From: Pseudomonas sp. p1(2021b)
Lineage (GTDB): Bacteria; Pseudomonadota; Gammaproteobacteria; Pseudomonadales; Pseudomonadaceae
DNA: 64,000 bases
Direction: 5' to 3'
Assembly: GCF_020151015.1 (NCBI RefSeq)
Contig: NZ_CP083746.1
Coordinates: 941,001-1,005,000 of the forward strand
Shown here: positions 1 to 64,000 of the stretch, one piece after another
Position numbering within the stretch: position 1 is the stretch's first letter
Layout of the letters: the number at the start of each line of letters is the position of its first letter
Position numbers and translations under genes: made by a program
Notes under the pieces: model-generated
Databases searched by the model: none
Told to the model about the DNA's origin: nothing
Seen by the model: the letters and a program-made list of their open reading frames with translations, nothing else

Positions 1-167
1 GCCGCGACCAGGCGCTGCATGAACAGGCGCGTCCAGCGTTGGCGACGTTCGATGGAGGCAGCCAGGCCCAGGCGTTCGCCCAAGGCGATGATGCTGGCCA
101 TGGCCATGCCCAGCAGCAGGACCAGCACCAGGCGGGACAGGCGGGCCAGTACCCGCAGGCTCGGCAT
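1..167 (-). CDS. olsA: Lysophospholipid acyltransferase OlsA/PlsC-like, N-terminal fragment
   Basis: This is the first 55 codons of a gene that runs off the left edge of the window. The visible N-terminus starts [18 protein letters not shown] and holds one hydrophobic segment (about residues 9-27), as expected for a membrane-bound 1-acyl-glycerol-3-phosphate acyltransferase-type protein. Its ATG overlaps the stop of olsB by one base (TGATG), so the two are translationally coupled. In ornithine-lipid synthesis OlsB makes lyso-ornithine lipid and OlsA adds the second acyl chain. The olsA assignment is inferred from the coupling with olsB, because the catalytic HX4D motif lies outside the window. 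Confidence 0.7.
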   Translation of the reverse strand, partial: MPSLRVLARLSRLVLVLLLGMAMASIIALGERLGLAASIERRQRWTRLFMQRLVA

Positions 168-922
168 CACACCGCCGCCTTGAAGTGGCGGGCGTAGCGT
201 GGGCAGAGGTCGTCGCGCTTGAGCAGGATGAACACGTCGGCGACCTGGAAGTCCTCGTCCCAGCACGGCTCGCCGCAGATCTTGGCGCCCAGGCGCATGT
301 AGGCCTTGAGTAAGGGCGGCATCTCGGCGATCACGTTGCCCGGTAGGGCCAGGCTCGGCAGGGGGTTCTTCGGCTCGGCGCGCAGGTGCTCGGTGCACAG
401 GTAGCGTTCGCGCAGTCGTTGCATGATGGCGTGGGCCTGTACGCCGCCATCCTGCATGGGAATGCTGGCGCAACCCATCAAGTAGCTGTAGCGACCTTCG
501 TTGAGCACTTCGGCAAGCTCGCCCCAGAGCACGGCGATGGTGCCGCCGTTTCGGTAGGCCGGGTCGACGCAGGTGCGACCCAGTTCCAGGATCGGCCCCT
601 GCAGTTGCAGCAGGCCGTGCAGGCTGAATTCCTCTTCGCTGTAGAAGCGGCCCAGGCTGCTGGCGGCCTGATGGTCGAGCAGGCGGGTGGTGGCCACCAG
701 GCGGCCGGTGGCCAGGTCGCGCACGCCGATGTGGCGGCAATGGACATCGTAGTCATCCATGTCCAGGCCCTGCTCAGCGCCCTTGAGCTTGGCCTGAAAT
801 TCGGCGCTGAACACCTTGAAACGCAGGGCCTGTGCTTCCTGCAGCGCCGCGGCGCCGACCAGGCGTTCGGCTTGCAGACGGCGTTCAGTGCTGTTGTCGC
901 CAGAGCGAGCGATCCGAGTCAT
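167..922 (-). CDS. olsB: L-ornithine N(alpha)-acyltransferase OlsB
   Basis: This 251-aa GNAT-fold acyltransferase transfers a 3-hydroxyacyl group from acyl-ACP to ornithine, the first step of ornithine-lipid synthesis. The protein has the hemolysin-like acyltransferase pattern: a [13 protein letters not shown]-terminal stretch, then [10 protein letters not shown], and the core [15 protein letters not shown] around residues 110-130. I chose MTRIARSG as the start because the eight codons further upstream are not family-like. The gene is coupled to olsA by a TGATG overlap. Divergent transcription from the gene at 1057 leaves a 134-bp shared upstream region, in which I could not recognise a convincing Pho box. 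Confidence 0.88.
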
Positions 923-1056
923 TGCGAGTCTCCCTAAGCCAGCCAAAGGGTTGCGGCCGGTCGGCTTTGTTGTGCAAAGTCAGCCTAGGTAGGCGTGGTG
1001 TCACCCCCATGAACCTTTGGTGATGCTTGCGTGACAACCCAGACGAGGAGTGCTCG

Positions 1057-1944
1057 ATGGCCTGGTTGCAACGACTCAACGACCCTTATCGGCAACCCCT
1101 GGCAGCCACCCTGGGCGAAGGCCATGGCGTATTGCTCGAGCGGCTAGGCCCCGTCACACCGTTCGAACTCGCCGTACTGGGCGGCCGGGCGATGGCCACC
1201 CCGGGCCTGGCATTCCTGGTTGGCTACCAGGCGGCGTTGCGCGTGCTCTGGCCCAGCGCCCCTGCCAGCCTGGGCGCCCTGTGCGCCACCGAGCGGCGCA
1301 GCGTACGGCCGGCGGATATGCACACCCGCCTGGAAGACCTGCGCCTGACCGGCCGCAAGGACTTTGTCACCGCAGGCCTGGAGGCCGAATGGTTGCTGGT
1401 AGCGGCGCGCAGCGAAGGGCAGGGGGAGGCGCCACGGCTGCAACTGGCCGTGGTCTACCCGGGGGAACCCGGTGTGACGCTGGAGCCCTTGCCTACGTTG
1501 CCGTTGATGCCCGAGGTTGGGCATGCCCGCCTGCAATTGCACCAAGCCAGCTGCGAACTGCTGGCAGGCGACGGTTGGGACGCCTACGTCAAGCCCTTCC
1601 GATCCCTCGAGGACCTCTACGTGCTGGCTGCGCTGGCTGCCTGGTTGTACGGCGTCGGCCAGGAGAGCAACTGGCCGCAGGACCTGCAGTTGCGTTTGCT
1701 GGGGTTGCTCGGCGGTTGCGCCGAAGGCAGCCGGCAATGCGCCGACAGTGCGGCCTGCCACCTGTTGCTGGGGGGCCTGTTCGCCCAGTTCCACAGCTTG
1801 CATGATGCCCTCGACAAAGCGCTGGCCGCCGGCCCGGCGCAATGGGCGCAGCTGTGGCAGCGTGACCAAGGGGTGCTGGCGCTGGCCACCGCGGCTCGGG
1901 AGAAGCGTTTACAGAAAGCCTGGGCTGCCGCTGGGCTGTCATGA
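1057..1944 (+). CDS. Acyl-CoA dehydrogenase-like protein, short form
   Basis: This 295-aa protein has short stretches typical of the acyl-CoA dehydrogenase fold: GLAFLVGYQAAL near the start, the middle beta-domain LTGRKDFVTAG (about residue 100) followed by LLVAARS, and a helical C-terminal domain beginning FRSLEDLYVLAAL. It is much shorter than a usual acyl-CoA dehydrogenase (about 380 aa), and I cannot identify the catalytic glutamate segment. It may therefore be a non-catalytic or diverged family member. The start was chosen at ATG 1057, which follows GAGGAG with good spacing. It is the first gene of a forward run to 5812. Confidence 0.6.
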   Translation: MAWLQRLNDPYRQPLAATLGEGHGVLLERLGPVTPFELAVLGGRAMATPGLAFLVGYQAALRVLWPSAPASLGALCATERRSVRPADMHTRLEDLRLTGRKDFVTAGLEAEWLLVAARSEGQGEAPRLQLAVVYPGEPGVTLEPLPTLPLMPEVGHARLQLHQASCELLAGDGWDAYVKPFRSLEDLYVLAALAAWLYGVGQESNWPQDLQLRLLGLLGGCAEGSRQCADSAACHLLLGGLFAQFHSLHDALDKALAAGPAQWAQLWQRDQGVLALATAAREKRLQKAWAAAGLS

Positions 1945-1986
1945 AACCCTGGCAGGCTCGCCCGATCCGCGACGTGAGGGCTGGCC

Positions 1987-3075
1987 ATGGGTGTATTCGG
2001 AAAAGTACTGGGTATCCTGAGCCTGGTGAGCCTTTCAGCCTGGGCAGAGCAATGGCCGGACGCGAACTGGAGCCGCGAGCCTGCCAAGGTCGACTGGCGG
2101 GCGGTGGAAGCCTACGCCTTCCCGGCCCGTGACGAGGGCAGGCGCACAGGGATACGCACCGATGCGCTGCTGATCGTGCGCGATGGCCATATTCTGTATG
2201 AGCGCTACACCGCACCCACCGGGCCGGATACGGCGCACCTGACCTGGTCGGTGAGCAAGAGTGTGCTCGCCACCGTGCTCGGCGTTGCCTACGGCGAGGG
2301 GCGCTTCGCGCTGGAGGACCCGGCGGCCCGCTATTATCCGCCGCTGCATGCCCACCCTGGGGTGCGCCTGGTCGACCTGCTGCATTGGGCCAGCGGCCTG
2401 GCCTGGCAGGAAGACTATGAATACGCGCCGCTCAAGTCGTCGGTGGTGGCGATGCTCTATACCCGCGGCCACACCGACATGGCGGCCTTCACCGCCGCGC
2501 AGCCGGCTGCCCAGGCACCTGGCCAGGCTTTTCTCTATTCAAGCGGCGACAGCAACCTGCTGGCCGCAGCCCTGCGCGGCATGCTGCCGCCCGCTCGTTA
2601 CGAGGCCTACCCCTGGCAGGCGCTGTTCGAGCCGCTGGGCATTCGTAGCGCAGTCTGGGAGCGCGACGCTGCCGGTACCTACGTGGGGTCCTCCTACCTT
2701 TACCTCAGTGCCCGCGACCTTGCCCGCATCGGCCTCCTGATGCTACGTGATGGGCGTTGGCACGGCCGGCAGGTGCTGCCGGCCGACTGGGTGGCGTTCA
2801 ACCGACAGTTGTTCGCGCATGCCCAGGCGATTCCCGGCGAGGCCAACCCCGGTGGGCACTGGTGGCTCAACCAACCTTTGCCGGGTAGCCCGCGGCCTTG
2901 GCCCAGCGCGCCGGAGGACAGCTTTGCTGCGCTTGGCCACTGGGGGCAGGCGCTGTATGTGGTGCCGTCGCGAAAGCTGGTAATCGTGCGCTACGCCGAC
3001 GATCGAGATGGCAGCTACCGGCATGACGAACTGCTCGAGCGGGTATTGACGGCCATGGCCGGGGAGGGGGTATGA
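1987..3075 (+). CDS. Serine hydrolase of the beta-lactamase/penicillin-binding class C type
   Basis: This 362-aa exported protein has a signal peptide (residues 1-20, cleaved near AWA-EQ). It carries the class C serine-hydrolase signature: SVSK at residues 88-91 (S88 nucleophile, K91), YSSGDSN with Y184 as the second motif, and HWGQ near residue 314 as the KTG/HxG equivalent. Such proteins hydrolyse amides or esters in the periplasm; the substrate cannot be told from sequence. The stop overlaps the start of the next gene by 4 bp (ATGA), which indicates coupled translation with the small membrane-anchored protein that follows. Confidence 0.85.
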   Translation: MGVFGKVLGILSLVSLSAWAEQWPDANWSREPAKVDWRAVEAYAFPARDEGRRTGIRTDALLIVRDGHILYERYTAPTGPDTAHLTWSVSKSVLATVLGVAYGEGRFALEDPAARYYPPLHAHPGVRLVDLLHWASGLAWQEDYEYAPLKSSVVAMLYTRGHTDMAAFTAAQPAAQAPGQAFLYSSGDSNLLAAALRGMLPPARYEAYPWQALFEPLGIRSAVWERDAAGTYVGSSYLYLSARDLARIGLLMLRDGRWHGRQVLPADWVAFNRQLFAHAQAIPGEANPGGHWWLNQPLPGSPRPWPSAPEDSFAALGHWGQALYVVPSRKLVIVRYADDRDGSYRHDELLERVLTAMAGEGV

Positions 3076-3368
3076 AACGCGTACTGTGGCTGTTGCTCAT
3101 TGCCTTGCTGGCCTGGGCCTGGCACGAGCGTCAGGCCTTGGCGGACTTTCCGGGCATCCTCTCGGCATATTCGGCCAAAGAGTATTGCTCGTGCCGCTTC
3201 GTCATGGGGTTCGACCAGGCCTATTGCCGCGGCTATGTGAAGCAGTACCTGCCCTTGGGCAGGCTGGAGGAAGACCGCACCGAGCGTCATGTGATCGCGG
3301 AGGGCCTGGGGCGTCGCCACCAGGCAGCCTGGCAGGGCGCGCGCGAGGGCTGCCGCTTGCTGCCGTGA
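3072..3368 (+). CDS. Small membrane-anchored cysteine-containing protein of unknown function
   Basis: This 98-aa protein begins MKRVLWLLLIALLAWAW, a signal anchor or uncleaved signal. The rest contains cysteines in a YCSCRFV pair, an AYCRGY site and a near-terminal GCRLLP, a spacing that could allow disulfides in the periplasm. I do not recognise the family. It overlaps the upstream serine hydrolase by 4 bp, so it probably acts with it or in the same compartment. Confidence 0.7.
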   Translation: MKRVLWLLLIALLAWAWHERQALADFPGILSAYSAKEYCSCRFVMGFDQAYCRGYVKQYLPLGRLEEDRTERHVIAEGLGRRHQAAWQGAREGCRLLP

Positions 3369-3412
3369 GGGCGTGCGGGTAAGGTTGACGGCCTTGTTAC
3401 ACAGGATCTCCC

Positions 3413-3994
3413 ATGCTCAAACTGCCTCGCTTGCTGCCCGCCCTGTTGCTGGCCCTGTGCCTGCCCGCCCATGCCAACTGGCACCTCGATGGCGAGTCGT
3501 CGCGCCTGTCCTTCGTCACCAGCAAGAACGGGGATACTGCCGAGGTTCACCGCTTTCTGGTGTTCCACGGCACAGTGGATCGTAACGGTGCCGCGCAGCT
3601 GCGCATCGAGATGGACTCGGTCAGCGGCGGCATCCCGCTGCGTGACGAGCGCATGCGCAAGGAGTTGTTCGAAGTCGCCAAGTTCCCCGAGGCCACGGTG
3701 CAGGCGAAGATCGACCTGAGCCCGATCAATGACCTGGCCAATGGTGCCCAGGTAGAGTTGCGCCTGCCGGTGACCGTGACCCTGCGTGGCCAGTCGCACA
3801 GCTACAGCACCTTGCTGTTGGCCACCCGGCTGGACGAGCGTCGTTTCCAGGTGGTGACCCTGGAGCCCCTGTTGCTGCGTGCCGAGGACTTCGGCCTGTT
3901 GCCGGGCCTGGCGACGTTGCGCAAGCTCGCCGGTGCCTCTTCCATCAGCCCATCGGTGCCGGTGAGCGCGGTGCTGATCTTCTCCGCGCGCTGA
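3413..3994 (+). CDS. YceI-family periplasmic lipocalin-like protein
   Basis: The 193-aa product has a signal peptide ending at AHA-NWHLD, then the YceI beta-barrel pattern: the W-x-LD start, SRLSFVTSK, GTVDRNGAAQLRIEMDSV, and RDERMRKELF followed by the FPEATVQAKID strand. YceI proteins bind long isoprenoids or amphiphiles in the periplasm. The gene ends one base before the cardiolipin synthase start, so they are probably co-transcribed. Confidence 0.85.
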   Translation: MLKLPRLLPALLLALCLPAHANWHLDGESSRLSFVTSKNGDTAEVHRFLVFHGTVDRNGAAQLRIEMDSVSGGIPLRDERMRKELFEVAKFPEATVQAKIDLSPINDLANGAQVELRLPVTVTLRGQSHSYSTLLLATRLDERRFQVVTLEPLLLRAEDFGLLPGLATLRKLAGASSISPSVPVSAVLIFSAR

Positions 3995-3995
3995 C

Positions 3996-5153
3996 ATGCC
4001 TGGGCCGGTCTTCCCCTGGCGGGATGGCAACGAGTTCGAGCTGCTGATCGACGGCCCCGATTTTTTCCCGCGCATGCTCCGGGCGATCATGCGCGCTGAG
4101 TTCCAGATCGATCTGGAACTGTACCTGGTGGAAGGGGGCGCCTGTGCCGAGGCGGTGGTCGAGGCCCTGGAGCAGGCCGCTGCCCGTGGCGTACGGGTGC
4201 GCTGCCTGTTCGATGACTACGGCTCTTTGGCATTCCCCTCGGCCTTGCGCGAGCGTCTGGAGGCCGCCGGGGTCTACCTGCGCTACTACAACCGCATCCG
4301 CTGGCGACGCGGGTTTCGCAACCTGTACCGTGACCACCGCAAGCTGCTGCTGGTGGATGAACGCTGGGCCGTGGTGGGCGGCACGGGCGTCACCGATGAA
4401 TTCTGGACGCCGGGCATCGACACCAGCGAGTGGCATGAGGTGATGGTGCGCATGGAGGGGCCGATCGTCACCGACTGGCAGTTGCTGTTCGATCGCCAAT
4501 GGCACGCCAACAACCGGCGCACCGCCTGGCGTCCGCCGGAGGGTTTCGGCCTGCCGCGCCTGCCGCGGGTGCCGGCCCAGGGGCAAGGCATGGGCCGGGT
4601 GGCCTATGCCGACGCCCGCCAGCACCAGGACATCCTGCATTCGTTGGTGCGTGCCTTGAACAGTGGCCAACGCCGCATCTGGTTGGCGACGCCGTACTTC
4701 CTGCCGACCTTCAGCGTGCGCCGCTCCTTGCGTCGCGCCGCGCAGAAAGGCATCGATGTGCGCCTGCTGCTCACCGGCCCGCGCACCGACCACCCGGCGG
4801 TACGCTACGCCGGGCACCGGTACTACCCGCGCCTGTTGCGGGCCGGCGTCCGGATCTTCGAATACCAGCCGTGCTTCCTGCACTTGAAGATGGTGCTGGT
4901 GGACGATTGGGTCAGTGTCGGTTCGTGCAACTTCGACCATTGGAACCTGCACTTCAACCTCGAGGCCAATGTCGAGGCCCTCGACCCACCGTTGACCGCC
5001 GCCGTGGTGGCCAGCTTCGAGCGGGACTTCGGCCTCAGCCAGGAGGTCGACCTGGAGCGCTGGAACGCCCGCCCATTCTGGCGCCGGATGCAGCAGCGGA
5101 TGTGGGGATGGCTGGACCGCCTGGTGGTCAACCTGCTCAATCGTCGCGACTAG
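3996..5153 (+). CDS. clsB: Cardiolipin synthase, ClsB-type phospholipase D family
   Basis: This 385-aa phospholipase-D superfamily protein has two HKD motifs. The first is HRKLLLVD starting at H114, and the second is HLKMVLVD near residue 295 followed by GSCNFD. It has no N-terminal transmembrane helices, which fits ClsB rather than ClsA. ClsB-type enzymes join phospholipid headgroups to make cardiolipin at the inner membrane. The start lies one base after the YceI stop. The ClsB label is by architecture; an exact orthology test was not possible here. Confidence 0.82.
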
Positions 5154-5233
5154 ACCTGCCGCGGATACCCGGTGGCGTAGAAGCAGACTATCGTGCAGGG
5201 ATTGTTCCCATGCGACGCAAAGGAGTGGATGCG

Positions 5234-5812
5234 ATGACGGCCAAGAAGATTCTCATGCTGGTGGGCGACTTCGTCGAGGATTACGAAGTGATGGTGCCGT
5301 TCCAGGCCCTGAAGATGGTCGGGCATACCGTGCATGCGGTGTGCCCGGAGAAGCTGGCGGGGCAGACGGTGCGCACGGCGATCCATGATTTCGAGGGGGA
5401 CCAGACCTACAGTGAGAAGCCTGGGCACAACTTTGCCTTGAACTTCGACTTCGTGCAGGTACGGGCCGAGGGGTACGACGCCTTGCTGATTCCGGGTGGG
5501 CGGGCGCCTGAATACCTGCGCCTGGACGAGCGGGTGCTGGCGTTGGTGAAGGCGTTCGATCAGGCGGGCAAGCCGATTGCGGCGGTGTGTCATGGGGCGC
5601 AATTGCTGGCGGCTGCCGGAGTGTTGGAAGGGAGAGCCTGCAGTGCATACCCGGCGTGTGCGCCGGAGGTGCGGTTGGCGGGTGGGCGCTTCGTGGATAT
5701 CGCCATGGACCAGGCGCACGTGGACGGGAACCTGGTGACTGCGCCTGCCTGGCCTGCGCATCCGGCTTGGCTGGCGGCGTTTCTCAAGGTGCTTGGGACG
5801 CGGGTTTCCTGA
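5234..5812 (+). CDS. DJ-1/PfpI family protein (glutamine amidotransferase-like)
   Basis: This 192-aa protein has the PfpI/DJ-1 fold. [19 protein letters not shown] gives the first strand and the acidic residue at about 17. The nucleophile elbow is [10 protein letters not shown], with cysteine in the CHG motif near residue 122. Family members act as proteases, deglycases or chaperones. The ATG at 5234 was chosen because AAAGGAG lies about 8 bases upstream. The gene follows clsB by 80 bp on the same strand. Confidence 0.85.
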
Positions 5813-5910
5813 TTTCGCGCCCCTGCATCCGGCCTCCTGAGGCGGCGCAAGTTACGCGTGGCGCCTGGGCTGGCGTTGTTTTTTCAGTGCGAGTGGTGGT
5901 GGGCTCTTGG

Positions 5911-6157
5911 GCCAATCGCGGGGCAAGCCCGCTCCCACAGTGATTTCGCAAGTCTTGAGAGCGGCGCAATCTCGGTGGGAGATCACCCAGCCCTTCGGGC
6001 TGCGCTGTCGCGCAGAGAACAAGTGGCTAGCGCCGCCTTCTTCTGTAGGAGTGGCGGTGCGGCGGTCCGACTTGTCCCGCGATTGGGCCGGCCCAGCCGC
6101 CGCGGCTGTATGGCAAGGGCTTCGCCCTTGATCGCGGGACAAGCCCGCTCCTACAGG
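5911..6157. repeat. REP cluster (single REP plus inverted REP pair)
   Basis: A REP core, cgcggggcaagcccgctccc, lies at 5917-5936. An inverted pair follows. The first half starts TGTAGGAGTGGC at 6044 and reads CTTGTCCCGCGAT; the second half is ATCGCGGGACAAGCCCGCTCCTACAG ending at 6157. The head-to-head arrangement is a BIME. These palindromes are abundant in P. putida genomes and are common IS110 targets. Confidence 0.8.
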
Positions 6158-6193
6158 CCTTGTAAAATCAATGAGTTATGCGTTGTTCTATGA

Positions 6194-6307
6194 GAGCTGG
6201 CGACAGCCTGCGATGGGCTGCAAAGCAGCCCAAGCCCTCAAACGGTGGAGCCCCTCCAGACTCAAGGGGCCGCTGTGCGGCCCATCGCAGGCTCCGCCAG
6301 CTCCCAC
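6194..6307. repeat. Dispersed hairpin repeat, copy 1
   Basis: The 114-bp element has long complementary ends: GAGCTGGCG then GCCTGCGATGGGC at the left, and GCCCATCGCAGGC then CGCCAGCTCCCAC at the right. The middle contains AAGCCCTCAAACGGTGGAGC. A near-identical copy lies at 46643-46759. There is no ORF, so it behaves like a BIME or small non-autonomous element. Confidence 0.75.
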
Positions 6308-6423
6308 CAAGCAAGCAGAGCCTGGGCCGTATCTGCACGGCTGGGGAAACCAACCGAAGGCAATTTGGGCTTGTCCCGGGTACAAACCAGAGACATCGTT
6401 TACATATCAATCCGGGGTATGGC

Positions 6424-6822
6424 TCACCCCACCTGCTCAACCCAATCATTCAAGTTGTAGTAGTTGGTCACCCGCGCAATCTTCCCGCAATGAATGTAGA
6501 AGAACGCCCCAGCCGGCAGCACGTAGGTCTGCCCCTTGGCCGGGGGCAGGCCCTCGTCATCGGCCAGGTACTCCCCGTGCACCGTGAACTCCGCCGCCGC
6601 TCGGCTGCCATCGGCATTCTGCATGACCACGATATCGGCCAGCCGCTCCCGGTAGCAGCGGTTCATCTTCTCCATGAACCCGGCAAACGCCGCCTTGCCC
6701 ATCTGCCGCTCGCCCTGGTTGATGTCGTGGATCACGTCCTCGCTGAGCAACCCAAGGAAGGTCGGCATGTCCCCGGCGTTAAAGGCTGCGTAGTAGGCGT
6801 TCACAAGCTCGGTAGCGGTCAT
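6424..6822 (-). CDS. SnoaL-like / nuclear transport factor 2 fold protein
   Basis: This 132-aa protein matches the ketosteroid-isomerase/SnoaL fold. It starts TATELVNAYYAAFNAGD and has LLSEDVIHDI, then a central EFTVHGEYL strand and the C-terminal GKIARVTNYYN ending. Families of this fold include isomerases, cyclases and hydrolases; the fold alone gives no substrate. It is annotated as a stand-alone gene and stands back to back with the GNAT gene at 6938. Confidence 0.8.
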   Translation of the reverse strand: MTATELVNAYYAAFNAGDMPTFLGLLSEDVIHDINQGERQMGKAAFAGFMEKMNRCYRERLADIVVMQNADGSRAAAEFTVHGEYLADDEGLPPAKGQTYVLPAGAFFYIHCGKIARVTNYYNLNDWVEQVG

Positions 6823-6937
6823 GGCAATGTTCCTGTCGTGTACGGGAAAGGGAATGGTTCGGGCCGGATGATAGGGTTTCCCCTCAAGCCCGGCTTAGCC
6901 GAGCGCGTCATCCACATCGACAAAACGACCGCTACGC

Positions 6938-7528
6938 ATGGAAATCCGCCTGTTGCACGGCGCAGCCATTGCGCCTTACATCGATGACCTCGCTCGCCTG
7001 CGCCTGACGGTGTTCCGCGAGTTTCCCTACCTTTACGACGGTACGCCGGAATATGAGGCCGAATACCTGTCCACCTATGCCCGCTCCGGGCGTAGCCTGG
7101 CGGTGCTGGCCATCGACCAGGGCAGGGTGGTCGGAGCCTCCACCGGCCTGCCCCTGGTCGACGAAACGCCCGAGTTCCAGCAGCCTTTCCTGGCCCAGGG
7201 GCGCGACCCGGCCAGCGTCTATTACTTCGGCGAGTCGGTGCTGTTGCCGGCCTACCGTGGCCAGGGCCTGGGCGTGCGCTTCTTTATCGAGCGCGAGTCC
7301 TATGCCCACAAGCTCGCCGAGTTCGACTACTGCGCCTTCTGCGCCGTGGAGCGACCGGCCGGACACCCCCGGCGGCCCTCGGACTACAAGCCGCTGCACG
7401 GGTTCTGGCGTAACCGCGGTTTCCTGCACGACCCCTCGCTGCGCACGACCTACGCCTGGCGTGACCTGGACGAGGAGCAGGCGTCGTCGAAGATCATGTC
7501 GTTCTGGCTCAAGGAGTTGCCGATATGA
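6938..7528 (+). CDS. GNAT-family N-acetyltransferase
   Basis: The 196-aa protein starts MEIRLLHGAAIAPYIDDLARLRL and has the GNAT acetyl-CoA pattern at SVLLPAYRGQGLGVRFF (about residues 98-114), where RGQGLG is the pyrophosphate-binding loop. The substrate is unknown. Its last four bases (ATGA) overlap the start of the carbon-nitrogen hydrolase, so the two are coupled and probably act on related nitrogen compounds. Confidence 0.85.
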   Translation: MEIRLLHGAAIAPYIDDLARLRLTVFREFPYLYDGTPEYEAEYLSTYARSGRSLAVLAIDQGRVVGASTGLPLVDETPEFQQPFLAQGRDPASVYYFGESVLLPAYRGQGLGVRFFIERESYAHKLAEFDYCAFCAVERPAGHPRRPSDYKPLHGFWRNRGFLHDPSLRTTYAWRDLDEEQASSKIMSFWLKELPI

Positions 7529-8397
7529 TTCGCCTTGCCGCCTGTCAGTACGCCATCGAGCTGCACGAGACCTGGGAGGCCTATGCCCACCACTTCCAGG
7601 CCTTGTGCGCCGAAGCCGTCGAGGGCGGTGCGCAATTGCTGCTGTTGCCGGAGTACGCCGGGCTGGTGCTCAGCGGCCAACTACCGCCGGACCAGCGCAG
7701 CGACCTGAAGGGGTCGATCGCCGGCATCCAGCCGCTGCTGGAGCCATGGCTGGCCTTGTGCGAAGGCGTTGCCAGGCGCTGGGGCATCTACCTCCAGCCG
7801 GGTAGCCTGCCGGTGCTCGATGCCGATGGTTGCTATCGCAACCGTGCCTGGCTGTTTGGCCCGGACGGCGTGCTGGGGTACCAGGACAAGCTGATCATGA
7901 CGCGCTTCGAGCGGGAGCAGTGGGACATTGCGGGAGGTCAAGGGCTCAAGGTGTTCGATACCGCACTCGGGCGGTTGGGCATCCTGATCTGCTATGACAA
8001 TGAATTTCCCATGCTGGCCCGCCACTTGGCCGAAGGTGGGGCCGACCTGATCCTGGCGCCGAGCTGCACCGACACCGAGGCGGGCTACCACCGCGTACGC
8101 ATCGGCGCTCAGGCACGGGCGTTGGAGAACCAGATCGCGGTACTGCAAAGCCCAACGGTGGGCATGGCGGCCTGGTCGCCGGCGCTGGATGAGAATATCG
8201 GACGGGCAGGGCTGTTCGTGCCGCCGGACCATGGCATGCCGGGCACCGGGGTGGTGGCCGAGAGTGCCGAGTTGTGCCCGGAGGGTAGCCGTTGGCTGAT
8301 CTGCGAGCTGGATCTGGAGGCGGTACGCCGGGTGCGGCGCGAGGGGCAGGTGTTCATCCGGCGGGACTGGCCGGAGCAGTTCGAATGCGTGAGCTGA
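7525..8397 (+). CDS. Carbon-nitrogen hydrolase (nitrilase superfamily)
   Basis: The 290-aa protein has the complete nitrilase-superfamily triad: E43 in LLLPEYAG, K122 in YQDKLIMTRFE and C156 in GILICYDNEFP. Such enzymes hydrolyse amides or N-carbamoyl compounds. Substrate is not predictable from the motifs. It overlaps the GNAT gene by 4 bp. A BIME follows its stop before the convergent fumarase gene. Confidence 0.88.
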   Translation: MIRLAACQYAIELHETWEAYAHHFQALCAEAVEGGAQLLLLPEYAGLVLSGQLPPDQRSDLKGSIAGIQPLLEPWLALCEGVARRWGIYLQPGSLPVLDADGCYRNRAWLFGPDGVLGYQDKLIMTRFEREQWDIAGGQGLKVFDTALGRLGILICYDNEFPMLARHLAEGGADLILAPSCTDTEAGYHRVRIGAQARALENQIAVLQSPTVGMAAWSPALDENIGRAGLFVPPDHGMPGTGVVAESAELCPEGSRWLICELDLEAVRRVRREGQVFIRRDWPEQFECVS

Positions 8398-8400
8398 ATT

Positions 8401-8508
8401 CAGGGCTGCTGCGCAGCCCTTTCGCGGCGCAAGGCCGCTCCTACAGGAGACGTGTGATTTCTGTAGGAGCGGCCTTGTGCCGCGAAAGGGCCGCAAAGCG
8501 GCCCCGAG
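8401..8508. repeat. BIME between carbon-nitrogen hydrolase and fumarase
   Basis: Two REP units face each other. CTTTCGCGGCGCAAGGCCGCTCCTACAG lies at 8419-8446, and its inverse TGTAGGAGCGGCCTTGTGCCGCGAAAG lies at 8462-8488. A GGGCCGCAAAGCGGCCC hairpin then runs to 8504. It sits between two convergent genes and may help to end transcription from both sides. Confidence 0.8.
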
Positions 8509-8510
8509 GG

Positions 8511-10034
8511 TTACTTCACTTCGACCGCCAGGCTCTGGGCGATCTTGCTCTGCCACAGGGCAGGGCCGGTGATGTGCACCGACTCGCCGTTGCTGTCCAC
8601 CGCGACGGTGACCGGCATGTCCTTGACCTCGAACTCGTAGATCGCTTCCATGCCCAGTTCGGCGAAGGCCAGGACCTGGGATTTGCGGATCGCCTGGGCC
8701 ACCAGGTAGGCGGCGCCGCCGACGGCCATCAGGTACACGGCCTTGTTGTCCTTGATCGCCTCGATGGCGGTCGGGCCACGCTCGGACTTGCCGATCATGC
8801 CCAGCAGGCCGGTCTGCTCGAGGATCTGGCGGGTGAACTTGTCCATGCGGGTGGCGGTGGTCGGGCCGGCAGGGCCTACCACTTCGTCACCGACCGGGTC
8901 GACCGGGCCGACGTAGTAGATGAAGCGGCCCTTGAGGTCGACCGGCAGCTCTTCGCCACGGTTGAGCATCTCGACCATGCGCTTGTGCGCGGCATCGCGA
9001 CCGGTGAGCATCTTGCCGTTGAGCAGCAGGGTCTCGCCCGGCTTCCAGCTGGCCACTTCTTCCGGGGTGATTGCGTCGAGGTTGACGCGACGGGCGCTCG
9101 GGCCGGCTTCCCAGACGATTTCCGGGTAGGCATCCAGCGACGGCGCTTCCAGCTCGGCAGGGCCGGAGCCGTCCAACACGAAGTGGGCGTGGCGGGTGGC
9201 GGCGCAGTTGGGGATCATGCAGACCGGCAGCGACGCGGCGTGGGTCGGGTAGTCCATGATCTTGACGTCGAGCACGGTGGTCAGGCCGCCCAGGCCCTGG
9301 GCGCCGATGCCCAGCTGGTTGACCTTCTCGAACAGCTCCAGGCGCAGCTCCTCGATGCGGTTCTGCGGGCCGCGCGCCTTGAGCTCATGGATGTCGATGG
9401 ACTCCATCAACACTTCCTTGGCCATCACGGCCGCCTTTTCGGCGGTGCCGCCGATACCGATGCCCAGCATGCCCGGTGGGCACCAGCCAGCGCCCATGGT
9501 CGGCACGGTCTTCAGGACCCAGTCGACGATCGAGTCGGATGGGTTGAGCATGGCCATCTTCGACTTGTTCTCCGAACCGCCGCCCTTGGCCGCGACGTCG
9601 ACTTCGACCTTGTCGCCGGGGACGATGGAGTAGTGGATGACCGCCGGGGTGTTGTCCTTGGTGTTCTTGCGGGCACCGGCGGGGTCCGCCAGGATCGAGG
9701 CGCGCAGGACGTTTTCAGGCAGGTTGTAGGCGCGACGCACACCTTCGTTGATCATGTCGTCGACGCTCATGGTGGCGCCATCCCAGCGCACGTCCATGCC
9801 CACGCGCACGAACACGGTGACGATGCCGGTGTCCTGGCAGATCGGGCGGTGGCCGGTGGCGCACATGCGCGAGTTGATCAGGATCTGGGCGATGGAGTCG
9901 CGTGCGGCGGGCGACTCTTCACGCAGGTAGGCCTCGTGCATCGCCTGGATGAAATCGACGGGGTGGTAGTACGAGATGAATTGCAGGGCGTCGGCAACGC
10001 TCTGAATCAGGTCGTCTTGCTTGATCACGGTCAT
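8511..10034 (-). CDS. fumA: Fumarate hydratase, class I (iron-sulfur)
   Basis: This 507-aa enzyme interconverts fumarate and L-malate in the TCA cycle. It has the class I architecture: an N-terminal fumerase domain with the ICQDTGIVTVF cluster-ligand cysteine (about residue 104), GAGWCPPGMLG and VCMIPNCAATRH, and a C-terminal domain with GPTTATRMDKF. The class I enzyme needs a labile [4Fe-4S] cluster. The start ATG at 10034 gives the usual MTVIKQDDLI N-terminus; upstream in-frame codons are ignored. Confidence 0.93.
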   Translation of the reverse strand: MTVIKQDDLIQSVADALQFISYYHPVDFIQAMHEAYLREESPAARDSIAQILINSRMCATGHRPICQDTGIVTVFVRVGMDVRWDGATMSVDDMINEGVRRAYNLPENVLRASILADPAGARKNTKDNTPAVIHYSIVPGDKVEVDVAAKGGGSENKSKMAMLNPSDSIVDWVLKTVPTMGAGWCPPGMLGIGIGGTAEKAAVMAKEVLMESIDIHELKARGPQNRIEELRLELFEKVNQLGIGAQGLGGLTTVLDVKIMDYPTHAASLPVCMIPNCAATRHAHFVLDGSGPAELEAPSLDAYPEIVWEAGPSARRVNLDAITPEEVASWKPGETLLLNGKMLTGRDAAHKRMVEMLNRGEELPVDLKGRFIYYVGPVDPVGDEVVGPAGPTTATRMDKFTRQILEQTGLLGMIGKSERGPTAIEAIKDNKAVYLMAVGGAAYLVAQAIRKSQVLAFAELGMEAIYEFEVKDMPVTVAVDSNGESVHITGPALWQSKIAQSLAVEVK

Positions 10035-10310
10035 GCAGCGCGCTCCTCTTAAAGACGGGAACATTTCGTAAAGGCACTTCCGACACAGCCGACCAGCGCG
10101 TCGAAACACCTTGCAAGGCGCGCCGGCAGGCAGTGGCCGACGCAAAAGGGCGCGGCAGTATAGCGCGCATCCGTGCCCGGCACACCTGTGGCCGGTCTGG
10201 ACCATGGTCGGCAGGGCACGGGCATCCTTTTTGCTGCGAACGTGCGATCCTGTGGCATGGGGGCCGCTACGCGCCCCAGGCGATATTTGAACGGAACGAG
10301 ATTCTTGACC

Positions 10311-11231
10311 ATGCCCGAACTCTGCGTGGGCGAGCGCCGCTGGACGGTTCCCGCCGGCAGCAACCTGCTCGATGCCCTGAACGAGGCCGGCCTCGACGTG
10401 CCCTACAGTTGCCGTGCCGGCAGTTGCCATGCTTGCCTGGTGCATTGCCTGGACGGGCAGCCCGAAGATGCCATGCCCGAGGCGTTGGGTATGGAGAAGC
10501 GCGAGCAGGGCTGGCGGCTGGCTTGCCAGTGCCGGGTGAGTGGCGATCTGCAGGTGGCGGTGTTCGACCCGTTGCGCGATGGTTTGCCAGCCCAGGTGTG
10601 CGCGCTGGACTGGTTCGGCGATGTGCTGCGCTTGCGCCTGCGCCCCGAGCGGCCGTTGCGCTACCAGGCAGGGCAGCACCTGGTGCTGTGGCTTGGAACG
10701 GTGGCCCGGCCCTATTCCTTGGCGAGCTTGCCGGGAGAAGATGATTTTCTCGAATTTCATATCGATTGCCGGCACCCGGGGGCTTTTTGTGACCAGGCCC
10801 GTCTGCTGCAGGTCGGCGACGTGTTGAGCCTGGGTGAGCTCAGGGGTGGGGCGTTGCACTATGACCCGGGCTGGCAGGAGCGGCCGCTCTGGCTGCTGGC
10901 GGCAGGTACGGGGCTGGCGCCGTTATGGGGCATTTTGCGAGAGGCGTTACGGCAGGGGCACCAGGGGGAGATCAGGGTGGTGCATGTGGCGAGCGATAGG
11001 CTTGGCCACTATCTGGCTGAGCCGCTAATGCAACTGGAAGACGTGAATGTCGAGCTGGTGCTGGCGGAGCAGTTGGATGAAGCGCTGGCGGGATTGCGGC
11101 CGTCCTCGCGGCAAACGGTGGCGTTGGTGTGCGGAGCGCCGAGGAGTGTCGAGCGCTTTGCCCGGCGGCTGTTCATTGCCGGGGTGCCGAGGAACCAGAT
11201 GTTCTCTGATGTGTTTGTCGAGCATGCCTGA
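10311..11231 (+). CDS. 2Fe-2S ferredoxin-NAD(P)H reductase fusion protein
   Basis: This 306-aa electron-transfer protein has an N-terminal plant-type ferredoxin domain with C34, C39 and C42 in SCRAGSCHACL and the fourth ligand in LACQC near residue 74. A ferredoxin-reductase FAD domain with RPYSLAS (about residue 140) and an NAD(P) part with AAGTGLAPLWG follow. It likely passes electrons from NAD(P)H to an oxygenase or similar partner, but no partner gene is next to it. I chose the ATG at 10311 because the ferredoxin strand begins there. Confidence 0.85.
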   Translation: MPELCVGERRWTVPAGSNLLDALNEAGLDVPYSCRAGSCHACLVHCLDGQPEDAMPEALGMEKREQGWRLACQCRVSGDLQVAVFDPLRDGLPAQVCALDWFGDVLRLRLRPERPLRYQAGQHLVLWLGTVARPYSLASLPGEDDFLEFHIDCRHPGAFCDQARLLQVGDVLSLGELRGGALHYDPGWQERPLWLLAAGTGLAPLWGILREALRQGHQGEIRVVHVASDRLGHYLAEPLMQLEDVNVELVLAEQLDEALAGLRPSSRQTVALVCGAPRSVERFARRLFIAGVPRNQMFSDVFVEHA

Positions 11232-11236
11232 GTGAC

Positions 11237-11247
11237 GGGGGGGGGGG
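11237..11247. repeat. 11-base G homopolymer after the ferredoxin-reductase stop
   Basis: A run of 11 consecutive G residues starts five bases after the stop codon. It lies outside any coding sequence, so slippage would not change a protein. It is also a typical sequencing or assembly risk site. Confidence 0.85.
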
Positions 11248-11254
11248 CTTCGCC

Positions 11255-11366
11255 CTCCTTTCGCGGCACAAGGCCGCTCCTACAGGGGTAGCGCAAGACC
11301 CCGGCCTGCGCGATACCTGTCGGAGCGGCCTTGCGCCGCGAAAGGGCCGCAAAGCGGCCCTCGGGG
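11255..11366. repeat. BIME between ferredoxin-reductase gene and pyk
   Basis: An inverted REP pair lies here: TTTCGCGGCACAAGGCCGCT followed by CCTACAG around 11259-11285, and CGGAGCGGCCTTGCGCCGCG followed by AAAGGGCC around 11321-11348. A GGGCCGCAAAGCGGCCC hairpin ends it. It separates two convergent genes. Confidence 0.8.
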
Positions 11367-11369
11367 CTA

Positions 11370-12824
11370 TCAGCCAACCAGCGGGTCACCCACATGCAGG
11401 ATCTTCATGCCGTTGGTGCCACCGATGGTGTGGTAGCTGTCGCCCTTGGTCAGGATCACCCAATCGCCTTGTTCCACCAGGCCGCGCTTGAGCAGCTCGT
11501 CGACGGCTGCCTGGCTGACCTTGTCCGCCGGCAGCGAAGCCGGGTCGAAGGCGATGGGGTACACGCCACGGAACAGCGAGGCGCGCGCCTGAGTGGCGCG
11601 GTGCGGCGACATGGCGAAGATCGGCACGTGCGAGCGCAGGCGCGACATGATCAGCGGGGTGTAGCCACTCTCGGTAAGCGAGATGATCGCCTTGACCCCC
11701 GGGAAGTGGTTGGCCGTGTACATGGCCGCCAGGGCAATGCTTTCGTCGCAGCGTTCGAAAGTGGTGTGCAGGCGGTGGCTGGACTTCTGGCTGGTCGGAT
11801 GCTTCTCGGCACCCTGGCAGATGCGGGCCATGGCCTGGACTGCTTCGATCGGGTAGGCGCCGGCAGCGCTTTCGGCCGAGAGCATCACCGCGTCGGTGTT
11901 GTCCAGCACGGCGTTGGCCACGTCTGAAACCTCGGCGCGGGTCGGCATCGGGTTCTGGATCATCGACTCCATCATCTGGGTCGCGACGATCACCGCCTTG
12001 TTGTTGCGGCGGGCGTGCTGGATGATCTTCTTCTGGATGGCGATCAGCTCGGCGTCGCCGATTTCCACGCCCAGGTCACCGCGGGCGACCATCACTGCGT
12101 CGGAAGCGGCGATCAGGCCATCGAGGGTCTCATCGTCGGCCACGGCTTCGGCGCGCTCGATCTTGGACACGAGCCAGGCGGTGCCGCCGGCTTCGTCGCG
12201 CAGCTTGCGGGCGTATTCCATGTCCTTGGCATCGCGCGGGAAGGAGACAGCCAGGTAGTCCAGGTCCATTTCCGCAGCCAGCTTGATGTCGGCCTTGTCT
12301 TTTTCGGTCAGGGCCGGCGCGGTCAGGCCACCGCCCTTGCGGTTGATGCCCTTGTGGTCGGACAGTGGGCCGCCGACGATCACCACGCAGTGCAAGGCAT
12401 CGGCGGTGGCGGTCTCGACGCGCATGACCACGCGGCCGTCGTCGAGCAGCAGTTCGTCACCGACGCCGCAGTCCTTGACCAGGTCGGGATAATCGATACC
12501 GACGATGTCCTGGTTGCCTTCGGTCAGCGGGTGGACGGTGGAGAAGGTGAACTTGTCACCGATCTTCAGTTCGATGCGCTTGTTGGTGAACTTGGCGATG
12601 CGGATCTTCGGCCCCTGCAGGTCGCCCAGCAGCGCCACATGGCGGCCGTTCTTGGCGGCGATCTCGCGGATCAGGCGGGCGCGGGCCTTGTGCTCGTCCG
12701 GGGTGCCGTGGGAGAAGTTCAGGCGTGCCACGTCCAGGCCGGCGAGGATCAGCTGTTCGATCACTTGCGGCGAGTTGCTGGCGGGGCCAAGGGTGGCGAC
12801 GATTTTGGTACGGCGGATGGTCAT
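11370..12824 (-). CDS. pyk: Pyruvate kinase
   Basis: This 484-aa enzyme transfers phosphate from PEP to ADP in the last step of glycolysis. It starts RRTKIVATLGPASN, has the active-site helix LVSKIERAEAV with its catalytic lysine, MVARGDLGVEIG with metal-binding residues, and the C-terminal allosteric domain (ESGYTPLIMSRLRSHVP). Length and N-terminus match the bacterial type II enzyme. ATG 12824 gives the standard MTIRRTKIVA start. Confidence 0.93.
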   Translation of the reverse strand: MTIRRTKIVATLGPASNSPQVIEQLILAGLDVARLNFSHGTPDEHKARARLIREIAAKNGRHVALLGDLQGPKIRIAKFTNKRIELKIGDKFTFSTVHPLTEGNQDIVGIDYPDLVKDCGVGDELLLDDGRVVMRVETATADALHCVVIVGGPLSDHKGINRKGGGLTAPALTEKDKADIKLAAEMDLDYLAVSFPRDAKDMEYARKLRDEAGGTAWLVSKIERAEAVADDETLDGLIAASDAVMVARGDLGVEIGDAELIAIQKKIIQHARRNNKAVIVATQMMESMIQNPMPTRAEVSDVANAVLDNTDAVMLSAESAAGAYPIEAVQAMARICQGAEKHPTSQKSSHRLHTTFERCDESIALAAMYTANHFPGVKAIISLTESGYTPLIMSRLRSHVPIFAMSPHRATQARASLFRGVYPIAFDPASLPADKVSQAAVDELLKRGLVEQGDWVILTKGDSYHTIGGTNGMKILHVGDPLVG

Positions 12825-13007
12825 GCACAGACTCCTATAGTGAAGCGCAGCGAAAGGCTACTCCTGAATATCGCTGTAGTCATTGTTCCGTTGCACTACC
12901 TCCGGGTTCGGCAGGGTGGCATTTGAACGGGCCGGGGTATGCTTGCATGCACGTGTGAAGATTTGCCGCGCCCGGCCGATACCCTGCTCATCAAAGGAGA
13001 TTCCCCC

Positions 13008-13394
13008 ATGCGTGCCCTGATCGTTTTGGCCGTGGCGGCCAGTGTCGTCGGTTGTACCCGCTGGTCCATGGACCATCACCTGAACAATGCCTACCGCGCC
13101 TACGACCGTGGCGATTGCCAGCGCGTGATGCTGGAGCTGTCCCAGGTCGACCGCACCAGCCGGGCCCGGCCGTTCATCCACCCCGAGGTCTCGATGCTGC
13201 GCGGCCAGTGCCTGGAACGCCAGAAGCTCTATGTGGATGCGGCGCAGACCTACCAGTACCTGATCCAGCGCTACCCGCACAACGAGTACGCCTATCGAGC
13301 CAAGGCGCGTTTGCAGACCCTCGAGCAACTGGGCCACTACCGCCCAGGCGAAGCAGCACTCGCGAGCCCGGCGGCAGCTACACCTTGGCGTTAA
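13008..13394 (+). CDS. Outer-membrane-type lipoprotein with TPR-like repeats
   Basis: The 128-aa product has a lipoprotein signal with a VVGC lipobox (cysteine at 17, followed by TRW). After it come helical segments such as NNAYRAYDRGDCQRVMLEL and AQTYQYLIQRYPHNEYA, the pattern of one or two tetratricopeptide units. The ATG at 13008 follows AAAGGAG by nine bases. It is probably an envelope scaffold-type lipoprotein; no specific partner is visible. Confidence 0.75.
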   Translation: MRALIVLAVAASVVGCTRWSMDHHLNNAYRAYDRGDCQRVMLELSQVDRTSRARPFIHPEVSMLRGQCLERQKLYVDAAQTYQYLIQRYPHNEYAYRAKARLQTLEQLGHYRPGEAALASPAAATPWR

Positions 13395-13404
13395 TACCAA
13401 GGTG
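13381..13404 (+). terminator. Rho-independent terminator-like hairpin after the lipoprotein gene
   Basis: CACCTTGG at 13381-13388 pairs with CCAAGGTG at 13397-13404, with an 8-base loop, followed by TTCTTG. The left arm overlaps the last codons and the stop of the lipoprotein gene. The T-run is short, so efficiency is uncertain. Confidence 0.6.
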
Positions 13405-13511
13405 TTCTTGCTATCGCCGAAACAGCCACCTGCGCTGAGCTAATCTGTTAAGGGTTGTAACGTTCATCGCCAGTACCTTGTCTTCCTGGCATCAGGTACG
13501 GACTGCGCCCC

Positions 13512-13871
13512 ATGTTTATCCAACGTCATATAGAGCGGCATCAACTGCCTTGCATGCTCAAGGTCTACAACCGCTATACCGACCAGCCGATCGGCTTCCT
13601 GGGCAACGCCTCGGAAGATGGCATGATGCTGATCAGCCAGTTGCCGGTGCTGGTGGGGCCGGACTTCGAGCTGCAGTTGCGCCTGCCGCTCGCGGGCGCA
13701 GCTAGCCAGTGCATCGACCTGACGGCCAGTTGCCTCTGGTGCCGTGAAGATCAGACGCCCGGCCACTACGATGCAGGGTTCATGTTGCTGCAGCCGCCGC
13801 GCGAGTACGAGGACTTCGTCCGGGTGCTACGCGACTACTTCAGTTTTCGCCCCCTGAACGCCTCCGCATAA
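13512..13871 (+). CDS. PilZ-domain protein
   Basis: The 119-aa protein has the PilZ pattern: an arginine-rich N-terminus (FIQRHIERHQL) and the LGNASEDGMML turn near residue 35-45, matching the (D/N)xSxxG part of the c-di-GMP site. PilZ proteins act as c-di-GMP receptors that adjust motility or matrix production. The N-terminal RxxxR is present as RHIER, but I cannot show it binds c-di-GMP. Confidence 0.75.
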   Translation: MFIQRHIERHQLPCMLKVYNRYTDQPIGFLGNASEDGMMLISQLPVLVGPDFELQLRLPLAGAASQCIDLTASCLWCREDQTPGHYDAGFMLLQPPREYEDFVRVLRDYFSFRPLNASA

Positions 13872-13959
13872 GGCGCAGGCAATGCGCTGCATCGAAATCG
13901 GTATTCGAATTGGCCGGCCAGGCCGCTAGACTCTGTCGACCTTGTTACAGGAAGACCCC

Positions 13960-15390
13960 GTGAGCTCCAGCATTTTCTGGCACGACTACGAAACCACCGG
14001 CATCAACCCCCGTTGCGACCGCCCGCTGCAGGTCGCCGGCGTGCGCACCGACCTCGAGCTCAACGAGATCGAAGCGCCCTTCAACCTGTATTGCCGGCCC
14101 AGTGACGATATCCTGCCGCACCCGGCGGCATGCCTGGTGACGGGCATCACGCCCGCGCAGCTGGCCGCCAACGGCCTGGGCGAAGCCGAATTCATGACCC
14201 GCGTGCATGAGCAACTGGCACGCCCCGGTACCTGCGGTGCCGGCTACAACACCTTGCGTTTCGACGACGAGGTCACCCGCTACAGCCTCTATCGTAATTT
14301 CTTCGACCCGTATGCACGCGAATGGCAGGGCGGCAACAGCCGCTGGGACTTGATCGATGTGGTGCGCACCGCCTATGCGTTGCGCCCGGAGGGCATCGTC
14401 TGGCCGCAACAGGACGGGCGCACCAGCCTGCGCCTGGAACTGCTCAGCAAGGCCAACGGTATCGACCATGGGCAGGCGCACGAGGCGCTTTCCGACGTGC
14501 GGGCAACCATCGCCCTGGCGCGCCTGATTCGTGAAAAACAACCCCGCTTATATGACTGGCTGTTCAACCTGCGTAGCAAACACAAGGTCATGGAACACAT
14601 TCGCCTCCTACAGCCCCTGGTGCATGTGTCGGGGCGTTTTTCGGCGGAGCGTAGTTACCTGGGGGTCGTATTGCCGTTGGCCTGGCATCCACGTAATCGC
14701 AATGCGTTGATTGTATGTGACCTGCACCTGGACAGCGCGCCGCTGTTGCAGGACAGTGCCGAAACATTACGAAAATGTTTGTATACCCGGCGTGACGAAT
14801 TGTCTGATGGACAATTACCTGTTCCTCTGAAGTTGGTGCAGATCAACCGTTGTCCGGTCCTCGCTCCGTTGTCGGTATTACGGCCTGCCGACCAGCAAAG
14901 GCTGGGGCTGGATATGGCCCTCCTGCAACAGCGCGGCGAACATTTGGCCAATCAGCAACACCTTTGGCAGGACAAGCTGGACGCTATTTACACAGGCGAT
15001 GAGTTTGCCCCCAGCGAAGATCCGGAGCAGCAACTGTATGACGGTTTCCTGGGCGATCGGGATCGTCGATTATGCGAACAGGTCCGTAGCCTTGACCCTC
15101 GTCAATTGGGGCAGGGGCATTGGATGTTCGACGACCCGCGAATGCCGGAATTGTTGTTCCGTTACCGTGCCAGGAACTTTACCGACACCTTGACTGTAGA
15201 AGAACAGCAACGTTGGCATCGGTTCTGCCAGCAGCGCTTGAGTGACCCGCGCTTGGGCGCGCCGAATACGTTGGGTGACTTCGAACAGGCGTGCCAGAGC
15301 GTCTGGAGTACGGCTGACGATGCAGGGCGACAAGTGCTGGACGCATGGCGAGCCTATGTCCAGCAATTGAAAGCGCAGTATCAGGTGTAG
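13960..15390 (+). CDS. sbcB: Exodeoxyribonuclease I
   Basis: This 476-aa 3'-5' single-strand DNA exonuclease starts at GTG 13960, which follows an ACAGGAAG Shine-Dalgarno. It carries the DEDDh catalytic residues: D9 and E11 in HDYETTG, D in RFDDEVTRY (about residue 105), and H and D in HEALSDVRAT (about 180-186). The C-terminal SH3-like and helical ExoI domains follow. Length matches E. coli ExoI (475 aa). It acts in recombination and mismatch repair. Confidence 0.92.
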   Translation: MSSSIFWHDYETTGINPRCDRPLQVAGVRTDLELNEIEAPFNLYCRPSDDILPHPAACLVTGITPAQLAANGLGEAEFMTRVHEQLARPGTCGAGYNTLRFDDEVTRYSLYRNFFDPYAREWQGGNSRWDLIDVVRTAYALRPEGIVWPQQDGRTSLRLELLSKANGIDHGQAHEALSDVRATIALARLIREKQPRLYDWLFNLRSKHKVMEHIRLLQPLVHVSGRFSAERSYLGVVLPLAWHPRNRNALIVCDLHLDSAPLLQDSAETLRKCLYTRRDELSDGQLPVPLKLVQINRCPVLAPLSVLRPADQQRLGLDMALLQQRGEHLANQQHLWQDKLDAIYTGDEFAPSEDPEQQLYDGFLGDRDRRLCEQVRSLDPRQLGQGHWMFDDPRMPELLFRYRARNFTDTLTVEEQQRWHRFCQQRLSDPRLGAPNTLGDFEQACQSVWSTADDAGRQVLDAWRAYVQQLKAQYQV

Positions 15391-15402
15391 CGTCGAGCCC
15401 AT

Positions 15403-15432
15403 AAAAAACGCCGGCAATAGGCCGGCGTTTTT
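15403..15432. terminator. Bidirectional terminator between sbcB and mvaT
   Basis: ACGCCGGC at 15408-15415 pairs with GCCGGCGT at 15421-15428 around an AATAG loop. An A-run precedes it and a T-run follows, so it can end transcription of both sbcB and the convergent mvaT gene. Confidence 0.85.
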
Positions 15433-15456
15433 CATGGGTATTGCACAGGCAACCAT

Positions 15457-15834
15457 TTAATCCAACAGGGTTGCCCAGCTTTCAACCACATCGCCGCCCC
15501 ACTTGGCTTTCCACTCTTTCAGGGTCTTGTGGTTGCCGCCTTTGGTTTCGATCACTTCACCGTTGTGCGGGTTCTTGTATTGCTTGACCTTACGGGCACG
15601 TTTGGTGCCGGTGGCCTTGACGGCACCGCGCGGTGCTTTGCTCAGCTTGGACTCTGGATCCAACAGGGCGATCACGTCGCGCAGGGACTTGGAGTATTCA
15701 CCCATCAGCGCGCGCAGTTTGCCTTCGAATTCCAGCTCTTTCTTCAGCTTGTCATCTTGAGACAGGTTGGCCAGGCGGGCCTGAAGTTCCTTGATGGCTT
15801 CTTCGGTGGCGCGGTATTCGTTGATCAGGGACAT
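15457..15834 (-). CDS. mvaT: MvaT-family H-NS-like xenogeneic silencer (TurA type)
   Basis: This 125-aa nucleoid protein has the MvaT layout: an N-terminal coiled coil for oligomerisation (INEYRATEEAIKELQARLAN), a linker rich in K and A, and the C-terminal AT-hook-like DNA-binding part (KQYKNPHNGEVIETKGGNH, then WKAKWGGD). It is closest in my reading to TurA of P. putida. It silences AT-rich DNA. The upstream region is AT-rich with a 9-bp inverted repeat at 15908-15940, which fits autoregulation. The start is ATG 15834. Confidence 0.9.
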   Translation of the reverse strand: MSLINEYRATEEAIKELQARLANLSQDDKLKKELEFEGKLRALMGEYSKSLRDVIALLDPESKLSKAPRGAVKATGTKRARKVKQYKNPHNGEVIETKGGNHKTLKEWKAKWGGDVVESWATLLD

Positions 15835-16139
15835 GGAGTGTTCCTTGAGTAGCATGTTCGAGGGATAACAGTTCGGGGCAATAATAGACAGGCCAAACTC
15901 GCAAGTAAACAATTAAAAAGACAATGAACTGTTAATTGTTGTGCGACAAAGCAGGCATTGGGTTAAGAAATTTTTACATATCGGCTGGCAAATTCATCCT
16001 TTCCTACAGATATTGCCCACGACAGCGTTTGCCGGGGGTACAGGCGACAGGGCATCCAAGGGGCGGGGCAATCGATACTGCGTTTTTTCCGGCGGGCCGC
16101 TAGAATGTGCGCCTTTGCGAAGTTTCCGGAGTCTCCTTC
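15835..16139. promoter_or_regulatory. AT-rich mvaT-purU divergent promoter region
   Basis: This 305-bp intergenic stretch has no gene. It contains the AT-rich block 15890-15945 with an inverted repeat (AACAATTAA at 15908-15916 and TTAATTGTT at 15932-15940), a plausible MvaT-binding and promoter zone. No other feature is visible. Confidence 0.5.
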
Positions 16140-16991
16140 ATGCGCACCTATCGACTGGTGATTGCCTGCCCCGACCGTGTCGGCATCGTGGCGAAAGTCA
16201 GTAATTTCCTGGCCTTGTACAACGGCTGGATCAACGAAGCCAGCCACCACTCCGATGAGCAGAGTGGTTGGTTCTTCATGCGCCATGAGATCCGCGCCGA
16301 ATCCCTGCCCTTTGGCATCGAGGCCTTCCGCGAGGCGTTCGCGCCGATCGCCGAAGAGTTCTCCATGACGTGGCGAATCACCGATTCGGCCCAGAAGAAG
16401 CGCGTTGTCCTGATGGCCAGCCGTGAGTCCCACTGCCTGGCCGACCTGCTGCATCGCTGGCACACCGATGAGCTCGATTGCGACATCCCATGCGTGATCT
16501 CCAACCACAATGACCTGCGCAGCATGGTCGAGTGGCACGGCATTCCATTCTTCCATGTCCCGGTGGACCCGAAAGACAAGCAACCGGCATTCGCCGAAGT
16601 GTCGCGTCTGGTCGAGGAGCACGGTGCCGACGTCGTGGTACTGGCCCGCTACATGCAAATCCTGCCTCCGCAGCTGTGCCAGGAATACGCTGAAAAGGTG
16701 ATCAACATCCACCACAGCTTCCTGCCGTCCTTCGTCGGTGCCAAGCCTTACCACCAGGCGGCCCTGCGTGGCGTGAAGCTGATCGGCGCCACCTGCCACT
16801 ACGTCACCGAGGAGCTGGACGCAGGCCCCATCATCGAGCAGGACGTGGTGCGTGTGAGCCATGCCGACAGCATCGAGGACATGGTGCGGTTCGGCCGTGA
16901 CGTGGAAAAGATGGTGCTGGCCCGCGGCCTGCGCTATCACCTGGAAGACCGCGTGCTGGTGCATGGCAACAAGACCGTAGTGTTCGACTGA
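16140..16991 (+). CDS. purU: Formyltetrahydrofolate deformylase
   Basis: The 283-aa enzyme hydrolyses 10-formyl-THF to formate and THF, supplying formate for purine synthesis and balancing one-carbon folates. It has an N-terminal ACT domain (YRLVIACPDRVGIVAKVSNF, residues 3-80) and a formyltransferase-like domain with HHSFLPSFVGAKPYHQA (about residues 200-216) and ELDAGPIIEQ. The ATG at 16140 is chosen because the ACT strand begins right after it. Confidence 0.92.
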   Translation: MRTYRLVIACPDRVGIVAKVSNFLALYNGWINEASHHSDEQSGWFFMRHEIRAESLPFGIEAFREAFAPIAEEFSMTWRITDSAQKKRVVLMASRESHCLADLLHRWHTDELDCDIPCVISNHNDLRSMVEWHGIPFFHVPVDPKDKQPAFAEVSRLVEEHGADVVVLARYMQILPPQLCQEYAEKVINIHHSFLPSFVGAKPYHQAALRGVKLIGATCHYVTEELDAGPIIEQDVVRVSHADSIEDMVRFGRDVEKMVLARGLRYHLEDRVLVHGNKTVVFD

Positions 16992-17056
16992 TCGCCATCG
17001 CTGCGGCTCGGGTCGCGAAATCTTGTCGGTGCGGGCTGCAAAGCGGCCCATGGCGC

Positions 17057-18049
17057 TCAGCGCGTCTGACGACGCCAGCGCTCCAGCAATGGGCGCGCCA
17101 ACAGGCAGACGAACACCGGCCCGCCCGCGATCAAATAGAAGTAGTAGGTCACCGCGCGCCAGATCAGGATCGCTGCGGCGGCCGTCGAACTGCCCACCAG
17201 GGGCGCGAGCAGGCTGGCCGAGGTCAGTTCGGCTGCACCCGCTCCGCCGGGCAGCAGGCTGAACTGCCCTGCACTGAGCGAAAGGATCTGCACCAGGAAA
17301 CTGGGGATCCACGACAACTCCACGCCCAAACCTCGCAATACCAGGTACAGCACACTGTAGCGCAGGCTCCAGTGGGCGCAGGTCAGGGTGAAGACCAGGG
17401 CCAGGGTGCGCTTGGGCAGGCGCCAGGTATCCGTCAGGGCATGCACGAACCGCAGCAGCTTGCGCGCCCAGCGTCGCCGGCGCCGGCATGACATGCCCAA
17501 CCGATACAACAATCGCCCGTTGAAACGCATCACCGCGCGGCGATAGCGCAGCAGCGCGACGATCCCTGCCAGTGCCGAGCACAGCAGCAAGGCGCTGCCC
17601 AACAGCATGCTTTCCTGGGTGTGCCCCAGGCTGTGGAACAGGGCGTAGCCGGCAATGGCCAGCATGGCACAGAAGAAAAACACCAAGTCATTGAGCTGGT
17701 CCATGGCGAACACGGCGCCGCTGCGCGCCGGGCCGATACGCTCGCGGGCCAGCAACGCCATGAGCGTCAGCGGCCCGCCACTGCCGCCCGGGGTGGTGCA
17801 GATAGCGAATTCGGTGGCCATGATCACGCCCAGGCTGCGGACCCGGCCGAGCCTGGTGCCCTGCTGGCCGAGCAGTAGGCGCAGGCGCAGGGCATTGATC
17901 ATCCAGCACACCAGAATCATGCCCAGCAGTATCGCCATCAGCCCAGGGGCGAAGGATTTCAGGCGTGGCAGCAGGTCACCGCCGCCCAGCATGGCCGGGA
18001 CCAGCACTGCCACCAGCAGCGCCAGCCCCAGCCAGCCGAAGCGGCTCAT
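17057..18049 (-). CDS. Lysylphosphatidylglycerol synthase-type membrane protein (UPF0104)
   Basis: This 330-aa integral membrane protein has about eight hydrophobic segments and the UPF0104/LPG synthase transmembrane-region layout. Motifs include GSGGPLTLMALLARERIG and the C-terminal LLPGGAGAAELTSASLL. It lacks a soluble aminoacyl-transferase domain, so it more likely moves or matures a lipid or glycolipid. Its start overlaps the stop of the polysaccharide deacetylase gene by 4 bp, and it is the last gene of a three-gene unit. Confidence 0.75.
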   Translation of the reverse strand: MSRFGWLGLALLVAVLVPAMLGGGDLLPRLKSFAPGLMAILLGMILVCWMINALRLRLLLGQQGTRLGRVRSLGVIMATEFAICTTPGGSGGPLTLMALLARERIGPARSGAVFAMDQLNDLVFFFCAMLAIAGYALFHSLGHTQESMLLGSALLLCSALAGIVALLRYRRAVMRFNGRLLYRLGMSCRRRRRWARKLLRFVHALTDTWRLPKRTLALVFTLTCAHWSLRYSVLYLVLRGLGVELSWIPSFLVQILSLSAGQFSLLPGGAGAAELTSASLLAPLVGSSTAAAAILIWRAVTYYFYLIAGGPVFVCLLARPLLERWRRQTR

Positions 18050-18810
18050 GCGACAGCCTGGCGCGCCAACCAGGCAGACTTGGTCAGCGGTTGGCGGCCT
18101 TGCTCGAGCAATGTGTGCAAGGTGCGCAGCCAATAGTCACGGGAGGATCGATGGCGCATGTCCACCGGGTGCAGCCCCAGGCGCAGGGTGTCGGCTTCGC
18201 GCCAACGCCGGCATTGCCAATCGCAGACCATCCGTGACAGCCCACGGCGCCAGGCGCTGCGGGCGCTCCACACCAGGCCGGGGGCGTCGATGGCGGTGAA
18301 TTCCGGCAGTCGGTAGAGGTGCCGTGGTGTGCTGGTATAGCGCAGCGGTAGACGGCGCAGGGCCTGGCGCGTGCCTTCGCTCATCAGCCAGGCTGGGGCG
18401 ACGAAGCCGGCCACAGGCCAGGCATGGCGATGGAACACTTCCAGCCCGGCCTCCAGGCGCAGCAAGGCATCGGCTTCGTCCAGCCCATAGAACTCGCCTT
18501 CGTGGGTATAGACCCTGCGCATGAAGAACTCGCCGGGGCTGCGTGGTGCCGGAGCGTCGTCGGTGTGGAAGTAGCCATGCAGGGCCAGTTCGTCCCCCTG
18601 TGCCAGGCGTCGTTCGAGCAGCCGGCAGAAGGTCGGTGAGCGCGCCAACGCATTGCGGTGGTGAAAGTCCGGTACCACCAGCCAGGTCATGGGCACCCCA
18701 CCGAGCTGGTCCACGGCCTGGACGAAGGGCTGGTAGTCGGGCCAGGTCTCGGGCGCGACGTCGTGCAGCACCAGCATCAGGCTGCGTGGCGTGGCGGGCG
18801 CTTCAACCAT
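18046..18810 (-). CDS. Polysaccharide deacetylase-like protein (DUF2334)
   Basis: The 254-aa protein has the carbohydrate-esterase-4-like pattern of DUF2334: LVLHDVAPETW (metal D) and a second ELALHGYFHTDD site for metal-binding histidines, with VAGFVAPAWL further on. It likely removes N-acetyl or O-acetyl groups from a sugar polymer or glycolipid. It overlaps the upstream glycosyltransferase by 8 bp and the downstream membrane gene by 4 bp, indicating one operon. Confidence 0.75.
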   Translation of the reverse strand: MVEAPATPRSLMLVLHDVAPETWPDYQPFVQAVDQLGGVPMTWLVVPDFHHRNALARSPTFCRLLERRLAQGDELALHGYFHTDDAPAPRSPGEFFMRRVYTHEGEFYGLDEADALLRLEAGLEVFHRHAWPVAGFVAPAWLMSEGTRQALRRLPLRYTSTPRHLYRLPEFTAIDAPGLVWSARSAWRRGLSRMVCDWQCRRWREADTLRLGLHPVDMRHRSSRDYWLRTLHTLLEQGRQPLTKSAWLARQAVA

Positions 18811-19924
18811 GGGCACACACCTGCGGCTGATGGCCCAGCACGGCCTGGTAGTGGGCGAGCAAGCCATCGACCACCTTGTCCCAGGCGTAGTGCTGCTCCA
18901 CGTGGCGGCGGGCCTGGGCGCCGAGACGCCGCACGCCAGCTTCGAAGATTTCCCGCACCGCGGTGGCCATGGCCTGGCCGTCGTTGGGCGTGCACAGGCG
19001 CCCGCACTGGTCGGTGATGATCTCGCCGAAGGCACCGGCATGCACCGCTACCACCGGCGTGGCGCTGGCCATGGCCTCGAGGATGACCAGGCCGAAGGTT
19101 TCCTGGTCCCCGGCATGCACCAGCAGGTCAGCGCTGGCGAACAACCGGGCGACCTCCTGGGGCGGGCAGAAGTGGTCGATGACGCTGACATTGCCCGGTA
19201 CGTTGGCGGGCATGTTGGAGCCGACCAGCAGCAAGTGGTAGTGACGGCCCAGGCGGGTCATGCAGTCGAGCAGCACCGGCAGGTTCTTCTCCCGCGAGCC
19301 GCGGCCGGCGAACACCAGCAGGCGAGTGGTGTCGGGGATGCCGAGCTCGGCACGCAGGTGAGGGTCGCGGTGTTCGGGGTTGAAGGTGGCCAGGTCCACG
19401 CCCAGGCGTTGCACATGCACATCCTTGACCCCGAGCCGGCACAGTTTGTCGGCCATCACCTGGCTGGGCGCCAGGACCCGGTCGAAGTTGCCGTAGAGCT
19501 TGCTGACATAGGCCTCGACATTGGGCGTGAACCAATTGCCCATGCGGTTGCTGACCAGCAGCGGCAGGTCGGAGTGGTAGAAACCAATCACCGGGACGTC
19601 AAGCTTGCGTCGCGCCTCGAGGGCGGCCCAGGCGGTGAGGTAGGGGTCGCCGACTTCGATCAGGTCCGGCTGCAGGCGCCGCAGCACATTGCACCAGGGA
19701 GCCAGGCGTACCGGGAAACGGTAGCCGTTGCCGAAGGGCAAGGGCGGTGCCGGCACCTGGTAGATGCCGTTGGCATGGCTGGCGCTGGCGCCGGGGATCA
19801 AGAGGCTGTGACGCACGCCTGGCCTGGCGTCGAGTCGGCGATGTTTGGCATCAAGATAGGTACGTACGCCTCCGCTGGCCGGGGCGTAGAACATGGTGAT
19901 GTCAGCGATGTGCACGATCAGCAT
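18803..19924 (-). CDS. Glycosyltransferase family 4
   Basis: This 373-aa GT-B glycosyltransferase starts MLIVHIADITMFYAP. It has the GT4 C-terminal donor-site pattern: VFAGRGSREKNL, FASADLLVHAGDQETFG (EX7E-type region) and AMASATPVVAVHAG. The first ATG in the frame at 19978 is less likely because it adds 18 proline- and aspartate-rich residues. It is the first gene of the operon that continues with the deacetylase and the membrane protein. Confidence 0.8.
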   Translation of the reverse strand: MLIVHIADITMFYAPASGGVRTYLDAKHRRLDARPGVRHSLLIPGASASHANGIYQVPAPPLPFGNGYRFPVRLAPWCNVLRRLQPDLIEVGDPYLTAWAALEARRKLDVPVIGFYHSDLPLLVSNRMGNWFTPNVEAYVSKLYGNFDRVLAPSQVMADKLCRLGVKDVHVQRLGVDLATFNPEHRDPHLRAELGIPDTTRLLVFAGRGSREKNLPVLLDCMTRLGRHYHLLLVGSNMPANVPGNVSVIDHFCPPQEVARLFASADLLVHAGDQETFGLVILEAMASATPVVAVHAGAFGEIITDQCGRLCTPNDGQAMATAVREIFEAGVRRLGAQARRHVEQHYAWDKVVDGLLAHYQAVLGHQPQVCAHG

Positions 19925-20058
19925 CCCTCCGGGATCGTCTTCGGGTCTGTCATCTGGCGGTAATGGCCGTGATGACACGCCTAAAGGTTGACCTTCCTTA
20001 AGGATAGTTTGTTCGATCGGGGTTCGAGCCGGGCAGGGCAGGCGGGCGGGCGCCTTGA

Positions 20059-20205
20059 GTGCGGAGCGGCCTGGTGCCGCGAAAGGGGCGCAAAGCGCCC
20101 CGTGGGTCTCGAGCCGATCACCGACAGCGGTCGGGACCAGACTTGGGCTTGGGATCCTGGGGCTGCCTTGCAGCCCTTTCGCGGCACGAGGCCGCTCCTA
20201 CAGGA
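20059..20205. repeat. REP-type inverted pair between GT4 and chemoreceptor genes
   Basis: REP-like units flank a short spacer: GCGGAGCGGCCTGGTGCCGC at about 20061, and CTTTCGCGGCACGAGGCCGC ending near 20196, followed by TCCTACAG. Both show the P. putida REP core. They sit in the 294-bp gap (19925-20218) upstream of the GT gene and downstream of the chemoreceptor gene. Confidence 0.65.
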
Positions 20206-20218
20206 GGAGAGCGGTGAA

Positions 20219-22093
20219 TCAAATGCGGAAGCTGCCGACCAGGTGCTTGAGTCGGCTGGCCTGCTGCTCCAGGTCGGCACAGGCGCGCAGGGTGGCCTGC
20301 AGGTTCTCGACGCCTTCCTGGTTGAGCATGTTGATCTCGTTGATGTCCATGTTGATCGAGTCGACCACGGCGGTCTGTTCCTCGGTGGCAGTGGCCACCG
20401 ACTGGTTCATGCCGTCGATCTCGCCGATGCGCACGGTCACGCTGTCCAGGCGTTCGCCGGCCTGGTTGGCGATCTCCATGCTGTCCTGGCTGTGGCGCTG
20501 GCTCTGGCTCATGGTTTCCACCGATTCGCGGGCGCCTACTTGCAGTTCCTCGATCATGGCTTGCACCTGCTGGGCCGATTCCTGGGTGCGGTGGGCGAGG
20601 TTGCGTACTTCGTCGGCGACCACGGCGAAGCCACGGCCGGCTTCCCCGGCGCGGGCAGCTTCGATGGCGGCATTGAGTGCCAGCAGGTTGGTCTGCTGGG
20701 AGATGCTGGTGATCACCTCGAGGATCTGGCCGATGTTAACGGTCTTGTGATTGAGCGTCTCGATGTGCGCGCTGGAGGTCACGATCAGGTCCGAAAGACG
20801 GTTCATTGCCTCGATGTTGCGTTCCACCACTTGTTGGCCTTCCTCTGCCAGCAGCCGCGCGGAGGTCGCGTGCTGAGAGGCCTGGGCCGCATTGCCGGCG
20901 ATTTCCTGGGCGGCGGCGCCCAGTTCGTTGATGGCGGCGGCGACGCTGCTGGTGCGGTTGGACTGCTCGTCGGAGTTGGCCATCGACGAGTTGGAGGCGC
21001 TGATCACCCGCAGGGCTACTTCATTGACCTGCTCGGTGGCCGAGGATACTTCGCGGATCGAGCCATGGATGCGCTCCACGAAACGATTGAACGCCGTGCC
21101 GAGGATGCCGAACTCATCGTGCTGGTGGATCTGCAGGCGCTTGGTCAGGTCGCCTTCGCCCTCGGCGATGTCTTCCATGGCGCGGGTCATCGTATGCAGC
21201 GGTTGCATCAGCACACGGATCAGCAGGCCCAGCAAAGCGATGATGATGACCACCGCCACGAGGGTGGCGATGATTGCCGAGGTGCGGAAGGTGCTGAGCA
21301 TGGAGAAGGCTTTGTCCTTGTCCACCGACAGGCCGATGTACCAGTTGGCCGAAGGCAGGCCCTTGATCGGCGTGAAGGTCAGCAAGCGGGCCTGGCCATT
21401 GGCCTGGACCTCGGTCAGCTCGCCGGAGAGCGTCGGGGTGCCTTGGGGGAACAGGTCGGCCAGCGACTTCATCACCAGCTCCTTGTCCGGGTGCACCAGG
21501 ATCTTGCCCTGGTCGTTGACCAGGAAGGCATAGCCCATGCCGCCGAAGTTCAGCGAGTTGATGATCTCCACCAGACCATCGAGGGCCAGGTCGCCACCGA
21601 CCACGCCGACGCTGGCCGAAACCTTGCTGAGGATGCCGATGACCATCTTGTTGGTGGTCAGGTCGATGTAAGGCTCGGTCAGCATCGCGCCGCTGGCGTT
21701 CATGCCGTCCTTGTACCAGGGGCGCACTCGTGGGTCGTAGCCATCAGGCATCTTCGAGTCCGGGCGGACGCTGAAGCCGCCGTCCACCTTGCCCAGGTAG
21801 ACGGTGAGGAAACTCGACAGCAGGGCCGGTTGACCCATGAAAGTTTCGGCATTGGCGGGATTCTGTGCGATGTTCTGTGCCAGGTTCTCGACCAACTTGA
21901 TACGGCCGTCGAACAAGTTGCGAATATTGGTCGATGTCGACTCGCCCATTTCAGCCAGATAACTCTCCAGGTCGTCGCGAATCGCATTACGCTGGAGGTA
22001 ATCGTTATAGAGCGTGAACAGGCTGAAGGCGACTATCACGATCAATGAGGCCGCCAAGAGTATCTTGTGGCTGAAACGAAGGCTTTTGTTCAT
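20219..22093 (-). CDS. mcpG: Methyl-accepting chemotaxis protein, dCache amino-acid type (probable McpG)
   Basis: The 624-aa receptor has TM1 (11-30), a dCache periplasmic domain (about 35-265), TM2 (273-296), HAMP and the signalling hairpin [19 protein letters not shown]. The amino-acid motif residues are present: Y119, R124, W126, Y127, D144 and D168, spaced like those of PctA. This pattern binds amino acids or GABA. The mcpG name rests on my recollection that KT2440 McpG (GABA sensor) lies between purU and pit, as here. No CheR-tethering C-terminal pentapeptide is visible. Confidence 0.75.
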
Positions 22094-22260
22094 GGCGTGG
22101 TCCGCTAAGGTTTTTATCGGGTCGTTCGCACGAAGACAGCTTGAAAACAGTGCAACAATGCCCGCAGGTCCTTTTCGGGTTGTTCCTGTCTTTCGAGGTG
22201 AAACATCACCCAGGGGTATCGGCCGTAACGCGGCAAAGCTTGAATAGAGGATGAAAGAAG

Positions 22261-23736
22261 ATGTCGGATTCTTCGCAAATCGTTGTAGGGGCGGGCATGG
22301 ATGGCCAGCCCGTAGGCCAGGCCATGCGCCTGGCCAACCGCCACGGCTTGGTGGCCGGTGCCACGGGGACGGGCAAGACCGTGACCCTGCAGCACCTGGC
22401 CGAGGCCTTCAGCGACGCCGGCGTGGCGGTGTTCGCCGCCGACGTGAAGGGCGACCTGTGTGGCTTGGGGGCGGCGGGTGCGCCACAAGGCAAGGTGGCC
22501 GAGCGTATTGCCGGCATGCCCTGGCTGGGCCATAAACCCCAGGCCTACCCCGTCACCCTGTGGGATGTCGCCGGCCAGTCGGGCCACCCGTTGCGCACCA
22601 CCCTCAGCGAAATGGGGCCCTTGCTGCTGGGTAACCTGCTGGAGCTGACCGACAGCCAGCAGGCGGCGCTGTACGCGGCGTTCAAGGTGGCAGACCGCGA
22701 AGGGCTGCTGTTGCTCGACCTCAAGGACCTCAAGGCCCTGCTCGGGCACCTGAAGGACAACCCGCAACTGCTGGGTGACGATGCCGCGCTGATGACCACC
22801 GGCTCCACCCAGGCCTTGCTGCGCCGCCTCTCGACCCTGGAACAGCAGGGGGCCGAGGCATTGTTCGGCGAGCCGGCCTTGCAGTTGGAAGACCTGCTGC
22901 GCCAGGACGGTGATGGCCGCGGGCGCATCCACCTGCTCGATGCCAGCCGCCTGGTGCATGAAGCGCCCAAGGTATACGCGACCTTCCTGCTGTGGCTGCT
23001 GGCCGAATTGTTCGAACAGCTGCCCGAGCGTGGCGATGCCGACAAGCCGGTGCTGGCGTTGTTCTTCGACGAAGCCCATCTGCTGTTCAATGGCACGCCG
23101 AAAGCGCTGCAGGATCGTCTGGAACAGGTCGTGCGGCTGATCCGCTCCAAGGGCGTGGGCGTGTATTTCGTCACCCAGTCGCCGGGAGACCTACCGGATG
23201 CGGTATTGGCGCAGTTGGGCTTGCGTATCCAGCATGGGCTGCGCGCCTTTACCGCCAAGGAGCAGAAGTCGCTGCGGGCAGTGGCCGATGGCTTTCGGCC
23301 GAACCCGGCATTCGATGCGCTCAGCGTGCTCACTGAGCTAGGGATCGGCGAGGCGTTGGTGGGCACCTTGCAGGACAAGGGCACGCCGGAAATGGTCCAG
23401 CGGGTGCTGGTCGCCCCGCCGCAGTCGAGGATCGGCCCGTTGACTGAGGGCGAGCGTAGCGCCTTGATTGCGGGGTCACCTTTGGCTGGGCGCTATGACA
23501 AGCCGATCGACCGGGAGTCGGCCTATGAAATGCTCACGGCACGCAAGGGCGAGCCGGTGGAGCCGGCACCGCAGCCCCAGGCTGACGAGGAAAGCTTTGC
23601 CGACAAGGCCGGCGAGTTCCTGCAGAGTGCCGCGGGGCAGGCCATCAAGTCGGCGGTACGTCAGGCGGCCAATCAGCTCGGCCGGCAATTGGTGCGGGGC
23701 TTGATGGGGTCGTTGCTGGGGGGCAAGCGAAGGTAG
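22261..23736 (+). CDS. HerA-like ATPase (DUF853 family)
   Basis: The 491-aa P-loop ATPase has Walker A GATGTGKT at residues 33-40, a Walker B-type [12 protein letters not shown] near residue 262-273 and [19 protein letters not shown] with a sensor-like region. This is the DUF853/HerA-C family, related to DNA-translocating ATPases. The exact job is unknown. The C-terminus is a conserved DUF853 tail ([17 protein letters not shown]). It ends 66 bp before a bidirectional terminator. Confidence 0.82.
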
Positions 23737-23801
23737 CGAGCAGGGCCCTGTGGGGGCGGGCTTGTTCCGCGATGGCTGCGTCACGGATGTGAGCAGGAAC
23801 G

Positions 23802-23828
23802 AAAAAGGCGCCTCGAAGGGCGCCTTTT
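23802..23828. terminator. Bidirectional terminator between HerA-like gene and pit
   Basis: AAAAGGCGCC at 23803-23812 pairs with GGCGCCTTTT at 23819-23828 around a six-base loop. A- and T-runs on both sides let it serve the two convergent genes. Confidence 0.8.
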
Positions 23829-23846
23829 CCACTACAGCGGTATCGC

Positions 23847-25319
23847 TCAGCTGATCGCCTTGGAGGCCAGCCAGAACAGGCCGGCGGCCAGGCTCATCGA
23901 AGCTGGCAGGGTCAGTACCCAAGCCAGCAGGATGGTTTTCACCGTGCCGCCTTGCAGGCCGCTCTTGTTGGCGACCATGGTGCCTGCCACGCCCGACGAC
24001 AATACGTGGGTGGTCGACACCGGCAGGCTGAAGATATTGGCCATGCCAATGGCGCAGGCTGCGGTGATCTGGGCCGACATGCCCTGGGCGTAGGTCATGC
24101 CTTGCTTGCCGATCTTCTCGCCAACGGTCAGGACCACGCGCTTCCAGCCGACCATGGTGCCCAGGCCCAGGGCCAGGGCGACGGCCACGATCACCCAGAA
24201 CGGGGCGTATTCGGTGGTGGCGGTCAGGTCTTTGCGCAGTTTTTCCAAGTCAGCCTTTTCACGGCTTTCCAGGCCCGGCAGCTTGCCAACCTTTTTCGCG
24301 GTATCGTCCAGGCAGAGCAGGTAGCGACGCACTTCGACACGCTTCTCGGCGCTCAGGTCGCGGTAGTCGGTCACGCCCTTGAGCGACGATTGCAGGGCCG
24401 CGATGGTCGGCTCGGTCTGCTGTGGATTGCAGCTGAACTGCTCGGGCAGGTCGGTCGACTTGGCTTTGCCCAGCGCCAGGAACTCGCCCAGGGTGGCTGC
24501 GTTGCGCTCGTAGAACTGGCTCATGTGCAAGGTGGCGTCGCGGGTGCGCTCGATCTGGTAGGTGGTGCTGTTCAGGTCGAGGACGAACTTCGCCGGGACG
24601 ATGCCGATCAGCACCAGCATGATCAGGCCGATGCCTTTCTGGCCATCGTTGGAACCGTGCACGAAGCTCACGCCCATGGCAGAGATCACCAGTACCAGGC
24701 GGTTCCAGAAGGGCGGGTGCTTCTTGTCATCGAGCTTGCGACGCTGCTCGGGGGTCTTGTGCATCTTCGACAGCGGACGCCACCACTTCAGGCCGATCAG
24801 CACCAAGGCTGCGACGGCGAAGCCGGCCATCGGCGAGACCACCAGCGACAGGGCGATGTCGATCGCCTTCTGCCAGTTGACGCCATCGCCCAGCGGGATG
24901 TCGTTGAGCAGCGCGTTGGCCAGCCCCACGCCGAGGATCGAGCCGATCAGGGTGTGGGAGCTGGACGCCGGGATACCGAAGTACCAGGTGCCCAGGTTCC
25001 AGGTGATGGCCGCGGCCAGCAACGAGAAGACCATGGCCAGGCCGTGGCCGGTGTTCACATTGATCAGCAGCTCGACCGGCAGCAGGTGGACGATGGCATA
25101 GGCCACCCCGACACCGCCCAGCAGAACCCCGAGGAAGTTGAACACGCCGGAGAAGAACACGGCCAGGTGCGGCGGCATGGCTTTGGTATAGATGACAGTG
25201 GCTACCGCGTTGGCGGTGTCATGAAAGCCATTGATGAACTCGAATGCGAGCACGAAGGTCAGAGCGAGCAGCAAGCTCACCAGCACCCACGCATCCAGTC
25301 CGCTGAATAATTCGATCAT
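23847..25319 (-). CDS. pitA: Inorganic phosphate transporter, Pit family
   Basis: This 490-aa membrane protein has the PHO-4/Pit pattern: N-terminal FEFINGFHDTANAVATVIY and C-terminal SAQITAACAIGMANIFSLPVSTTHVLSS. It has about ten membrane segments and a large cytoplasmic loop near residues 200-380. Pit takes up metal-phosphate complexes by proton symport. The ATG at 25319 is chosen over an upstream frame that only adds basic residues. Confidence 0.92.
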   Translation of the reverse strand: MIELFSGLDAWVLVSLLLALTFVLAFEFINGFHDTANAVATVIYTKAMPPHLAVFFSGVFNFLGVLLGGVGVAYAIVHLLPVELLINVNTGHGLAMVFSLLAAAITWNLGTWYFGIPASSSHTLIGSILGVGLANALLNDIPLGDGVNWQKAIDIALSLVVSPMAGFAVAALVLIGLKWWRPLSKMHKTPEQRRKLDDKKHPPFWNRLVLVISAMGVSFVHGSNDGQKGIGLIMLVLIGIVPAKFVLDLNSTTYQIERTRDATLHMSQFYERNAATLGEFLALGKAKSTDLPEQFSCNPQQTEPTIAALQSSLKGVTDYRDLSAEKRVEVRRYLLCLDDTAKKVGKLPGLESREKADLEKLRKDLTATTEYAPFWVIVAVALALGLGTMVGWKRVVLTVGEKIGKQGMTYAQGMSAQITAACAIGMANIFSLPVSTTHVLSSGVAGTMVANKSGLQGGTVKTILLAWVLTLPASMSLAAGLFWLASKAIS

Positions 25320-25637
25320 GAAGGTTGTCTGGCGGTCATAGGGGGGCGCGATTATGCCAGAAAACCTTGGCAGTCGATGCCCCCGCGACGAACCGATGAC
25401 GACCCTGCCGACTGCCACGAAGCGCAACGCAAGGCGAGTCGCTGCAGGATTTCAGTGGCTAAAAGCAGCTAAATCCTGCGAAGCGAATGGAAAAATCGCA
25501 AATTCTGCACGCGCTGAATGATTCAAACGCTTGTATTAAATTTGTGTGATTCCGTTTCGTTCCTGGCTTTTCGGTAAAAAAGCCTACGCCGGCCTTGCCC
25601 AAGGGTGAGGCATGCACGGTGTCATGAGTGCGTTGGG
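25320..25637. other. Intergenic region without a gene
   Basis: This 318-bp gap lies between the pit start and the end of the small gene at 25638, both on the minus strand. It must hold the pit promoter. I see no REP, hairpin terminator or small ORF that I would call. It is somewhat A/T-rich near 25500-25580. Confidence 0.5.
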
Positions 25638-25844
25638 TCAGCCGTCTTCGCTGCGCAGTTCCTTTTCCATTTTTTCCAGTTCCTGGGCGAAGGCCTGGTC
25701 CTGGACCGTGGCACGCTTGCGCCAAGGTTTGCGCTCCGGTTCCGGTTGTGCGGCATAAGTGGTGACTTCACCACCATAAACATCCTTGTAACGTTCAGCC
25801 TGGCGCTCGAGTTCCGCGCGCAGTTCTTCTTTCGTCACAGTCAT
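25638..25844 (-). CDS. Small acidic-basic coiled-coil protein, conserved hypothetical
   Basis: This 68-aa protein starts MTVTKEELRAELERQAERYK and ends in FAQELEKMEKELRSEDG. It is highly charged and predicted mostly helical, with a central proline-rich stretch (QPEPERKPWRK). No domain is recognised. Its sequence looks like a real small gene rather than a shadow because its codon use and lack of overlap with another gene fit. Confidence 0.65.
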   Translation of the reverse strand: MTVTKEELRAELERQAERYKDVYGGEVTTYAAQPEPERKPWRKRATVQDQAFAQELEKMEKELRSEDG

Positions 25845-26216
25845 ACCCGAATAAAATTTGAAATTTTGCGCTGGCCTTCGTCATGCAAAGTTATGCATAC
25901 GGCTACGCCGCCAGTGCGAACAGGTTGTCGTAGCGACAATATTCAATACGGAACAGGGCACCTGGAAAGTGATTCAGGCCTTGGCCCTGCACGCGGCTTT
26001 GCTGGCGGGGAACTCGATGGAGGTGCCGGATGAGGGCCATGCCGAATGTCCGGGCCAGCGGGTTCGATTATAGCAACCAGCAAGTCGATGGCTACCTACT
26101 TTAGGCGACAACACCAAGCGCTGCACAATTCAAGCTCGGCGTGTTTCACAATTGCGTAGGCCTTGAAAGTTTGAGGCTCGAGGGTTTCGAAAGTTCTTAC
26201 AAAGAGCAACAAAAGG

Positions 26217-26244
26217 AAAAACGGCCTCGGGTTAGCGAGGCCGT
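26217..26244 (-). terminator. Orphan rho-independent terminator on the minus strand
   Basis: ACGGCCTCG (26221-26229) and CGAGGCCGT (26236-26244) form a 9-bp stem with a six-base loop. On the minus strand it is followed by TTTTCCTTTT. No minus-strand gene ends here; the nearest minus-strand gene starts at 25844, downstream. Confidence 0.7.
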
Positions 26245-26306
26245 TGCCTGGGGACTTCTACGGTGGGTACCTGACCAGTCTCTCCAAAGAAGCCACATGT
26301 GGCAGG
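26217..26306 (-). ncRNA. Candidate small RNA antisense to the pcaR leader region
   Basis: A promoter-like pair on the minus strand (TTGACC at 26333-26338 and TATACC at 26312-26317, spacing 15) lies just beside the PcaR boxes. A transcript starting near 26306 would be about 90 nt and would end at the terminator at 26217-26244. It would carry a 5' GCCACATGTGGC hairpin. The spacing is one or two bases shorter than ideal, and no RNA family is recognised. Confidence 0.35.
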
Positions 26307-26338
26307 AGAAAGGTATAAGCAAACGTGTCAGCGGTCAA

Positions 26339-26372
26339 TTGCGATTATCGGCCGTTGGTTCGATAATCGCAC
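26339..26372. promoter_or_regulatory. PcaR boxes in the pcaR promoter
   Basis: GTTCGATAATCGCAC at 26358-26372 matches the published PcaR box exactly, as I recall it. An imperfect inverted copy (12 of 15 bases) lies at 26339-26353. The exact box lies 27 bp upstream of the pcaR start, which fits autoregulation. Confidence 0.75.
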
Positions 26373-26399
26373 AAAGCGAGCGATTTTTTTGAGGTAGCC

Positions 26400-27269
26400 A
26401 TGAGCGAAGACATCCAGGACACCACCAACCCGGAACCGGCGCGCCCTGCGGCGCCCGCGCTGGCACCGCCGATCGTGGCGTCGCCGGCCAAGCGCATCCA
26501 GGCCTTTACCGGTGACCCGGACTTCATGACCTCCCTGGCCCGGGGGTTGGCCGTCATCCAGGCGTTCCAGGAGCGTAAGCGCCACCTGACCATCGCCCAG
26601 ATCAGCCACCGGACCGAGATCCCCCGGGCGGCGGTGCGCCGTTGCTTGCACACGCTGATGAAGCTGGGGTACGCAACCACCGATGGGCGTACCTATTCCT
26701 TGTTGCCCAAGGTGCTGACCCTGGGGCATGCCTACCTGTCGTCGACCCCGTTGGCGGTGTCCGCGCAGCCGTATCTGGACCGCATCAGCGACCAACTGCA
26801 CGAAGCGGCCAACATGGCGACCCTCGAAGGCGACGACATTCTCTATATCGCCCGCTCGGCCACCGTGGAGCGCCTGATTTCGGTCGACTTGTCGGTCGGC
26901 GGTCGCTTGCCGGCCTATTGCACGTCCATGGGGCGGATCCTGTTGGCGGCGCTGGACGATGCGAGCCTTTGGGAGTACCTGGAGCGTGCCGACCTCAAGG
27001 CCCGTACCAGTCGCACCCTGCATGATCCGGATTCGCTGTTCGCCTGCATCCAGCAGGTGCGTGCCCAGGGCTGGTGCGTGGTCGATCAGGAACTGGAGCA
27101 AGGTTTGCGTTCGATTGCCGTGCCGATCTATGACGCCTCGGGGCAGGTGCTGGCGGCGCTGAACGTCAGCACGCACGTGGGGAGGGTGACCCGTAGCGAA
27201 CTGGAGCAGCGATTCCTGCCGATCCTGTTGGCAGCCAGTCGGGACCTATGCCATCAACTGTTTGGCTAG
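26400..27269 (+). CDS. pcaR: Transcriptional regulator PcaR (IclR family)
   Basis: The 289-aa regulator has an N-terminal winged helix-turn-helix (SLARGLAVIQAFQE, then IAQISHRTEIPRAAVRRCL, about residues 45-95) and a C-terminal IclR effector domain with YCTSMGRILLAAL. It binds 3-oxoadipate and activates pca genes. Sequence agrees closely with P. putida PcaR. Exact PcaR boxes stand in front of it and of pcaI. The start ATG follows GAGG by six bases. Confidence 0.95.
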   Translation: MSEDIQDTTNPEPARPAAPALAPPIVASPAKRIQAFTGDPDFMTSLARGLAVIQAFQERKRHLTIAQISHRTEIPRAAVRRCLHTLMKLGYATTDGRTYSLLPKVLTLGHAYLSSTPLAVSAQPYLDRISDQLHEAANMATLEGDDILYIARSATVERLISVDLSVGGRLPAYCTSMGRILLAALDDASLWEYLERADLKARTSRTLHDPDSLFACIQQVRAQGWCVVDQELEQGLRSIAVPIYDASGQVLAALNVSTHVGRVTRSELEQRFLPILLAASRDLCHQLFG

Positions 27270-27304
27270 GGTTACCGCAGCTACGTTTGCGTCTCAAATT
27301 TTTA

Positions 27305-27338
27305 GTTCGATAATCGAACGAAAGTTCGATTATCGGAT
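27305..27338 (+). promoter_or_regulatory. Tandem PcaR boxes in the pcaI promoter
   Basis: GTTCGATAATCGAAC at 27305-27319 and GTTCGATTATCGGAT at 27324-27338 are two PcaR-box-like sequences 19 bp apart start to start. They lie 96-129 bp upstream of the pcaI start, in the 164-bp gap after pcaR, which fits activation of pcaIJF by PcaR. Confidence 0.75.
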
Positions 27339-27433
27339 TGTAAGCCTCCTGCGAGCCTCCTTAATCTGAGCGCATCGCAGCGATGCTCTTGCCCGCTGCT
27401 CACTGACCGGCTCGTCCTGACCAGGAGTCTCCA

Positions 27434-28294
27434 ATGGCAGCAATCCTTTCCCTTCACGACGCGGTGAAGCAATTCATCCAGGATGGCGACACGGTCGCCC
27501 TCGAAGGTTTCACCCACCTGATCCCGACTGCCGCGGGCCACGAGATCATCCGCCAGGGCAAGCAGGACCTCACCTTGGTGCGCATGACCCCGGACCTGAT
27601 CTACGACCAGCTGATCGGTGCCGGTTGTGCGCGCAAGCTGATCTTCTCCTGGGGCGGCAACCCGGGGGTCGGTTCCCTGCATCGCTTGCGTGACGCGGTG
27701 GAAAAGCACTGGCCCCACGCGATCGCAATCGAGGAGCACAGCCACGCCGACCTGGCCAATGCCTACGTCGCGGGTGCCTCAGGCCTGCCCTTCGCGGTGC
27801 TGCGTGCCTACGCAGGCTCCGACCTGCCGAAGGTCAACCCACTGATCAAGAGCGTCACCTGCCCATTCACCGGCGAGGTGCTCGCGGCGGTGCCGTCGGT
27901 GCGCCCCGACGTCACCGTGATCCACGCGCAGAAGGCTGACCGCAAGGGTAACGTGCTGCTATGGGGCATCCTCGGCGTGCAAAAGGAGGCGGCGTTGGCG
28001 GCCAGGCGCTGCATCGTCACCGTCGAGGAAATCGTCGACGACCTGCAGGCCTCGATGAACGCCTGCGTCTTGCCAACCTGGGCCTTGAGTGCGGTGTGCC
28101 TCGTACCTGGTGGCGCTCATCCATCCTATGCGCATGGCTATTACGAGCGAGACAACCGCTTCTACCAGGTCTGGGACCCGATCGCCCGCGACCGTGAGTC
28201 GTTCACCGCCTGGATCGACACCTATATCCGAGGCACTGCCGACTTCAACGCATTCAAGGCCAAGCTGGCCAGCACCGCGGAGGCTGCGCAATGA
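27434..28294 (+). CDS. pcaI: 3-oxoadipate CoA-transferase subunit A (long CatI-like form)
   Basis: The 286-aa subunit works with PcaJ to transfer CoA from succinyl-CoA to 3-oxoadipate. It has the CoA-transferase family I alpha fold (VALEGFTHLIPTAAGHEI near residue 22-40; FSWGGNPGVGS). It is about 55 residues longer than the classical P. putida PcaI (231 aa) and resembles CatI of Pseudomonas and the PA0226-type subunit. The start follows AGGAG. It overlaps pcaJ by 4 bp. Confidence 0.85.
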   Translation: MAAILSLHDAVKQFIQDGDTVALEGFTHLIPTAAGHEIIRQGKQDLTLVRMTPDLIYDQLIGAGCARKLIFSWGGNPGVGSLHRLRDAVEKHWPHAIAIEEHSHADLANAYVAGASGLPFAVLRAYAGSDLPKVNPLIKSVTCPFTGEVLAAVPSVRPDVTVIHAQKADRKGNVLLWGILGVQKEAALAARRCIVTVEEIVDDLQASMNACVLPTWALSAVCLVPGGAHPSYAHGYYERDNRFYQVWDPIARDRESFTAWIDTYIRGTADFNAFKAKLASTAEAAQ

Positions 28295-29070
28295 GCTATT
28301 CCACGTCCGAAATGATGACGGTCGCCGCGGCCCGTCGGCTGCGCAACGGGGCAGTCTGCTTCGTCGGCATCGGCTTGCCGTCCAAGGCCGCCAACCTGGC
28401 GCGCCTGACCTCGTCGCCCGATGTGGTGCTGATCTATGAGTCCGGCCCGATCGGCGCCAAGCCCAGCGTGCTGCCGCTGTCCATCGGGGATGGTGAGCTG
28501 GCGGAAACCGCCGACACCGTGGTGCCCACCGCCGAGATCTTCCGCTACTGGCTGCAGGGTGGGCGGATCGACGTGGGCTTCCTCGGTGCTGCCCAGGTCG
28601 ACCGCTTCGGCAACATCAACACCACCGTGGTGGGTGACTACCAGGCCCCCAGGACCCGCCTGCCGGGTGCCGGGGGTGCCCCGGAGATTGCAGGCTCGGC
28701 CAAGCAGGTGCTGATCATCCTCAAGCAGTCGACGCGTGCCTTCGTCGAAAAGCTCGATTTCATCACCTCGGTCGGCCACGGTGAGGGCGGCGATTCGCGT
28801 CAACGCCTGGGCCTGCCAGGCGAGGGGCCGGTGGGCATCATCACCGACCTGTGCATCATGGAACCGGAAGCCGGTACCCATGAGTTCTTGGTCACATCGA
28901 TCCACCCGGGCGTGACCCGCGAGCAGATCGTCGCTGCCACCGGCTGGCCGATTCGCTTCGCCGACCGTGTGCAGACCACCGCTGCACCCAGCGAAATCGA
29001 GCTGGGCGCCCTGCGCGAGCTGGAGGCCCGCACCGCCGTCGCCCATGGCCAGACAGTAGGAGAAGCCTGA
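28291..29070 (+). CDS. pcaJ: 3-oxoadipate CoA-transferase subunit B (long CatJ-like form)
   Basis: The 259-aa beta subunit carries the likely active glutamate E50 in LIYESGPIG, the CoA-binding loop VDRFGNINTT and VTSVGHGEGG. It is longer than classical PcaJ (213 aa) and pairs with the long subunit A. Start and stop overlap neighbours (ATGA at the pcaI end, one-base overlap at the pcaF start), so pcaI-pcaJ-pcaF form one operon. Confidence 0.85.
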   Translation: MSYSTSEMMTVAAARRLRNGAVCFVGIGLPSKAANLARLTSSPDVVLIYESGPIGAKPSVLPLSIGDGELAETADTVVPTAEIFRYWLQGGRIDVGFLGAAQVDRFGNINTTVVGDYQAPRTRLPGAGGAPEIAGSAKQVLIILKQSTRAFVEKLDFITSVGHGEGGDSRQRLGLPGEGPVGIITDLCIMEPEAGTHEFLVTSIHPGVTREQIVAATGWPIRFADRVQTTAAPSEIELGALRELEARTAVAHGQTVGEA

Positions 29071-30272
29071 TGCGTGACGTATTCATCTGCGATGCCATCC
29101 GCACCCCGATCGGCCGCTTCGGCGGAGCTTTGGCCAGCGTGCGTGCCGATGACTTGGCGGCGGTGCCGCTCAAGGCGCTCATGGCGCGTAACCCCCAGGT
29201 CGACTGGGCCCAGTTGGACGAGGTGTTTCTTGGCTGCGCCAACCAGGCTGGCGAGGACAACCGCAACGTGGCACGCATGGCGCTGCTGTTGGCCGGCCTG
29301 CCGCAAAGCGTGCCGGGCGTGACCCTGAACCGCCTGTGTGCCTCGGGCATGGATGCCATCGGTACCGCGTTTCGCGCCATTGCCAGCGGCGAGATGGAGC
29401 TGGCGATTGCCGGTGGGGTCGAATCCATGTCCCGCGCACCCTTCGTAATGGGCAAGGCCGAGAGCGCCTATTCGCGCAGCATGAAGCTCGAGGACACCAC
29501 CATCGGCTGGCGCTTCGTCAATCCATTGATGAAGGCCGAGTACGGCGTGGACTCGATGCCTGAGACTGCCGACAACGTGGCCAACGATTTCCAGATCTCG
29601 CGCGCCGACCAGGACGCCTTCGCCCTGCGAAGCCAGCAGAAGGCCGCGGCTGCCCAGGCCGCGGGTTACTTTGCCGAAGAGATCGTGCCGGTGCGTATTG
29701 TCCACAAGAAGGGTGAACGCCTGGTCGAACAGGATGAGCATTTGCGTCCGGAAACCACCCTGCAGACGCTGGCACGACTCAAACCGGTCAACGGCCCGGA
29801 GAAGACCGTCACTGCCGGCAACGCCTCGGGGGTCAACGATGGCGCCGCAGCGCTGATCCTGGCCTCGACCGAGGCGGTGCACGCGCATGGCCTGACCCCG
29901 CGTGCGCGGGTGCTGGGCATGGCCAGCAGCGGGGTAGCGCCGCGGGTGATGGGCATCGGTCCGGTGCCAGCGGTGCGCAAGCTGAGCGAGCGGCTGGGGA
30001 TCGCGGTGGGTGAATTCGATGTCATCGAGCTCAACGAAGCGTTCGCCAGCCAGGGCTTGGCGGTGTTGCGTGAGCTGGGCATCGCGGACGACGCGCCGCA
30101 GGTCAATCCCAATGGTGGCGCCATCGCTTTGGGGCACCCCTTGGGCATGAGCGGCGCGCGGCTGGTGCTGACGGCGTTGCACCAACTGGAAAAGTGCGGC
30201 GGGCGCAAGGGCCTGGCGACCATGTGCGTAGGGGTAGGGCAGGGGTTGGCCCTGGCGATCGAGCGCCTATGA
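29070..30272 (+). CDS. pcaF: 3-oxoadipyl-CoA thiolase
   Basis: The 400-aa thiolase cleaves 3-oxoadipyl-CoA to succinyl-CoA and acetyl-CoA, the last step of the beta-ketoadipate pathway. Catalytic C90 is in LNRLCASGMDA, the histidine in GGAIALGHPLGMSG (about residue 356) and the second cysteine in MCVGVGQG (about 386). It starts one base inside the pcaJ stop. Sequence fits PcaF. Confidence 0.93.
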   Translation: MRDVFICDAIRTPIGRFGGALASVRADDLAAVPLKALMARNPQVDWAQLDEVFLGCANQAGEDNRNVARMALLLAGLPQSVPGVTLNRLCASGMDAIGTAFRAIASGEMELAIAGGVESMSRAPFVMGKAESAYSRSMKLEDTTIGWRFVNPLMKAEYGVDSMPETADNVANDFQISRADQDAFALRSQQKAAAAQAAGYFAEEIVPVRIVHKKGERLVEQDEHLRPETTLQTLARLKPVNGPEKTVTAGNASGVNDGAAALILASTEAVHAHGLTPRARVLGMASSGVAPRVMGIGPVPAVRKLSERLGIAVGEFDVIELNEAFASQGLAVLRELGIADDAPQVNPNGGAIALGHPLGMSGARLVLTALHQLEKCGGRKGLATMCVGVGQGLALAIERL

Positions 30273-30281
30273 CGGCTAACC

Positions 30282-30310
30282 CGTGTAGGAGCGGCACAAG
30301 GCCGCTCCTT
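30282..30310. repeat. Short REP between pcaF and pcaT
   Basis: GTGTAGGAGCGGCACAAGGC followed by CGCTCCTTGG is a short REP-like palindrome in the 112-bp gap. It separates pcaT from the pcaIJF operon and may attenuate read-through. Confidence 0.6.
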
Positions 30311-30384
30311 GGGGCGTGCAGTGGAACGAGATTGTTACTGAGTGTGTCTAGACTAGGCAGGGACCTTCTTGGAGTGAGTACCTC

Positions 30385-31674
30385 ATGACTTCAACCTATT
30401 ACACAGGCGAAGAACGCAGCAAACGCATCTTCGCCATCGTCGGGGCTTCGTCGGGCAATCTGGTGGAATGGTTCGACTTCTACGTCTACGCCTTCTGCGC
30501 CATCTACTTCGCCCCGGCTTTCTTTCCCTCCGACAACCCCACCGTGCAGTTGCTCAATACTGCCGGCGTGTTCGCCGCAGGCTTCTTGATGCGTCCGATC
30601 GGCGGCTGGATCTTCGGTCGCCTGGCGGACCGCCATGGCCGCAAGAACTCCTTGATGATTTCGGTGCTGATGATGTGCGGTGGCTCGCTGATCATCGCCT
30701 GCCTGCCGACCTACTCCAGCATCGGCGCCTGGGCCCCGGCCCTGTTGTTGCTGGCGCGGCTGATCCAGGGCCTGTCGGTGGGCGGTGAATACGGCACCAC
30801 CGCCACCTACATGAGCGAGGTGGCCTTGCGTGGCCAGCGCGGCTTCTTCGCCTCGTTCCAGTACGTCACGCTGATCGGTGGCCAGTTGCTGGCGGTGCTG
30901 GTGGTGGTGATCCTGCAGCAACTGCTGACCGAGGAGGAGTTGCGGGCCTATGGTTGGCGGATTCCCTTCGTGGTGGGCGCCGTCGCCGCCTTGATCTCGC
31001 TCATGCTGCGCCGCTCGCTGAAAGAGACCAGCAGCGCTGAAACCCGCCAGGACAAAGAGGCCGGTACCATCGGTGGGCTGTTGCGCAACCATGCTGCAGC
31101 CTTCATCACCGTGCTGGGCTACACCGCGGGCGGTTCGTTGATCTTCTATACCTTCACCACCTACATGCAGAAGTTCCTGGTCAACACGGCCGGCATGCAG
31201 GCCAAGAGCGCCAGCTACGTGATGACGGGGGCCCTGTTCCTGTTCATGATCCTGCAGCCGCTGTTCGGCATGCTGTCCGACCGCATTGGGCGGCGCAATT
31301 CCATGCTGCTGTTCGGCGGCCTGGGCACGCTGTTCACCGTACCGTTGCTGATGGCGCTGAAAACCGTGACCAGCCCGTTCCTGGCGTTCGTGCTGGTGAC
31401 CCTGGCGCTGTGCATCGTGAGTTTCTACACCTCGATCAGCGGCTTGGTGAAGGCCGAGATGTTCCCGGCGCAGGTGCGTGCCTTGGGCGTGGGCCTGGCC
31501 TATGCCGTGGCCAACGCCGTATTCGGCGGTTCGGCCGAATACGTGGCCTTGGGCTTGAAGACCCTGGGCCTGGAGAACACGTTCTACTGGTACGTGACCG
31601 CCATGATGGCGGTGGCCTTCCTGTTCAGCCTGCGCCTGCCGAAACAGGCCGCTTACCTGCACCATGACCACTGA
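30385..31674 (+). CDS. pcaT: Dicarboxylate MFS transporter PcaT (metabolite:H+ symporter family)
   Basis: The 429-aa transporter has twelve membrane segments and MHS-family marks: [13 protein letters not shown] (TM1), [18 protein letters not shown] and [16 protein letters not shown]. It imports 3-oxoadipate or related dicarboxylates by proton symport. Position after pcaF and strong likeness to PcaT support the name. The ATG at 30385 follows GGAGTGAG. The gene lies 112 bp after pcaF and may have its own promoter. Confidence 0.88.
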
Positions 31675-31753
31675 ACGCACCAGGGGCCGGGTGGGCCGGT
31701 ACCGAATGCCGGTGCCCGCTTGCCCACCGCCGAAGGCGGCGGGATGACTCGAG

Positions 31754-32278
31754 TCAGGCCGCGGCCTTCTTCTGCCGCACCGCCACCGGGCCGGCTTTGG
31801 CTTCCACTGCGCGCTTGAGCGCCGGACACAGCCCGAGCATGAACGCCAGCTCCGCCACCACGAACAGCGGGCCGATGATCAGCCCGCTGATATCGTCGAC
31901 GAACGCCGGTTTGCGGCCTTCGTAATAATGCCCGACGAACTGGATGATCCAGCCCACCACGAACGCCCCCAGCCCGGCGCTCAACCATAGCCCGGTGGCC
32001 TGTATGGCCAGCAGTTGGCCGACCCACAGGCACGACCCCAGCAGCGCACCCATGACCAGCCCGAAACGCAAGTCCAGGCGCAGGTAGAACCACACCGATG
32101 CGGCGGCCACGAGCAGCGCGGGGGAGAGCCAGATGCCGGCCAGGTTCCAGCCGGGGCGTGAAAGCAGGATGGTCACCGCCAGCACGATCAACGGGATGCC
32201 GATGAAGTGGGTGGCGATATTGCGCGGGTCGCGGTGGTAGGCCGCGTATTGGCTCAGGTGGTCGACGAGGCTTTTCAT
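31754..32278 (-). CDS. Mpo1/DUF962-family membrane protein
   Basis: The 174-aa protein has four hydrophobic segments and DUF962 histidine motifs, RNIATHFIGIPL and IIQFVGHYYEGRKPAF. The family includes yeast Mpo1, a 2-hydroxy-fatty-acid dioxygenase, so a role in fatty-acid alpha-oxidation is possible. It lies between pcaT and ttgC, both unrelated to it. The start at 32278 precedes the first hydrophobic segment. Confidence 0.8.
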   Translation of the reverse strand: MKSLVDHLSQYAAYHRDPRNIATHFIGIPLIVLAVTILLSRPGWNLAGIWLSPALLVAAASVWFYLRLDLRFGLVMGALLGSCLWVGQLLAIQATGLWLSAGLGAFVVGWIIQFVGHYYEGRKPAFVDDISGLIIGPLFVVAELAFMLGLCPALKRAVEAKAGPVAVRQKKAAA

Positions 32279-32425
32279 GGTTGTTCCTCCCTGTGTGGCT
32301 GCAAGTGCACCCTGCAGCGGGGCTAACCGCCATGGCATGAGCATAGCGCTCGACCACCGGAGCTGGAACCGTGCGTGGGTAATGGGCATCCATCACCGTA
32401 GCGAATGAGCAGGCCGCAAAACGAA

Positions 32426-32448
32426 AAGCCCACCGCGAGGGTGGGCTT
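32426..32448 (-). terminator. Terminator downstream of ttgC
   Basis: AAGCCCACC at 32426-32434 pairs with GGTGGGCTT at 32440-32448, with a five-base loop. On the minus strand the right side reads TTTTCGTTTT. It lies 18 bp past the ttgC stop and ends the ttgABC operon. Confidence 0.8.
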
Positions 32449-32465
32449 GATGCACTGCAGGGCGA

Positions 32466-33920
32466 TCAGCCTTTCGGTGATTGCACCGCGGCCTGTTGGT
32501 TGGCCTGGCCGGTCTGCTCCAGCCAGCCGCCACCCAGGGCCTTGTACAGGTTGACCTCGCTGACCAGCTGCGAGAGGCGGTCGCTGATCAGCGCCTGCTG
32601 CGAGCTGAACAGGTTGCGCTGGGCATCGAGGAAGGTCAGGTTGCTGTCGATGCCGATGCGATAGCGACGTTCGGCCAGGCGGTAGTAGTCCTGGTTGGCG
32701 GCCACCAGGTCGCGCTGCGCCTGCAGCTGTTCTTCGAACGTCTTGCGCGCGGCCAGGCCATCGGAGACTTCCTGGAAGGCCGTCTGGATGGTCTTTTCGT
32801 ACTTGGCGACGTTGATGTCCTTCTGGATCTTCGAGTAGTCCAGGCTCGCCTTCAGGCTGCCGGCGTTGAAGATCGGCAGGTTGATCTGCGGCTGGAACAG
32901 CCAGGTGCCCGAGCCGCCCTTGAACAGCCCGCCCATGTCCGGGCTCAGGGTGCCGGCGTTGGCGGTCAGGCTGATGCTCGGGAAGAACGCCGCCCGGGCC
33001 GCGCCGATGTTGGCGTTGGCCGCTTTGAGCAGGTGCTCGGCTTCCTGGATGTCCGGGCGGCGTTGCAGCAGCTCGGACGGCAGGCCTGCCGGCACTTCGG
33101 CCAACTGGTCTTCGCTGAGCTTGAGCGGTACCGGAAGGTCGGCAGGCACGCCGGTGCCCAGCAGCACGGTCAGGCTGTTCAGGTCCTGGGCCACCAGGCG
33201 CTGGTATTGCGACAGCTTGACCCGGGCGCCTTCCACGGCAGTGCGTGCCTGGCTCAGGTCGAGCGCCGAGGCCACACCCACTTCATTGCTGCGGCGGGTC
33301 AGGTTGTAGCTTTCCTCGTAGGTCTTGAGGGTTTCTTCGGTCAGCTTGAGCAGGGCCTGGTCGGCCTGCCAGGTGTAGTAGGCATTGGCCACGCTGGCCA
33401 CCAGGCTGATCTGCGTGGAGCGGCGGGCCTGCTCGCTGGAGAGGTAGGTCTCCAGGGCTTGCTCGGTCAGGCTGCGTACACGGCCGAACAGGTCCAGCTC
33501 GTAGGCGCTGACGCCCAGGGTCGCCGAGTACTGGCTGGTGATGCCCGCCTCGCCGGTCTGCGACATGTTCGCCGGTACCCGCTGGCGGCTGCCGCTGCCA
33601 TTGGCCGAGACCGCCGGGAACAGGTCGGCCCGCTGGATGCGGTACTGGGCCCGGTAGGCGTCGATGTTCAGCGCCGCGACGCGAAGGTCGCGGTTGTTCT
33701 CCAGGGACGTCTGGATCAGCTTCTGCAGCGCCGGGTCGTGGAAGAACTGGCGCCAGCCCTGCTCGGCAGCGGCCACGTTGGCCGACTCGGTCGGCGAGTA
33801 CGCAGGGCCTTGCGGCCACTGCGCAGCCACCGGTGATTCCGGGGTCTGGTAGTCAGGGATCAGCGAGCAGCCGCCAAGGATGAAAGCGGTCACTGCCAGG
33901 GATAATAAAGACTTGGTCAT
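32466..33920 (-). CDS. ttgC: Outer membrane channel of the TtgABC efflux pump
   Basis: The 484-aa lipoprotein is an OprM/TolC-type channel. Signal and lipobox FILGGC place the acylated cysteine at 18. Two outer-membrane-efflux repeats follow, with [20 protein letters not shown] and [17 protein letters not shown]. It joins TtgAB to form the antibiotic and solvent pump. Its start overlaps the ttgB stop by 4 bp. Confidence 0.92.
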
Positions 33921-36900
33921 TGCCCAGCCTCATAACGAGTAGTTTCAGGGGTGGCGTCGGGTTCAGGCTTCTTGCTGCCGAACAACGACGACACTGCTAC
34001 GAAGAACAGCGGTACCCAGAAGATAGCCAGCACGGTCGCACTGATCATGCCGCCGATCACCCCGGTGCCGATGGCGTGCTGGCTGCCCGAGCCTGCGCCA
34101 CTGGCGATGGTCAACGGTACCACGCCGAGGATGAACGCCAGCGAGGTCATGATGATCGGGCGCAGACGCATGCGGCAGGCCTCGATGGCCGCGTCGAACA
34201 GGCTGCGGCCTTGCTCGTGCAGTTCCTTGGCGAACTCGACGATCAGGATCGCGTTCTTCGCCGCCAGGCCAATGGTGGTCAGCAGGCCGACCAGGAAGTA
34301 CACGTCGTTGGACAGCCCGCGCAGGCTGGTGGCGATCAGCGCACCGATGATACCCAGCGGTACCACCAGCACCACGGCGATCGGGATCGACCAGCTTTCG
34401 TACAGCGCCGCCAGGCACAGGAACACGAACAGTACCGAGAGGGCGAACAGCGCCGGCATCTGCGAGCCGGAGAGCTTCTCCTCGTAGGACATGCCGGTCC
34501 AGGAATAACCGATGCCCGCTGGCAGCTCGCCGGCGATGCGCTCGACCTCGGCCATGGCTTCACCGGTACTGTAGCCCGGCGCCGGGGCGCCGAGGATCTC
34601 GACGGCTTCCACGCCGTTGTAGCGCGACAGCTTGGGCGAGCCGTAGGTCCATTCGCCCTTGGCGAAGGAGGAGAACGGCACCATCTCGCCGGCGCCGTTG
34701 CGCACGTACCATTTCTGCAGGTCTTCCGGGCTCATCCGGGCGCTGGGTTCACCCTGGATGTACACCTTCTTGACTCGACCGCGGTCGATGAAGTCGTTGA
34801 CGTAGCTGCCGCCGAGGGCGATCGACAGGGTGTTGTTGATGTCGGCGATGGTCACGCCCAAGGCGCTGGCACGTTCGTCATCGATGGTCAGCTGGTACTG
34901 CGGCTCGTCGTTCAGGCCGTTCGGGCGCACGGCGCTGAGCACCTTGCTCTGGGCGGCCTTGGCCAGGAACTGGTTGCGCGCTTCCATCAGCTTCTGGTGG
35001 CCGACGCCGGCGCGGTCCTGGAGGAACACGTCGAAGCCGGTGGCGTTACCCAGTTCGAGTACCGCAGGCGGTGCGAAGGCGAACACCATCGCGTCGCGGA
35101 AGCTGAAGAAGTGCTGCTGGGCGCGGGCGGCGAGGTTGAACACGCTGTTCTCGGCCGAACGCTCTTCCCACGGCTTGAGCATGATGAACGCCATGCCCGA
35201 GCTTTGGCCACGGCCGGCGAAGTTGAAGCCGTTGACCGTGAACACCGACGACACGGTATCGGCTTCGTCCTTGAGCAGGTACTCGCGCATCTGGTCGACC
35301 ACCACCTGGGTGCGCTCGGCACTGGAACCCGCCGGGGTCTGCACCTGGGCGAACAGTACGCCTTGGTCTTCTTCCGGAAGGAACGCGGTGGGGATGCGCA
35401 TGAACAGCCAGATCATGCCGACCACGATCAGCGCGTAGGCCAGCAGGAACGGTGCCTTGTTGCGCAGGATGGTGCCGACGCTGCGCTCGTAGCCTTGCAC
35501 GCTGCGGTCGAAGTTGCGGTTGAACCAGCCGAAGAAGCCACGCTTGGCCACGTGGTGCTCGCCCTTTTTCAGCGGCTTGAGCATGGTGGCGCACAGGGCT
35601 GGGGTGAAGATCAGCGCGACCAGCACCGACAGGCCCATGGCCGAGACGATGGTGATCGAGAACTGCCGGTAGATCACACCGGTGGAGCCGCCGAAGAAGG
35701 CCATTGGCAGCAGTACCGCCGACAGCACCAGGGCGATACCCACCAGGGCGCCCTGGATCTGCTCCATCGAGCGCTTGGTCGCTTCCTTGGGCGGCAGGCC
35801 CTCCTCGGACATCACCCGCTCGACGTTCTCCACCACGACGATGGCGTCGTCCACCAGCAGGCCGATGGCCAGAACCATGGCGAACATGGTCAGGGTGTTG
35901 ATGCTGAAGCCCGCCGCGGCCAGGATGCCGAAGGTTCCCAGCAACACCACCGGCACGGTCATGGTGGTGATGATGGTGGCGCGGAAGTTCTGCAGGAACA
36001 GGTACATCACCAGGAACACCAGCACCACCGCCTCGATCAGGGTGTGGATCACGCCGCTGATGGACTCGGTGACCACCGGGGTGGTGTCATACGGGAACAC
36101 CGCCTTCACGCCTGGCGGGAAGAACGGCTCCAGGTCGCTGATGGTCTTGCGCAGGGCCTTGGCGGTATCCAGGGCGTTGGCGCCAGTGGCCAGCTTGATC
36201 GCCAGGCCCGAGGCCGGGAAGCCGTTGTACTGCGCGCTGATGGCATAGTTCTCGCCACCCAGGCCGACCTTGGCGACATCGCCCAGGCGTACCTGGGAGC
36301 CGTCGCTGTTGACCTTGAGCAGGATGTTTTCGAATTGCTCGGCGGTCTGCAGGCGGGTCTTGCCGATGATGGTGGCGTTGAGCTGGGTACCAGGCATCGC
36401 CGGCAGGCCGCCGAGCTGGCCGGAGGAGACCTGCACGTTCTGCGCGCTGACGGCGGTGCGCACGTCGACCGGGGTCAGCTGGAACTTGTTCAGCTTGGCC
36501 GGATCGAGCCAGATACGCATGGCGTACTGGGCACCGAAGACCTGGAAGTCACCGACACCTGCGGTCCGCGAGATCGGGTCCTGCATGTTCGAGACGATGT
36601 AGTTGGACAGGTCGTCCTTGGTCATGCTGCCGTCTTCGGACACCAGGCCGATCACCAACAGGAAGTTCTTCACCGCCTTGGTCACACGGATACCTTGCTG
36701 CTGCACTTCCTGCGGCAGCAACGGGGTGGCCAGGTTCAGCTTGTTCTGCACCTGGACCTGCGCGGTGTCAGGGTTGGTGCCCTGCTCGAAGGTGGCGGTG
36801 ATGGTCATGCTGCCGTCGGAGTTGCTCTCCGAGGACACGTACCGCAGGTTGTCGATACCGTTGAGCTGCTGCTCGATGACCTGCACCACGGTGTCCTGCA

Positions 36901-37069
36901 CGGTTTGCGCCGAGGCGCCCGGGTAGGTCACGGCGATGGCGATGGCCGGTGGTGCAATGCTCGGGTACTGGTTGATCGGCAGCTTCAGGATTGACAAGGC
37001 GCCGACCAGCATGATCACCAGTGCGATCACCCAGGCGAAGATCGGGCGATCGATAAAGAACTTCGACAT
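33917..37069 (-). CDS. ttgB: RND inner membrane transporter TtgB
   Basis: The 1050-aa proton-driven pump has twelve membrane segments and the HAE1-RND layout. The proton-relay acidic pair is in [16 protein letters not shown] (around residue 407). It starts [17 protein letters not shown] and ends with a short acidic tail. It expels toluene, antibiotics and flavonoids. It lies 3 bp after ttgA and overlaps ttgC. Confidence 0.95.
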
Positions 37070-37072
37070 GGT

Positions 37073-38227
37073 TTACTCCGCTTTGGCGTCTGCTTTCGCC
37101 GCGCTGGCCTGGGCTGGGCCGGCCGGCTTCTTGACGTTGGTGGCTTCGCTGACCTTGACCTCGACCCCTGGCCGCACGAACTGCAGGCCTTCGGTGATCA
37201 GGCGGTCGCCTGGGTTCAGGCCTTCCTCGATCAGCCAGTCGCTGCCCAGGGTACGGCTGGCCTTGAGCTGGCGCAGTTCGACCTTGTTTTCCTTGTTCAC
37301 CACCAGAGCGGTCGGCGTGCCCTTGAGGTCACGGGTCACGCCCTGCTGGGGCGCCAGGATGGCGTTGGCGTTTACCCCGGCCTTCAGGCGGGCATGGACG
37401 AACATGCCCGGCAACAGGGTGTGGTCGGGGTTGGGGAAGATCGCGCGCAGGGTGACCGAGCCGGTGGTCTCGTCGACCGCGACTTCGGAGAACTCCAGGC
37501 GGCCCTGCTGCTTGAACAGGCTGCCATCCTCGAGCACCAGCTGCACCGTGGCGGCGTTGTCGCCGGCCTTTTGCAGCTGGCCGCTCTCCAGGTCACGGCG
37601 CAGCTTGAGCAGCTCCGCGGTGGACTGGGTGACGTCGACATAGATCGGGTCGAGCTGCTGGATGGTGGCCATGGCGTTGCTCTGGCCATTGCTCACCAAT
37701 GCACCCTCGGTCACCGCGGAGCGGCCGATGCGGCCACTGATCGGGGCCAGGACCTTGGTGTAGCGCAGGTCGATCTGCGCGCTCTTGAGCGAAGCCTCGG
37801 CCTGCAATCGTTTGGCATTGGCGTCGTCGTATTCCTGTTTGGAGACAGCCTGCTCGTCGATCAGCTGCTTGTAGCGCTCGGCCAGCGAGCGGGTGGCCTG
37901 CAGGTTGGCCTTGGCGTTGGCCAGGTTGGCTTCGTAGACGGACGGGTCGATCTGGTACAGCTGCTGACCTTCCTTGACCTCGGTGCCTTCCTTGAACAGG
38001 CGCTTGAGGATGATGCCATTGACCTGCGGGCGGACCTCGGCCACACGGAAGGCAGTGGTACGCCCCGGCAGTTCCGAAGTCAGGGTGTAGGCCTGCGGTT
38101 GAAGGGTAACGACGCCGACCAGAGGAGCCTGCGCTGCGGGCGCTGCTTCTTCTTTCTTACAGCCACTTAGCAGGGTTGCCAGGGCGACGGCGGAAACCAG
38201 GGCGGTGACGGCTGGCTTGAATTGCAT
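37073..38227 (-). CDS. ttgA: Periplasmic membrane-fusion lipoprotein TtgA
   Basis: The 384-aa membrane-fusion protein has a lipobox LLSGC with cysteine at 23, a biotinyl-lipoyl region (ELPGRTTAFRVAEVRPQVNG), the coiled-coil hairpin (about 100-170) and beta-barrel parts. It links TtgB to TtgC. It is the first gene of ttgABC and is transcribed away from ttgR across a 255-bp region with the TtgR operator. Confidence 0.93.
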   Translation of the reverse strand: MQFKPAVTALVSAVALATLLSGCKKEEAAPAAQAPLVGVVTLQPQAYTLTSELPGRTTAFRVAEVRPQVNGIILKRLFKEGTEVKEGQQLYQIDPSVYEANLANAKANLQATRSLAERYKQLIDEQAVSKQEYDDANAKRLQAEASLKSAQIDLRYTKVLAPISGRIGRSAVTEGALVSNGQSNAMATIQQLDPIYVDVTQSTAELLKLRRDLESGQLQKAGDNAATVQLVLEDGSLFKQQGRLEFSEVAVDETTGSVTLRAIFPNPDHTLLPGMFVHARLKAGVNANAILAPQQGVTRDLKGTPTALVVNKENKVELRQLKASRTLGSDWLIEEGLNPGDRLITEGLQFVRPGVEVKVSEATNVKKPAGPAQASAAKADAKAE

Positions 38228-38320
38228 GAGGATCCTCGGGTCGCTAGAGCAGGGAGACGCTCAAGAATAATGGAAGTGCTTTCAGAAAAGGTGCTATCCG
38301 GTGGATAAATAGCTTACTAA

Positions 38321-38355
38321 CGAATATACTTACATTCATGCTTGTTTGTAAATAC
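38321..38355. promoter_or_regulatory. TtgR operator in the ttgA-ttgR divergent promoter
   Basis: The minus strand here reads GTATTTACAAACAAGCATGA followed by ATGTAAGTATATTCG, which is close to the published P. putida TtgR operator as I recall it. It overlaps the divergent ttgA and ttgR promoters. TtgR bound here blocks both; antibiotics or flavonoids release it. Confidence 0.82.
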
Positions 38356-38482
38356 CGCAGGCGGGTGCACAATGCCGCAGCGGATCCGTCGATTAATTCC
38401 GGGGCGAGCCTTCAAGAGGCAGCTCCGGCCTGAACTACCGCGTGCCGTACGCGCACGCGGGCCATGATGAGGTTGAGCTGCC

Positions 38483-39115
38483 ATGGTCCGTCGAACCAAA
38501 GAGGAAGCCCAGGAAACCCGTGCCCAGATCATCGAGGCGGCGGAAAAGGCCTTCTACAAGCGCGGGGTCGCGCGAACCACCCTGGCCGACATCGCGCAGC
38601 TCGCGGGTGTGACCCGGGGGGCGATCTACTGGCATTTCAACAACAAGGCTGAACTGGTGCAGGCACTGCTGGACAGCCTGCATGAAACCCATGATCACCT
38701 GGCCCGTGCCAGCGAAAGCGAGGACGAACTCGACCCGCTGGGCTGCATTCGCACATTGTTGCTGCAGGTGCTCAACGAGCTGGTGCTCAATGCCAGGACG
38801 CGGCGTATCAATGAAATCCTGCACCACAAGTGCGAGTTCACCGATGACATGTGCGAGATCCGCCAGCAGCGCCAAAGTGCAGTGCTGGATTGCCACCAGG
38901 GTATTGCGCTGGCGATGGCCAATGCCGTGCGTCGCGGGCAGTTGCCCGGTGACCTGGACGTGGAGCGTGCCGCGGTTGCCCTGTTCGCCTATGCCGACGG
39001 CCTGATCGGGCGCTGGTTGCTGCTGCCGGACAGCTTCGACCTGCTGCGCGATGTAGAGAAATGGGTCGACACAGGGTTGGATATGCTGCGCTTGAGCCCT
39101 TCGTTACGCAAATGA
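38483..39115 (+). CDS. ttgR: TetR-family repressor TtgR
   Basis: The 210-aa repressor has an N-terminal TetR helix-turn-helix ([21 protein letters not shown], residues 32-52) and a ligand-binding helical domain. Ligand-contact residues N110 and H114 reported for TtgR are in RRINEILHH. It represses ttgABC and itself. The ATG at 38483 is the family start. Confidence 0.95.
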
Positions 39116-39215
39116 GACTTTGTTAATGATTGTGATGAAGTGTTTCCCTTCTGCATTAAGAGGGCATTAATACGTTTGGGGGGGCGTAGTAGGACCGCGC
39201 AGCGGCCCCAACCGC

Positions 39216-40667
39216 TCACCGCCCCCGCAATTGCCGATCAGGCATGGCTATTGCCGCCACCAGCCCCAGCAATGAGATCCCGGCACTGATCATCAACAAC
39301 AGGCGGAAGGTTTCCATCAACCGGGCCTGGGTGATCGGGTCCGGCTCCCCGGCCTTGAGGCTGCCCAGCAGCGGATTGCCAAGCGCCTCGAAACCGCCCT
39401 GGTGCAACAAGGCCAGCAACAGGCTGGACATGCACGCGACCCCCATCGCCCCGCCCAATGCACGGAACAGGTTGGTGGTACTGGTGGCCACGCCGATGTC
39501 CTTGAGCTCGACCGCGCTCTGGGTGCCGACCAGCGAGGTGGGAAATTGCAAGCCGCAGGTAATGCCGGTCAGCAACATGAACAAGGCGCCGAGCAGGGCC
39601 GACTGGGGAGGTGTCAGGGCCATGCCGAGAATTGCCAGTGGCATCAGCACGAATCCGACCAGAATTTGTGGCCGGTAGCGACCGGTGCGGCTGGTCAGTC
39701 GACCGCCGGTGAAGGCCCCCAACGGCAAGCCCATGGCCAACGGCAGCAGGTACAGCGCTGCGCTGTCGGCACCGGCGCCGGTGATGCCCTGGTAGCGCAA
39801 CGGCATCAGCATGGTCAGGGAAATCGACTGGAAACTGGCGAAAAAGATCGCACACCAGCACAACACGGCAGCGCGGTTGCCGAACAGCTTGAGCGGCAGT
39901 AGTGGCTCCTGGCAGCGTCGTTCATGGGCAATGAACAACAACAGGCCGAGCAGGGCGCAGGCCAGCAGGGCCAGCACGGGCGACGATGCCCACGGGTGCC
40001 CCTGGCCGACTAGGGTGATGCCCAGCAGCAGGCTGCCAAGGCCCAGGATCAGCAACAACGCGCCCAAGTAGTCCACCTGTGCCTCGCGCCGCTGTACTGG
40101 CATCCCGCCGAGGGCGCGACGGATCGCCCACAAGGCGAACAGGCCAAGTGGCAGGTTGATCCAGAACACCCAGCGCCACGACAGGTATTCGGTCAGCCAC
40201 CCACCGAGCACGGGGCCAGCGACACTGGCCAGGGCATACATGCTGCTGAAATACCCCTGGTAGCGGCCCCGTTCGCGGGGTGGGACGAAGTCGCCGATGA
40301 TCGCCTGGCTTACCGAGACCATGCCGCCCGCGCCGACCCCCTGGAGCACGCGCGCCAGCACCAGTTGCTGCATGTCCTGGGCCAGGGCGCAGGCCACCGA
40401 GGCCAGGGTGAACAGTGCGGTGCCAGCCAGGATCATGCGCCGACGCCCGTACAGGTCGCCCAGCTTGCCGTAGATCGGCACGGCCACGGTCATGGCCACC
40501 ATGTAGCCGGAAATCACCCAGGCCAGCAGGCCGACGTCGTTGAATTGCGCCGAAATCGCCGGCATCGACACTGCGACGATGGTCTGGTCCAGGGCACCGA
40601 GGAAGATCGCCAGCATCAAGGCGGTGAGGACGCTGCGCAGAACAGTGGGGGGCAGGGCGGCAGTCAC
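39216..40667 (-). CDS. MFS multidrug transporter, DHA2 (14-TM) family
   Basis: The 483-aa exporter has fourteen hydrophobic segments and DHA2 marks: LDQTIVAVSMPAISAQF in TM1, GKLGDLYGRRRMI as motif A and GVGAGGMVSVSQAIIGDF near motif C. It likely pumps drugs or biocides by proton antiport. I chose GTG 40667 because an AAGG site precedes it and the protein then begins TAALPPTVLRSVL. It lies next to ttgR but on the opposite strand. Confidence 0.85.
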   Translation of the reverse strand: MTAALPPTVLRSVLTALMLAIFLGALDQTIVAVSMPAISAQFNDVGLLAWVISGYMVAMTVAVPIYGKLGDLYGRRRMILAGTALFTLASVACALAQDMQQLVLARVLQGVGAGGMVSVSQAIIGDFVPPRERGRYQGYFSSMYALASVAGPVLGGWLTEYLSWRWVFWINLPLGLFALWAIRRALGGMPVQRREAQVDYLGALLLILGLGSLLLGITLVGQGHPWASSPVLALLACALLGLLLFIAHERRCQEPLLPLKLFGNRAAVLCWCAIFFASFQSISLTMLMPLRYQGITGAGADSAALYLLPLAMGLPLGAFTGGRLTSRTGRYRPQILVGFVLMPLAILGMALTPPQSALLGALFMLLTGITCGLQFPTSLVGTQSAVELKDIGVATSTTNLFRALGGAMGVACMSSLLLALLHQGGFEALGNPLLGSLKAGEPDPITQARLMETFRLLLMISAGISLLGLVAAIAMPDRQLRGR

Positions 40668-41055
40668 GAAGTAACCTTGTCGAAAGTCATTGTCGGAAGG
40701 GGGCGCCAGCGCCGCGCGGCAAGGGGCTGGCCGAGCCCGCATTGTAGCTGAGTTAGGTAGCTTCCTATGTACTATGTGCATCCCCTATGCAAGATCGGCA
40801 TTGGCGCGTTCATCCAGTAGTGCATGGCTGCGTGATATCGTGACTTCACCGCAGCGGCTGAAATACGGGGCCTGCACCAGCATGGTGCAAGATTTTCCGG
40901 TTCCGTTTCCTGTCGTTGTATCCCACACCTTCTATTCCTCTGCCTGCATGTCGAGCATGACCGCCCTGATGGCGACGGTTGGAACAGGTCAGGTAGACCC
41001 GATTCAGGGGTCGGTAGTCAGCCCGTTCAAATTTTCCTGTTATTGCGGAGTGATC
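40668..41055. other. Intergenic region between MFS exporter and oxaloacetate decarboxylase
   Basis: This 388-bp gap holds divergent promoters. A TAGGTAGCTTCCTA inverted repeat at about 40755-40768 in front of the exporter start might be an operator. An in-frame extension of the decarboxylase covers part of the gap but has no family likeness, so I did not call it coding. Confidence 0.5.
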
Positions 41056-41925
41056 ATGCCCAAGGCTTCCCACCACGATCTGCGTTTTGCCTTCCGCGAA
41101 CTGCTTGCGTCCGGTTCGTGCTATCACACCGCTTCGGTTTTCGACCCCATGTCGGCACGTATTGCCGCGGACCTCGGCTTCGAAGTCGGTATCCTCGGAG
41201 GTTCGGTTGCCTCGCTGCAGGTCCTGGCCGCGCCGGACTTCGCCCTGATCACCCTGAGCGAATTCGTCGAGCAGGCCACCCGTATCGGCCGTGTCGCCCA
41301 GTTGCCAGTGATCGCCGATGCCGACCATGGCTACGGCAACGCGCTCAATGTCATGCGTACGGTGATCGAGTTGGAACGCGCCGGCGTTGCTGCGCTGACC
41401 ATCGAAGACACGCTGCTGCCGGCGCAGTTCGGGCGTAAATCGACCGACCTGATCCCGGTGGAAGAGGGCGTGGGCAAGATTCGTGCGGCCATCGAGGCGC
41501 GGGTCGATTCGGCGTTGTCGATCATTGCCCGGACCAACGCTGGCGTGCTGACCACCGAGGAAATCATCGTACGCACCCAGAGCTACCAGAAGGCGGGCGC
41601 CGATGGTATCTGCATGGTGGGGGTGAAGGATTTCGACCAGCTCGAGCAGATCGCCGAACACCTGAACGTGCCGCTGATGCTGGTGAGCTATGGCAACCCG
41701 AACCTGCGCGACGACGCGCGCCTGGCGAGCCTCGGCGTACGCATCGTGGTCGATGGCCATGCGGCCTACTTCGCCGCGATCAAGGCCACCTACGACTGCC
41801 TGCGCCTGCAGCGTGGGCAACAGAACAAGTCCGAGAACCTCAGCGCCACCGAGCTTTCGCACACCTATACTCAGCCGGAGGAATACATCCGCTGGGCCAA
41901 GGAGTACATGAGCGTCGAGGAGTGA
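41056..41925 (+). CDS. Oxaloacetate decarboxylase (isocitrate lyase/PEP mutase superfamily)
   Basis: This 289-aa protein resembles PA4872-type oxaloacetate decarboxylase. Motifs are [17 protein letters not shown] near residue 30, [11 protein letters not shown] with metal-binding aspartates (about residue 87-97) and IIARTNAGV. It lacks the KKCGH lyase cysteine motif, which fits a decarboxylase. It releases pyruvate and carbon dioxide from oxaloacetate. The ATG at 41056 follows GGAG by five bases. Confidence 0.82.
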
Positions 41926-41934
41926 CCGGCCTGG

Positions 41935-42840
41935 TCAGAAATCCCTGTCCCACTCCGGCTCGTCCTGGAACCGCTGCGCCAGGAAGTCCAGCATGCTGCG
42001 CAGGGTCGCCGGCATGTGCTTGCGCGAGGTGTACACCGCATTGAGGCTCAGCTCCCGGGGGCGCGCCTGGGGCAGCAGGCGCACCAGCTCGCCACTGCGC
42101 AAGGCCGGTGCGGCCTGGTAGGTCGGTAGCATGGCGACCCCGGCACCCGCCAGGGCAGCCTTTTGCAAGGTCATGGCCTCGTTGGCGCTGATGTTGCCCT
42201 GCACCGGTACGGCCACGTCTTGCCCATTCACCTCGAAGTGCCACAGGCTATGCCCGAAATAGGCATGGGTCAGGCAATTGTGCCGGCTCAACGCCTCGAC
42301 CTGTTCGGGCACGCCATGTTCGCGCAGGTAGGCCGGGGCGGCGCACACCACCGAGCGGCACACGGTCAGGCGGCGGGCGATCAGGTTCGGGTCCAGGTCG
42401 TTGCTGGTGCGAATCGCCAGGTCGATGCGCTCGTCCACCAGGTTGACCGTGCGATCGAGCATCTGCAGCTCGACCTTCACCCCTGGGTAGCGCTTCACAT
42501 AGTCAGCCACTGCATCCACCAACTGGGCCTGGCCGAACGAGGTGCTGACACTGATACGCAGCTCACCGCGCGGTGCTTCGTCAGGCTGTCGCACGGCGGC
42601 CTGTAGATCGCCGGCCAGTTCCAGCAACTGGCGACAGCGGGGCAGGGTTTCCTGACCGGCGGCGGTAAGGCTGAGCCTGCGCGTGGTGCGCTGCATCAAG
42701 CGGGCGCCGACCCACTCTTCCAGCTCGGCCAGATAGCGCGATACCACCGGCCGCGAGAGCTGCAGGTGATCGGCTGCGGCCGACTGGCTGCCCAGGTCGA
42801 CGACGGTGACGAAGACGCGCATGGCGTTGAGACGGTCCAT
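41935..42840 (-). CDS. LysR-family transcriptional regulator
   Basis: The 301-aa regulator has a LysR helix-turn-helix (FVTVVDLGSQSAAADHLQLS and RPVVSRYLAELE, residues 9-45) and a type 2 periplasmic-binding-like effector domain. It is transcribed divergently from the MBL gene at 42945 across 104 bp, so that gene is a likely target. The effector is unknown. Confidence 0.85.
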   Translation of the reverse strand: MDRLNAMRVFVTVVDLGSQSAAADHLQLSRPVVSRYLAELEEWVGARLMQRTTRRLSLTAAGQETLPRCRQLLELAGDLQAAVRQPDEAPRGELRISVSTSFGQAQLVDAVADYVKRYPGVKVELQMLDRTVNLVDERIDLAIRTSNDLDPNLIARRLTVCRSVVCAAPAYLREHGVPEQVEALSRHNCLTHAYFGHSLWHFEVNGQDVAVPVQGNISANEAMTLQKAALAGAGVAMLPTYQAAPALRSGELVRLLPQARPRELSLNAVYTSRKHMPATLRSMLDFLAQRFQDEPEWDRDF

Positions 42841-42944
42841 GATCTGCTCGATTTCAGAAACAAACTATGTCCAAGCATCGCATTTTTTGTGACGAATCGG
42901 GCAACTAAGCTGTTGTTCACTTTCCCGCTCACAGGAACAACACG

Positions 42945-43820
42945 ATGTCATTGATCACCACCCTACGTGGTCTGGCGCTGGCCAGTCTGGCCCTGGCCGG
43001 CCAGGTACTTGCCGCCGAGCCGCTGCACCTTGAGGTCTACAACCCAGGCCACGAGGCCATCTTCCCGGTCAGCTCGGTGATCATCAGCGGTGCACACGAT
43101 GCCGTGCTGGTCGACGCCCAGTTCGGCAAGGCCCAGGCCGAGCAGTTGGTCCAGCGCCTGAGCGCCAGCGGCAAGCGGTTGACCACCATCTACATCAGCC
43201 ATGGCGACCCGGACTATTACTTCGGCCTCGACACCCTGGTCCGTGCGTTTCCCCAGGCCCGGGTGGTCGCCTCGGCGCCTACCGTGGCGCATATTCGCAA
43301 GACCATGGAGGCCAAGCTGGCCTACTGGGGGCCGAAGATGGGTACCGACAAGCCCGAGCACCTGGTCGTGCCGCAAGTCCTGGACGGCGACCAGCTGGAG
43401 CTGGAAGGCCAGGCGCTGGAAGTCGTGGGCCTGGACGGCCCGCAGCCAGAGCGCAGCTTCGTATGGGTTCCTTCGATCAAGGCAGTGGTCGGTGGCGTGG
43501 TCGTGGCGGAGCACATCCATGTGTGGATGGCCGACACCCAGACCGCCCAGTCCCATGCCGACTGGCTCAAGACCCTCGAACGTATCGAGCAGCTCGGGCC
43601 TCGCACTGTGATCCCCGGCCATTATCTGGGCCAGAGCAGCCGTTCGCTGGAGGCGGTGCGTTTCACGGCCGGGTACATCCGCGCCTTCGATGCCGAAACC
43701 GCCAAGGCCACCGATGGCGCTGCGCTGGTCAAGGCGATGGAGCGACGCTACCCCGGTCTTGCCGATGGCAGCTCGCTGGAACTCAGTGCCAAGGTGGCCA
43801 AGGGGGAGATGGCGTGGTGA
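42945..43820 (+). CDS. Metallo-beta-lactamase fold protein, exported, with atypical metal motif
   Basis: The 291-aa product has a signal peptide ending near VLA-AEP and the MBL fold (VSSVIISGAHDAVLVDAQFG). The usual HxHxDH metal motif is changed to SHGDPDYYFGLD at about residue 85, so two metal-ligand histidines are replaced. Other ligands remain plausible (VIPGHYLGQ with H near 226). It may bind one metal or act as a non-hydrolytic member. It lies divergent to a LysR gene. Confidence 0.78.
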   Translation: MSLITTLRGLALASLALAGQVLAAEPLHLEVYNPGHEAIFPVSSVIISGAHDAVLVDAQFGKAQAEQLVQRLSASGKRLTTIYISHGDPDYYFGLDTLVRAFPQARVVASAPTVAHIRKTMEAKLAYWGPKMGTDKPEHLVVPQVLDGDQLELEGQALEVVGLDGPQPERSFVWVPSIKAVVGGVVVAEHIHVWMADTQTAQSHADWLKTLERIEQLGPRTVIPGHYLGQSSRSLEAVRFTAGYIRAFDAETAKATDGAALVKAMERRYPGLADGSSLELSAKVAKGEMAW

Positions 43821-43886
43821 TCGGGTTTGCCTGGGTAACGTCGGAGGCAGCGAGATCGCGAGCTACTTAAGACCTACCTTTGCAGT

Positions 43887-44768
43887 TCACTGACGAGCCC
43901 GCGCTTCGAGCCAGTCCATCAGTTCGCCCAACCCTGCCGGCATGTGCTTCGAAGGGCTGACCAGGTAATACCCCTTGCCGGTCAGCACCTTCAGCTCGAA
44001 CGGCATGCACAGCCTGCCACTGCGCAGGTCATCGCCGACCAGCGCCCAGTCGCCGATCGCCACGCCGGTGCCCTGGGCTGCCATGGCCATGGCCATGTCC
44101 AAGGTCTCGAAATGCTGACGAGGGCCGTGTGGCACGATCTCGGTTCCCGTGGCCTGCAGCCAGAGGTGCCAGTCATGTTCGTCCCGGGAAGGGTGCAGCA
44201 GCATGTGTCGTCCCAGGTCCTGCACGTGGGCCAGGGGCACAGGCCCCTCCAGCAACGACGGCGCACATACCGGGGTCAACTGTTCGTCGAACAGCTTACG
44301 CACCTGCAGGCCAGCGTCAGGCGGCGCGCCGTAGACCACTGCGGCATCGAAGCCTTCTCGCCGGAAATCCACGCCGTGCTGGACAGTGGTGGTCAGTTCC
44401 ACCGGCACATCCGGGCGCAGGGCCTGCCATTCCATCAGCCGTGGCAGCAGCCAGCGCATCACGCATGTCGGCGCCTTCAACTGCAGCGTAGTGCTGCGCC
44501 CGCCGACTTCACGCACGCCTTGCTCGATCAACGCGAACACCTGCTGGACCCGGGGCAGCCAGTCCTGGCCCTCGCGGGTCAGGCTCAGGCCACGGGCCTG
44601 GCGCAGGAACAACGGATAGCCGAGGTGCTCCTCGAGGCCGGCGATCTGCCGGCTCACCGCGCCTTGGGTAATGTGCAGCTGCTGCGCCGCACGGGTGAAA
44701 TTGCAGTGCTGGGCGGTGACCAGAAAGGTATGCAGGGCAGGCAGGGGCGGTAGGCGTTTCATTGTCAT
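43887..44768 (-). CDS. LysR-family transcriptional regulator (GcvA/AmpR-like)
   Basis: The 293-aa protein starts MTMKRLPPLPALHTFLVTAQ and has a LysR winged helix-turn-helix (NFTRAAQQLHITQGAVSRQI) plus an effector domain. The ATG at 44768 or at 44762 could be the start. It stands divergent to the ThDP enzyme at 44877 with 108 bp between, so it may control that gene. Confidence 0.85.
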   Translation of the reverse strand: MTMKRLPPLPALHTFLVTAQHCNFTRAAQQLHITQGAVSRQIAGLEEHLGYPLFLRQARGLSLTREGQDWLPRVQQVFALIEQGVREVGGRSTTLQLKAPTCVMRWLLPRLMEWQALRPDVPVELTTTVQHGVDFRREGFDAAVVYGAPPDAGLQVRKLFDEQLTPVCAPSLLEGPVPLAHVQDLGRHMLLHPSRDEHDWHLWLQATGTEIVPHGPRQHFETLDMAMAMAAQGTGVAIGDWALVGDDLRSGRLCMPFELKVLTGKGYYLVSPSKHMPAGLGELMDWLEARARQ

Positions 44769-44876
44769 GAGCCATGATCCAGGAACATGGCTAGTATGTG
44801 TTTTTTTGCCTTGTGGCGATAGCTGCGCCTTGCTTCCATGGGCACCTGAACTCAACAAGAACCAGGGTGATTCACA

Positions 44877-46514
44877 ATGGCAACCTGTGGCGAAGTATTG
44901 GTCAAACTCCTCGAAGGCTACGGCGTGGACCACGTCTTCGGGATTCCCGGTGTGCATACCGTGGAACTCTACCGCGGCCTGGCGGGCTCCTCGATCCGGC
45001 ACATCACGCCGCGCCACGAGCAGGGCGCCGGGTTCATGGCCGATGGTTATGCCCGTACCCGAGGCAAGCCGGGGGTGTGTTTCATCATCACCGGCCCCGG
45101 GATGACCAACATCACCACTGCCATGGGCCAGGCCTATGCTGACTCGATTCCCATGCTGGTGATCTCTAGCGTGCAGTCGCGCGACCAGCTCGGTGGTGGG
45201 CGCGGCAAGCTGCACGAGCTGCCCAACCAGGGGACGCTGGTCGGCGGCGTGGCAGCCTTCTCCCATACCCTGATGAGTGCCGATGACCTGCCGCAAATCC
45301 TGGCCCGGGCCTTTGCCGTGTTCGACGGTGCCCGGCCGCGTCCGGTGCATATCGAGATCCCGCTGGACGTGTTGGTCGAGCCGGCCGACCATCTTCTGCC
45401 CGGCCGCCCGGTGCGCACCACACGTGCAGGCGCTTCGCCCTGCATGGTGGCGCTCATGGCCGAGCGCCTGGCCCAGGCCCGACGGCCATTGATCCTGGCA
45501 GGCGGCGGCGCCTTGGCGGCAGGCCCGGCCCTGGCGGCGCTCGCCGAGCACTTGCAGGCTCCGGTGGCGCTGACGATCAACGCCAAGGGCCTGCTGGCGT
45601 CCAACCACTCGCTGCAGATCGGCTCGACCCAGTCGCTGCCGGCCACCCGGGCCCTGGTCGCCGAGGCTGACGTGGTGCTGGCCATCGGTACCGAGCTGGC
45701 TGAGACCGACTACGACGTGACCTTCAAAGGTGGCTTCGAGATTCCGGGCAGCCTGTTGCGCATCGATATCGACCCGGACCAGACCGTGCGCAACTACCTG
45801 CCGGAGTTGGCCTTGGTGGCCGATGCCGAGCAAGCGGCCCAGGCCCTGCTCGTCGCCCTGCAAGCGTTGCCTGAGCCTGCGCGAGGCAGCGATTGGGGCG
45901 TCGGTCGTGTGGCTCGCCTGCGCCAGGACCTGGCGACGGGCTGGGACCAGCCGACCTTGAGCCAGACCCGCCTGCTCACCGGCATCCTCGAGGCACTGCC
46001 CAACGCTATCCTGGTGGGCGATTCGACCCAGCCGGTGTACACCGGCAACCTGACCCTGGATATGGACAAGCCGCGGCACTGGTTCAACGCCTCGACCGGC
46101 TACGGCACCTTGGGTTACGCCTTGCCTGCGGCCATGGGCGCCTGGCTTGGCAGCGCGGAGCGTGCCGATGAACGTGCTCCGACGGTGTGCCTGATCGGCG
46201 ATGGTGGCTTGCAGTTCACCCTGCCAGAGCTGGCCAGCGCGGTGGAAGCACAGGTGCCGCTGATCGTGCTGTTGTGGAACAACCAGGGGTATGAAGAAAT
46301 CAAGAAATACATGGTCAACCGGGCCATCGAGCCGGTGGGCGTGGATATCCATACGCCGGACTTCATCGGAGTCGCCCAGGCCCTGGGCGCTGCGGCGCAG
46401 CAGGTCGGAGATGTGGCGCAGTTGCAGGCAGCTTTGAAGCAGGCGGTGGAGCGCCGGGGGCCGACGTTGATCCAGGTCGACCAGGCCCAGTGGCAGGCGG
46501 CCGTAGCGGGCTGA
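44877..46514 (+). CDS. Thiamine-diphosphate-dependent enzyme, acetolactate synthase/2-ketoarginine decarboxylase-like
   Basis: The 545-aa protein has the three ThDP-enzyme domains: N-terminal GIPGVHTVELYRGLAGS with the catalytic glutamate in RHEQGAGFMADGYA, a central nucleotide-like domain and the C-terminal ThDP motif GDGGLQFTLPELASAVE then LLWNNQGYEEIKKYM. It resembles AruI (5-guanidino-2-oxopentanoate decarboxylase) and acetolactate synthase large subunits. No small regulatory subunit gene is near, which favours a decarboxylase. Confidence 0.8.
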   Translation: MATCGEVLVKLLEGYGVDHVFGIPGVHTVELYRGLAGSSIRHITPRHEQGAGFMADGYARTRGKPGVCFIITGPGMTNITTAMGQAYADSIPMLVISSVQSRDQLGGGRGKLHELPNQGTLVGGVAAFSHTLMSADDLPQILARAFAVFDGARPRPVHIEIPLDVLVEPADHLLPGRPVRTTRAGASPCMVALMAERLAQARRPLILAGGGALAAGPALAALAEHLQAPVALTINAKGLLASNHSLQIGSTQSLPATRALVAEADVVLAIGTELAETDYDVTFKGGFEIPGSLLRIDIDPDQTVRNYLPELALVADAEQAAQALLVALQALPEPARGSDWGVGRVARLRQDLATGWDQPTLSQTRLLTGILEALPNAILVGDSTQPVYTGNLTLDMDKPRHWFNASTGYGTLGYALPAAMGAWLGSAERADERAPTVCLIGDGGLQFTLPELASAVEAQVPLIVLLWNNQGYEEIKKYMVNRAIEPVGVDIHTPDFIGVAQALGAAAQQVGDVAQLQAALKQAVERRGPTLIQVDQAQWQAAVAG

Positions 46515-46524
46515 GGTGCCGTCC

Positions 46525-46610
46525 TATGGGAGCGGGTTTGCCCGCGAAGACCGCTGCGGCGTATGGCACCGGCTGCGCCGGTGTTCGCGGGTAAACCCGC
46601 TCCCACAGGG
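46525..46610. repeat. BIME after the ThDP-enzyme gene
   Basis: An inverted REP pair lies here: TATGGGAGCGGGTTTGCCCG followed by CGAA near 46525-46548, and TTCGCGGGTAAACCCGCTCC followed by CACAGG around 46584-46609. A further hairpin repeat follows at 46643. Confidence 0.8.
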
Positions 46611-46642
46611 GTTTCGCAAGTCTTGAATGCCGCGCAATCTCG

Positions 46643-46759
46643 GTGGGTGCTGGCGACAGCCTGCGATGGGCTGCAAAGCAGCCCCAAGCCCTCAAACGGT
46701 GGAGCCCCTCCAGACTCAGGGCCGCTTTGCGGCCCATCGCAGGCTCCGCCAGCTCCCAC
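46643..46759. repeat. Dispersed hairpin repeat, copy 2
   Basis: Near-identical to 6194-6307, sharing AGCCTGCGATGGGCTGCAAA, then CCCTCAAACGGTGGAGCCCC and GGCCCATCGCAGGCTCCGCC. Both copies are also preceded by a shared block, GCAAGTCTTGA then CGCAATCTCGGTGGG. In this copy that block directly adjoins the hairpin element. Confidence 0.8.
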
Positions 46760-46780
46760 GGGGCCTGCAAGATTCGGGGG

Positions 46781-47689
46781 TCAGCCTGTGTTGCCGCGTA
46801 ACCGCGCCACATCACGGATCGGCGGTGCGCCATACAACCGGCTGTATTCACGGCTGAACTGCGAAGGGCTTTCATAGCCCACCCGATAGCCGGCCACCGC
46901 TGCTTCCAGCCCGTCATTGAGCATCAGCCGCCGCGCTTCCTGCAGGCGCAGTTGCTTCTGGTACTGCAAGGGGCTCATGGAAGTCACGGCCTTGAACCTG
47001 TGGTGCAGCGTCGAGGTGCTCAGGTTGACCTCCCGCGCCAGCTCCTCGATGCGCAAGGGCAAGTGGTAGTGATGCTTCAGCCAGGTGATGGCCTGGCTCA
47101 CGCGGTGGGTCTGGCTGTTGGCCAGGGCGATTTCGTACAGGCGATGGCCCTGGGGGCCGCGCAGCAACCGGTACAGGATCTCGCGGCGGATCAGCGGCGC
47201 CATGACTGGGATATCCCGGGGCGTATCGAGCAGGCGCATCAGGCGTATCAAGGCATCGAGCAACTGCGGGTCGCTCTTTTCCACGTACAGGCCTCGGCCA
47301 GAAGGCAGGTTGGGTACCAGCATCGGCCCGCTCTCGGCGATCAGCTGGCTGATCTGGGCCGGGTCGATATCCAGGCGCAGGCCCAGGCTGGGATTTTCCG
47401 GGCTGGCATCCAGACGCACCGCGCTGATCGGCAGGGTCACGGACACCACCATGTAGTGCAGTGGGTCGTAGGCGTATTGCTCATCGCCCAGGAACAGGCT
47501 CTTGCTGCCCTGGGCCAGGATGCACAGAGCGGGTTGGGCCAGGGTCGGCATCGAGCGGATGTTCTCTCGATAAGCCGTGGGGTACAGGTCATCGATGGCC
47601 GAGGCCTGGCCGTGGACCTCGCCGGCATGGCGCAAGATCAAGCCAGCCAGTTCCTGGCGTTGTAATTCCAGTGCGGGGTCGATGGACAT
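46781..47689 (-). CDS. AraC-family transcriptional regulator
   Basis: The 302-aa regulator has an AraC_N-type sensing domain and a C-terminal AraC double helix-turn-helix (RIEELAREVNLSTSTLHHRF and RVGYESPSQFSREYSRLYG). It is divergent to the monooxygenase gene at 47890 across 200 bp that hold an inverted repeat and a 21-bp-phased direct repeat. Those are plausible binding sites. The inducer is unknown. Confidence 0.88.
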   Translation of the reverse strand: MSIDPALELQRQELAGLILRHAGEVHGQASAIDDLYPTAYRENIRSMPTLAQPALCILAQGSKSLFLGDEQYAYDPLHYMVVSVTLPISAVRLDASPENPSLGLRLDIDPAQISQLIAESGPMLVPNLPSGRGLYVEKSDPQLLDALIRLMRLLDTPRDIPVMAPLIRREILYRLLRGPQGHRLYEIALANSQTHRVSQAITWLKHHYHLPLRIEELAREVNLSTSTLHHRFKAVTSMSPLQYQKQLRLQEARRLMLNDGLEAAVAGYRVGYESPSQFSREYSRLYGAPPIRDVARLRGNTG

Positions 47690-47760
47690 GGGCGGTTTCC
47701 TTTATGGACCGACGCAGCATAGGTTTGGGCAAGGTTGGGCGCTAGTCGAAAGCTGCACGT

Positions 47761-47808
47761 CGATTGCCTGATCCTGTCGTGCGGCAGGATCAGGCAATCG
47801 TGCGGCAG
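47761..47808. promoter_or_regulatory. AraC-type operator (inverted and direct repeats)
   Basis: CGATTGCCTGATCCTG (47761-47776) is followed after 8 bp by its exact reverse complement (47785-47800). Direct repeats TCGTGCGGCAG at 47777-47787 and 47798-47808 are 21 bp apart. AraC dimers typically bind such phased direct repeats. The block lies between the araC-family start and the monooxygenase start. Confidence 0.65.
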
Positions 47809-47889
47809 TAATCGCCTAACCACGCGCACGGGCGAGGGCCTAACCTTGGCAGCCTGGTTTCAATGCCCCTTCGTTCATGGAGATCGATC

Positions 47890-48183
47890 ATGACCCTGCC
47901 ACAACCGGTCACGCACCTGGCTTTCATCCGCGCCAGCAATGGTCGCTCGGCAGAGCTGGGCGCGCGCCTTCGTGATCTGCTGGAGCCTTCGTTGCGGGCG
48001 CCGGGCTGCCTGAGCTTCGTCGTGCAGCAATCCCAGGCCGATGGCGACCTCTGGCTGCTCAGCGGCAGCTGGCGCGACCAGCAGGCGATGAGCGGCTATT
48101 TCGCATCACCCACCCTGGATGTCTTCGGTGAGCTGGTGCAGGCCCAGGTGGTCAGCAGCCTGGACCTGCACACCTTCGCCTGA
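47890..48183 (+). CDS. Antibiotic-biosynthesis-monooxygenase (ABM) fold protein
   Basis: The 97-aa protein has the ABM/dimeric alpha-beta fold: THLAFIRASNGRSAELGARL, then CLSFVVQQSQADGDLWLLSG. Members oxidise quinols or act as heme-degrading or unknown small enzymes. The start at 47890 follows a GGAGATC Shine-Dalgarno. It is divergent to the AraC regulator, which may control it. Confidence 0.72.
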   Translation: MTLPQPVTHLAFIRASNGRSAELGARLRDLLEPSLRAPGCLSFVVQQSQADGDLWLLSGSWRDQQAMSGYFASPTLDVFGELVQAQVVSSLDLHTFA

Positions 48184-48249
48184 TGTCCCGTCGTCACCAT
48201 GATGGGTGGGGTAGAATGCCGCCCTTTGTTCACACCATGGATTTGCACG

Positions 48250-48483
48250 ATGGCACGTAGAGAGTTTCCTCGTTTCGAAGTGGTTTCGGCGATGGTTCCC
48301 GTCGAAGGTGGCGGCTATAACGCGGCAATCGCCGTGAAGGGGCTGGGCGCCGCTGGCGCGCCGCGCTTTCACAAGGTGCTCGAGGGCCAGGTGTTCAAGA
48401 GCGCGGTGGCGGCCGATGAAGCCGCCTGTGCCGAGCTTGCGCGCCTGCAAGGCGTCAGCGAGGAAGGTGAGCTGCTCTGGTGA
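48250..48483 (+). CDS. Small conserved hypothetical protein
   Basis: The 77-aa protein begins ARREFPRFEVVSAMVPVEGG and has no recognised domain. Its stop codon TGA directly abuts the stop of the convergent flavin reductase (TGATCA). The ATG at 48250 is chosen, though its Shine-Dalgarno is weak; the frame extends further upstream. Confidence 0.6.
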   Translation: MARREFPRFEVVSAMVPVEGGGYNAAIAVKGLGAAGAPRFHKVLEGQVFKSAVAADEAACAELARLQGVSEEGELLW

Positions 48484-49095
48484 TCAGCCGTTGACCTGGG
48501 GCCGGGTCATCTTGAACAGGTTGCCCAGCTCGAAATAGTCCGCCGGGCCGCCGCCGCGCAGGATCGGCTCGGCTGCCGCTGTGTCGTAGATGCCATCCTT
48601 GAGCAGATGCTCGGCGATATGCACCGCGACCACCTCTCCTAGGATCAACCAGCTGGGCACCGGCGCCTGGTCGGCGCGCTTGAGCTGGACGATTTGGCTC
48701 ACCTTGCATTCGAAGGCCACCGGGCTTTCGGCTACGCGCGGCACCTGGACCACCCGCGAAGCGCTCGGGGTCAGGCCGCTGAGCACGAACTCATCCACAT
48801 CCGCAGCCACGGCCGCACAGCTTTGGTTCATCTGCTCGGCCAGCGGGCGGGTCGCCAGGTTCCAGACGAATTCGCCGGTCTGTTCGATATTGTTCAGGCT
48901 GTCTTTGCGCCCGACACTGCAGAAACCGATGATCGGCGGAATGTAGTTGAAGGCATTGAAGAAGCTGTAGGGCGCCAGGTTCAGACGGCCTGCGGTGTCC
49001 TGGGAGGAGATCCAGCCGATGGGCCGAGGGCCGACGATGGCATTGAAGGGGTCATGGGGCAGGCCGTGGCCTTTGGCGGGTTCGTAGTAATACAT
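48484..49095 (-). CDS. Flavin reductase-family protein (flavoredoxin type)
   Basis: The 203-aa protein has the split-barrel flavin-binding pattern: FNAIVGPRPIGWISSQD, LNLAPYSFFNAFNYIPP and GEFVWNLATRPLAEQMN. It likely binds FMN and reduces flavin or a flavin-dependent partner. Its gene end abuts the convergent 77-aa gene with no gap. Confidence 0.82.
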   Translation of the reverse strand: MYYYEPAKGHGLPHDPFNAIVGPRPIGWISSQDTAGRLNLAPYSFFNAFNYIPPIIGFCSVGRKDSLNNIEQTGEFVWNLATRPLAEQMNQSCAAVAADVDEFVLSGLTPSASRVVQVPRVAESPVAFECKVSQIVQLKRADQAPVPSWLILGEVVAVHIAEHLLKDGIYDTAAAEPILRGGGPADYFELGNLFKMTRPQVNG

Positions 49096-49176
49096 CTGCG
49101 CAAGAGCCTGTGGCCCTTTCCTGTGTGTGGACGAGGCGCCTAGTGTGCCAAGGCTTGGCCTGGCTGGAAATGATCA

Positions 49177-49196
49177 AGCCCGGCCGAAGCCGGGCT
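49177..49196 (-). terminator. Terminator after the EDGFDRT repeat gene
   Basis: AGCCCGGC at 49177-49184 and GCCGGGCT at 49189-49196 form an 8-bp stem, closed on the minus strand by a TTCG tetraloop. It lies just past the repeat-gene stop. The T-run after it is weak (TTGATCATTTCC). Confidence 0.65.
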
Positions 49197-49215
49197 GGGT
49201 ACGCATCTTCAGTGA

Positions 49216-49542
49216 TCAGCTGAAGCGGTGGGCGTTGGTGCGGTCGAAGCCGTTTTCCGCGAAACGCTGTGCGCCAGTGCGGTCGAAGCCGTCTTCGGCG
49301 AAGCGTTGGCCGCCGGTGCGGTCGAAGCCGTCTTCGGCGAAGCGTTGGCCGCCGGTGCGGTCGAAGCCGTCTTCAGCGAAGCGCTGTGCGCCGGTGCGGT
49401 CGAAACCATCTTCTGCATAAGTTGCCGATTGGGTCTGGACGGCGGTGAAGCTGTGGGCGTTGGTGCGGTCGAAACCGTCTTCGGCGAATGCACCGGTAGC
49501 CAGTGCCGACAGAGCCAGGGTCAGGATCAGTTTGCTTTTCAT
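49216..49542 (-). CDS. Exported tandem-repeat protein (six EDGFDRT repeats)
   Basis: The 108-aa protein has a signal peptide ending ATGAFA (residues 1-20). The whole mature part is EDGFDRT repeats: one at the N-terminus, then a spacer TAVQTQSATYA, then five 13-residue units of the form EDGFDRTGxQRFA. The last unit varies to ENGFDRTNAHRFS. Each unit is acidic and contains D, R and sometimes H, so metal or surface binding is possible. The motif resembles the AEGGxDRT N-terminus of small PtrA-like periplasmic proteins in Pseudomonas (from memory). The function is unknown. Confidence 0.75.
   Translation of the reverse strand: MKSKLILTLALSALATGAFAEDGFDRTNAHSFTAVQTQSATYAEDGFDRTGAQRFAEDGFDRTGGQRFAEDGFDRTGGQRFAEDGFDRTGAQRFAENGFDRTNAHRFS
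49238..49480. repeat. 39-bp tandem DNA repeat encoding EDGFDRT units
   Basis: Units beginning GTGCGGTCGAA start at 49238, 49277, 49316, 49355 and 49394 (39 bp apart) and once more at 49463. Units 49277 and 49316 are nearly identical at DNA level, so copy number could change by slippage or recombination. Confidence 0.85.
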
Positions 49543-49877
49543 GGTCGTTGCTCCAGTGGAATCGTTGGGGTTGTTTGTTTCTATGGGTTCCATGCTACGC
49601 CGATTAAATTGATTAAAAAGCGCAATTATTCGCGCAAATAAATCGAATTATTCGATTTATTTGCGCGCTTTAACCGCTCGCTCTCGTTCTCGCTCAGTCC
49701 TGGGCTCAAGCCTTGAACCCACGTGAAACTTTCCGACCCTTCAAGCCTGCCGCATGGGAATTAATGTCCGGTTAAATGAAACCTTCGGTGAATGAACGCT
49801 TTTTTCATGCATCACCAACCGTTTTTTCAGAGAAGCGCCCCCACCATCGCGCCACCCAACCTCTGGAGCGGCACACA
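49543..49877. other. Intergenic region between the repeat gene and COG4705 gene
   Basis: This 335-bp gap holds the divergent promoters and the 37-bp palindrome at 49631-49667. Apart from AT-rich sequence around 49600-49670, I see no other structured feature. Confidence 0.55.
49631..49667. promoter_or_regulatory. 37-bp near-perfect palindrome between the repeat gene and the COG4705 gene
   Basis: CGCGCAAATAAATCGAA (49631-49647), spacer TTA, then the exact complement TTCGATTTATTTGCGCG (49651-49667). The 17-bp arms are AT-rich and lie 89 bp from the repeat-gene start and 211 bp from the COG4705-gene start. It could be an operator or a strong RNA hairpin. Confidence 0.7.
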
Positions 49878-50627
49878 ATGAACAAACTTCCGCAAATCAC
49901 CCTGGCCTTCTGGGTCATGAAGATCTGCGCAACCACTTTGGGCGAGACGGCGGGCGACCTGTTGTCGATGACTTTGGATATCGGCTATGCCATGAGCTCG
50001 CTGCTGTTGATCAGCGTGTTTTTGGTGACTTTGCTCACCCAGCTCTATTCGCGCCGCTACAACCCGCTGCTCTATTGGCTGGTGATCCTGTCCACCAGCA
50101 CCGCCGGCACCACCATGTCCGATTTCATGGACCGTACCCTGGGCCTGGGCTACGCAGCAGGCTCGGCAATCCTGATCGGGATCCTGCTGTTGACCTTCGT
50201 GTTGTGGCGCCTGAGCGGCAACCCGCTGGACGTCACACGTATCAAGAACCGTGCAGGCGAGCTGTTCTATTGGGTCGCCATCCTGTTCTCCAATACCCTC
50301 GGCACGGCATTGGGTGACTTCCTGGCCGATGATTCCGGGCTGGGCTTCGCGGGCGGCGCGATGCTGATCGGCGGTGCGATCGGGGTGGTCTTACTGGCTC
50401 GCTACTGGACGCGTATTCCGGGCGTGGTGCTGTTCTGGATCGCCTTCGTCCTGACTCGCCCATTCGGCGCGACCCTGGGCGACTTCCTCACCAAGCCATA
50501 TGAAAAAGGTGGGTTGGACTTCGGTACGGTCGGCTCGTCGGCGGTACTGGGCGGGGTGTTGCTGGTACTGGTGCTGATGGCGTCGTTCTACAACCGTGAG
50601 CCGCGCCGGGCGTTGGAGGCTTCCTGA
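49878..50627 (+). CDS. COG4705-family membrane protein with four-fold internal repeat
   Basis: The 249-aa protein has eight hydrophobic stretches in four repeats. Each repeat has a motif like ATTLGETAGD, AGTTMSDFMD, LGTALGDFLA or FGATLGDFLT, which align as T-x-x-(G/S)-(D/E). The family is uncharacterised, and transport or channel function is conceivable. The start ATG 49878 follows GGAG with 10-11 bases of spacing. The gene is divergent to the EDGFDRT gene. Confidence 0.75.
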   Translation: MNKLPQITLAFWVMKICATTLGETAGDLLSMTLDIGYAMSSLLLISVFLVTLLTQLYSRRYNPLLYWLVILSTSTAGTTMSDFMDRTLGLGYAAGSAILIGILLLTFVLWRLSGNPLDVTRIKNRAGELFYWVAILFSNTLGTALGDFLADDSGLGFAGGAMLIGGAIGVVLLARYWTRIPGVVLFWIAFVLTRPFGATLGDFLTKPYEKGGLDFGTVGSSAVLGGVLLVLVLMASFYNREPRRALEAS

Positions 50628-50644
50628 GCGCAGAGAACCGGTGG

Positions 50645-50720
50645 CTGTGGGAGTGGGCTTGCCCCGCGATCAAGGGCGAAGCCCTTGCCAGGCGGCCCAA
50701 TCGCGGGGCAAGCCCGCTCA
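50645..50720. repeat. BIME after the COG4705 gene
   Basis: TGTGGGAGTGGGCTTGCCCC followed by GCGAT at 50646-50670, then the inverse ATCGCGGGGCAAGCCCGCT at 50700-50718. It lies between the convergent COG4705 gene and the kgtP-type gene, just before the terminator. Confidence 0.8.
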
Positions 50721-50724
50721 GCGA

Positions 50725-50765
50725 GAAAAAAGGGGCGCCCCGTCAGACGAGGCGCCCCTTGTTTT
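50725..50765. terminator. Bidirectional terminator between COG4705 gene and kgtP
   Basis: AAGGGGCGCC at 50730-50739 pairs with GGCGCCCCTT at 50751-50760. An A-run (50725-50731) precedes it and GTTTT follows, so it can serve both convergent genes. Confidence 0.82.
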
Positions 50766-50785
50766 GCAGCCGTGCTGTATCGGGA

Positions 50786-52105
50786 TCAGTCAGTCACGAT
50801 CCGCGAGTGCTTGGCGGTGTCCTTCATGGTGGCGTACACCAGCAGCGAACAGGCGATGCAGGCGGTGACATACCAGTAGAAGCCGGTCTCCATGCCGTGG
50901 CTCTTGAACCACAGGGCGACGTATTCGGCAGTACCGCCGAAGATCGACACGGTCAATGCGTAGGGCAGGCCGACGCCCAGGGCGCGAATCTCAGTGGGGA
51001 ACAGCTCGGCCTTGACCACGGCGTTGATCGAGGTATAGCCGCTGACGATGATCAGCGCCGCCATGATCAGGAAGAAGGCGCCCCACCAGGTCTGCACGGT
51101 GTGCAGGGTGCTCAGGATCGGCACGGTGAACAGGGTGCCCAGCACACCGAAGGCGATCAGGATCGGGCGGCGGCCGATCTTGTCGGACAGCCCGCCGATC
51201 ACCGGCTGCAGGCACATGAACAGGAACAGCGTGGCTGCCGAGATGGTGGTCGAGTCGCTGATGCTCATGCCCACGGTGTTGACCAGGTACTTCTGCATGT
51301 AGGTGGTGTAGGTATAGAAGGCCAGGGTGCCGCCCATGGTCAGGCCGACCACGGTCATCAGCTCCTTGGGATGGCGCAGCAGGGTGCGCATCAGGCTTTC
51401 CTTGGACTTCTCCTTCTTGGTGAAGGAGCTGGTCTCTTCCATGCCACGACGCAGGTACAGGGCGACCACCGCGCACAGCGCGCCGATCACGAAGGGCACG
51501 CGCCAGCCCCAGGCATACAGCTGCTCGGTGGTGAGGGTCTGCTGCAGGATGATCAGCACCGCCAGCGCGATGAGCTGGCCGGAGATCAGTGTCACGTACT
51601 GGAAGCTGGAGAAGAACCCACGGCGATCCTTGCTGGCCATTTCGCTGAGGTAGGTGGCCGAGGTGCCGTATTCACCGCCAACCGACAGGCCCTGCATCAG
51701 GCGCGCCAGCACCAGCAGGATCGGCGCGGCGACGCCGATGGTCTCGTAGCCCGGGGTCAGGGCGATGACCAGGGAGCCGGCGCACATCAGCAGCACCGAG
51801 GCCATCAGCGCGGCCTTGCGGCCCTTGCGGTCGGCATACAGGCCCATCAGCCAGCCACCGATCGGGCGCATGAGGAAGCCCACGGCGAAGATGGCAGCGG
51901 TGTTGAGCAACTGTGCGGTGGTGTCGCCAGCCGGGAAGAAGGCCTTGGCGAAGTACAGCGAGAACGCGGCGTAGACGTACCAGTCGTACCATTCGACCAT
52001 GTTGCCGATGGAACCACTGAAGATCGACTTGAGGCGGCTGGCGGTGGTTTTTTCCGCGGCGGGCACGGTGGCCGCCCCGGAGGGCAGGGTGGTGGCGTTA
52101 TCCAT
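50786..52105 (-). CDS. kgtP: MFS dicarboxylate transporter (KgtP-type, MHS family)
   Basis: The 439-aa symporter has twelve membrane segments and MHS marks: GNMVEWYDWYVYAAFSLYF (TM1), GRKAALMASVLLM and [16 protein letters not shown]. It likely imports alpha-ketoglutarate, as its neighbours are a C5-dicarboxylate-type sigma-54 regulator and sensor. The ATG at 52105 follows the N-terminal MDNATTLPSG. A sigma-54 promoter on the minus strand lies at 52165-52181, upstream of it. Confidence 0.85.
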   Translation of the reverse strand: MDNATTLPSGAATVPAAEKTTASRLKSIFSGSIGNMVEWYDWYVYAAFSLYFAKAFFPAGDTTAQLLNTAAIFAVGFLMRPIGGWLMGLYADRKGRKAALMASVLLMCAGSLVIALTPGYETIGVAAPILLVLARLMQGLSVGGEYGTSATYLSEMASKDRRGFFSSFQYVTLISGQLIALAVLIILQQTLTTEQLYAWGWRVPFVIGALCAVVALYLRRGMEETSSFTKKEKSKESLMRTLLRHPKELMTVVGLTMGGTLAFYTYTTYMQKYLVNTVGMSISDSTTISAATLFLFMCLQPVIGGLSDKIGRRPILIAFGVLGTLFTVPILSTLHTVQTWWGAFFLIMAALIIVSGYTSINAVVKAELFPTEIRALGVGLPYALTVSIFGGTAEYVALWFKSHGMETGFYWYVTACIACSLLVYATMKDTAKHSRIVTD

Positions 52106-52164
52106 CAGGGGATACCTTCTCGTTGTTTTTGTGGAGCGCGCCTGGGCGCGGCTTGAGAAGGCGA

Positions 52165-52181
52165 TTGCAGAAGGTGTGCCA
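52165..52181 (-). promoter_or_regulatory. Sigma-54 promoter (-24/-12) of the kgtP-type gene
   Basis: The minus strand reads TGGCACACCTTCTGCAA: GG at -24 and GC at -12 are spaced by exactly 12 bases. The match to the consensus TGGCACG-N4-TTGC is good. It lies about 60 bp before the transporter start. Confidence 0.75.
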
Positions 52182-52262
52182 AAGGGGGGCAAGGCGGTCC
52201 AGAAAGGGGCGTTACGCAGCCCATCGCGGCTCAAAGCCCCGAAACTCAGGCATTCACGCCTC

Positions 52263-52306
52263 CTTGTAGGAGCGGGCTTGCCCCGCGATGGGCTGCGCAG
52301 CAGCCC
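52263..52306. repeat. REP element upstream of the sigma-54 promoter
   Basis: TTGTAGGAGCGGGCTTGCCC followed by CGCGATGGGC is a REP, with a GGGCTGCGCAGCAGCCCC hairpin next to it. It sits between the sigma-54 promoter and the enhancer-type palindrome at 52326. Confidence 0.7.
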
Positions 52307-52325
52307 CAATTCGCCAGGTCAAATA

Positions 52326-52339
52326 AGCAAGATCTTGCT
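52326..52339. promoter_or_regulatory. Palindromic enhancer-type site for the sigma-54 activator
   Basis: AGCAAGATCTTGCT is a perfect 14-bp palindrome about 145-175 bp upstream of the sigma-54 promoter, a usual distance for an activator of the NtrC class. A second imperfect pair, AATAGGC at 52354-52360 and GCCTATT at 52369-52375, overlaps the regulator stop. Confidence 0.55.
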
Positions 52340-52370
52340 CATCCACCTCGAGCAATAGGCAAGAATCCGC

Positions 52371-53705
52371 CTATTCGCGCTCGAGAAAATCCTCACGCAC
52401 CAACCCGTGCCGCTGCATCTTCTCGTTCAAGGTACGCCTTGGCAGCTGCAGGGTTTCCATCACCGCCTTGATTTCACCCTTGTGCTGGCGCAGTGCTGCG
52501 CGCAGGCACTGGGCTTCGAACGCCTCCATCTGCCCGGCCAGGGATTGGGTGTCCGACGCGGCTTCGACGTCGGGCGCGTCCAGCCCCAGGGCATGGCGCT
52601 CGGCGGCATTGGCCAGTTCGCGGACATTGCCCGGCCAGTCATGGGCCAGCAGCCGCGCCAGTTGCACGCCCGCAAGGGGCGGCGCGGTGCGGCCCAGGCG
52701 TTCGGCCGCAGCGCGGGCGAAATGCTCGAACAGCAAGGGGATATCTTCGCGCCGCTCGCGCAAGGGGGCCAGGCGCAGCTCGGCGACGTTCAGGCGGTAG
52801 GCCAGGTCTTCGCGGAACCGCCCGGCCCGAGCCTCCTCCAGAAGGTCCGGCTTGGTCGCGGCGATGATTCGCAGGTCGACGCTGATGCTCTGGTTGGCGC
52901 CGAGGCGCTCCAACTTCTGCTCCTGGATCACGCGCAGCAACTTGGCCTGCTGGGCCAGGGGCATGCTCTCGATTTCGTCCAGAAATACCGTGCCGCCATT
53001 GGCGTATTCCAGCTTGCCGATACGCTTGCCCTGGGCGCCGGTGAAGGCGCCGCTTTCGTGACCGAACAGCTCGGCCTCGAACAGCGACTCGGGGATCGCC
53101 GCGCAATTGAGGTCCACGAACGGTTTGTCGGCACGCGGGCCGAAGTCGTGCAGGCAACGGGCGACGCGTTCCTTGCCGCTGCCGGTTTCACCGCGGATCA
53201 GCACGTTCACCGGCAGGTTGGCCAGGTCCAGGACCTGACGACGCAGGTGCTGCAGGCCCTGGGACATGCCCAGCAAGGTACCTTCCAGGCGCGACTTGAG
53301 GTCGGCCTGTTGATGCAGGCGCCGGTTTTCCAGTACCAGTTGGCGTTTCTCCAGCGCGCGACGCAGGCTGCCCAGCAGGGTCTGCGGAGTGAAGGGTTTT
53401 TCCAGGAAGTCGTAGGCACCGCTGCGCATGGCTTCGACCGCCATGGGCACATCGCCGTGGCCGGTGAGCAGGATCACCGGCAGGTCCGGGTCCTGTGCCT
53501 GCAGCCGCTCGAGCAGCTGCAGGCCATCGATGCCTGGCATGCGTACATCGCTGACGACCACCCCAGGGAAATGCGCCGGCACGTGCGCCAGGCACTCCTC
53601 GGCACGGGCGAACAGCTGGACGTTGAAGCCGCTCAGGCTCAGCCACTGTTCCACTGCGGTGCGGATACTGGCTTCGTCATCGACGACGATCACCGAATTC
53701 AACAT
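52371..53705 (-). CDS. Sigma-54-dependent response regulator (MifR/DctD-like)
   Basis: The 444-aa NtrC-family regulator has a receiver domain with phospho-acceptor D53 (VSDVRMP), an AAA+ domain with Walker A GETGSGKE and the sigma-54 contact GAFTGA, and a C-terminal FIS-type helix-turn-helix (EIKAVMETLQLPRRTLNEKM). It is the partner of the sensor at 53699-55456; the two overlap by 7 bp. It probably activates the KgtP-type gene next to it. I know MifR of P. aeruginosa controls alpha-ketoglutarate use. Confidence 0.87.
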   Translation of the reverse strand: MLNSVIVVDDEASIRTAVEQWLSLSGFNVQLFARAEECLAHVPAHFPGVVVSDVRMPGIDGLQLLERLQAQDPDLPVILLTGHGDVPMAVEAMRSGAYDFLEKPFTPQTLLGSLRRALEKRQLVLENRRLHQQADLKSRLEGTLLGMSQGLQHLRRQVLDLANLPVNVLIRGETGSGKERVARCLHDFGPRADKPFVDLNCAAIPESLFEAELFGHESGAFTGAQGKRIGKLEYANGGTVFLDEIESMPLAQQAKLLRVIQEQKLERLGANQSISVDLRIIAATKPDLLEEARAGRFREDLAYRLNVAELRLAPLRERREDIPLLFEHFARAAAERLGRTAPPLAGVQLARLLAHDWPGNVRELANAAERHALGLDAPDVEAASDTQSLAGQMEAFEAQCLRAALRQHKGEIKAVMETLQLPRRTLNEKMQRHGLVREDFLERE

Positions 53706-55456
53706 ACAGGCTCCTGGTCGCGGGGCAGGGTGAAGCTCAGGCGTGCACCACCCGGCAGGTTCTCGGCCTGCAACTGGCCGCCGGCCTCCTGGACGATGCC
53801 ATAGGAGATCGCCAGGCCCAGGCCAAGCCCTTCACCCACCGGTTTGGTGGTGAAGAACGGGTCGAAGACCTTGATCAGGTCCGCCTTGGGGATGCCGCCG
53901 CCGGAATCGAGCACGCTCAGCCGCCAATGGCCGTTGTCGGCTTCTATGCGGATCTCCAGGCGTTTGTAGCGTTTATCGGCCATGGCGTCGAGGGCATTGC
54001 GCAGCAGGTTGATCAGCACCTGCTCGAGGCGGATCGCGTCGCCGCGGACCCAGGCCGGGCGCGCCAGGTACTGCGCCACCTCGACGCCCTCGTCGCGGAT
54101 GCGCGCCTCGAGCAGGTGCAGGGCCTGATCGACCACGGTCGCCAGGTCCAGGCGCTCGCGCAGGCCGCCCGGGCTGTTGCGGGCGAAAGTCTTCAGGTGC
54201 CCGGTCAGCGCTGCCATGCGCTTGAGCATCTGCTCGAGGGGCTCCAGGGCGCGACGGGCCTCGTCGATACGGCCATGGTCGAGCAGCAGGCGCAGGGTTT
54301 CCAGTTGCATGCGCTGGGTGGTCAGGGGTTGGTTGATCTCATGGGCCAGGGCCGCCGACATCTGCCCCAGCGCTGCCAGCTTGGTCGATTGCACCAGGCC
54401 CTCCTGGGCGGTACGCAGCTCACGGGTGCGTTCCTCCACCAGGCGCTTGAGGTCGTCGCGGCTGCGCTTGCGCAAGCGGTCCAGGCGCAAGCGCTGGCTG
54501 ACGAACAGTGCGGCGAACACCAAGGTCAGCCAGATGGCCGCGGCGGCCAGGGCGGCGTTGCGCCCGTCAGCACTGACCTGGGGTTTGCGCAGCAGGTGCA
54601 AGGTCCAGCCCTCGGCGTCCAGCGGCAGGCTTTCCCACAAATAGTCAGCGGTGCCTTCCGGGCCCTGTACACGGCTCAGCTGGCTGTTGTCGTCGAAGTG
54701 CGTCAACACCTGATGTTGCAGGGGCACCAGAGGCTGCTTGTCGTACTGCCGGGTTTCGGCCAGTTCGGCGCGGTCGGCGCTGGAAATCGGTTGCAGTTCG
54801 CGGTACCGCCAGCCGTCCTGGTTGGCGATGAAGGTGATGCCGCGGGCGTCGCTGACCAGCAAGATGTCACTGCCCTGGCGCCATTCGCGCTCGAGCTCGG
54901 GGAATTCCAGCTTGACCACCATCGCCCCGAGGAAACGCCCATGCTCATCGTTGACCGCGCTGGCCAGGAAGTACCCCGGCACGCCGCTGGTGACGCCGAC
55001 CGCATAGAAGCGGCCGCTGCCGTGGGTGCGGGTCTGCTTGAAGTAGGGGCGAAAGCCGTAGTTGGAGCCTACATAGGTGGTCGGCAGGCGCCAGTTGCTG
55101 GCGGCGATGGCGAGGCCGGTACGGTCGAGCAGCTCGAGGGTCGAGGAGTTGGCGGCGCCGTTGATGCGCTCGAGCTTGCGGTTGAGGGCCTCTTGCACGT
55201 GTGCGTTGACCGGACCGCGCAGGGCGGCGATCAGCTCCGGGTCCAGCGCCAGGACGGCCGGCAGGGCGCGGTAGCGTTCGATCAGGGTGTGCAAGGCATT
55301 GGCGTACAGGGTCAGCTGCTGGCTGGCCCGGCGGGCGTCGGTCGCCATGGCCTGGCGCTTGGCCTGGTGCATCGCCCAACCGGCGCTGAGCGCGGTGCCG
55401 ACGAGGATCACCAGGACGATCATGGCCAGGCGCAGGGTACGAAAGGAAAAAAGCAT
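53699..55456 (-). CDS. Membrane sensor histidine kinase (MifS/DctB-like)
   Basis: The 585-aa kinase has TM1 (about 11-30), a dCache periplasmic sensor domain, TM2 (about 305-325), a coiled linker ([22 protein letters not shown]), a histidine phosphotransfer site [10 protein letters not shown] and ATPase motifs [11 protein letters not shown] and GLGLAIS. It likely senses a C4/C5 dicarboxylate and phosphorylates the coupled regulator. Confidence 0.87.
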
Positions 55457-55585
55457 GAGGCGGGTCCTTGGCCTGTGCGGGTGTTCGATCGATGATTGTC
55501 GGTGCTGGCCTCATCGCGGGGCAACACAGGCCTGGCTGATTGTGCGAGGCCTGTGGGTTTACGGGGTTTGTGCTCTGTGTAATCG

Positions 55586-55605
55586 CCCAGCCCAAAGGGG
55601 CTGGG
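55586..55605 (-). terminator. Weak terminator-like hairpin after bglX
   Basis: CCCAGCCC (55586-55593) pairs with GGGCTGGG (55598-55605). On the minus strand no clear T-run follows, so it may only stabilise the transcript end. Confidence 0.4.
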
Positions 55606-55612
55606 TAATCGC

Positions 55613-57904
55613 CTACAGCAACTCGAAGCTCTGCTGCTGCACCGCCTCGGAGTCCAGGCCGACCTGGACGTTGAACTGCCCAGGCTCTGCGACGCGCTGC
55701 AGCTGGCCATTGTAGAACTTCAGGTCATCCTCGCTGATGCGGAAGGTCAAGGTCCGCGACTCACCGGCCTTGAGCATCAGTTTCTGGAAGTTCTTCAACT
55801 CCTTGACCGGGCGGCTCATGGACGCGCTGACATCTTGCAGGTACAGCTGCACTACCGTCTCGCCGTCGCGTTTACCGGTGTTCTTCACCGTTACCTTGGC
55901 CTCGAGCGTGCCGCCACGCTTGAGTCGCTGGTTATCCAGGGCCAAGCCCGAGAGTTCGAAGGTGCTATAGCTCAGGCCGTAGCCGAACGGATACAGCGGG
56001 CCGTTGGGCTCCTCGAAATACTGCGAAGTGTAGTTGCCCGGCTTGCCCGGCGTGTAGGGCCGGCCGATGCGCAGGTGGTTGTAGTACATCGGGATCTGTC
56101 CGACCGAGCGCGGGAAGGTGATGGCCAGCTTGCCGGACGGGTTGTAGTCGCCGAACAGCACATCGGCGATGGCATTGCCGCCTTCGGTGCCGCTGAACCA
56201 GGTCTCGAGCAGGGCGTCCGCCTGCTCGCGTTCCCAGGCCAGGGACAGCGGGCGACCATTCATCAGCACCAGCACCAAGGGTTTGCCGGTGGCCTTCAGC
56301 GCCTTGATCAGGTCGCGTTGCACCTTGGGGATTTCCAGGGTGGTGCGGCTGGAGGATTCGTGGGACATACCACGCGATTCCCCGACCACGGCCACCACCA
56401 CATCGGACTGCCTGGCGGCCTTCACCGCTTCGTCGATCAGCACGGCAGCGGGGCGTGGGTCATCGATGATCTCGGGTGCGGCGAAGTTGAGGAAGTTCAG
56501 GTAGTCGAACATGGCCTTGTCGCCGGTCACGTTCGAACCCTTGGCATAGACCAGCTTGGCCTTGCCCGCCAGGGCGCGGCGCAGGCCTTCGCGCACGGTC
56601 ACCGAGTGCTCCGGTTTGCCGTCGGCAGCCCAGCTGCCCATCATGTCGATCGGCGCATCGGCCAGCGGGCCGACCAGGGCGATGGTGCCGGCCTTCTTCA
56701 GCGGCAGGGTCTGGTCACGGTTCTCCAGCAGCACCAGGCTGCGGCGTGCCACGTCGCGGGCTGCCTCGCGGTGCAGGCGGTTCTCGGCGTAGTAGTCGGC
56801 AACGTCGCTCTCGGGCTTGCCGATGCGCACGTACGGGTCCTTGAACAGGCCCATGTCGTACTTGGCGCCGAGTACTTCGCGCACCGCCTGGTCCAGCTCG
56901 GCCTGGGTCACTTCCCCGGACTTCAACAGCCCCGGCAGTTCTTCGCCGTAGAGGGTGTCGTTCATGCTCATATCGATGCCGGCCTTGATCGCCAGCTTGG
57001 CCGCCTCGCGGCCATCGCGGGCCACACCATGGCGGATCAATTCCTGGATGGCGCCGTGGTCGCTGATGGTCACGCCTTTGAAACCCCACTCCTTGCGCAG
57101 CAGGTCGTTCATCAGCCAGGTGTTGGAGGTGGCCGGCACGCCATTGATGGAGTTCAGCGCCACCATCACCCCGCCTGCGCCCGCCTCGAGGCTGGCGCGG
57201 TAGGGCGGCAGGTAGTCGTTGTACATTTTCGGCAAGCTCATATCGACCGTGTTGTAGTCGCGCCCGCCTTCCACCGCGCCGTACAGGGCGAAGTGCTTGA
57301 CGATGGCCATGATGCTGTCGGGGTTGGCCGGGCTCGAGCCCTGAAATGCCTTGACCATCACCTGGCCGATCTTCGAGGTGAGGTAGGTATCCTCGCCGAA
57401 GCCTTCGCTGGTACGGCCCCAGCGCGGGTCGCGGGCGATGTCGACCATCGGCCCGAAGGTCATGTCCAGGGAGTCGGCCGCGGCCTCGATGGCCGAGGTA
57501 CGACCGACCTTGGCGATGGCGTCCATGTCCCAGGTCGCGGCCAGGCCCAGGCCGATCGGGAAGATCGTGCGCTCGCCGTGGATGGTGTCGTAGGCGAAGA
57601 ACATCGGGATCTTCAGGCGGCTGCGCATGGCAGCGTCCTGCATCGGCCGGTTCTCCGGTGCCGTGCGCGAGTTGAAGGTGCCGCCGATGCGCCCGGCGGC
57701 GATCTCCTCGCGGATCTTCTCGCGGGGCATTTCCGGCCCGATGCTGATCAGGCGAAGCTGGCCGATCTTCTCGGCTTCGGTCATCTGGCCGATCAGGTGT
57801 TCGATGAACGCCTGCTTGTCCTGCAGGGGTGGTGCGGAGGGAGCGGCCAGGGCCGCCTGACTGGCAAGGCCCATGGCCAGGCCCAGCAAACACAGTTTCA
57901 TCAT
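55613..57904 (-). CDS. bglX: Periplasmic beta-glucosidase (glycoside hydrolase family 3)
   Basis: The 763-aa enzyme has a signal peptide ending AALA-AP. The GH3 N-terminal TIM barrel carries the nucleophile aspartate in GVTISDHGAI (about residue 285). The GH3 C-terminal domain follows and a fibronectin-III-like domain ends the protein. It hydrolyses beta-linked glucosides in the periplasm. Length matches E. coli BglX (765 aa). No cellobiose-uptake gene is adjacent. Confidence 0.92.
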   Translation of the reverse strand: MMKLCLLGLAMGLASQAALAAPSAPPLQDKQAFIEHLIGQMTEAEKIGQLRLISIGPEMPREKIREEIAAGRIGGTFNSRTAPENRPMQDAAMRSRLKIPMFFAYDTIHGERTIFPIGLGLAATWDMDAIAKVGRTSAIEAAADSLDMTFGPMVDIARDPRWGRTSEGFGEDTYLTSKIGQVMVKAFQGSSPANPDSIMAIVKHFALYGAVEGGRDYNTVDMSLPKMYNDYLPPYRASLEAGAGGVMVALNSINGVPATSNTWLMNDLLRKEWGFKGVTISDHGAIQELIRHGVARDGREAAKLAIKAGIDMSMNDTLYGEELPGLLKSGEVTQAELDQAVREVLGAKYDMGLFKDPYVRIGKPESDVADYYAENRLHREAARDVARRSLVLLENRDQTLPLKKAGTIALVGPLADAPIDMMGSWAADGKPEHSVTVREGLRRALAGKAKLVYAKGSNVTGDKAMFDYLNFLNFAAPEIIDDPRPAAVLIDEAVKAARQSDVVVAVVGESRGMSHESSSRTTLEIPKVQRDLIKALKATGKPLVLVLMNGRPLSLAWEREQADALLETWFSGTEGGNAIADVLFGDYNPSGKLAITFPRSVGQIPMYYNHLRIGRPYTPGKPGNYTSQYFEEPNGPLYPFGYGLSYSTFELSGLALDNQRLKRGGTLEAKVTVKNTGKRDGETVVQLYLQDVSASMSRPVKELKNFQKLMLKAGESRTLTFRISEDDLKFYNGQLQRVAEPGQFNVQVGLDSEAVQQQSFELL

Positions 57905-58127
57905 GAATTCCGTTGTCGAGGCCTATGCCGTATCCACGGTGATACGCGCGTGGCCGAGTTCTTTGGCGGCTGTTCTTGTAGGGTTCGCCGGGCGTTTCTT
58001 GGCCGATCCGCCCTGCAGGGTCCAATGCAGCGGCGGATTATGCCTCATCTGGGGCGTGTCATGAGATACACTCCCGCCGACCGGCTGCCGGGACAACAAC
58101 TATAAGAACGACCGAGAGACCCAGGGC

Positions 58128-58745
58128 ATGACTGTTTTCAACGAATACGAACAGCGCCAGATCGCCGAGGCCATCGCCCGCGCCGAGCAGCGCACCGATG
58201 CGGAGCTGGTGACCGTGCTGGCGCGTCGCGCCGACGACTACGCCTACCTGCCTTTGTTGTGGGCCGCCCTGTTGGCCCTGGCCATACCTGGCCTGGCACG
58301 CCTGGCCTTGGGCTGGCCGGATATCCGCACCTTGCTGGTGGCCCAGATGGTTACCTTCGTCATCCTCTGCCTTTTGCTGCGTAACCCGCGCCTGGCCAGC
58401 TGCCTGGTGCCGCGCCTGTTGCGCCAGCGCCGTGCGTCGGGCCTGGCCCGGCAGCAGTTCCTGGAGCTGAACCTGCAACGCACCGCCGGCGCGACGGGGG
58501 TGCTGATCTTCGTCAGCGAAGCGGAGCGCCATGTGGAGATCCTGGTGGACGAAGGCATCGCCCGCCATCTACCGGAGCAGGCCCGCGAGGCGCTCGTCGC
58601 GCGGTTCACCGAGCAGGTGCGCCAGGGTCAGACCCTGCAAGGCTTCGTCGAGTGCATCGAAGCGTGCGGCGAATTGTTCAGCGAACATGTGCCGCCGACC
58701 TTCGCACGCAACGAACTGCCCAATCGCCTGGTGATTCTCGACTAG
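58128..58745 (+). CDS. TPM-domain membrane protein
   Basis: The 205-aa protein has a charged N-terminus (NEYEQRQIAEAIARAEQRTDAE), two hydrophobic segments (about 42-85), then a TPM-domain segment with LIFVSEAERHVEILVDEGIA. TPM proteins appear in the thylakoid and bacterial envelope; the role in Pseudomonas is unclear. It starts divergent to bglX. Confidence 0.78.
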   Translation: MTVFNEYEQRQIAEAIARAEQRTDAELVTVLARRADDYAYLPLLWAALLALAIPGLARLALGWPDIRTLLVAQMVTFVILCLLLRNPRLASCLVPRLLRQRRASGLARQQFLELNLQRTAGATGVLIFVSEAERHVEILVDEGIARHLPEQAREALVARFTEQVRQGQTLQGFVECIEACGELFSEHVPPTFARNELPNRLVILD

Positions 58746-58843
58746 CCGCGTCCATCGAGAAACCCTTCGCGCAGACCGGGCATCGACGTAGAATGCCCGC
58801 CATTGCGCGTTGCGCTTCCCGCATTTCGAGGCACCCGATTCCC

Positions 58844-60058
58844 ATGTCCGCCACACCTTCCACCACCGCGCCGGATGCGCGTGCCCAGTTCCTTGGCCTT
58901 CTGGCCGATGCCCTGCACGGGGGCAGTCTGGCCAAGCTGGTGCTGGCTCGCCATGTCGGCGCCGACCAGACCCTGCTGCGCATCATCGCCAAGCCCGTGG
59001 TGGTCAAGGGCCAGCCGTGCCTGTCGCTGGTCTACCGTCACCAGACCCGCGACATCACCCGCAACCTGCCGTTGGATCAGGCCCAGGCACTGGTAGCCGA
59101 TCTGCTGCCGGACAGTTTTCGCAATGCCCACCTGTTCAGCGCCGAGGGCGAGGTGCAGCTGGGCTTCAGCAAGAAAGGCAAGCCGATGCTCCAGCGCCAT
59201 GTCGCCCAGCCGGCCCGTGAACAGGCAGGCGCTGCCCACGACCGGGAGAAGAAGCGCTACCTGGAGCTGTCGCGACCCTTCCTGCGCGACCTGGGGGTGA
59301 CCGATGCCCAAGGCGCGCTGATTCCGTCGATGTCGCGCAAATGGAAGCAGATCAACAAGTTCATCGAGGTCTTCGACCATGCCCTGGCCAGCGCGCCGCT
59401 GGCGGCGGACCAGCTGCTGCGGGTGGCGGACTTCGGTTCGGGCAAGGGCTACCTGACCTTCGCCATGCACGACTACCTGCGCAATACCTTGGCCCGTGAC
59501 GCCCAGGTGACCGGCGTCGAACTGCGCCAGGACATGGTCGACCTGTGCAACGCCGCCGCCGCGCGCCTGGAGCACCCGGGCCTCGACTTCCAGTGCGGCG
59601 ATGTGCGCAGCGTGGTGCCGGAGGCCATCGAAGTGATGATCGCCCTGCACGCTTGCGACATCGCCACCGACTACGCCATCCACACCGGGATCCGCTGCAA
59701 CGCCGCGATCATCATGTGCTCGCCGTGCTGCCACAAGCAGATCCGCCCGCAGTTGCACAGCCCGGGGTTGCTGCAGCCGATGTTGCAGTATGGCCTGCAC
59801 CTCGGCCAGCAGGCCGAGATGCTCACCGACAGCCTGCGCGCGCTCTATCTGGAAGCTTGCGGGTACGAAACCAAGGTGTTCGAGTTCATTTCGTTGGAGC
59901 ACACCAACAAGAACAAGATGATCCTGGCGGTCAAGCGCCGGCAGCCGCTGGATAACAGCGCGCTGCTGGAGAAGATCGGCCAGCTCAAGGCGTTCTATGG
60001 GGTGCAGGAGCATTGCCTGGAGACGTTATTGCGCCAGGATGGGTTGATCGCGGCGTGA
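58844..60058 (+). CDS. SAM-dependent methyltransferase (METTL25-like Methyltransf_32 type)
   Basis: The 404-aa protein has an N-terminal domain (1-150) and a Rossmann-fold methyltransferase domain with the SAM motif VADFGSGKGYLTFAMHDYL (about 192-210), then GVELRQDMVDLC and a cysteine-bearing IIMCSPCCHKQIRPQL. The target may be RNA or protein. The ATG at 58844 is chosen over upstream frame residues that look non-coding. Confidence 0.78.
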   Translation: MSATPSTTAPDARAQFLGLLADALHGGSLAKLVLARHVGADQTLLRIIAKPVVVKGQPCLSLVYRHQTRDITRNLPLDQAQALVADLLPDSFRNAHLFSAEGEVQLGFSKKGKPMLQRHVAQPAREQAGAAHDREKKRYLELSRPFLRDLGVTDAQGALIPSMSRKWKQINKFIEVFDHALASAPLAADQLLRVADFGSGKGYLTFAMHDYLRNTLARDAQVTGVELRQDMVDLCNAAAARLEHPGLDFQCGDVRSVVPEAIEVMIALHACDIATDYAIHTGIRCNAAIIMCSPCCHKQIRPQLHSPGLLQPMLQYGLHLGQQAEMLTDSLRALYLEACGYETKVFEFISLEHTNKNKMILAVKRRQPLDNSALLEKIGQLKAFYGVQEHCLETLLRQDGLIAA

Positions 60059-60064
60059 TTGTTT

Positions 60065-60090
60065 GGGGCTGCTTTGCAGCCCTGTGGGAG
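60065..60090. repeat. Left half of REP split by the IS110 element
   Basis: GGGGCTGCTTTGCAGCCC then TGTGGGAG is the beginning of a REP. The second half, CGGGCTTGTCCCGCGATAGG, continues at 61263 on the other side of the insertion. Joining them restores the core TGTGGGAGCGGGCTTG. Confidence 0.85.
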
Positions 60091-60093
60091 ATT

Positions 60094-61056
60094 CTATGGT
60101 TGTGGGCAAGCATTTTTAGCTGTTCTGGTGACGTATTCGCCCTGACTCTTCAATAGGGCGAATGCGACTCTGGCGAGCTTCCTGGCCAAGATCACCAGGG
60201 CCTCGGTAGTAGCCTTACCTTTGCTCCTGTGGTGTGCATACACCTCTTTCCAGGCCACTGATCGACTAGCCGACATTGCCGCATTGTGCAGAAGGCGTCG
60301 TATCTCAGAGCAGCCCCGCTTGGTGAGCCGCCGACGGCCGGTTTTTTGCCCGGAGTCAGAGATTTGCAAGTCCATGCCCAAGAAAGCGATGAATGAATCA
60401 CCATTCTTGAAGTCCCCCCGGATAAACGCTGTCACCAACCCCACAGCGGTCAAAAATCCGATGCCTTCTATCTTTTGGCAGCGGGCGACCTGCTCGCTTA
60501 ATCCGGCTTCGCGCACCAACTCCTTGAGCTTTTTCTGAAGCAGTACATCGAGTTTCTCCATGTTCTTGGCAAAGGATTTGAACACGGTCTCAAGGCTTCT
60601 CTCATTGGACCAGCTTTGCGTCAAGGCGGTGCGTGCCGAGACCAGCGAGGCGCGGCGACGCAGAAGGCTCTGGAGCTTGCCGTAGACGGCTGGAGGTGGG
60701 CCCCAGGGACGTAGTCCACTGCCTTCGCGGGAAAGATAGCGAGAGAGTAGATAAGCGTCAGAGGCGTCCGTCTTCACCCGACCACCGACGCTCTTTCGAT
60801 AGTTACTGAGCTGGAAGCCATCGACCACGTAGACTGCAAAGCCTTTTTCATAAGCCATCTCCACCAGGTCGAGATGGTAGGTATTCGTTGCTTCGACGCA
60901 GATAGCGGTATTGGCGGGTTGTTGTCCCAGCCATTTTTTGATTTCGGGTTTGGTATTTTTCAGCGAGGACTGTTCATCACGGTCTTCGAAATGGACAACC
61001 AATTCGACTTTGGCCACATCCACACCAATGATGAATTGGCTTACCTGCATTGCCAT
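60094..61056 (-). CDS. IS110-family transposase
   Basis: The 320-aa recombinase has the N-terminal DEDD RuvC-like domain (IIGVDVAK, CVEAT, TDASDAYLLSRYLSRE) and the C-terminal transposase-20 domain with IEGIGFLTAVGLVTAF and GRRRLTKRGCSEIRR. The ATG at 61056 follows GGGAG with 8 bases. The stop lies only a few bases from the element end, as is usual. It needs a bridge RNA (see 61057-61262). Confidence 0.92.
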   Translation of the reverse strand: MAMQVSQFIIGVDVAKVELVVHFEDRDEQSSLKNTKPEIKKWLGQQPANTAICVEATNTYHLDLVEMAYEKGFAVYVVDGFQLSNYRKSVGGRVKTDASDAYLLSRYLSREGSGLRPWGPPPAVYGKLQSLLRRRASLVSARTALTQSWSNERSLETVFKSFAKNMEKLDVLLQKKLKELVREAGLSEQVARCQKIEGIGFLTAVGLVTAFIRGDFKNGDSFIAFLGMDLQISDSGQKTGRRRLTKRGCSEIRRLLHNAAMSASRSVAWKEVYAHHRSKGKATTEALVILARKLARVAFALLKSQGEYVTRTAKNACPQP

Positions 61057-61262
61057 TGGCCACACTCCCACGTATGGTTTTTCTGCTTGGAGGGGTTTTC
61101 ACCAAGAGGCGCTGGCTTGCTTCTATCGTCGCTTGCAAACGATGCATTCTTTATCGGCGCTTTGGTGAAGGGGTGGGGCGATGTCTCCCACGGTCTGTAC
61201 TGCGGCTAACAGTCAGAATCGGCTTTTTCGTCCCACCACCCCTTCAAGTATCACCATACAAG
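61057..61262 (-). ncRNA. Predicted IS110 bridge RNA
   Basis: The 5' non-coding end folds into two stem-loops in the order known for bridge RNAs. The first is closed by GGGGTGG/CCACCCC and holds GTGGGAG (minus strand, 61185-61191). The second is closed by TTCACCAA/TTGGTGAA, plus GCGC/GCGC. GTGGGAG is complementary to CT plus CCCAC, the core and one side of the REP target. The second loop has AAAGAAT and GCAAG, near matches to the element ends (ATAGAAT, ACAAG). Confidence 0.55.
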
Positions 61263-61306
61263 CGGGCTTGTCCCGCGATAGGGGCGCGTAGCGGCCCCAT
61301 GCGCAC

Positions 61307-62323
61307 TCAGCGTTGGCGAGCACGCTCCACCGGCACCTCGATCGCCAGTTCAGAGCCACCCAACGGATGGCTGCTGGCATCGAAGAAATGCAGCGCCGTT
61401 TCCGGCATGTCGGCAAACCGCTGAACGAAATGCTGCTTCTGGTTGATGACCGACGCCTCGCTCAACGGCCGGATGGCGATCGATAGATGCCGTGGCCGCG
61501 CCTGGCGGATGGCCTCGAGCAGGTGCTGGTCGCTGGCATCCAGGTGTTGGCCGAACAGGCACAGGCCCTCGCGTTCCCTGGCCAGTTGGCCCAACCCCCA
61601 GGACAGATAGTCAGACGCGCGGATGGCTCGCAGTTTTTCGTCGCTGCGGCCCTCGTTGACGAACAGCGGCACCTCGCCGGGAATGTTCACGGCGAAGCCA
61701 TCGAGCAGCTCCGTGCATTCGGCGCTGCGCCGGCGCGTGGTGCCGTCGGGCAGCTTGAGCAGGTGCAGGCCACCGTGCAGATGGACGACCCGGGTACCTT
61801 CGCCTGAGGTGCGGCGCACATCGAAGAAGCCCTGTTCGTCGAACAGCGCGGCGAAGCCCTCGGGCGCTTGCTGCATGGCCCAGGGCAGCACCAGGTCATA
61901 GTTGCTGGTGTAGACGTTGCGATAGTCGCGCAAAGCCTGGTTGATCGTCGCCAGCGTATCGCCTGGCACCCGCGCCCAGGGCACGTGTACCGCGCGTATG
62001 GCATGGATCAGGGCTTCCTTGATCGAGTAGTAGCGGTTCAGCGGGGCGGTGGAATTGATCGCCAGTGCGGCATTGGCACGCACGGTGGTGTTGAGGGTGT
62101 TCAGTACCGGCTCGAACAGCTCGGTACCCAGGGCCTTGAACAGCGCCTGGTCGCTTACGCCGAGCGCCTTGTGACGAACCCGCTGCGCCTCCTCGAACAA
62201 CGAGAAGTAGCCGAACGGCTTCCACAAGGCGCGGCTGGCGCCGTTGCCCAGCAGCAGGGCAGAACAGGGGTGGCGGTCGTTGAGCACCTGCCAGGCAGGC
62301 AAGTGGGCATCGAGAGCGGGCAT
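61307..62323 (-). CDS. DUF4917 protein with SIR2-like fold
   Basis: The 338-aa protein shows SIR2-type NAD-binding marks: LLLGNGASRAL near the N-terminus (about residue 23-34), VYTSNYDLVLPW in the middle and VVHLHGGLHLL. It lacks a zinc ribbon. The family is uncharacterised. SIR2-like proteins often deplete NAD in defence systems, but that is only an idea here. It lies right after the IS110 element and next to an orphan antitoxin-type gene. Confidence 0.72.
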   Translation of the reverse strand: MPALDAHLPAWQVLNDRHPCSALLLGNGASRALWKPFGYFSLFEEAQRVRHKALGVSDQALFKALGTELFEPVLNTLNTTVRANAALAINSTAPLNRYYSIKEALIHAIRAVHVPWARVPGDTLATINQALRDYRNVYTSNYDLVLPWAMQQAPEGFAALFDEQGFFDVRRTSGEGTRVVHLHGGLHLLKLPDGTTRRRSAECTELLDGFAVNIPGEVPLFVNEGRSDEKLRAIRASDYLSWGLGQLAREREGLCLFGQHLDASDQHLLEAIRQARPRHLSIAIRPLSEASVINQKQHFVQRFADMPETALHFFDASSHPLGGSELAIEVPVERARQR

Positions 62324-62418
62324 GATGAGTCCATTGGGCTGGGCGGGAAACGCGGGGACTTTAGCATGCCGGGCAGGTTGTGCGGGACGGCCTCCGTGCA
62401 TCCGTCCGGCCCGGTAGC

Positions 62419-62664
62419 TCAATGGGACAAGGCTTTGAGCACATGTTCGGGATCGTTGTGTATCGCCCGCAGTAGCGCCTTGGCCGCGCCGGTAGGCTCC
62501 CGGCGTCCTTGCTCCCAGTTACGCAATGTCGCAACTTGAACATCGATCATCTCTGCGAAACGTGCCTGTGAAAGGCCAGTGGCCTTGCGTATGTTTCTGA
62601 CTTGCAGGGCATCGATTTCGAAGATGCGAGAAGGTTTGCGGGTACCTTGTACAATCTCGTCCAT
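62419..62664 (-). CDS. HigA/NadS-type helix-turn-helix antitoxin-like regulator, orphan
   Basis: The 81-aa protein has a XRE/HigA-type helix-turn-helix: IRKATGLSQARFAEMIDV, QVATLRNWEQGRREPTG and KALLRAIHNDPEHVLKAL. Such antitoxins usually follow a RelE/HigB toxin gene. Only 108 bp separate it from cynR, and no toxin ORF lies there, so it appears orphan. The start at 62664 gives MDEIVQGTRKP. Confidence 0.75.
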   Translation of the reverse strand: MDEIVQGTRKPSRIFEIDALQVRNIRKATGLSQARFAEMIDVQVATLRNWEQGRREPTGAAKALLRAIHNDPEHVLKALSH

Positions 62665-62772
62665 CTGTTCTCGAAGTCCGCAGCTGCCCCGGCCCCACAG
62701 CGCAATAGCGGGCACCGTGCTTGGGCATGCTTCGTCGAGTGCGGGCCATGCCCTTTTTTCTGTCGCCGGTGC

Positions 62773-63663
62773 TCAAGCCTTCTGCAACGCCATTGCCACC
62801 TGCATCGCCACCTCGATGAAGGCACGCGCGGCGGCTGTCTGGTAGGCGCCCTTGCGCTGCAGGAGCACGGCTGTGCGTTGTAGGCGCAGCGGCTCCAGGT
62901 CCAGGGCGGTGAGGTCGGTATGGGCGCTGGCGAGGTTGGCCGGCAGCAGGGTCGACAGCGTCGTACGGCGCACCACCTCGATCACCGCCCCAATGGCATT
63001 GGCCTCCATCGCCACCCGTGGGCGCACATCCTGTTGGCGCAGGTAGCGGTCGATCTGCTCGCGGGTGGCGAATTCGCCGCTCAGCAGCACCAGGGATTCT
63101 GCGCCCAGCGCCTGCCGCGAGATACAACGCTGCCCGGCCAAGGGGTGTGCGTCGCCGACCACCAATGCCAGGCTCTCGACCAGCAGCAGCTGCGTCTCGA
63201 TGTCCTGGGCATGTACCGGGTCGAATGCGATCCCCACATCCAGCTCATCGGCCAGCAACAGCGCTTCCATGCGTTCCTGGGCGATTTCGCGCAAGGTCAG
63301 GGTGATGTTGGGATAGCGGCGATGAAAGGCCTGCACCAGCGGGCCGATCAGGTAGGTGGTGAAGGTCGGCGTCACGGCCACCCGTAGCGCCCCCCGGCTC
63401 AGGTCGGCGACATCATGGATGGCGCGCTTGCCTTCTTCGAGTTCCTGCGCGGCCTTGCGGGCGTAGCGCAGGTACACCTCGCCGGCGTCGGTCAGGCGTG
63501 TGGTACGTCCCGAGCGGTCGAACAGCTGTGCGCCGAGACTCTCTTCCAGTTGCCTGACCTGCTGCGACAGGGCCGGTTGCGAGACATGCAGGGCCGCCGC
63601 CGCGCGGGTGAAGCTATGGTGTTGCGCCACGGCCAGGAAGTAATGGATGTGTCGGGCGAGCAT
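62773..63663 (-). CDS. cynR: LysR-family regulator CynR
   Basis: The 296-aa protein starts [20 protein letters not shown] and has a LysR winged helix-turn-helix followed by the CynR-type effector domain. It is divergent to cynT across 112 bp. In the classical cyn locus CynR activates carbonic anhydrase and cyanase genes with cyanate. No cyanase gene is visible in the window. Confidence 0.85.
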
Positions 63664-63775
63664 GATGAAATCGCATAAGTTTATCTGATGTGGTTCATCA
63701 TAAATGAGACTTTTACCTTATTGGAAACGCTGCGTAACCTTTGCTCCATCGCATCGCGAGACAGAGGTTTGAGCA

Positions 63776-64000
63776 ATGAAGGACATCATCGACGGCTTCC
63801 TGAAATTCCAACGGGACGCCTTTCCCAAGCGCGCCGGCCTGTTCAGGAACCTGGCCACCCGACAAAGCCCGCGCGCGCTGTTCATCTCCTGTTCCGACAG
63901 CCGGCTGGTACCGGAGCTGGTCACGCAACGCGAGCCGGGCGACCTGTTCGTCATCCGCAACGCCGGCAACATCGTGCCGTCCTACGGCCCTGAGCCAGGC
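63776..64000 (+). CDS. cynT: Beta-carbonic anhydrase CynT, N-terminal part
   Basis: The first 75 codons are visible before the window ends. The zinc-site CSDSR (C39, D41, R43) is present, along with the [13 protein letters not shown] strand of beta-carbonic anhydrases. It hydrates carbon dioxide to bicarbonate, which cyanase consumes. The start follows GAGGTTTGAGCA. It is divergent to cynR and is cut by the right edge. Confidence 0.88.

Follow-up and report, generated by a model that had tools for sequence, protein, structure and literature searches.

REP targeting by insertion sequences of Pseudomonas putida has been known since 2006, when it was reported for 7/7 copies each of ISPpu9 and ISPpu10 (PMC1525189). 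The guide-RNA principle was published in 2024: bridge RNAs were reported with covariation over 5,511 target pairs, and the legend of Extended Data Fig. 10c in the same paper lists ISPpu10 with predicted guides (PMC11208160). ISPa11, as well as re-aiming in nature, has been treated in the work on seekRNA (PMC11187229). Neither the principle nor the targeting of REPs by ISPpu9 and ISPpu10 is therefore new. A literature search on bridge RNA or IS110 with REP, P. putida, ISPpu9 and ISPpu10, conducted for the most part outside the subscription journals, found no paper on the element described here or on guide drift across Pseudomonas. What the element offers is a compact body of natural variation, 104 insertions across 50 Pseudomonas genomes carrying 20 distinct left guides, over which evolution appears to have re-aimed a programmable recombinase. 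From it one can read at which guide positions mismatches are tolerated in nature, and it displays a handshake-base pattern outside IS621.

From comparisons of sequence, we consider it very likely that the element in the window (the whole 64,000-nt stretch of DNA that was analysed) is an intact ISPpu10-type insertion sequence of the IS110 group, the left end of which encodes a bridge RNA that guides it to REPs. It lies on the minus strand at 60091–61260 plus AG cores and is one of four copies in the genome, each 1172 bp core to core. The core dinucleotide, CT on the minus strand, stands at 61261–61262 (left-end copy) and at 60089–60090 (right-end copy; AG on the plus strand). The tnp gene (60094–61056, minus strand) encodes a 320-aa DEDD recombinase; the ORF reaches back as far as a GTG at 61071, and because the alignment with the ISPpu10-named protein P0095 begins at MAM, 61056 is the likely start. 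The protein is identified as an IS110 recombinase by model NF033542 (178.9 bits; cut-off, 140), matches both PF01548 and PF02371, and is homologous by sequence to the recombinases of ISCro4 (9t56, E 3.3e-23) and IS621 (8wt6, E 1.8e-22). Residues D18, E60, D102, D105 and S240 align with the catalytic residues of IS621 (PMC11208158), as counted by hand in 325-aa numbering with a two-residue chain offset. The predicted combination of a DEDD/RuvC domain with a Tnp domain and a catalytic serine is that of the IS110 group. A model for TIGR-Tas RNA-guided endonucleases also matched the ORF (60094–61071, minus strand), weakly, at 25.1 bits and below its cut-off of 100.

The left end of the element, which is the right donor, is TGTATGGT (61251–61260, minus strand); the right end, or left donor, is the ACCATAGAAT region (60091–60102, minus strand), with the sub-terminal repeat ACCATA. 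Together the ends form a short 6-bp inverted repeat, ACCATA/TATGGT. One group of relatives has AACATA/TATGTT in its place, and others with TATGCT retain ACCATA. Placement among the IS1111 elements was considered and rejected, given an RNA upstream of tnp and a repeat of only 6 bp. Tblastn against plasmids returned 1129 records, all below 60% identity; a protein pattern scan of genome contigs gave 32 pattern matches, of which 0 were confirmed; and a right-end pattern matched in 2 of 12 draft genomes.

Each of the genome's four copies lies in a REP, as a comparison of their flanks, which the earlier note had proposed as a check, makes plain; joining the flanks restores an intact REP each time. 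The restored site is CAAGCCCG-CT-CCCACA at three copies and CAAGGCCG-CT-CCTACA at the fourth (L004). At the copy in the window, the left target of the REP, AAGCCCG, occupies 61263–61269 and the right target half, CCCAC, 60084–60088, both on the minus strand. The genome holds 197 occurrences of AAGCCCGCTCCCAC and 248 of AAGGCCGCTCCYAC; no AAAGCCGCTCCYAC site was found in it. The left-end motif, allowed up to three mismatches, occurs four times in the genome, at the four copies.

The earlier note had described the left end, 61057–61262, as non-coding and capable of folding into a target loop followed by a donor loop, and so it proved: this long region upstream of tnp carries a two-loop RNA, an arrangement of the IS110 group, as judged from the region itself and from pair counts. 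The bridge RNA core spans 163 nt (61086–61248, minus strand; covariance model R1, 185.5 bits, together with the pair counts). The minus-strand fold has a z-score of −3.06, and 1 of 200 shuffles folded as well. The outermost element is a closing helix, P1, in which CTTGAAGGGGT (61248–61238, the 5′ strand) pairs with ACCCCTCCAAG (61096–61086, the 3′ strand), 10 of 11 pairs being formed in this copy, all on the minus strand. The outer stem proposed previously, GGGGTGG/CCACCCC, captured part of the structure: its GGTGGG/CCCACC pairs stand, but the conserved outer pairing is P1. Within the second proposed stem, TTCACCAA/TTGGTGAA, the CACC/GGTG core is conserved.

Paired changes among relatives keep this fold, the covariation that had been suggested as a check. 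In an alignment of 47 sequences (45 distinct), 95.7% of cells are paired. Changes on both sides affect 10 pairs and 55 cells, compared with 3.6 and 13.2 in shuffles, none of 500 of which reached either value; when the partners were slid, such two-sided changes numbered no more than 4 pairs and 6 cells. Further standard pair types, at 19 versus 16.3, are weakly above the shuffles (23/500 reach the value). Of the pairs changed on both sides, three each belong to the closing helix and the target stem and two each to the target hairpin and the donor outer stem, which thus places both loops inside the closing helix; no such pair occurs in either of the inner donor helices in the same alignment. Because the alignment was fitted to a structure that we had written, these counts lean towards that structure. 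It was made from 46 of 52 distinct sequences, leaving out five cut by contig ends (L013, L015, L020, L084, L093) and L069. A first RNAalifold consensus, with 3 of 29 pairs changed on both sides, was set aside because MAFFT had failed to align the subgroups' outer stems correctly.

The covariance model, built from 6 sequences, found the RNA in 15 of the 115 relatives to which it was applied, the element's own genome among them, and in 1 of 45 genera. The non-coding region matched in 67 of 298 Pseudomonas genomes, in a scan that scored two candidates per genome and so does not count copies. No Rfam family matched the RNA. Two loci, L069 (G091) and L092 (G065), carry shortened RNAs that match the model over 90 and 107 bases, and their donor loop appears to have been deleted.

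Might such a structured region instead be a leader that controls translation of tnp, with the protein alone recognising the REP and any guide matches incidental? The tnp of ISPpu9 has a 244-nt structured 5′-UTR and the antisense RNA Asr9 (PMC8450116). Moreover, a promoter-like TTGCCA-17-TATGGT lies on the plus strand opposite tnp at 61050–61078 (one found, 0.5 expected by chance); by analogy with Asr9, it would yield an RNA antisense to the tnp leader. The leader and guide roles could coexist. The behaviour of the guides, to which we now turn, bears on whether a leader role could suffice.

The predicted left target guide, which the earlier note had been unable to place, is AAAGCCG (61220–61226, minus strand), with core-facing bases AT at 61218–61219. 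It comprises seven bases that end two before a hairpin, which starts with TCTGACT in most relatives, and it was recognised by its covariation with the left target. The guide–target table drew on loci having both the left-end and the hairpin motif, 106 insertions in 52 genomes; same-genome insertions with the same 30-nt left flank were merged, and left-end stubs and L092 were left out. One locus, L011 (G066), holds two tandem copies 1352 bp apart with the same left flank and was counted once. Dropping L094 (truncated) and L069 (internal deletion) left 104 insertions in 50 genomes, in which guide and left target agree at a mean per genome of 5.94 of 7 bases versus 4.85 when permuted (0/5000), in a permutation that treats these related genomes as independent. 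Counted by distinct guide (n = 20), the agreement is 5.70 versus 4.13 (0/20000). Only the guide register stands out, with a z-score of 9.8; five others lie between −1.6 and 0.5. A leader role does not predict that seven loop bases should track the left target, and do so in a single register only.

Taken singly, 46 insertions match at 7/7, 40 at 6, 11 at 5, 3 at 4 and 4 at 2. Three of the last four (in G005 and G128) fit at 6/7 if shifted by one base; the fourth, L068 (G186), is a non-REP site with an unrelated left target. L068 has CTCCCACATTTGGTAGCT on both flanks, which would fit either a left target outside the REPs accompanied by a matching right target or a copy that has been rearranged. 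The guide AAGCTCG is found at the target AAGCTCG in 16 of 19 rows and AGGCTCG at AGGCTCG in 9 of 14; AAGCCGG (1/1) and AGCCGCC (2/2) likewise face their own letters, and TAGTTCG faces AAGTTCG (2/2; 6/7 bases). The core-facing bases of the 20 distinct left guides are AT in 12, CA in 5 and CT in 3.

On the right side, the earlier reading of GTGGGAG in the first loop (61185–61191, minus strand) as the exact complement of CT plus CCCAC holds. When the 163-nt RNA was shuffled 5000 times with its dinucleotides preserved, 51 of the shuffles contained this 7-mer. It pairs at 7/7 with three of the resident sites and at 6/7 with the fourth. Guide and right target could both be read in 80 of 106 rows. 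In the 76 rows with GTGGGAG, the guide faces CCCAC 73 times, CCTAC twice and CTCAC once; GTAGGAG has CCTAC opposite in 2/2 rows, and GTGAGAG (G080) has a mismatched CCCAC in 2/2. A further genome with the GTAGGAG guide, G147, has its right ends on other contigs; for two of the three right-end matches in this genome the target was read, at a point when the guide had already been established, and each time it is CT-CCTAC. GTAGGAG thus accompanies CCTAC in G094 and in G147, two genomes with RNAs of different subgroups. By the left and right counts alike, the guides of the first loop covary with the target, as they do in the IS110 group. A second GTGGGAG, at 61065–61071, was rejected as a guide copy: among the sequences compared, only L001 and L010 carry it there, and it is probably the ribosome-binding region of tnp.

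The second loop contains the near matches to the joined ends that had been pointed out before: the putative left donor guide AAAGAAT (61146–61152) fits ATAGAAT at 6/7, and the putative right donor guide GCAAG (61116–61120) fits CTTGT at 4/5 plus one G-T, both on the minus strand. The donors are nearly invariant in the set. The base after the right donor guide, C at 61115, occupies the handshake position (for the concept, see PMC11208158), which was read in 95 of 106 rows. It is C in 88/88 rows (39 genomes) in which target base −1 is G. In the seven rows with C at −1 (four genomes), it is never C (0/7) but T in five and G in two; the G pairs with the target C, and the T does not. A leader role predicts neither this pattern nor the GTAGGAG/CCTAC pairing in two genomes, and we regard it as a very improbable account of the region. 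That related elements in related hosts with similar REPs produce the agreement by themselves is scarcely credible: relatives do have guides and targets in common (e.g., G011, G216 and G254), and the permutation takes genomes as independent, but shared descent by itself would not produce identical letters along a single diagonal (z −1.6 to 0.5 for the other registers) or across 20 distinct guides, nor would it put GTAGGAG with CCTAC in two RNA subgroups.

We therefore return to a bridge RNA that guides the element to REPs. The earlier note was right on this main point, that the element reads the REP through its RNA, which is supported by the covariation of the fold, by the four resident copies and by left and right guides that follow their targets across 50 genomes; the left guide and the closing helix it missed. 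Starting from what is observed directly (element ends, REP targets, fold covariation and guide–target covariation), one may envisage the following course. Excision would join the ends and bring a −35-like box of the right end to 17 bp from the −10-like TATGGT of the left end, and this putative junction promoter would switch the RNA on. The joined ends read TTGCCC-17-TATGGT, with 4/6 and 4/6 matches to consensus, a consensus match only; across 38 rows, of which one (L048) was misread, the first box scores 3–5/6, and the integrated left flank of copy L002 scores 1/6 for it. A transcript starting 6–8 bases past TATGGT would begin at about the closing helix. By analogy with IS621, the recombinase would then bind the bridge RNA. 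The first loop would read the REP, its left target through 61220–61226 and the core plus five right-target bases through 61185–61191; the second would read the element's own joined ends, and strands would be exchanged at CT, as in IS621.

The guide of the copy studied here fits the left targets of the four resident sites at only 5, 5, 5 and 6 of 7 bases. Given this fit and the lack of a AAAGCCGCTCCYAC site in the genome, the element seems to live here on tolerated mismatches. Two left-end junctions in G157 are 100% identical over 35 nt to its own left end and sit at AAAGCCG; together with the mismatch to the resident REPs, they suggest that the element came in from a host whose REPs are of another type, the G157 guide itself being absent from that assembly. 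It is quite possible, if short of probable, that point changes in the left guide, the right guide and the handshake base redirect ISPpu10-type elements in nature as these elements encounter the REP types found in different Pseudomonas hosts. Our copy would then be out of step with its host, with a guide that fits AAAGCCG-type REPs, as at G157, and two other REP classes colonised through tolerated mismatches.

Traces of left ends also occur by themselves. At 14 loci in 12 genomes (L095 and L097–L109), a REP half is followed by 20–36 nt resembling the left end and then by unrelated sequence; no right end was found in the stretches fetched (best, 10–12/17). Longer stubs measure 45 nt (L096) and 63 nt (L094), and the clustering may partly be an effect of detection. 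These solo ends may be compared with the A boxes that surround orphan copies of ssr9 in the case of ISPpu9. That element, of the IS110 group in P. putida KT2440, shares with ours the position in the REP, the AG repeat and a structured tnp 5′-UTR, but it carries the sRNAs Asr9 and Ssr9 as well as A and B boxes, and its RNA has been interpreted in terms of translational control (PMC8450116); we saw no counterpart of ssr9 in our element. ISPa11 of P. aeruginosa, in the IS1111 group, shares RNA-guided REP targeting, by seekRNA (PMC11187229). In IS1111 elements, however, the RNA lies downstream of tnp and the sub-terminal repeats are long, whereas here the RNA is upstream and the repeat is the 6-bp ACCATA/TATGGT.

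ISPpu10 of P. putida is like this element in its REP target, AG/CT duplication, IS110 recombinase and bridge RNA. By protein identity the two do not appear to be the same: of the proteins named ISPpu10, through which the comparison was made in place of the KT2440 sequence, P0095 is 62% identical to this recombinase and P0098 71% over 80% of the query. With IS621 of E. coli, our element has in common an RNA upstream of tnp, a CT core, the five catalytic residues (hand count) and the order of the loops, target first and donor second, the 5′ side of each reading the bottom strand and the 3′ side the top (PMC11208160). The IS621 RNA consists of a 5′ stem-loop followed by two stem-loops; in this RNA no 5′ stem-loop was seen, and P1 encloses both loops. 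A further contrast with IS621 is that the alignment gives a right target guide of 7 nt and a left guide whose core-facing bases are mostly other than CT.
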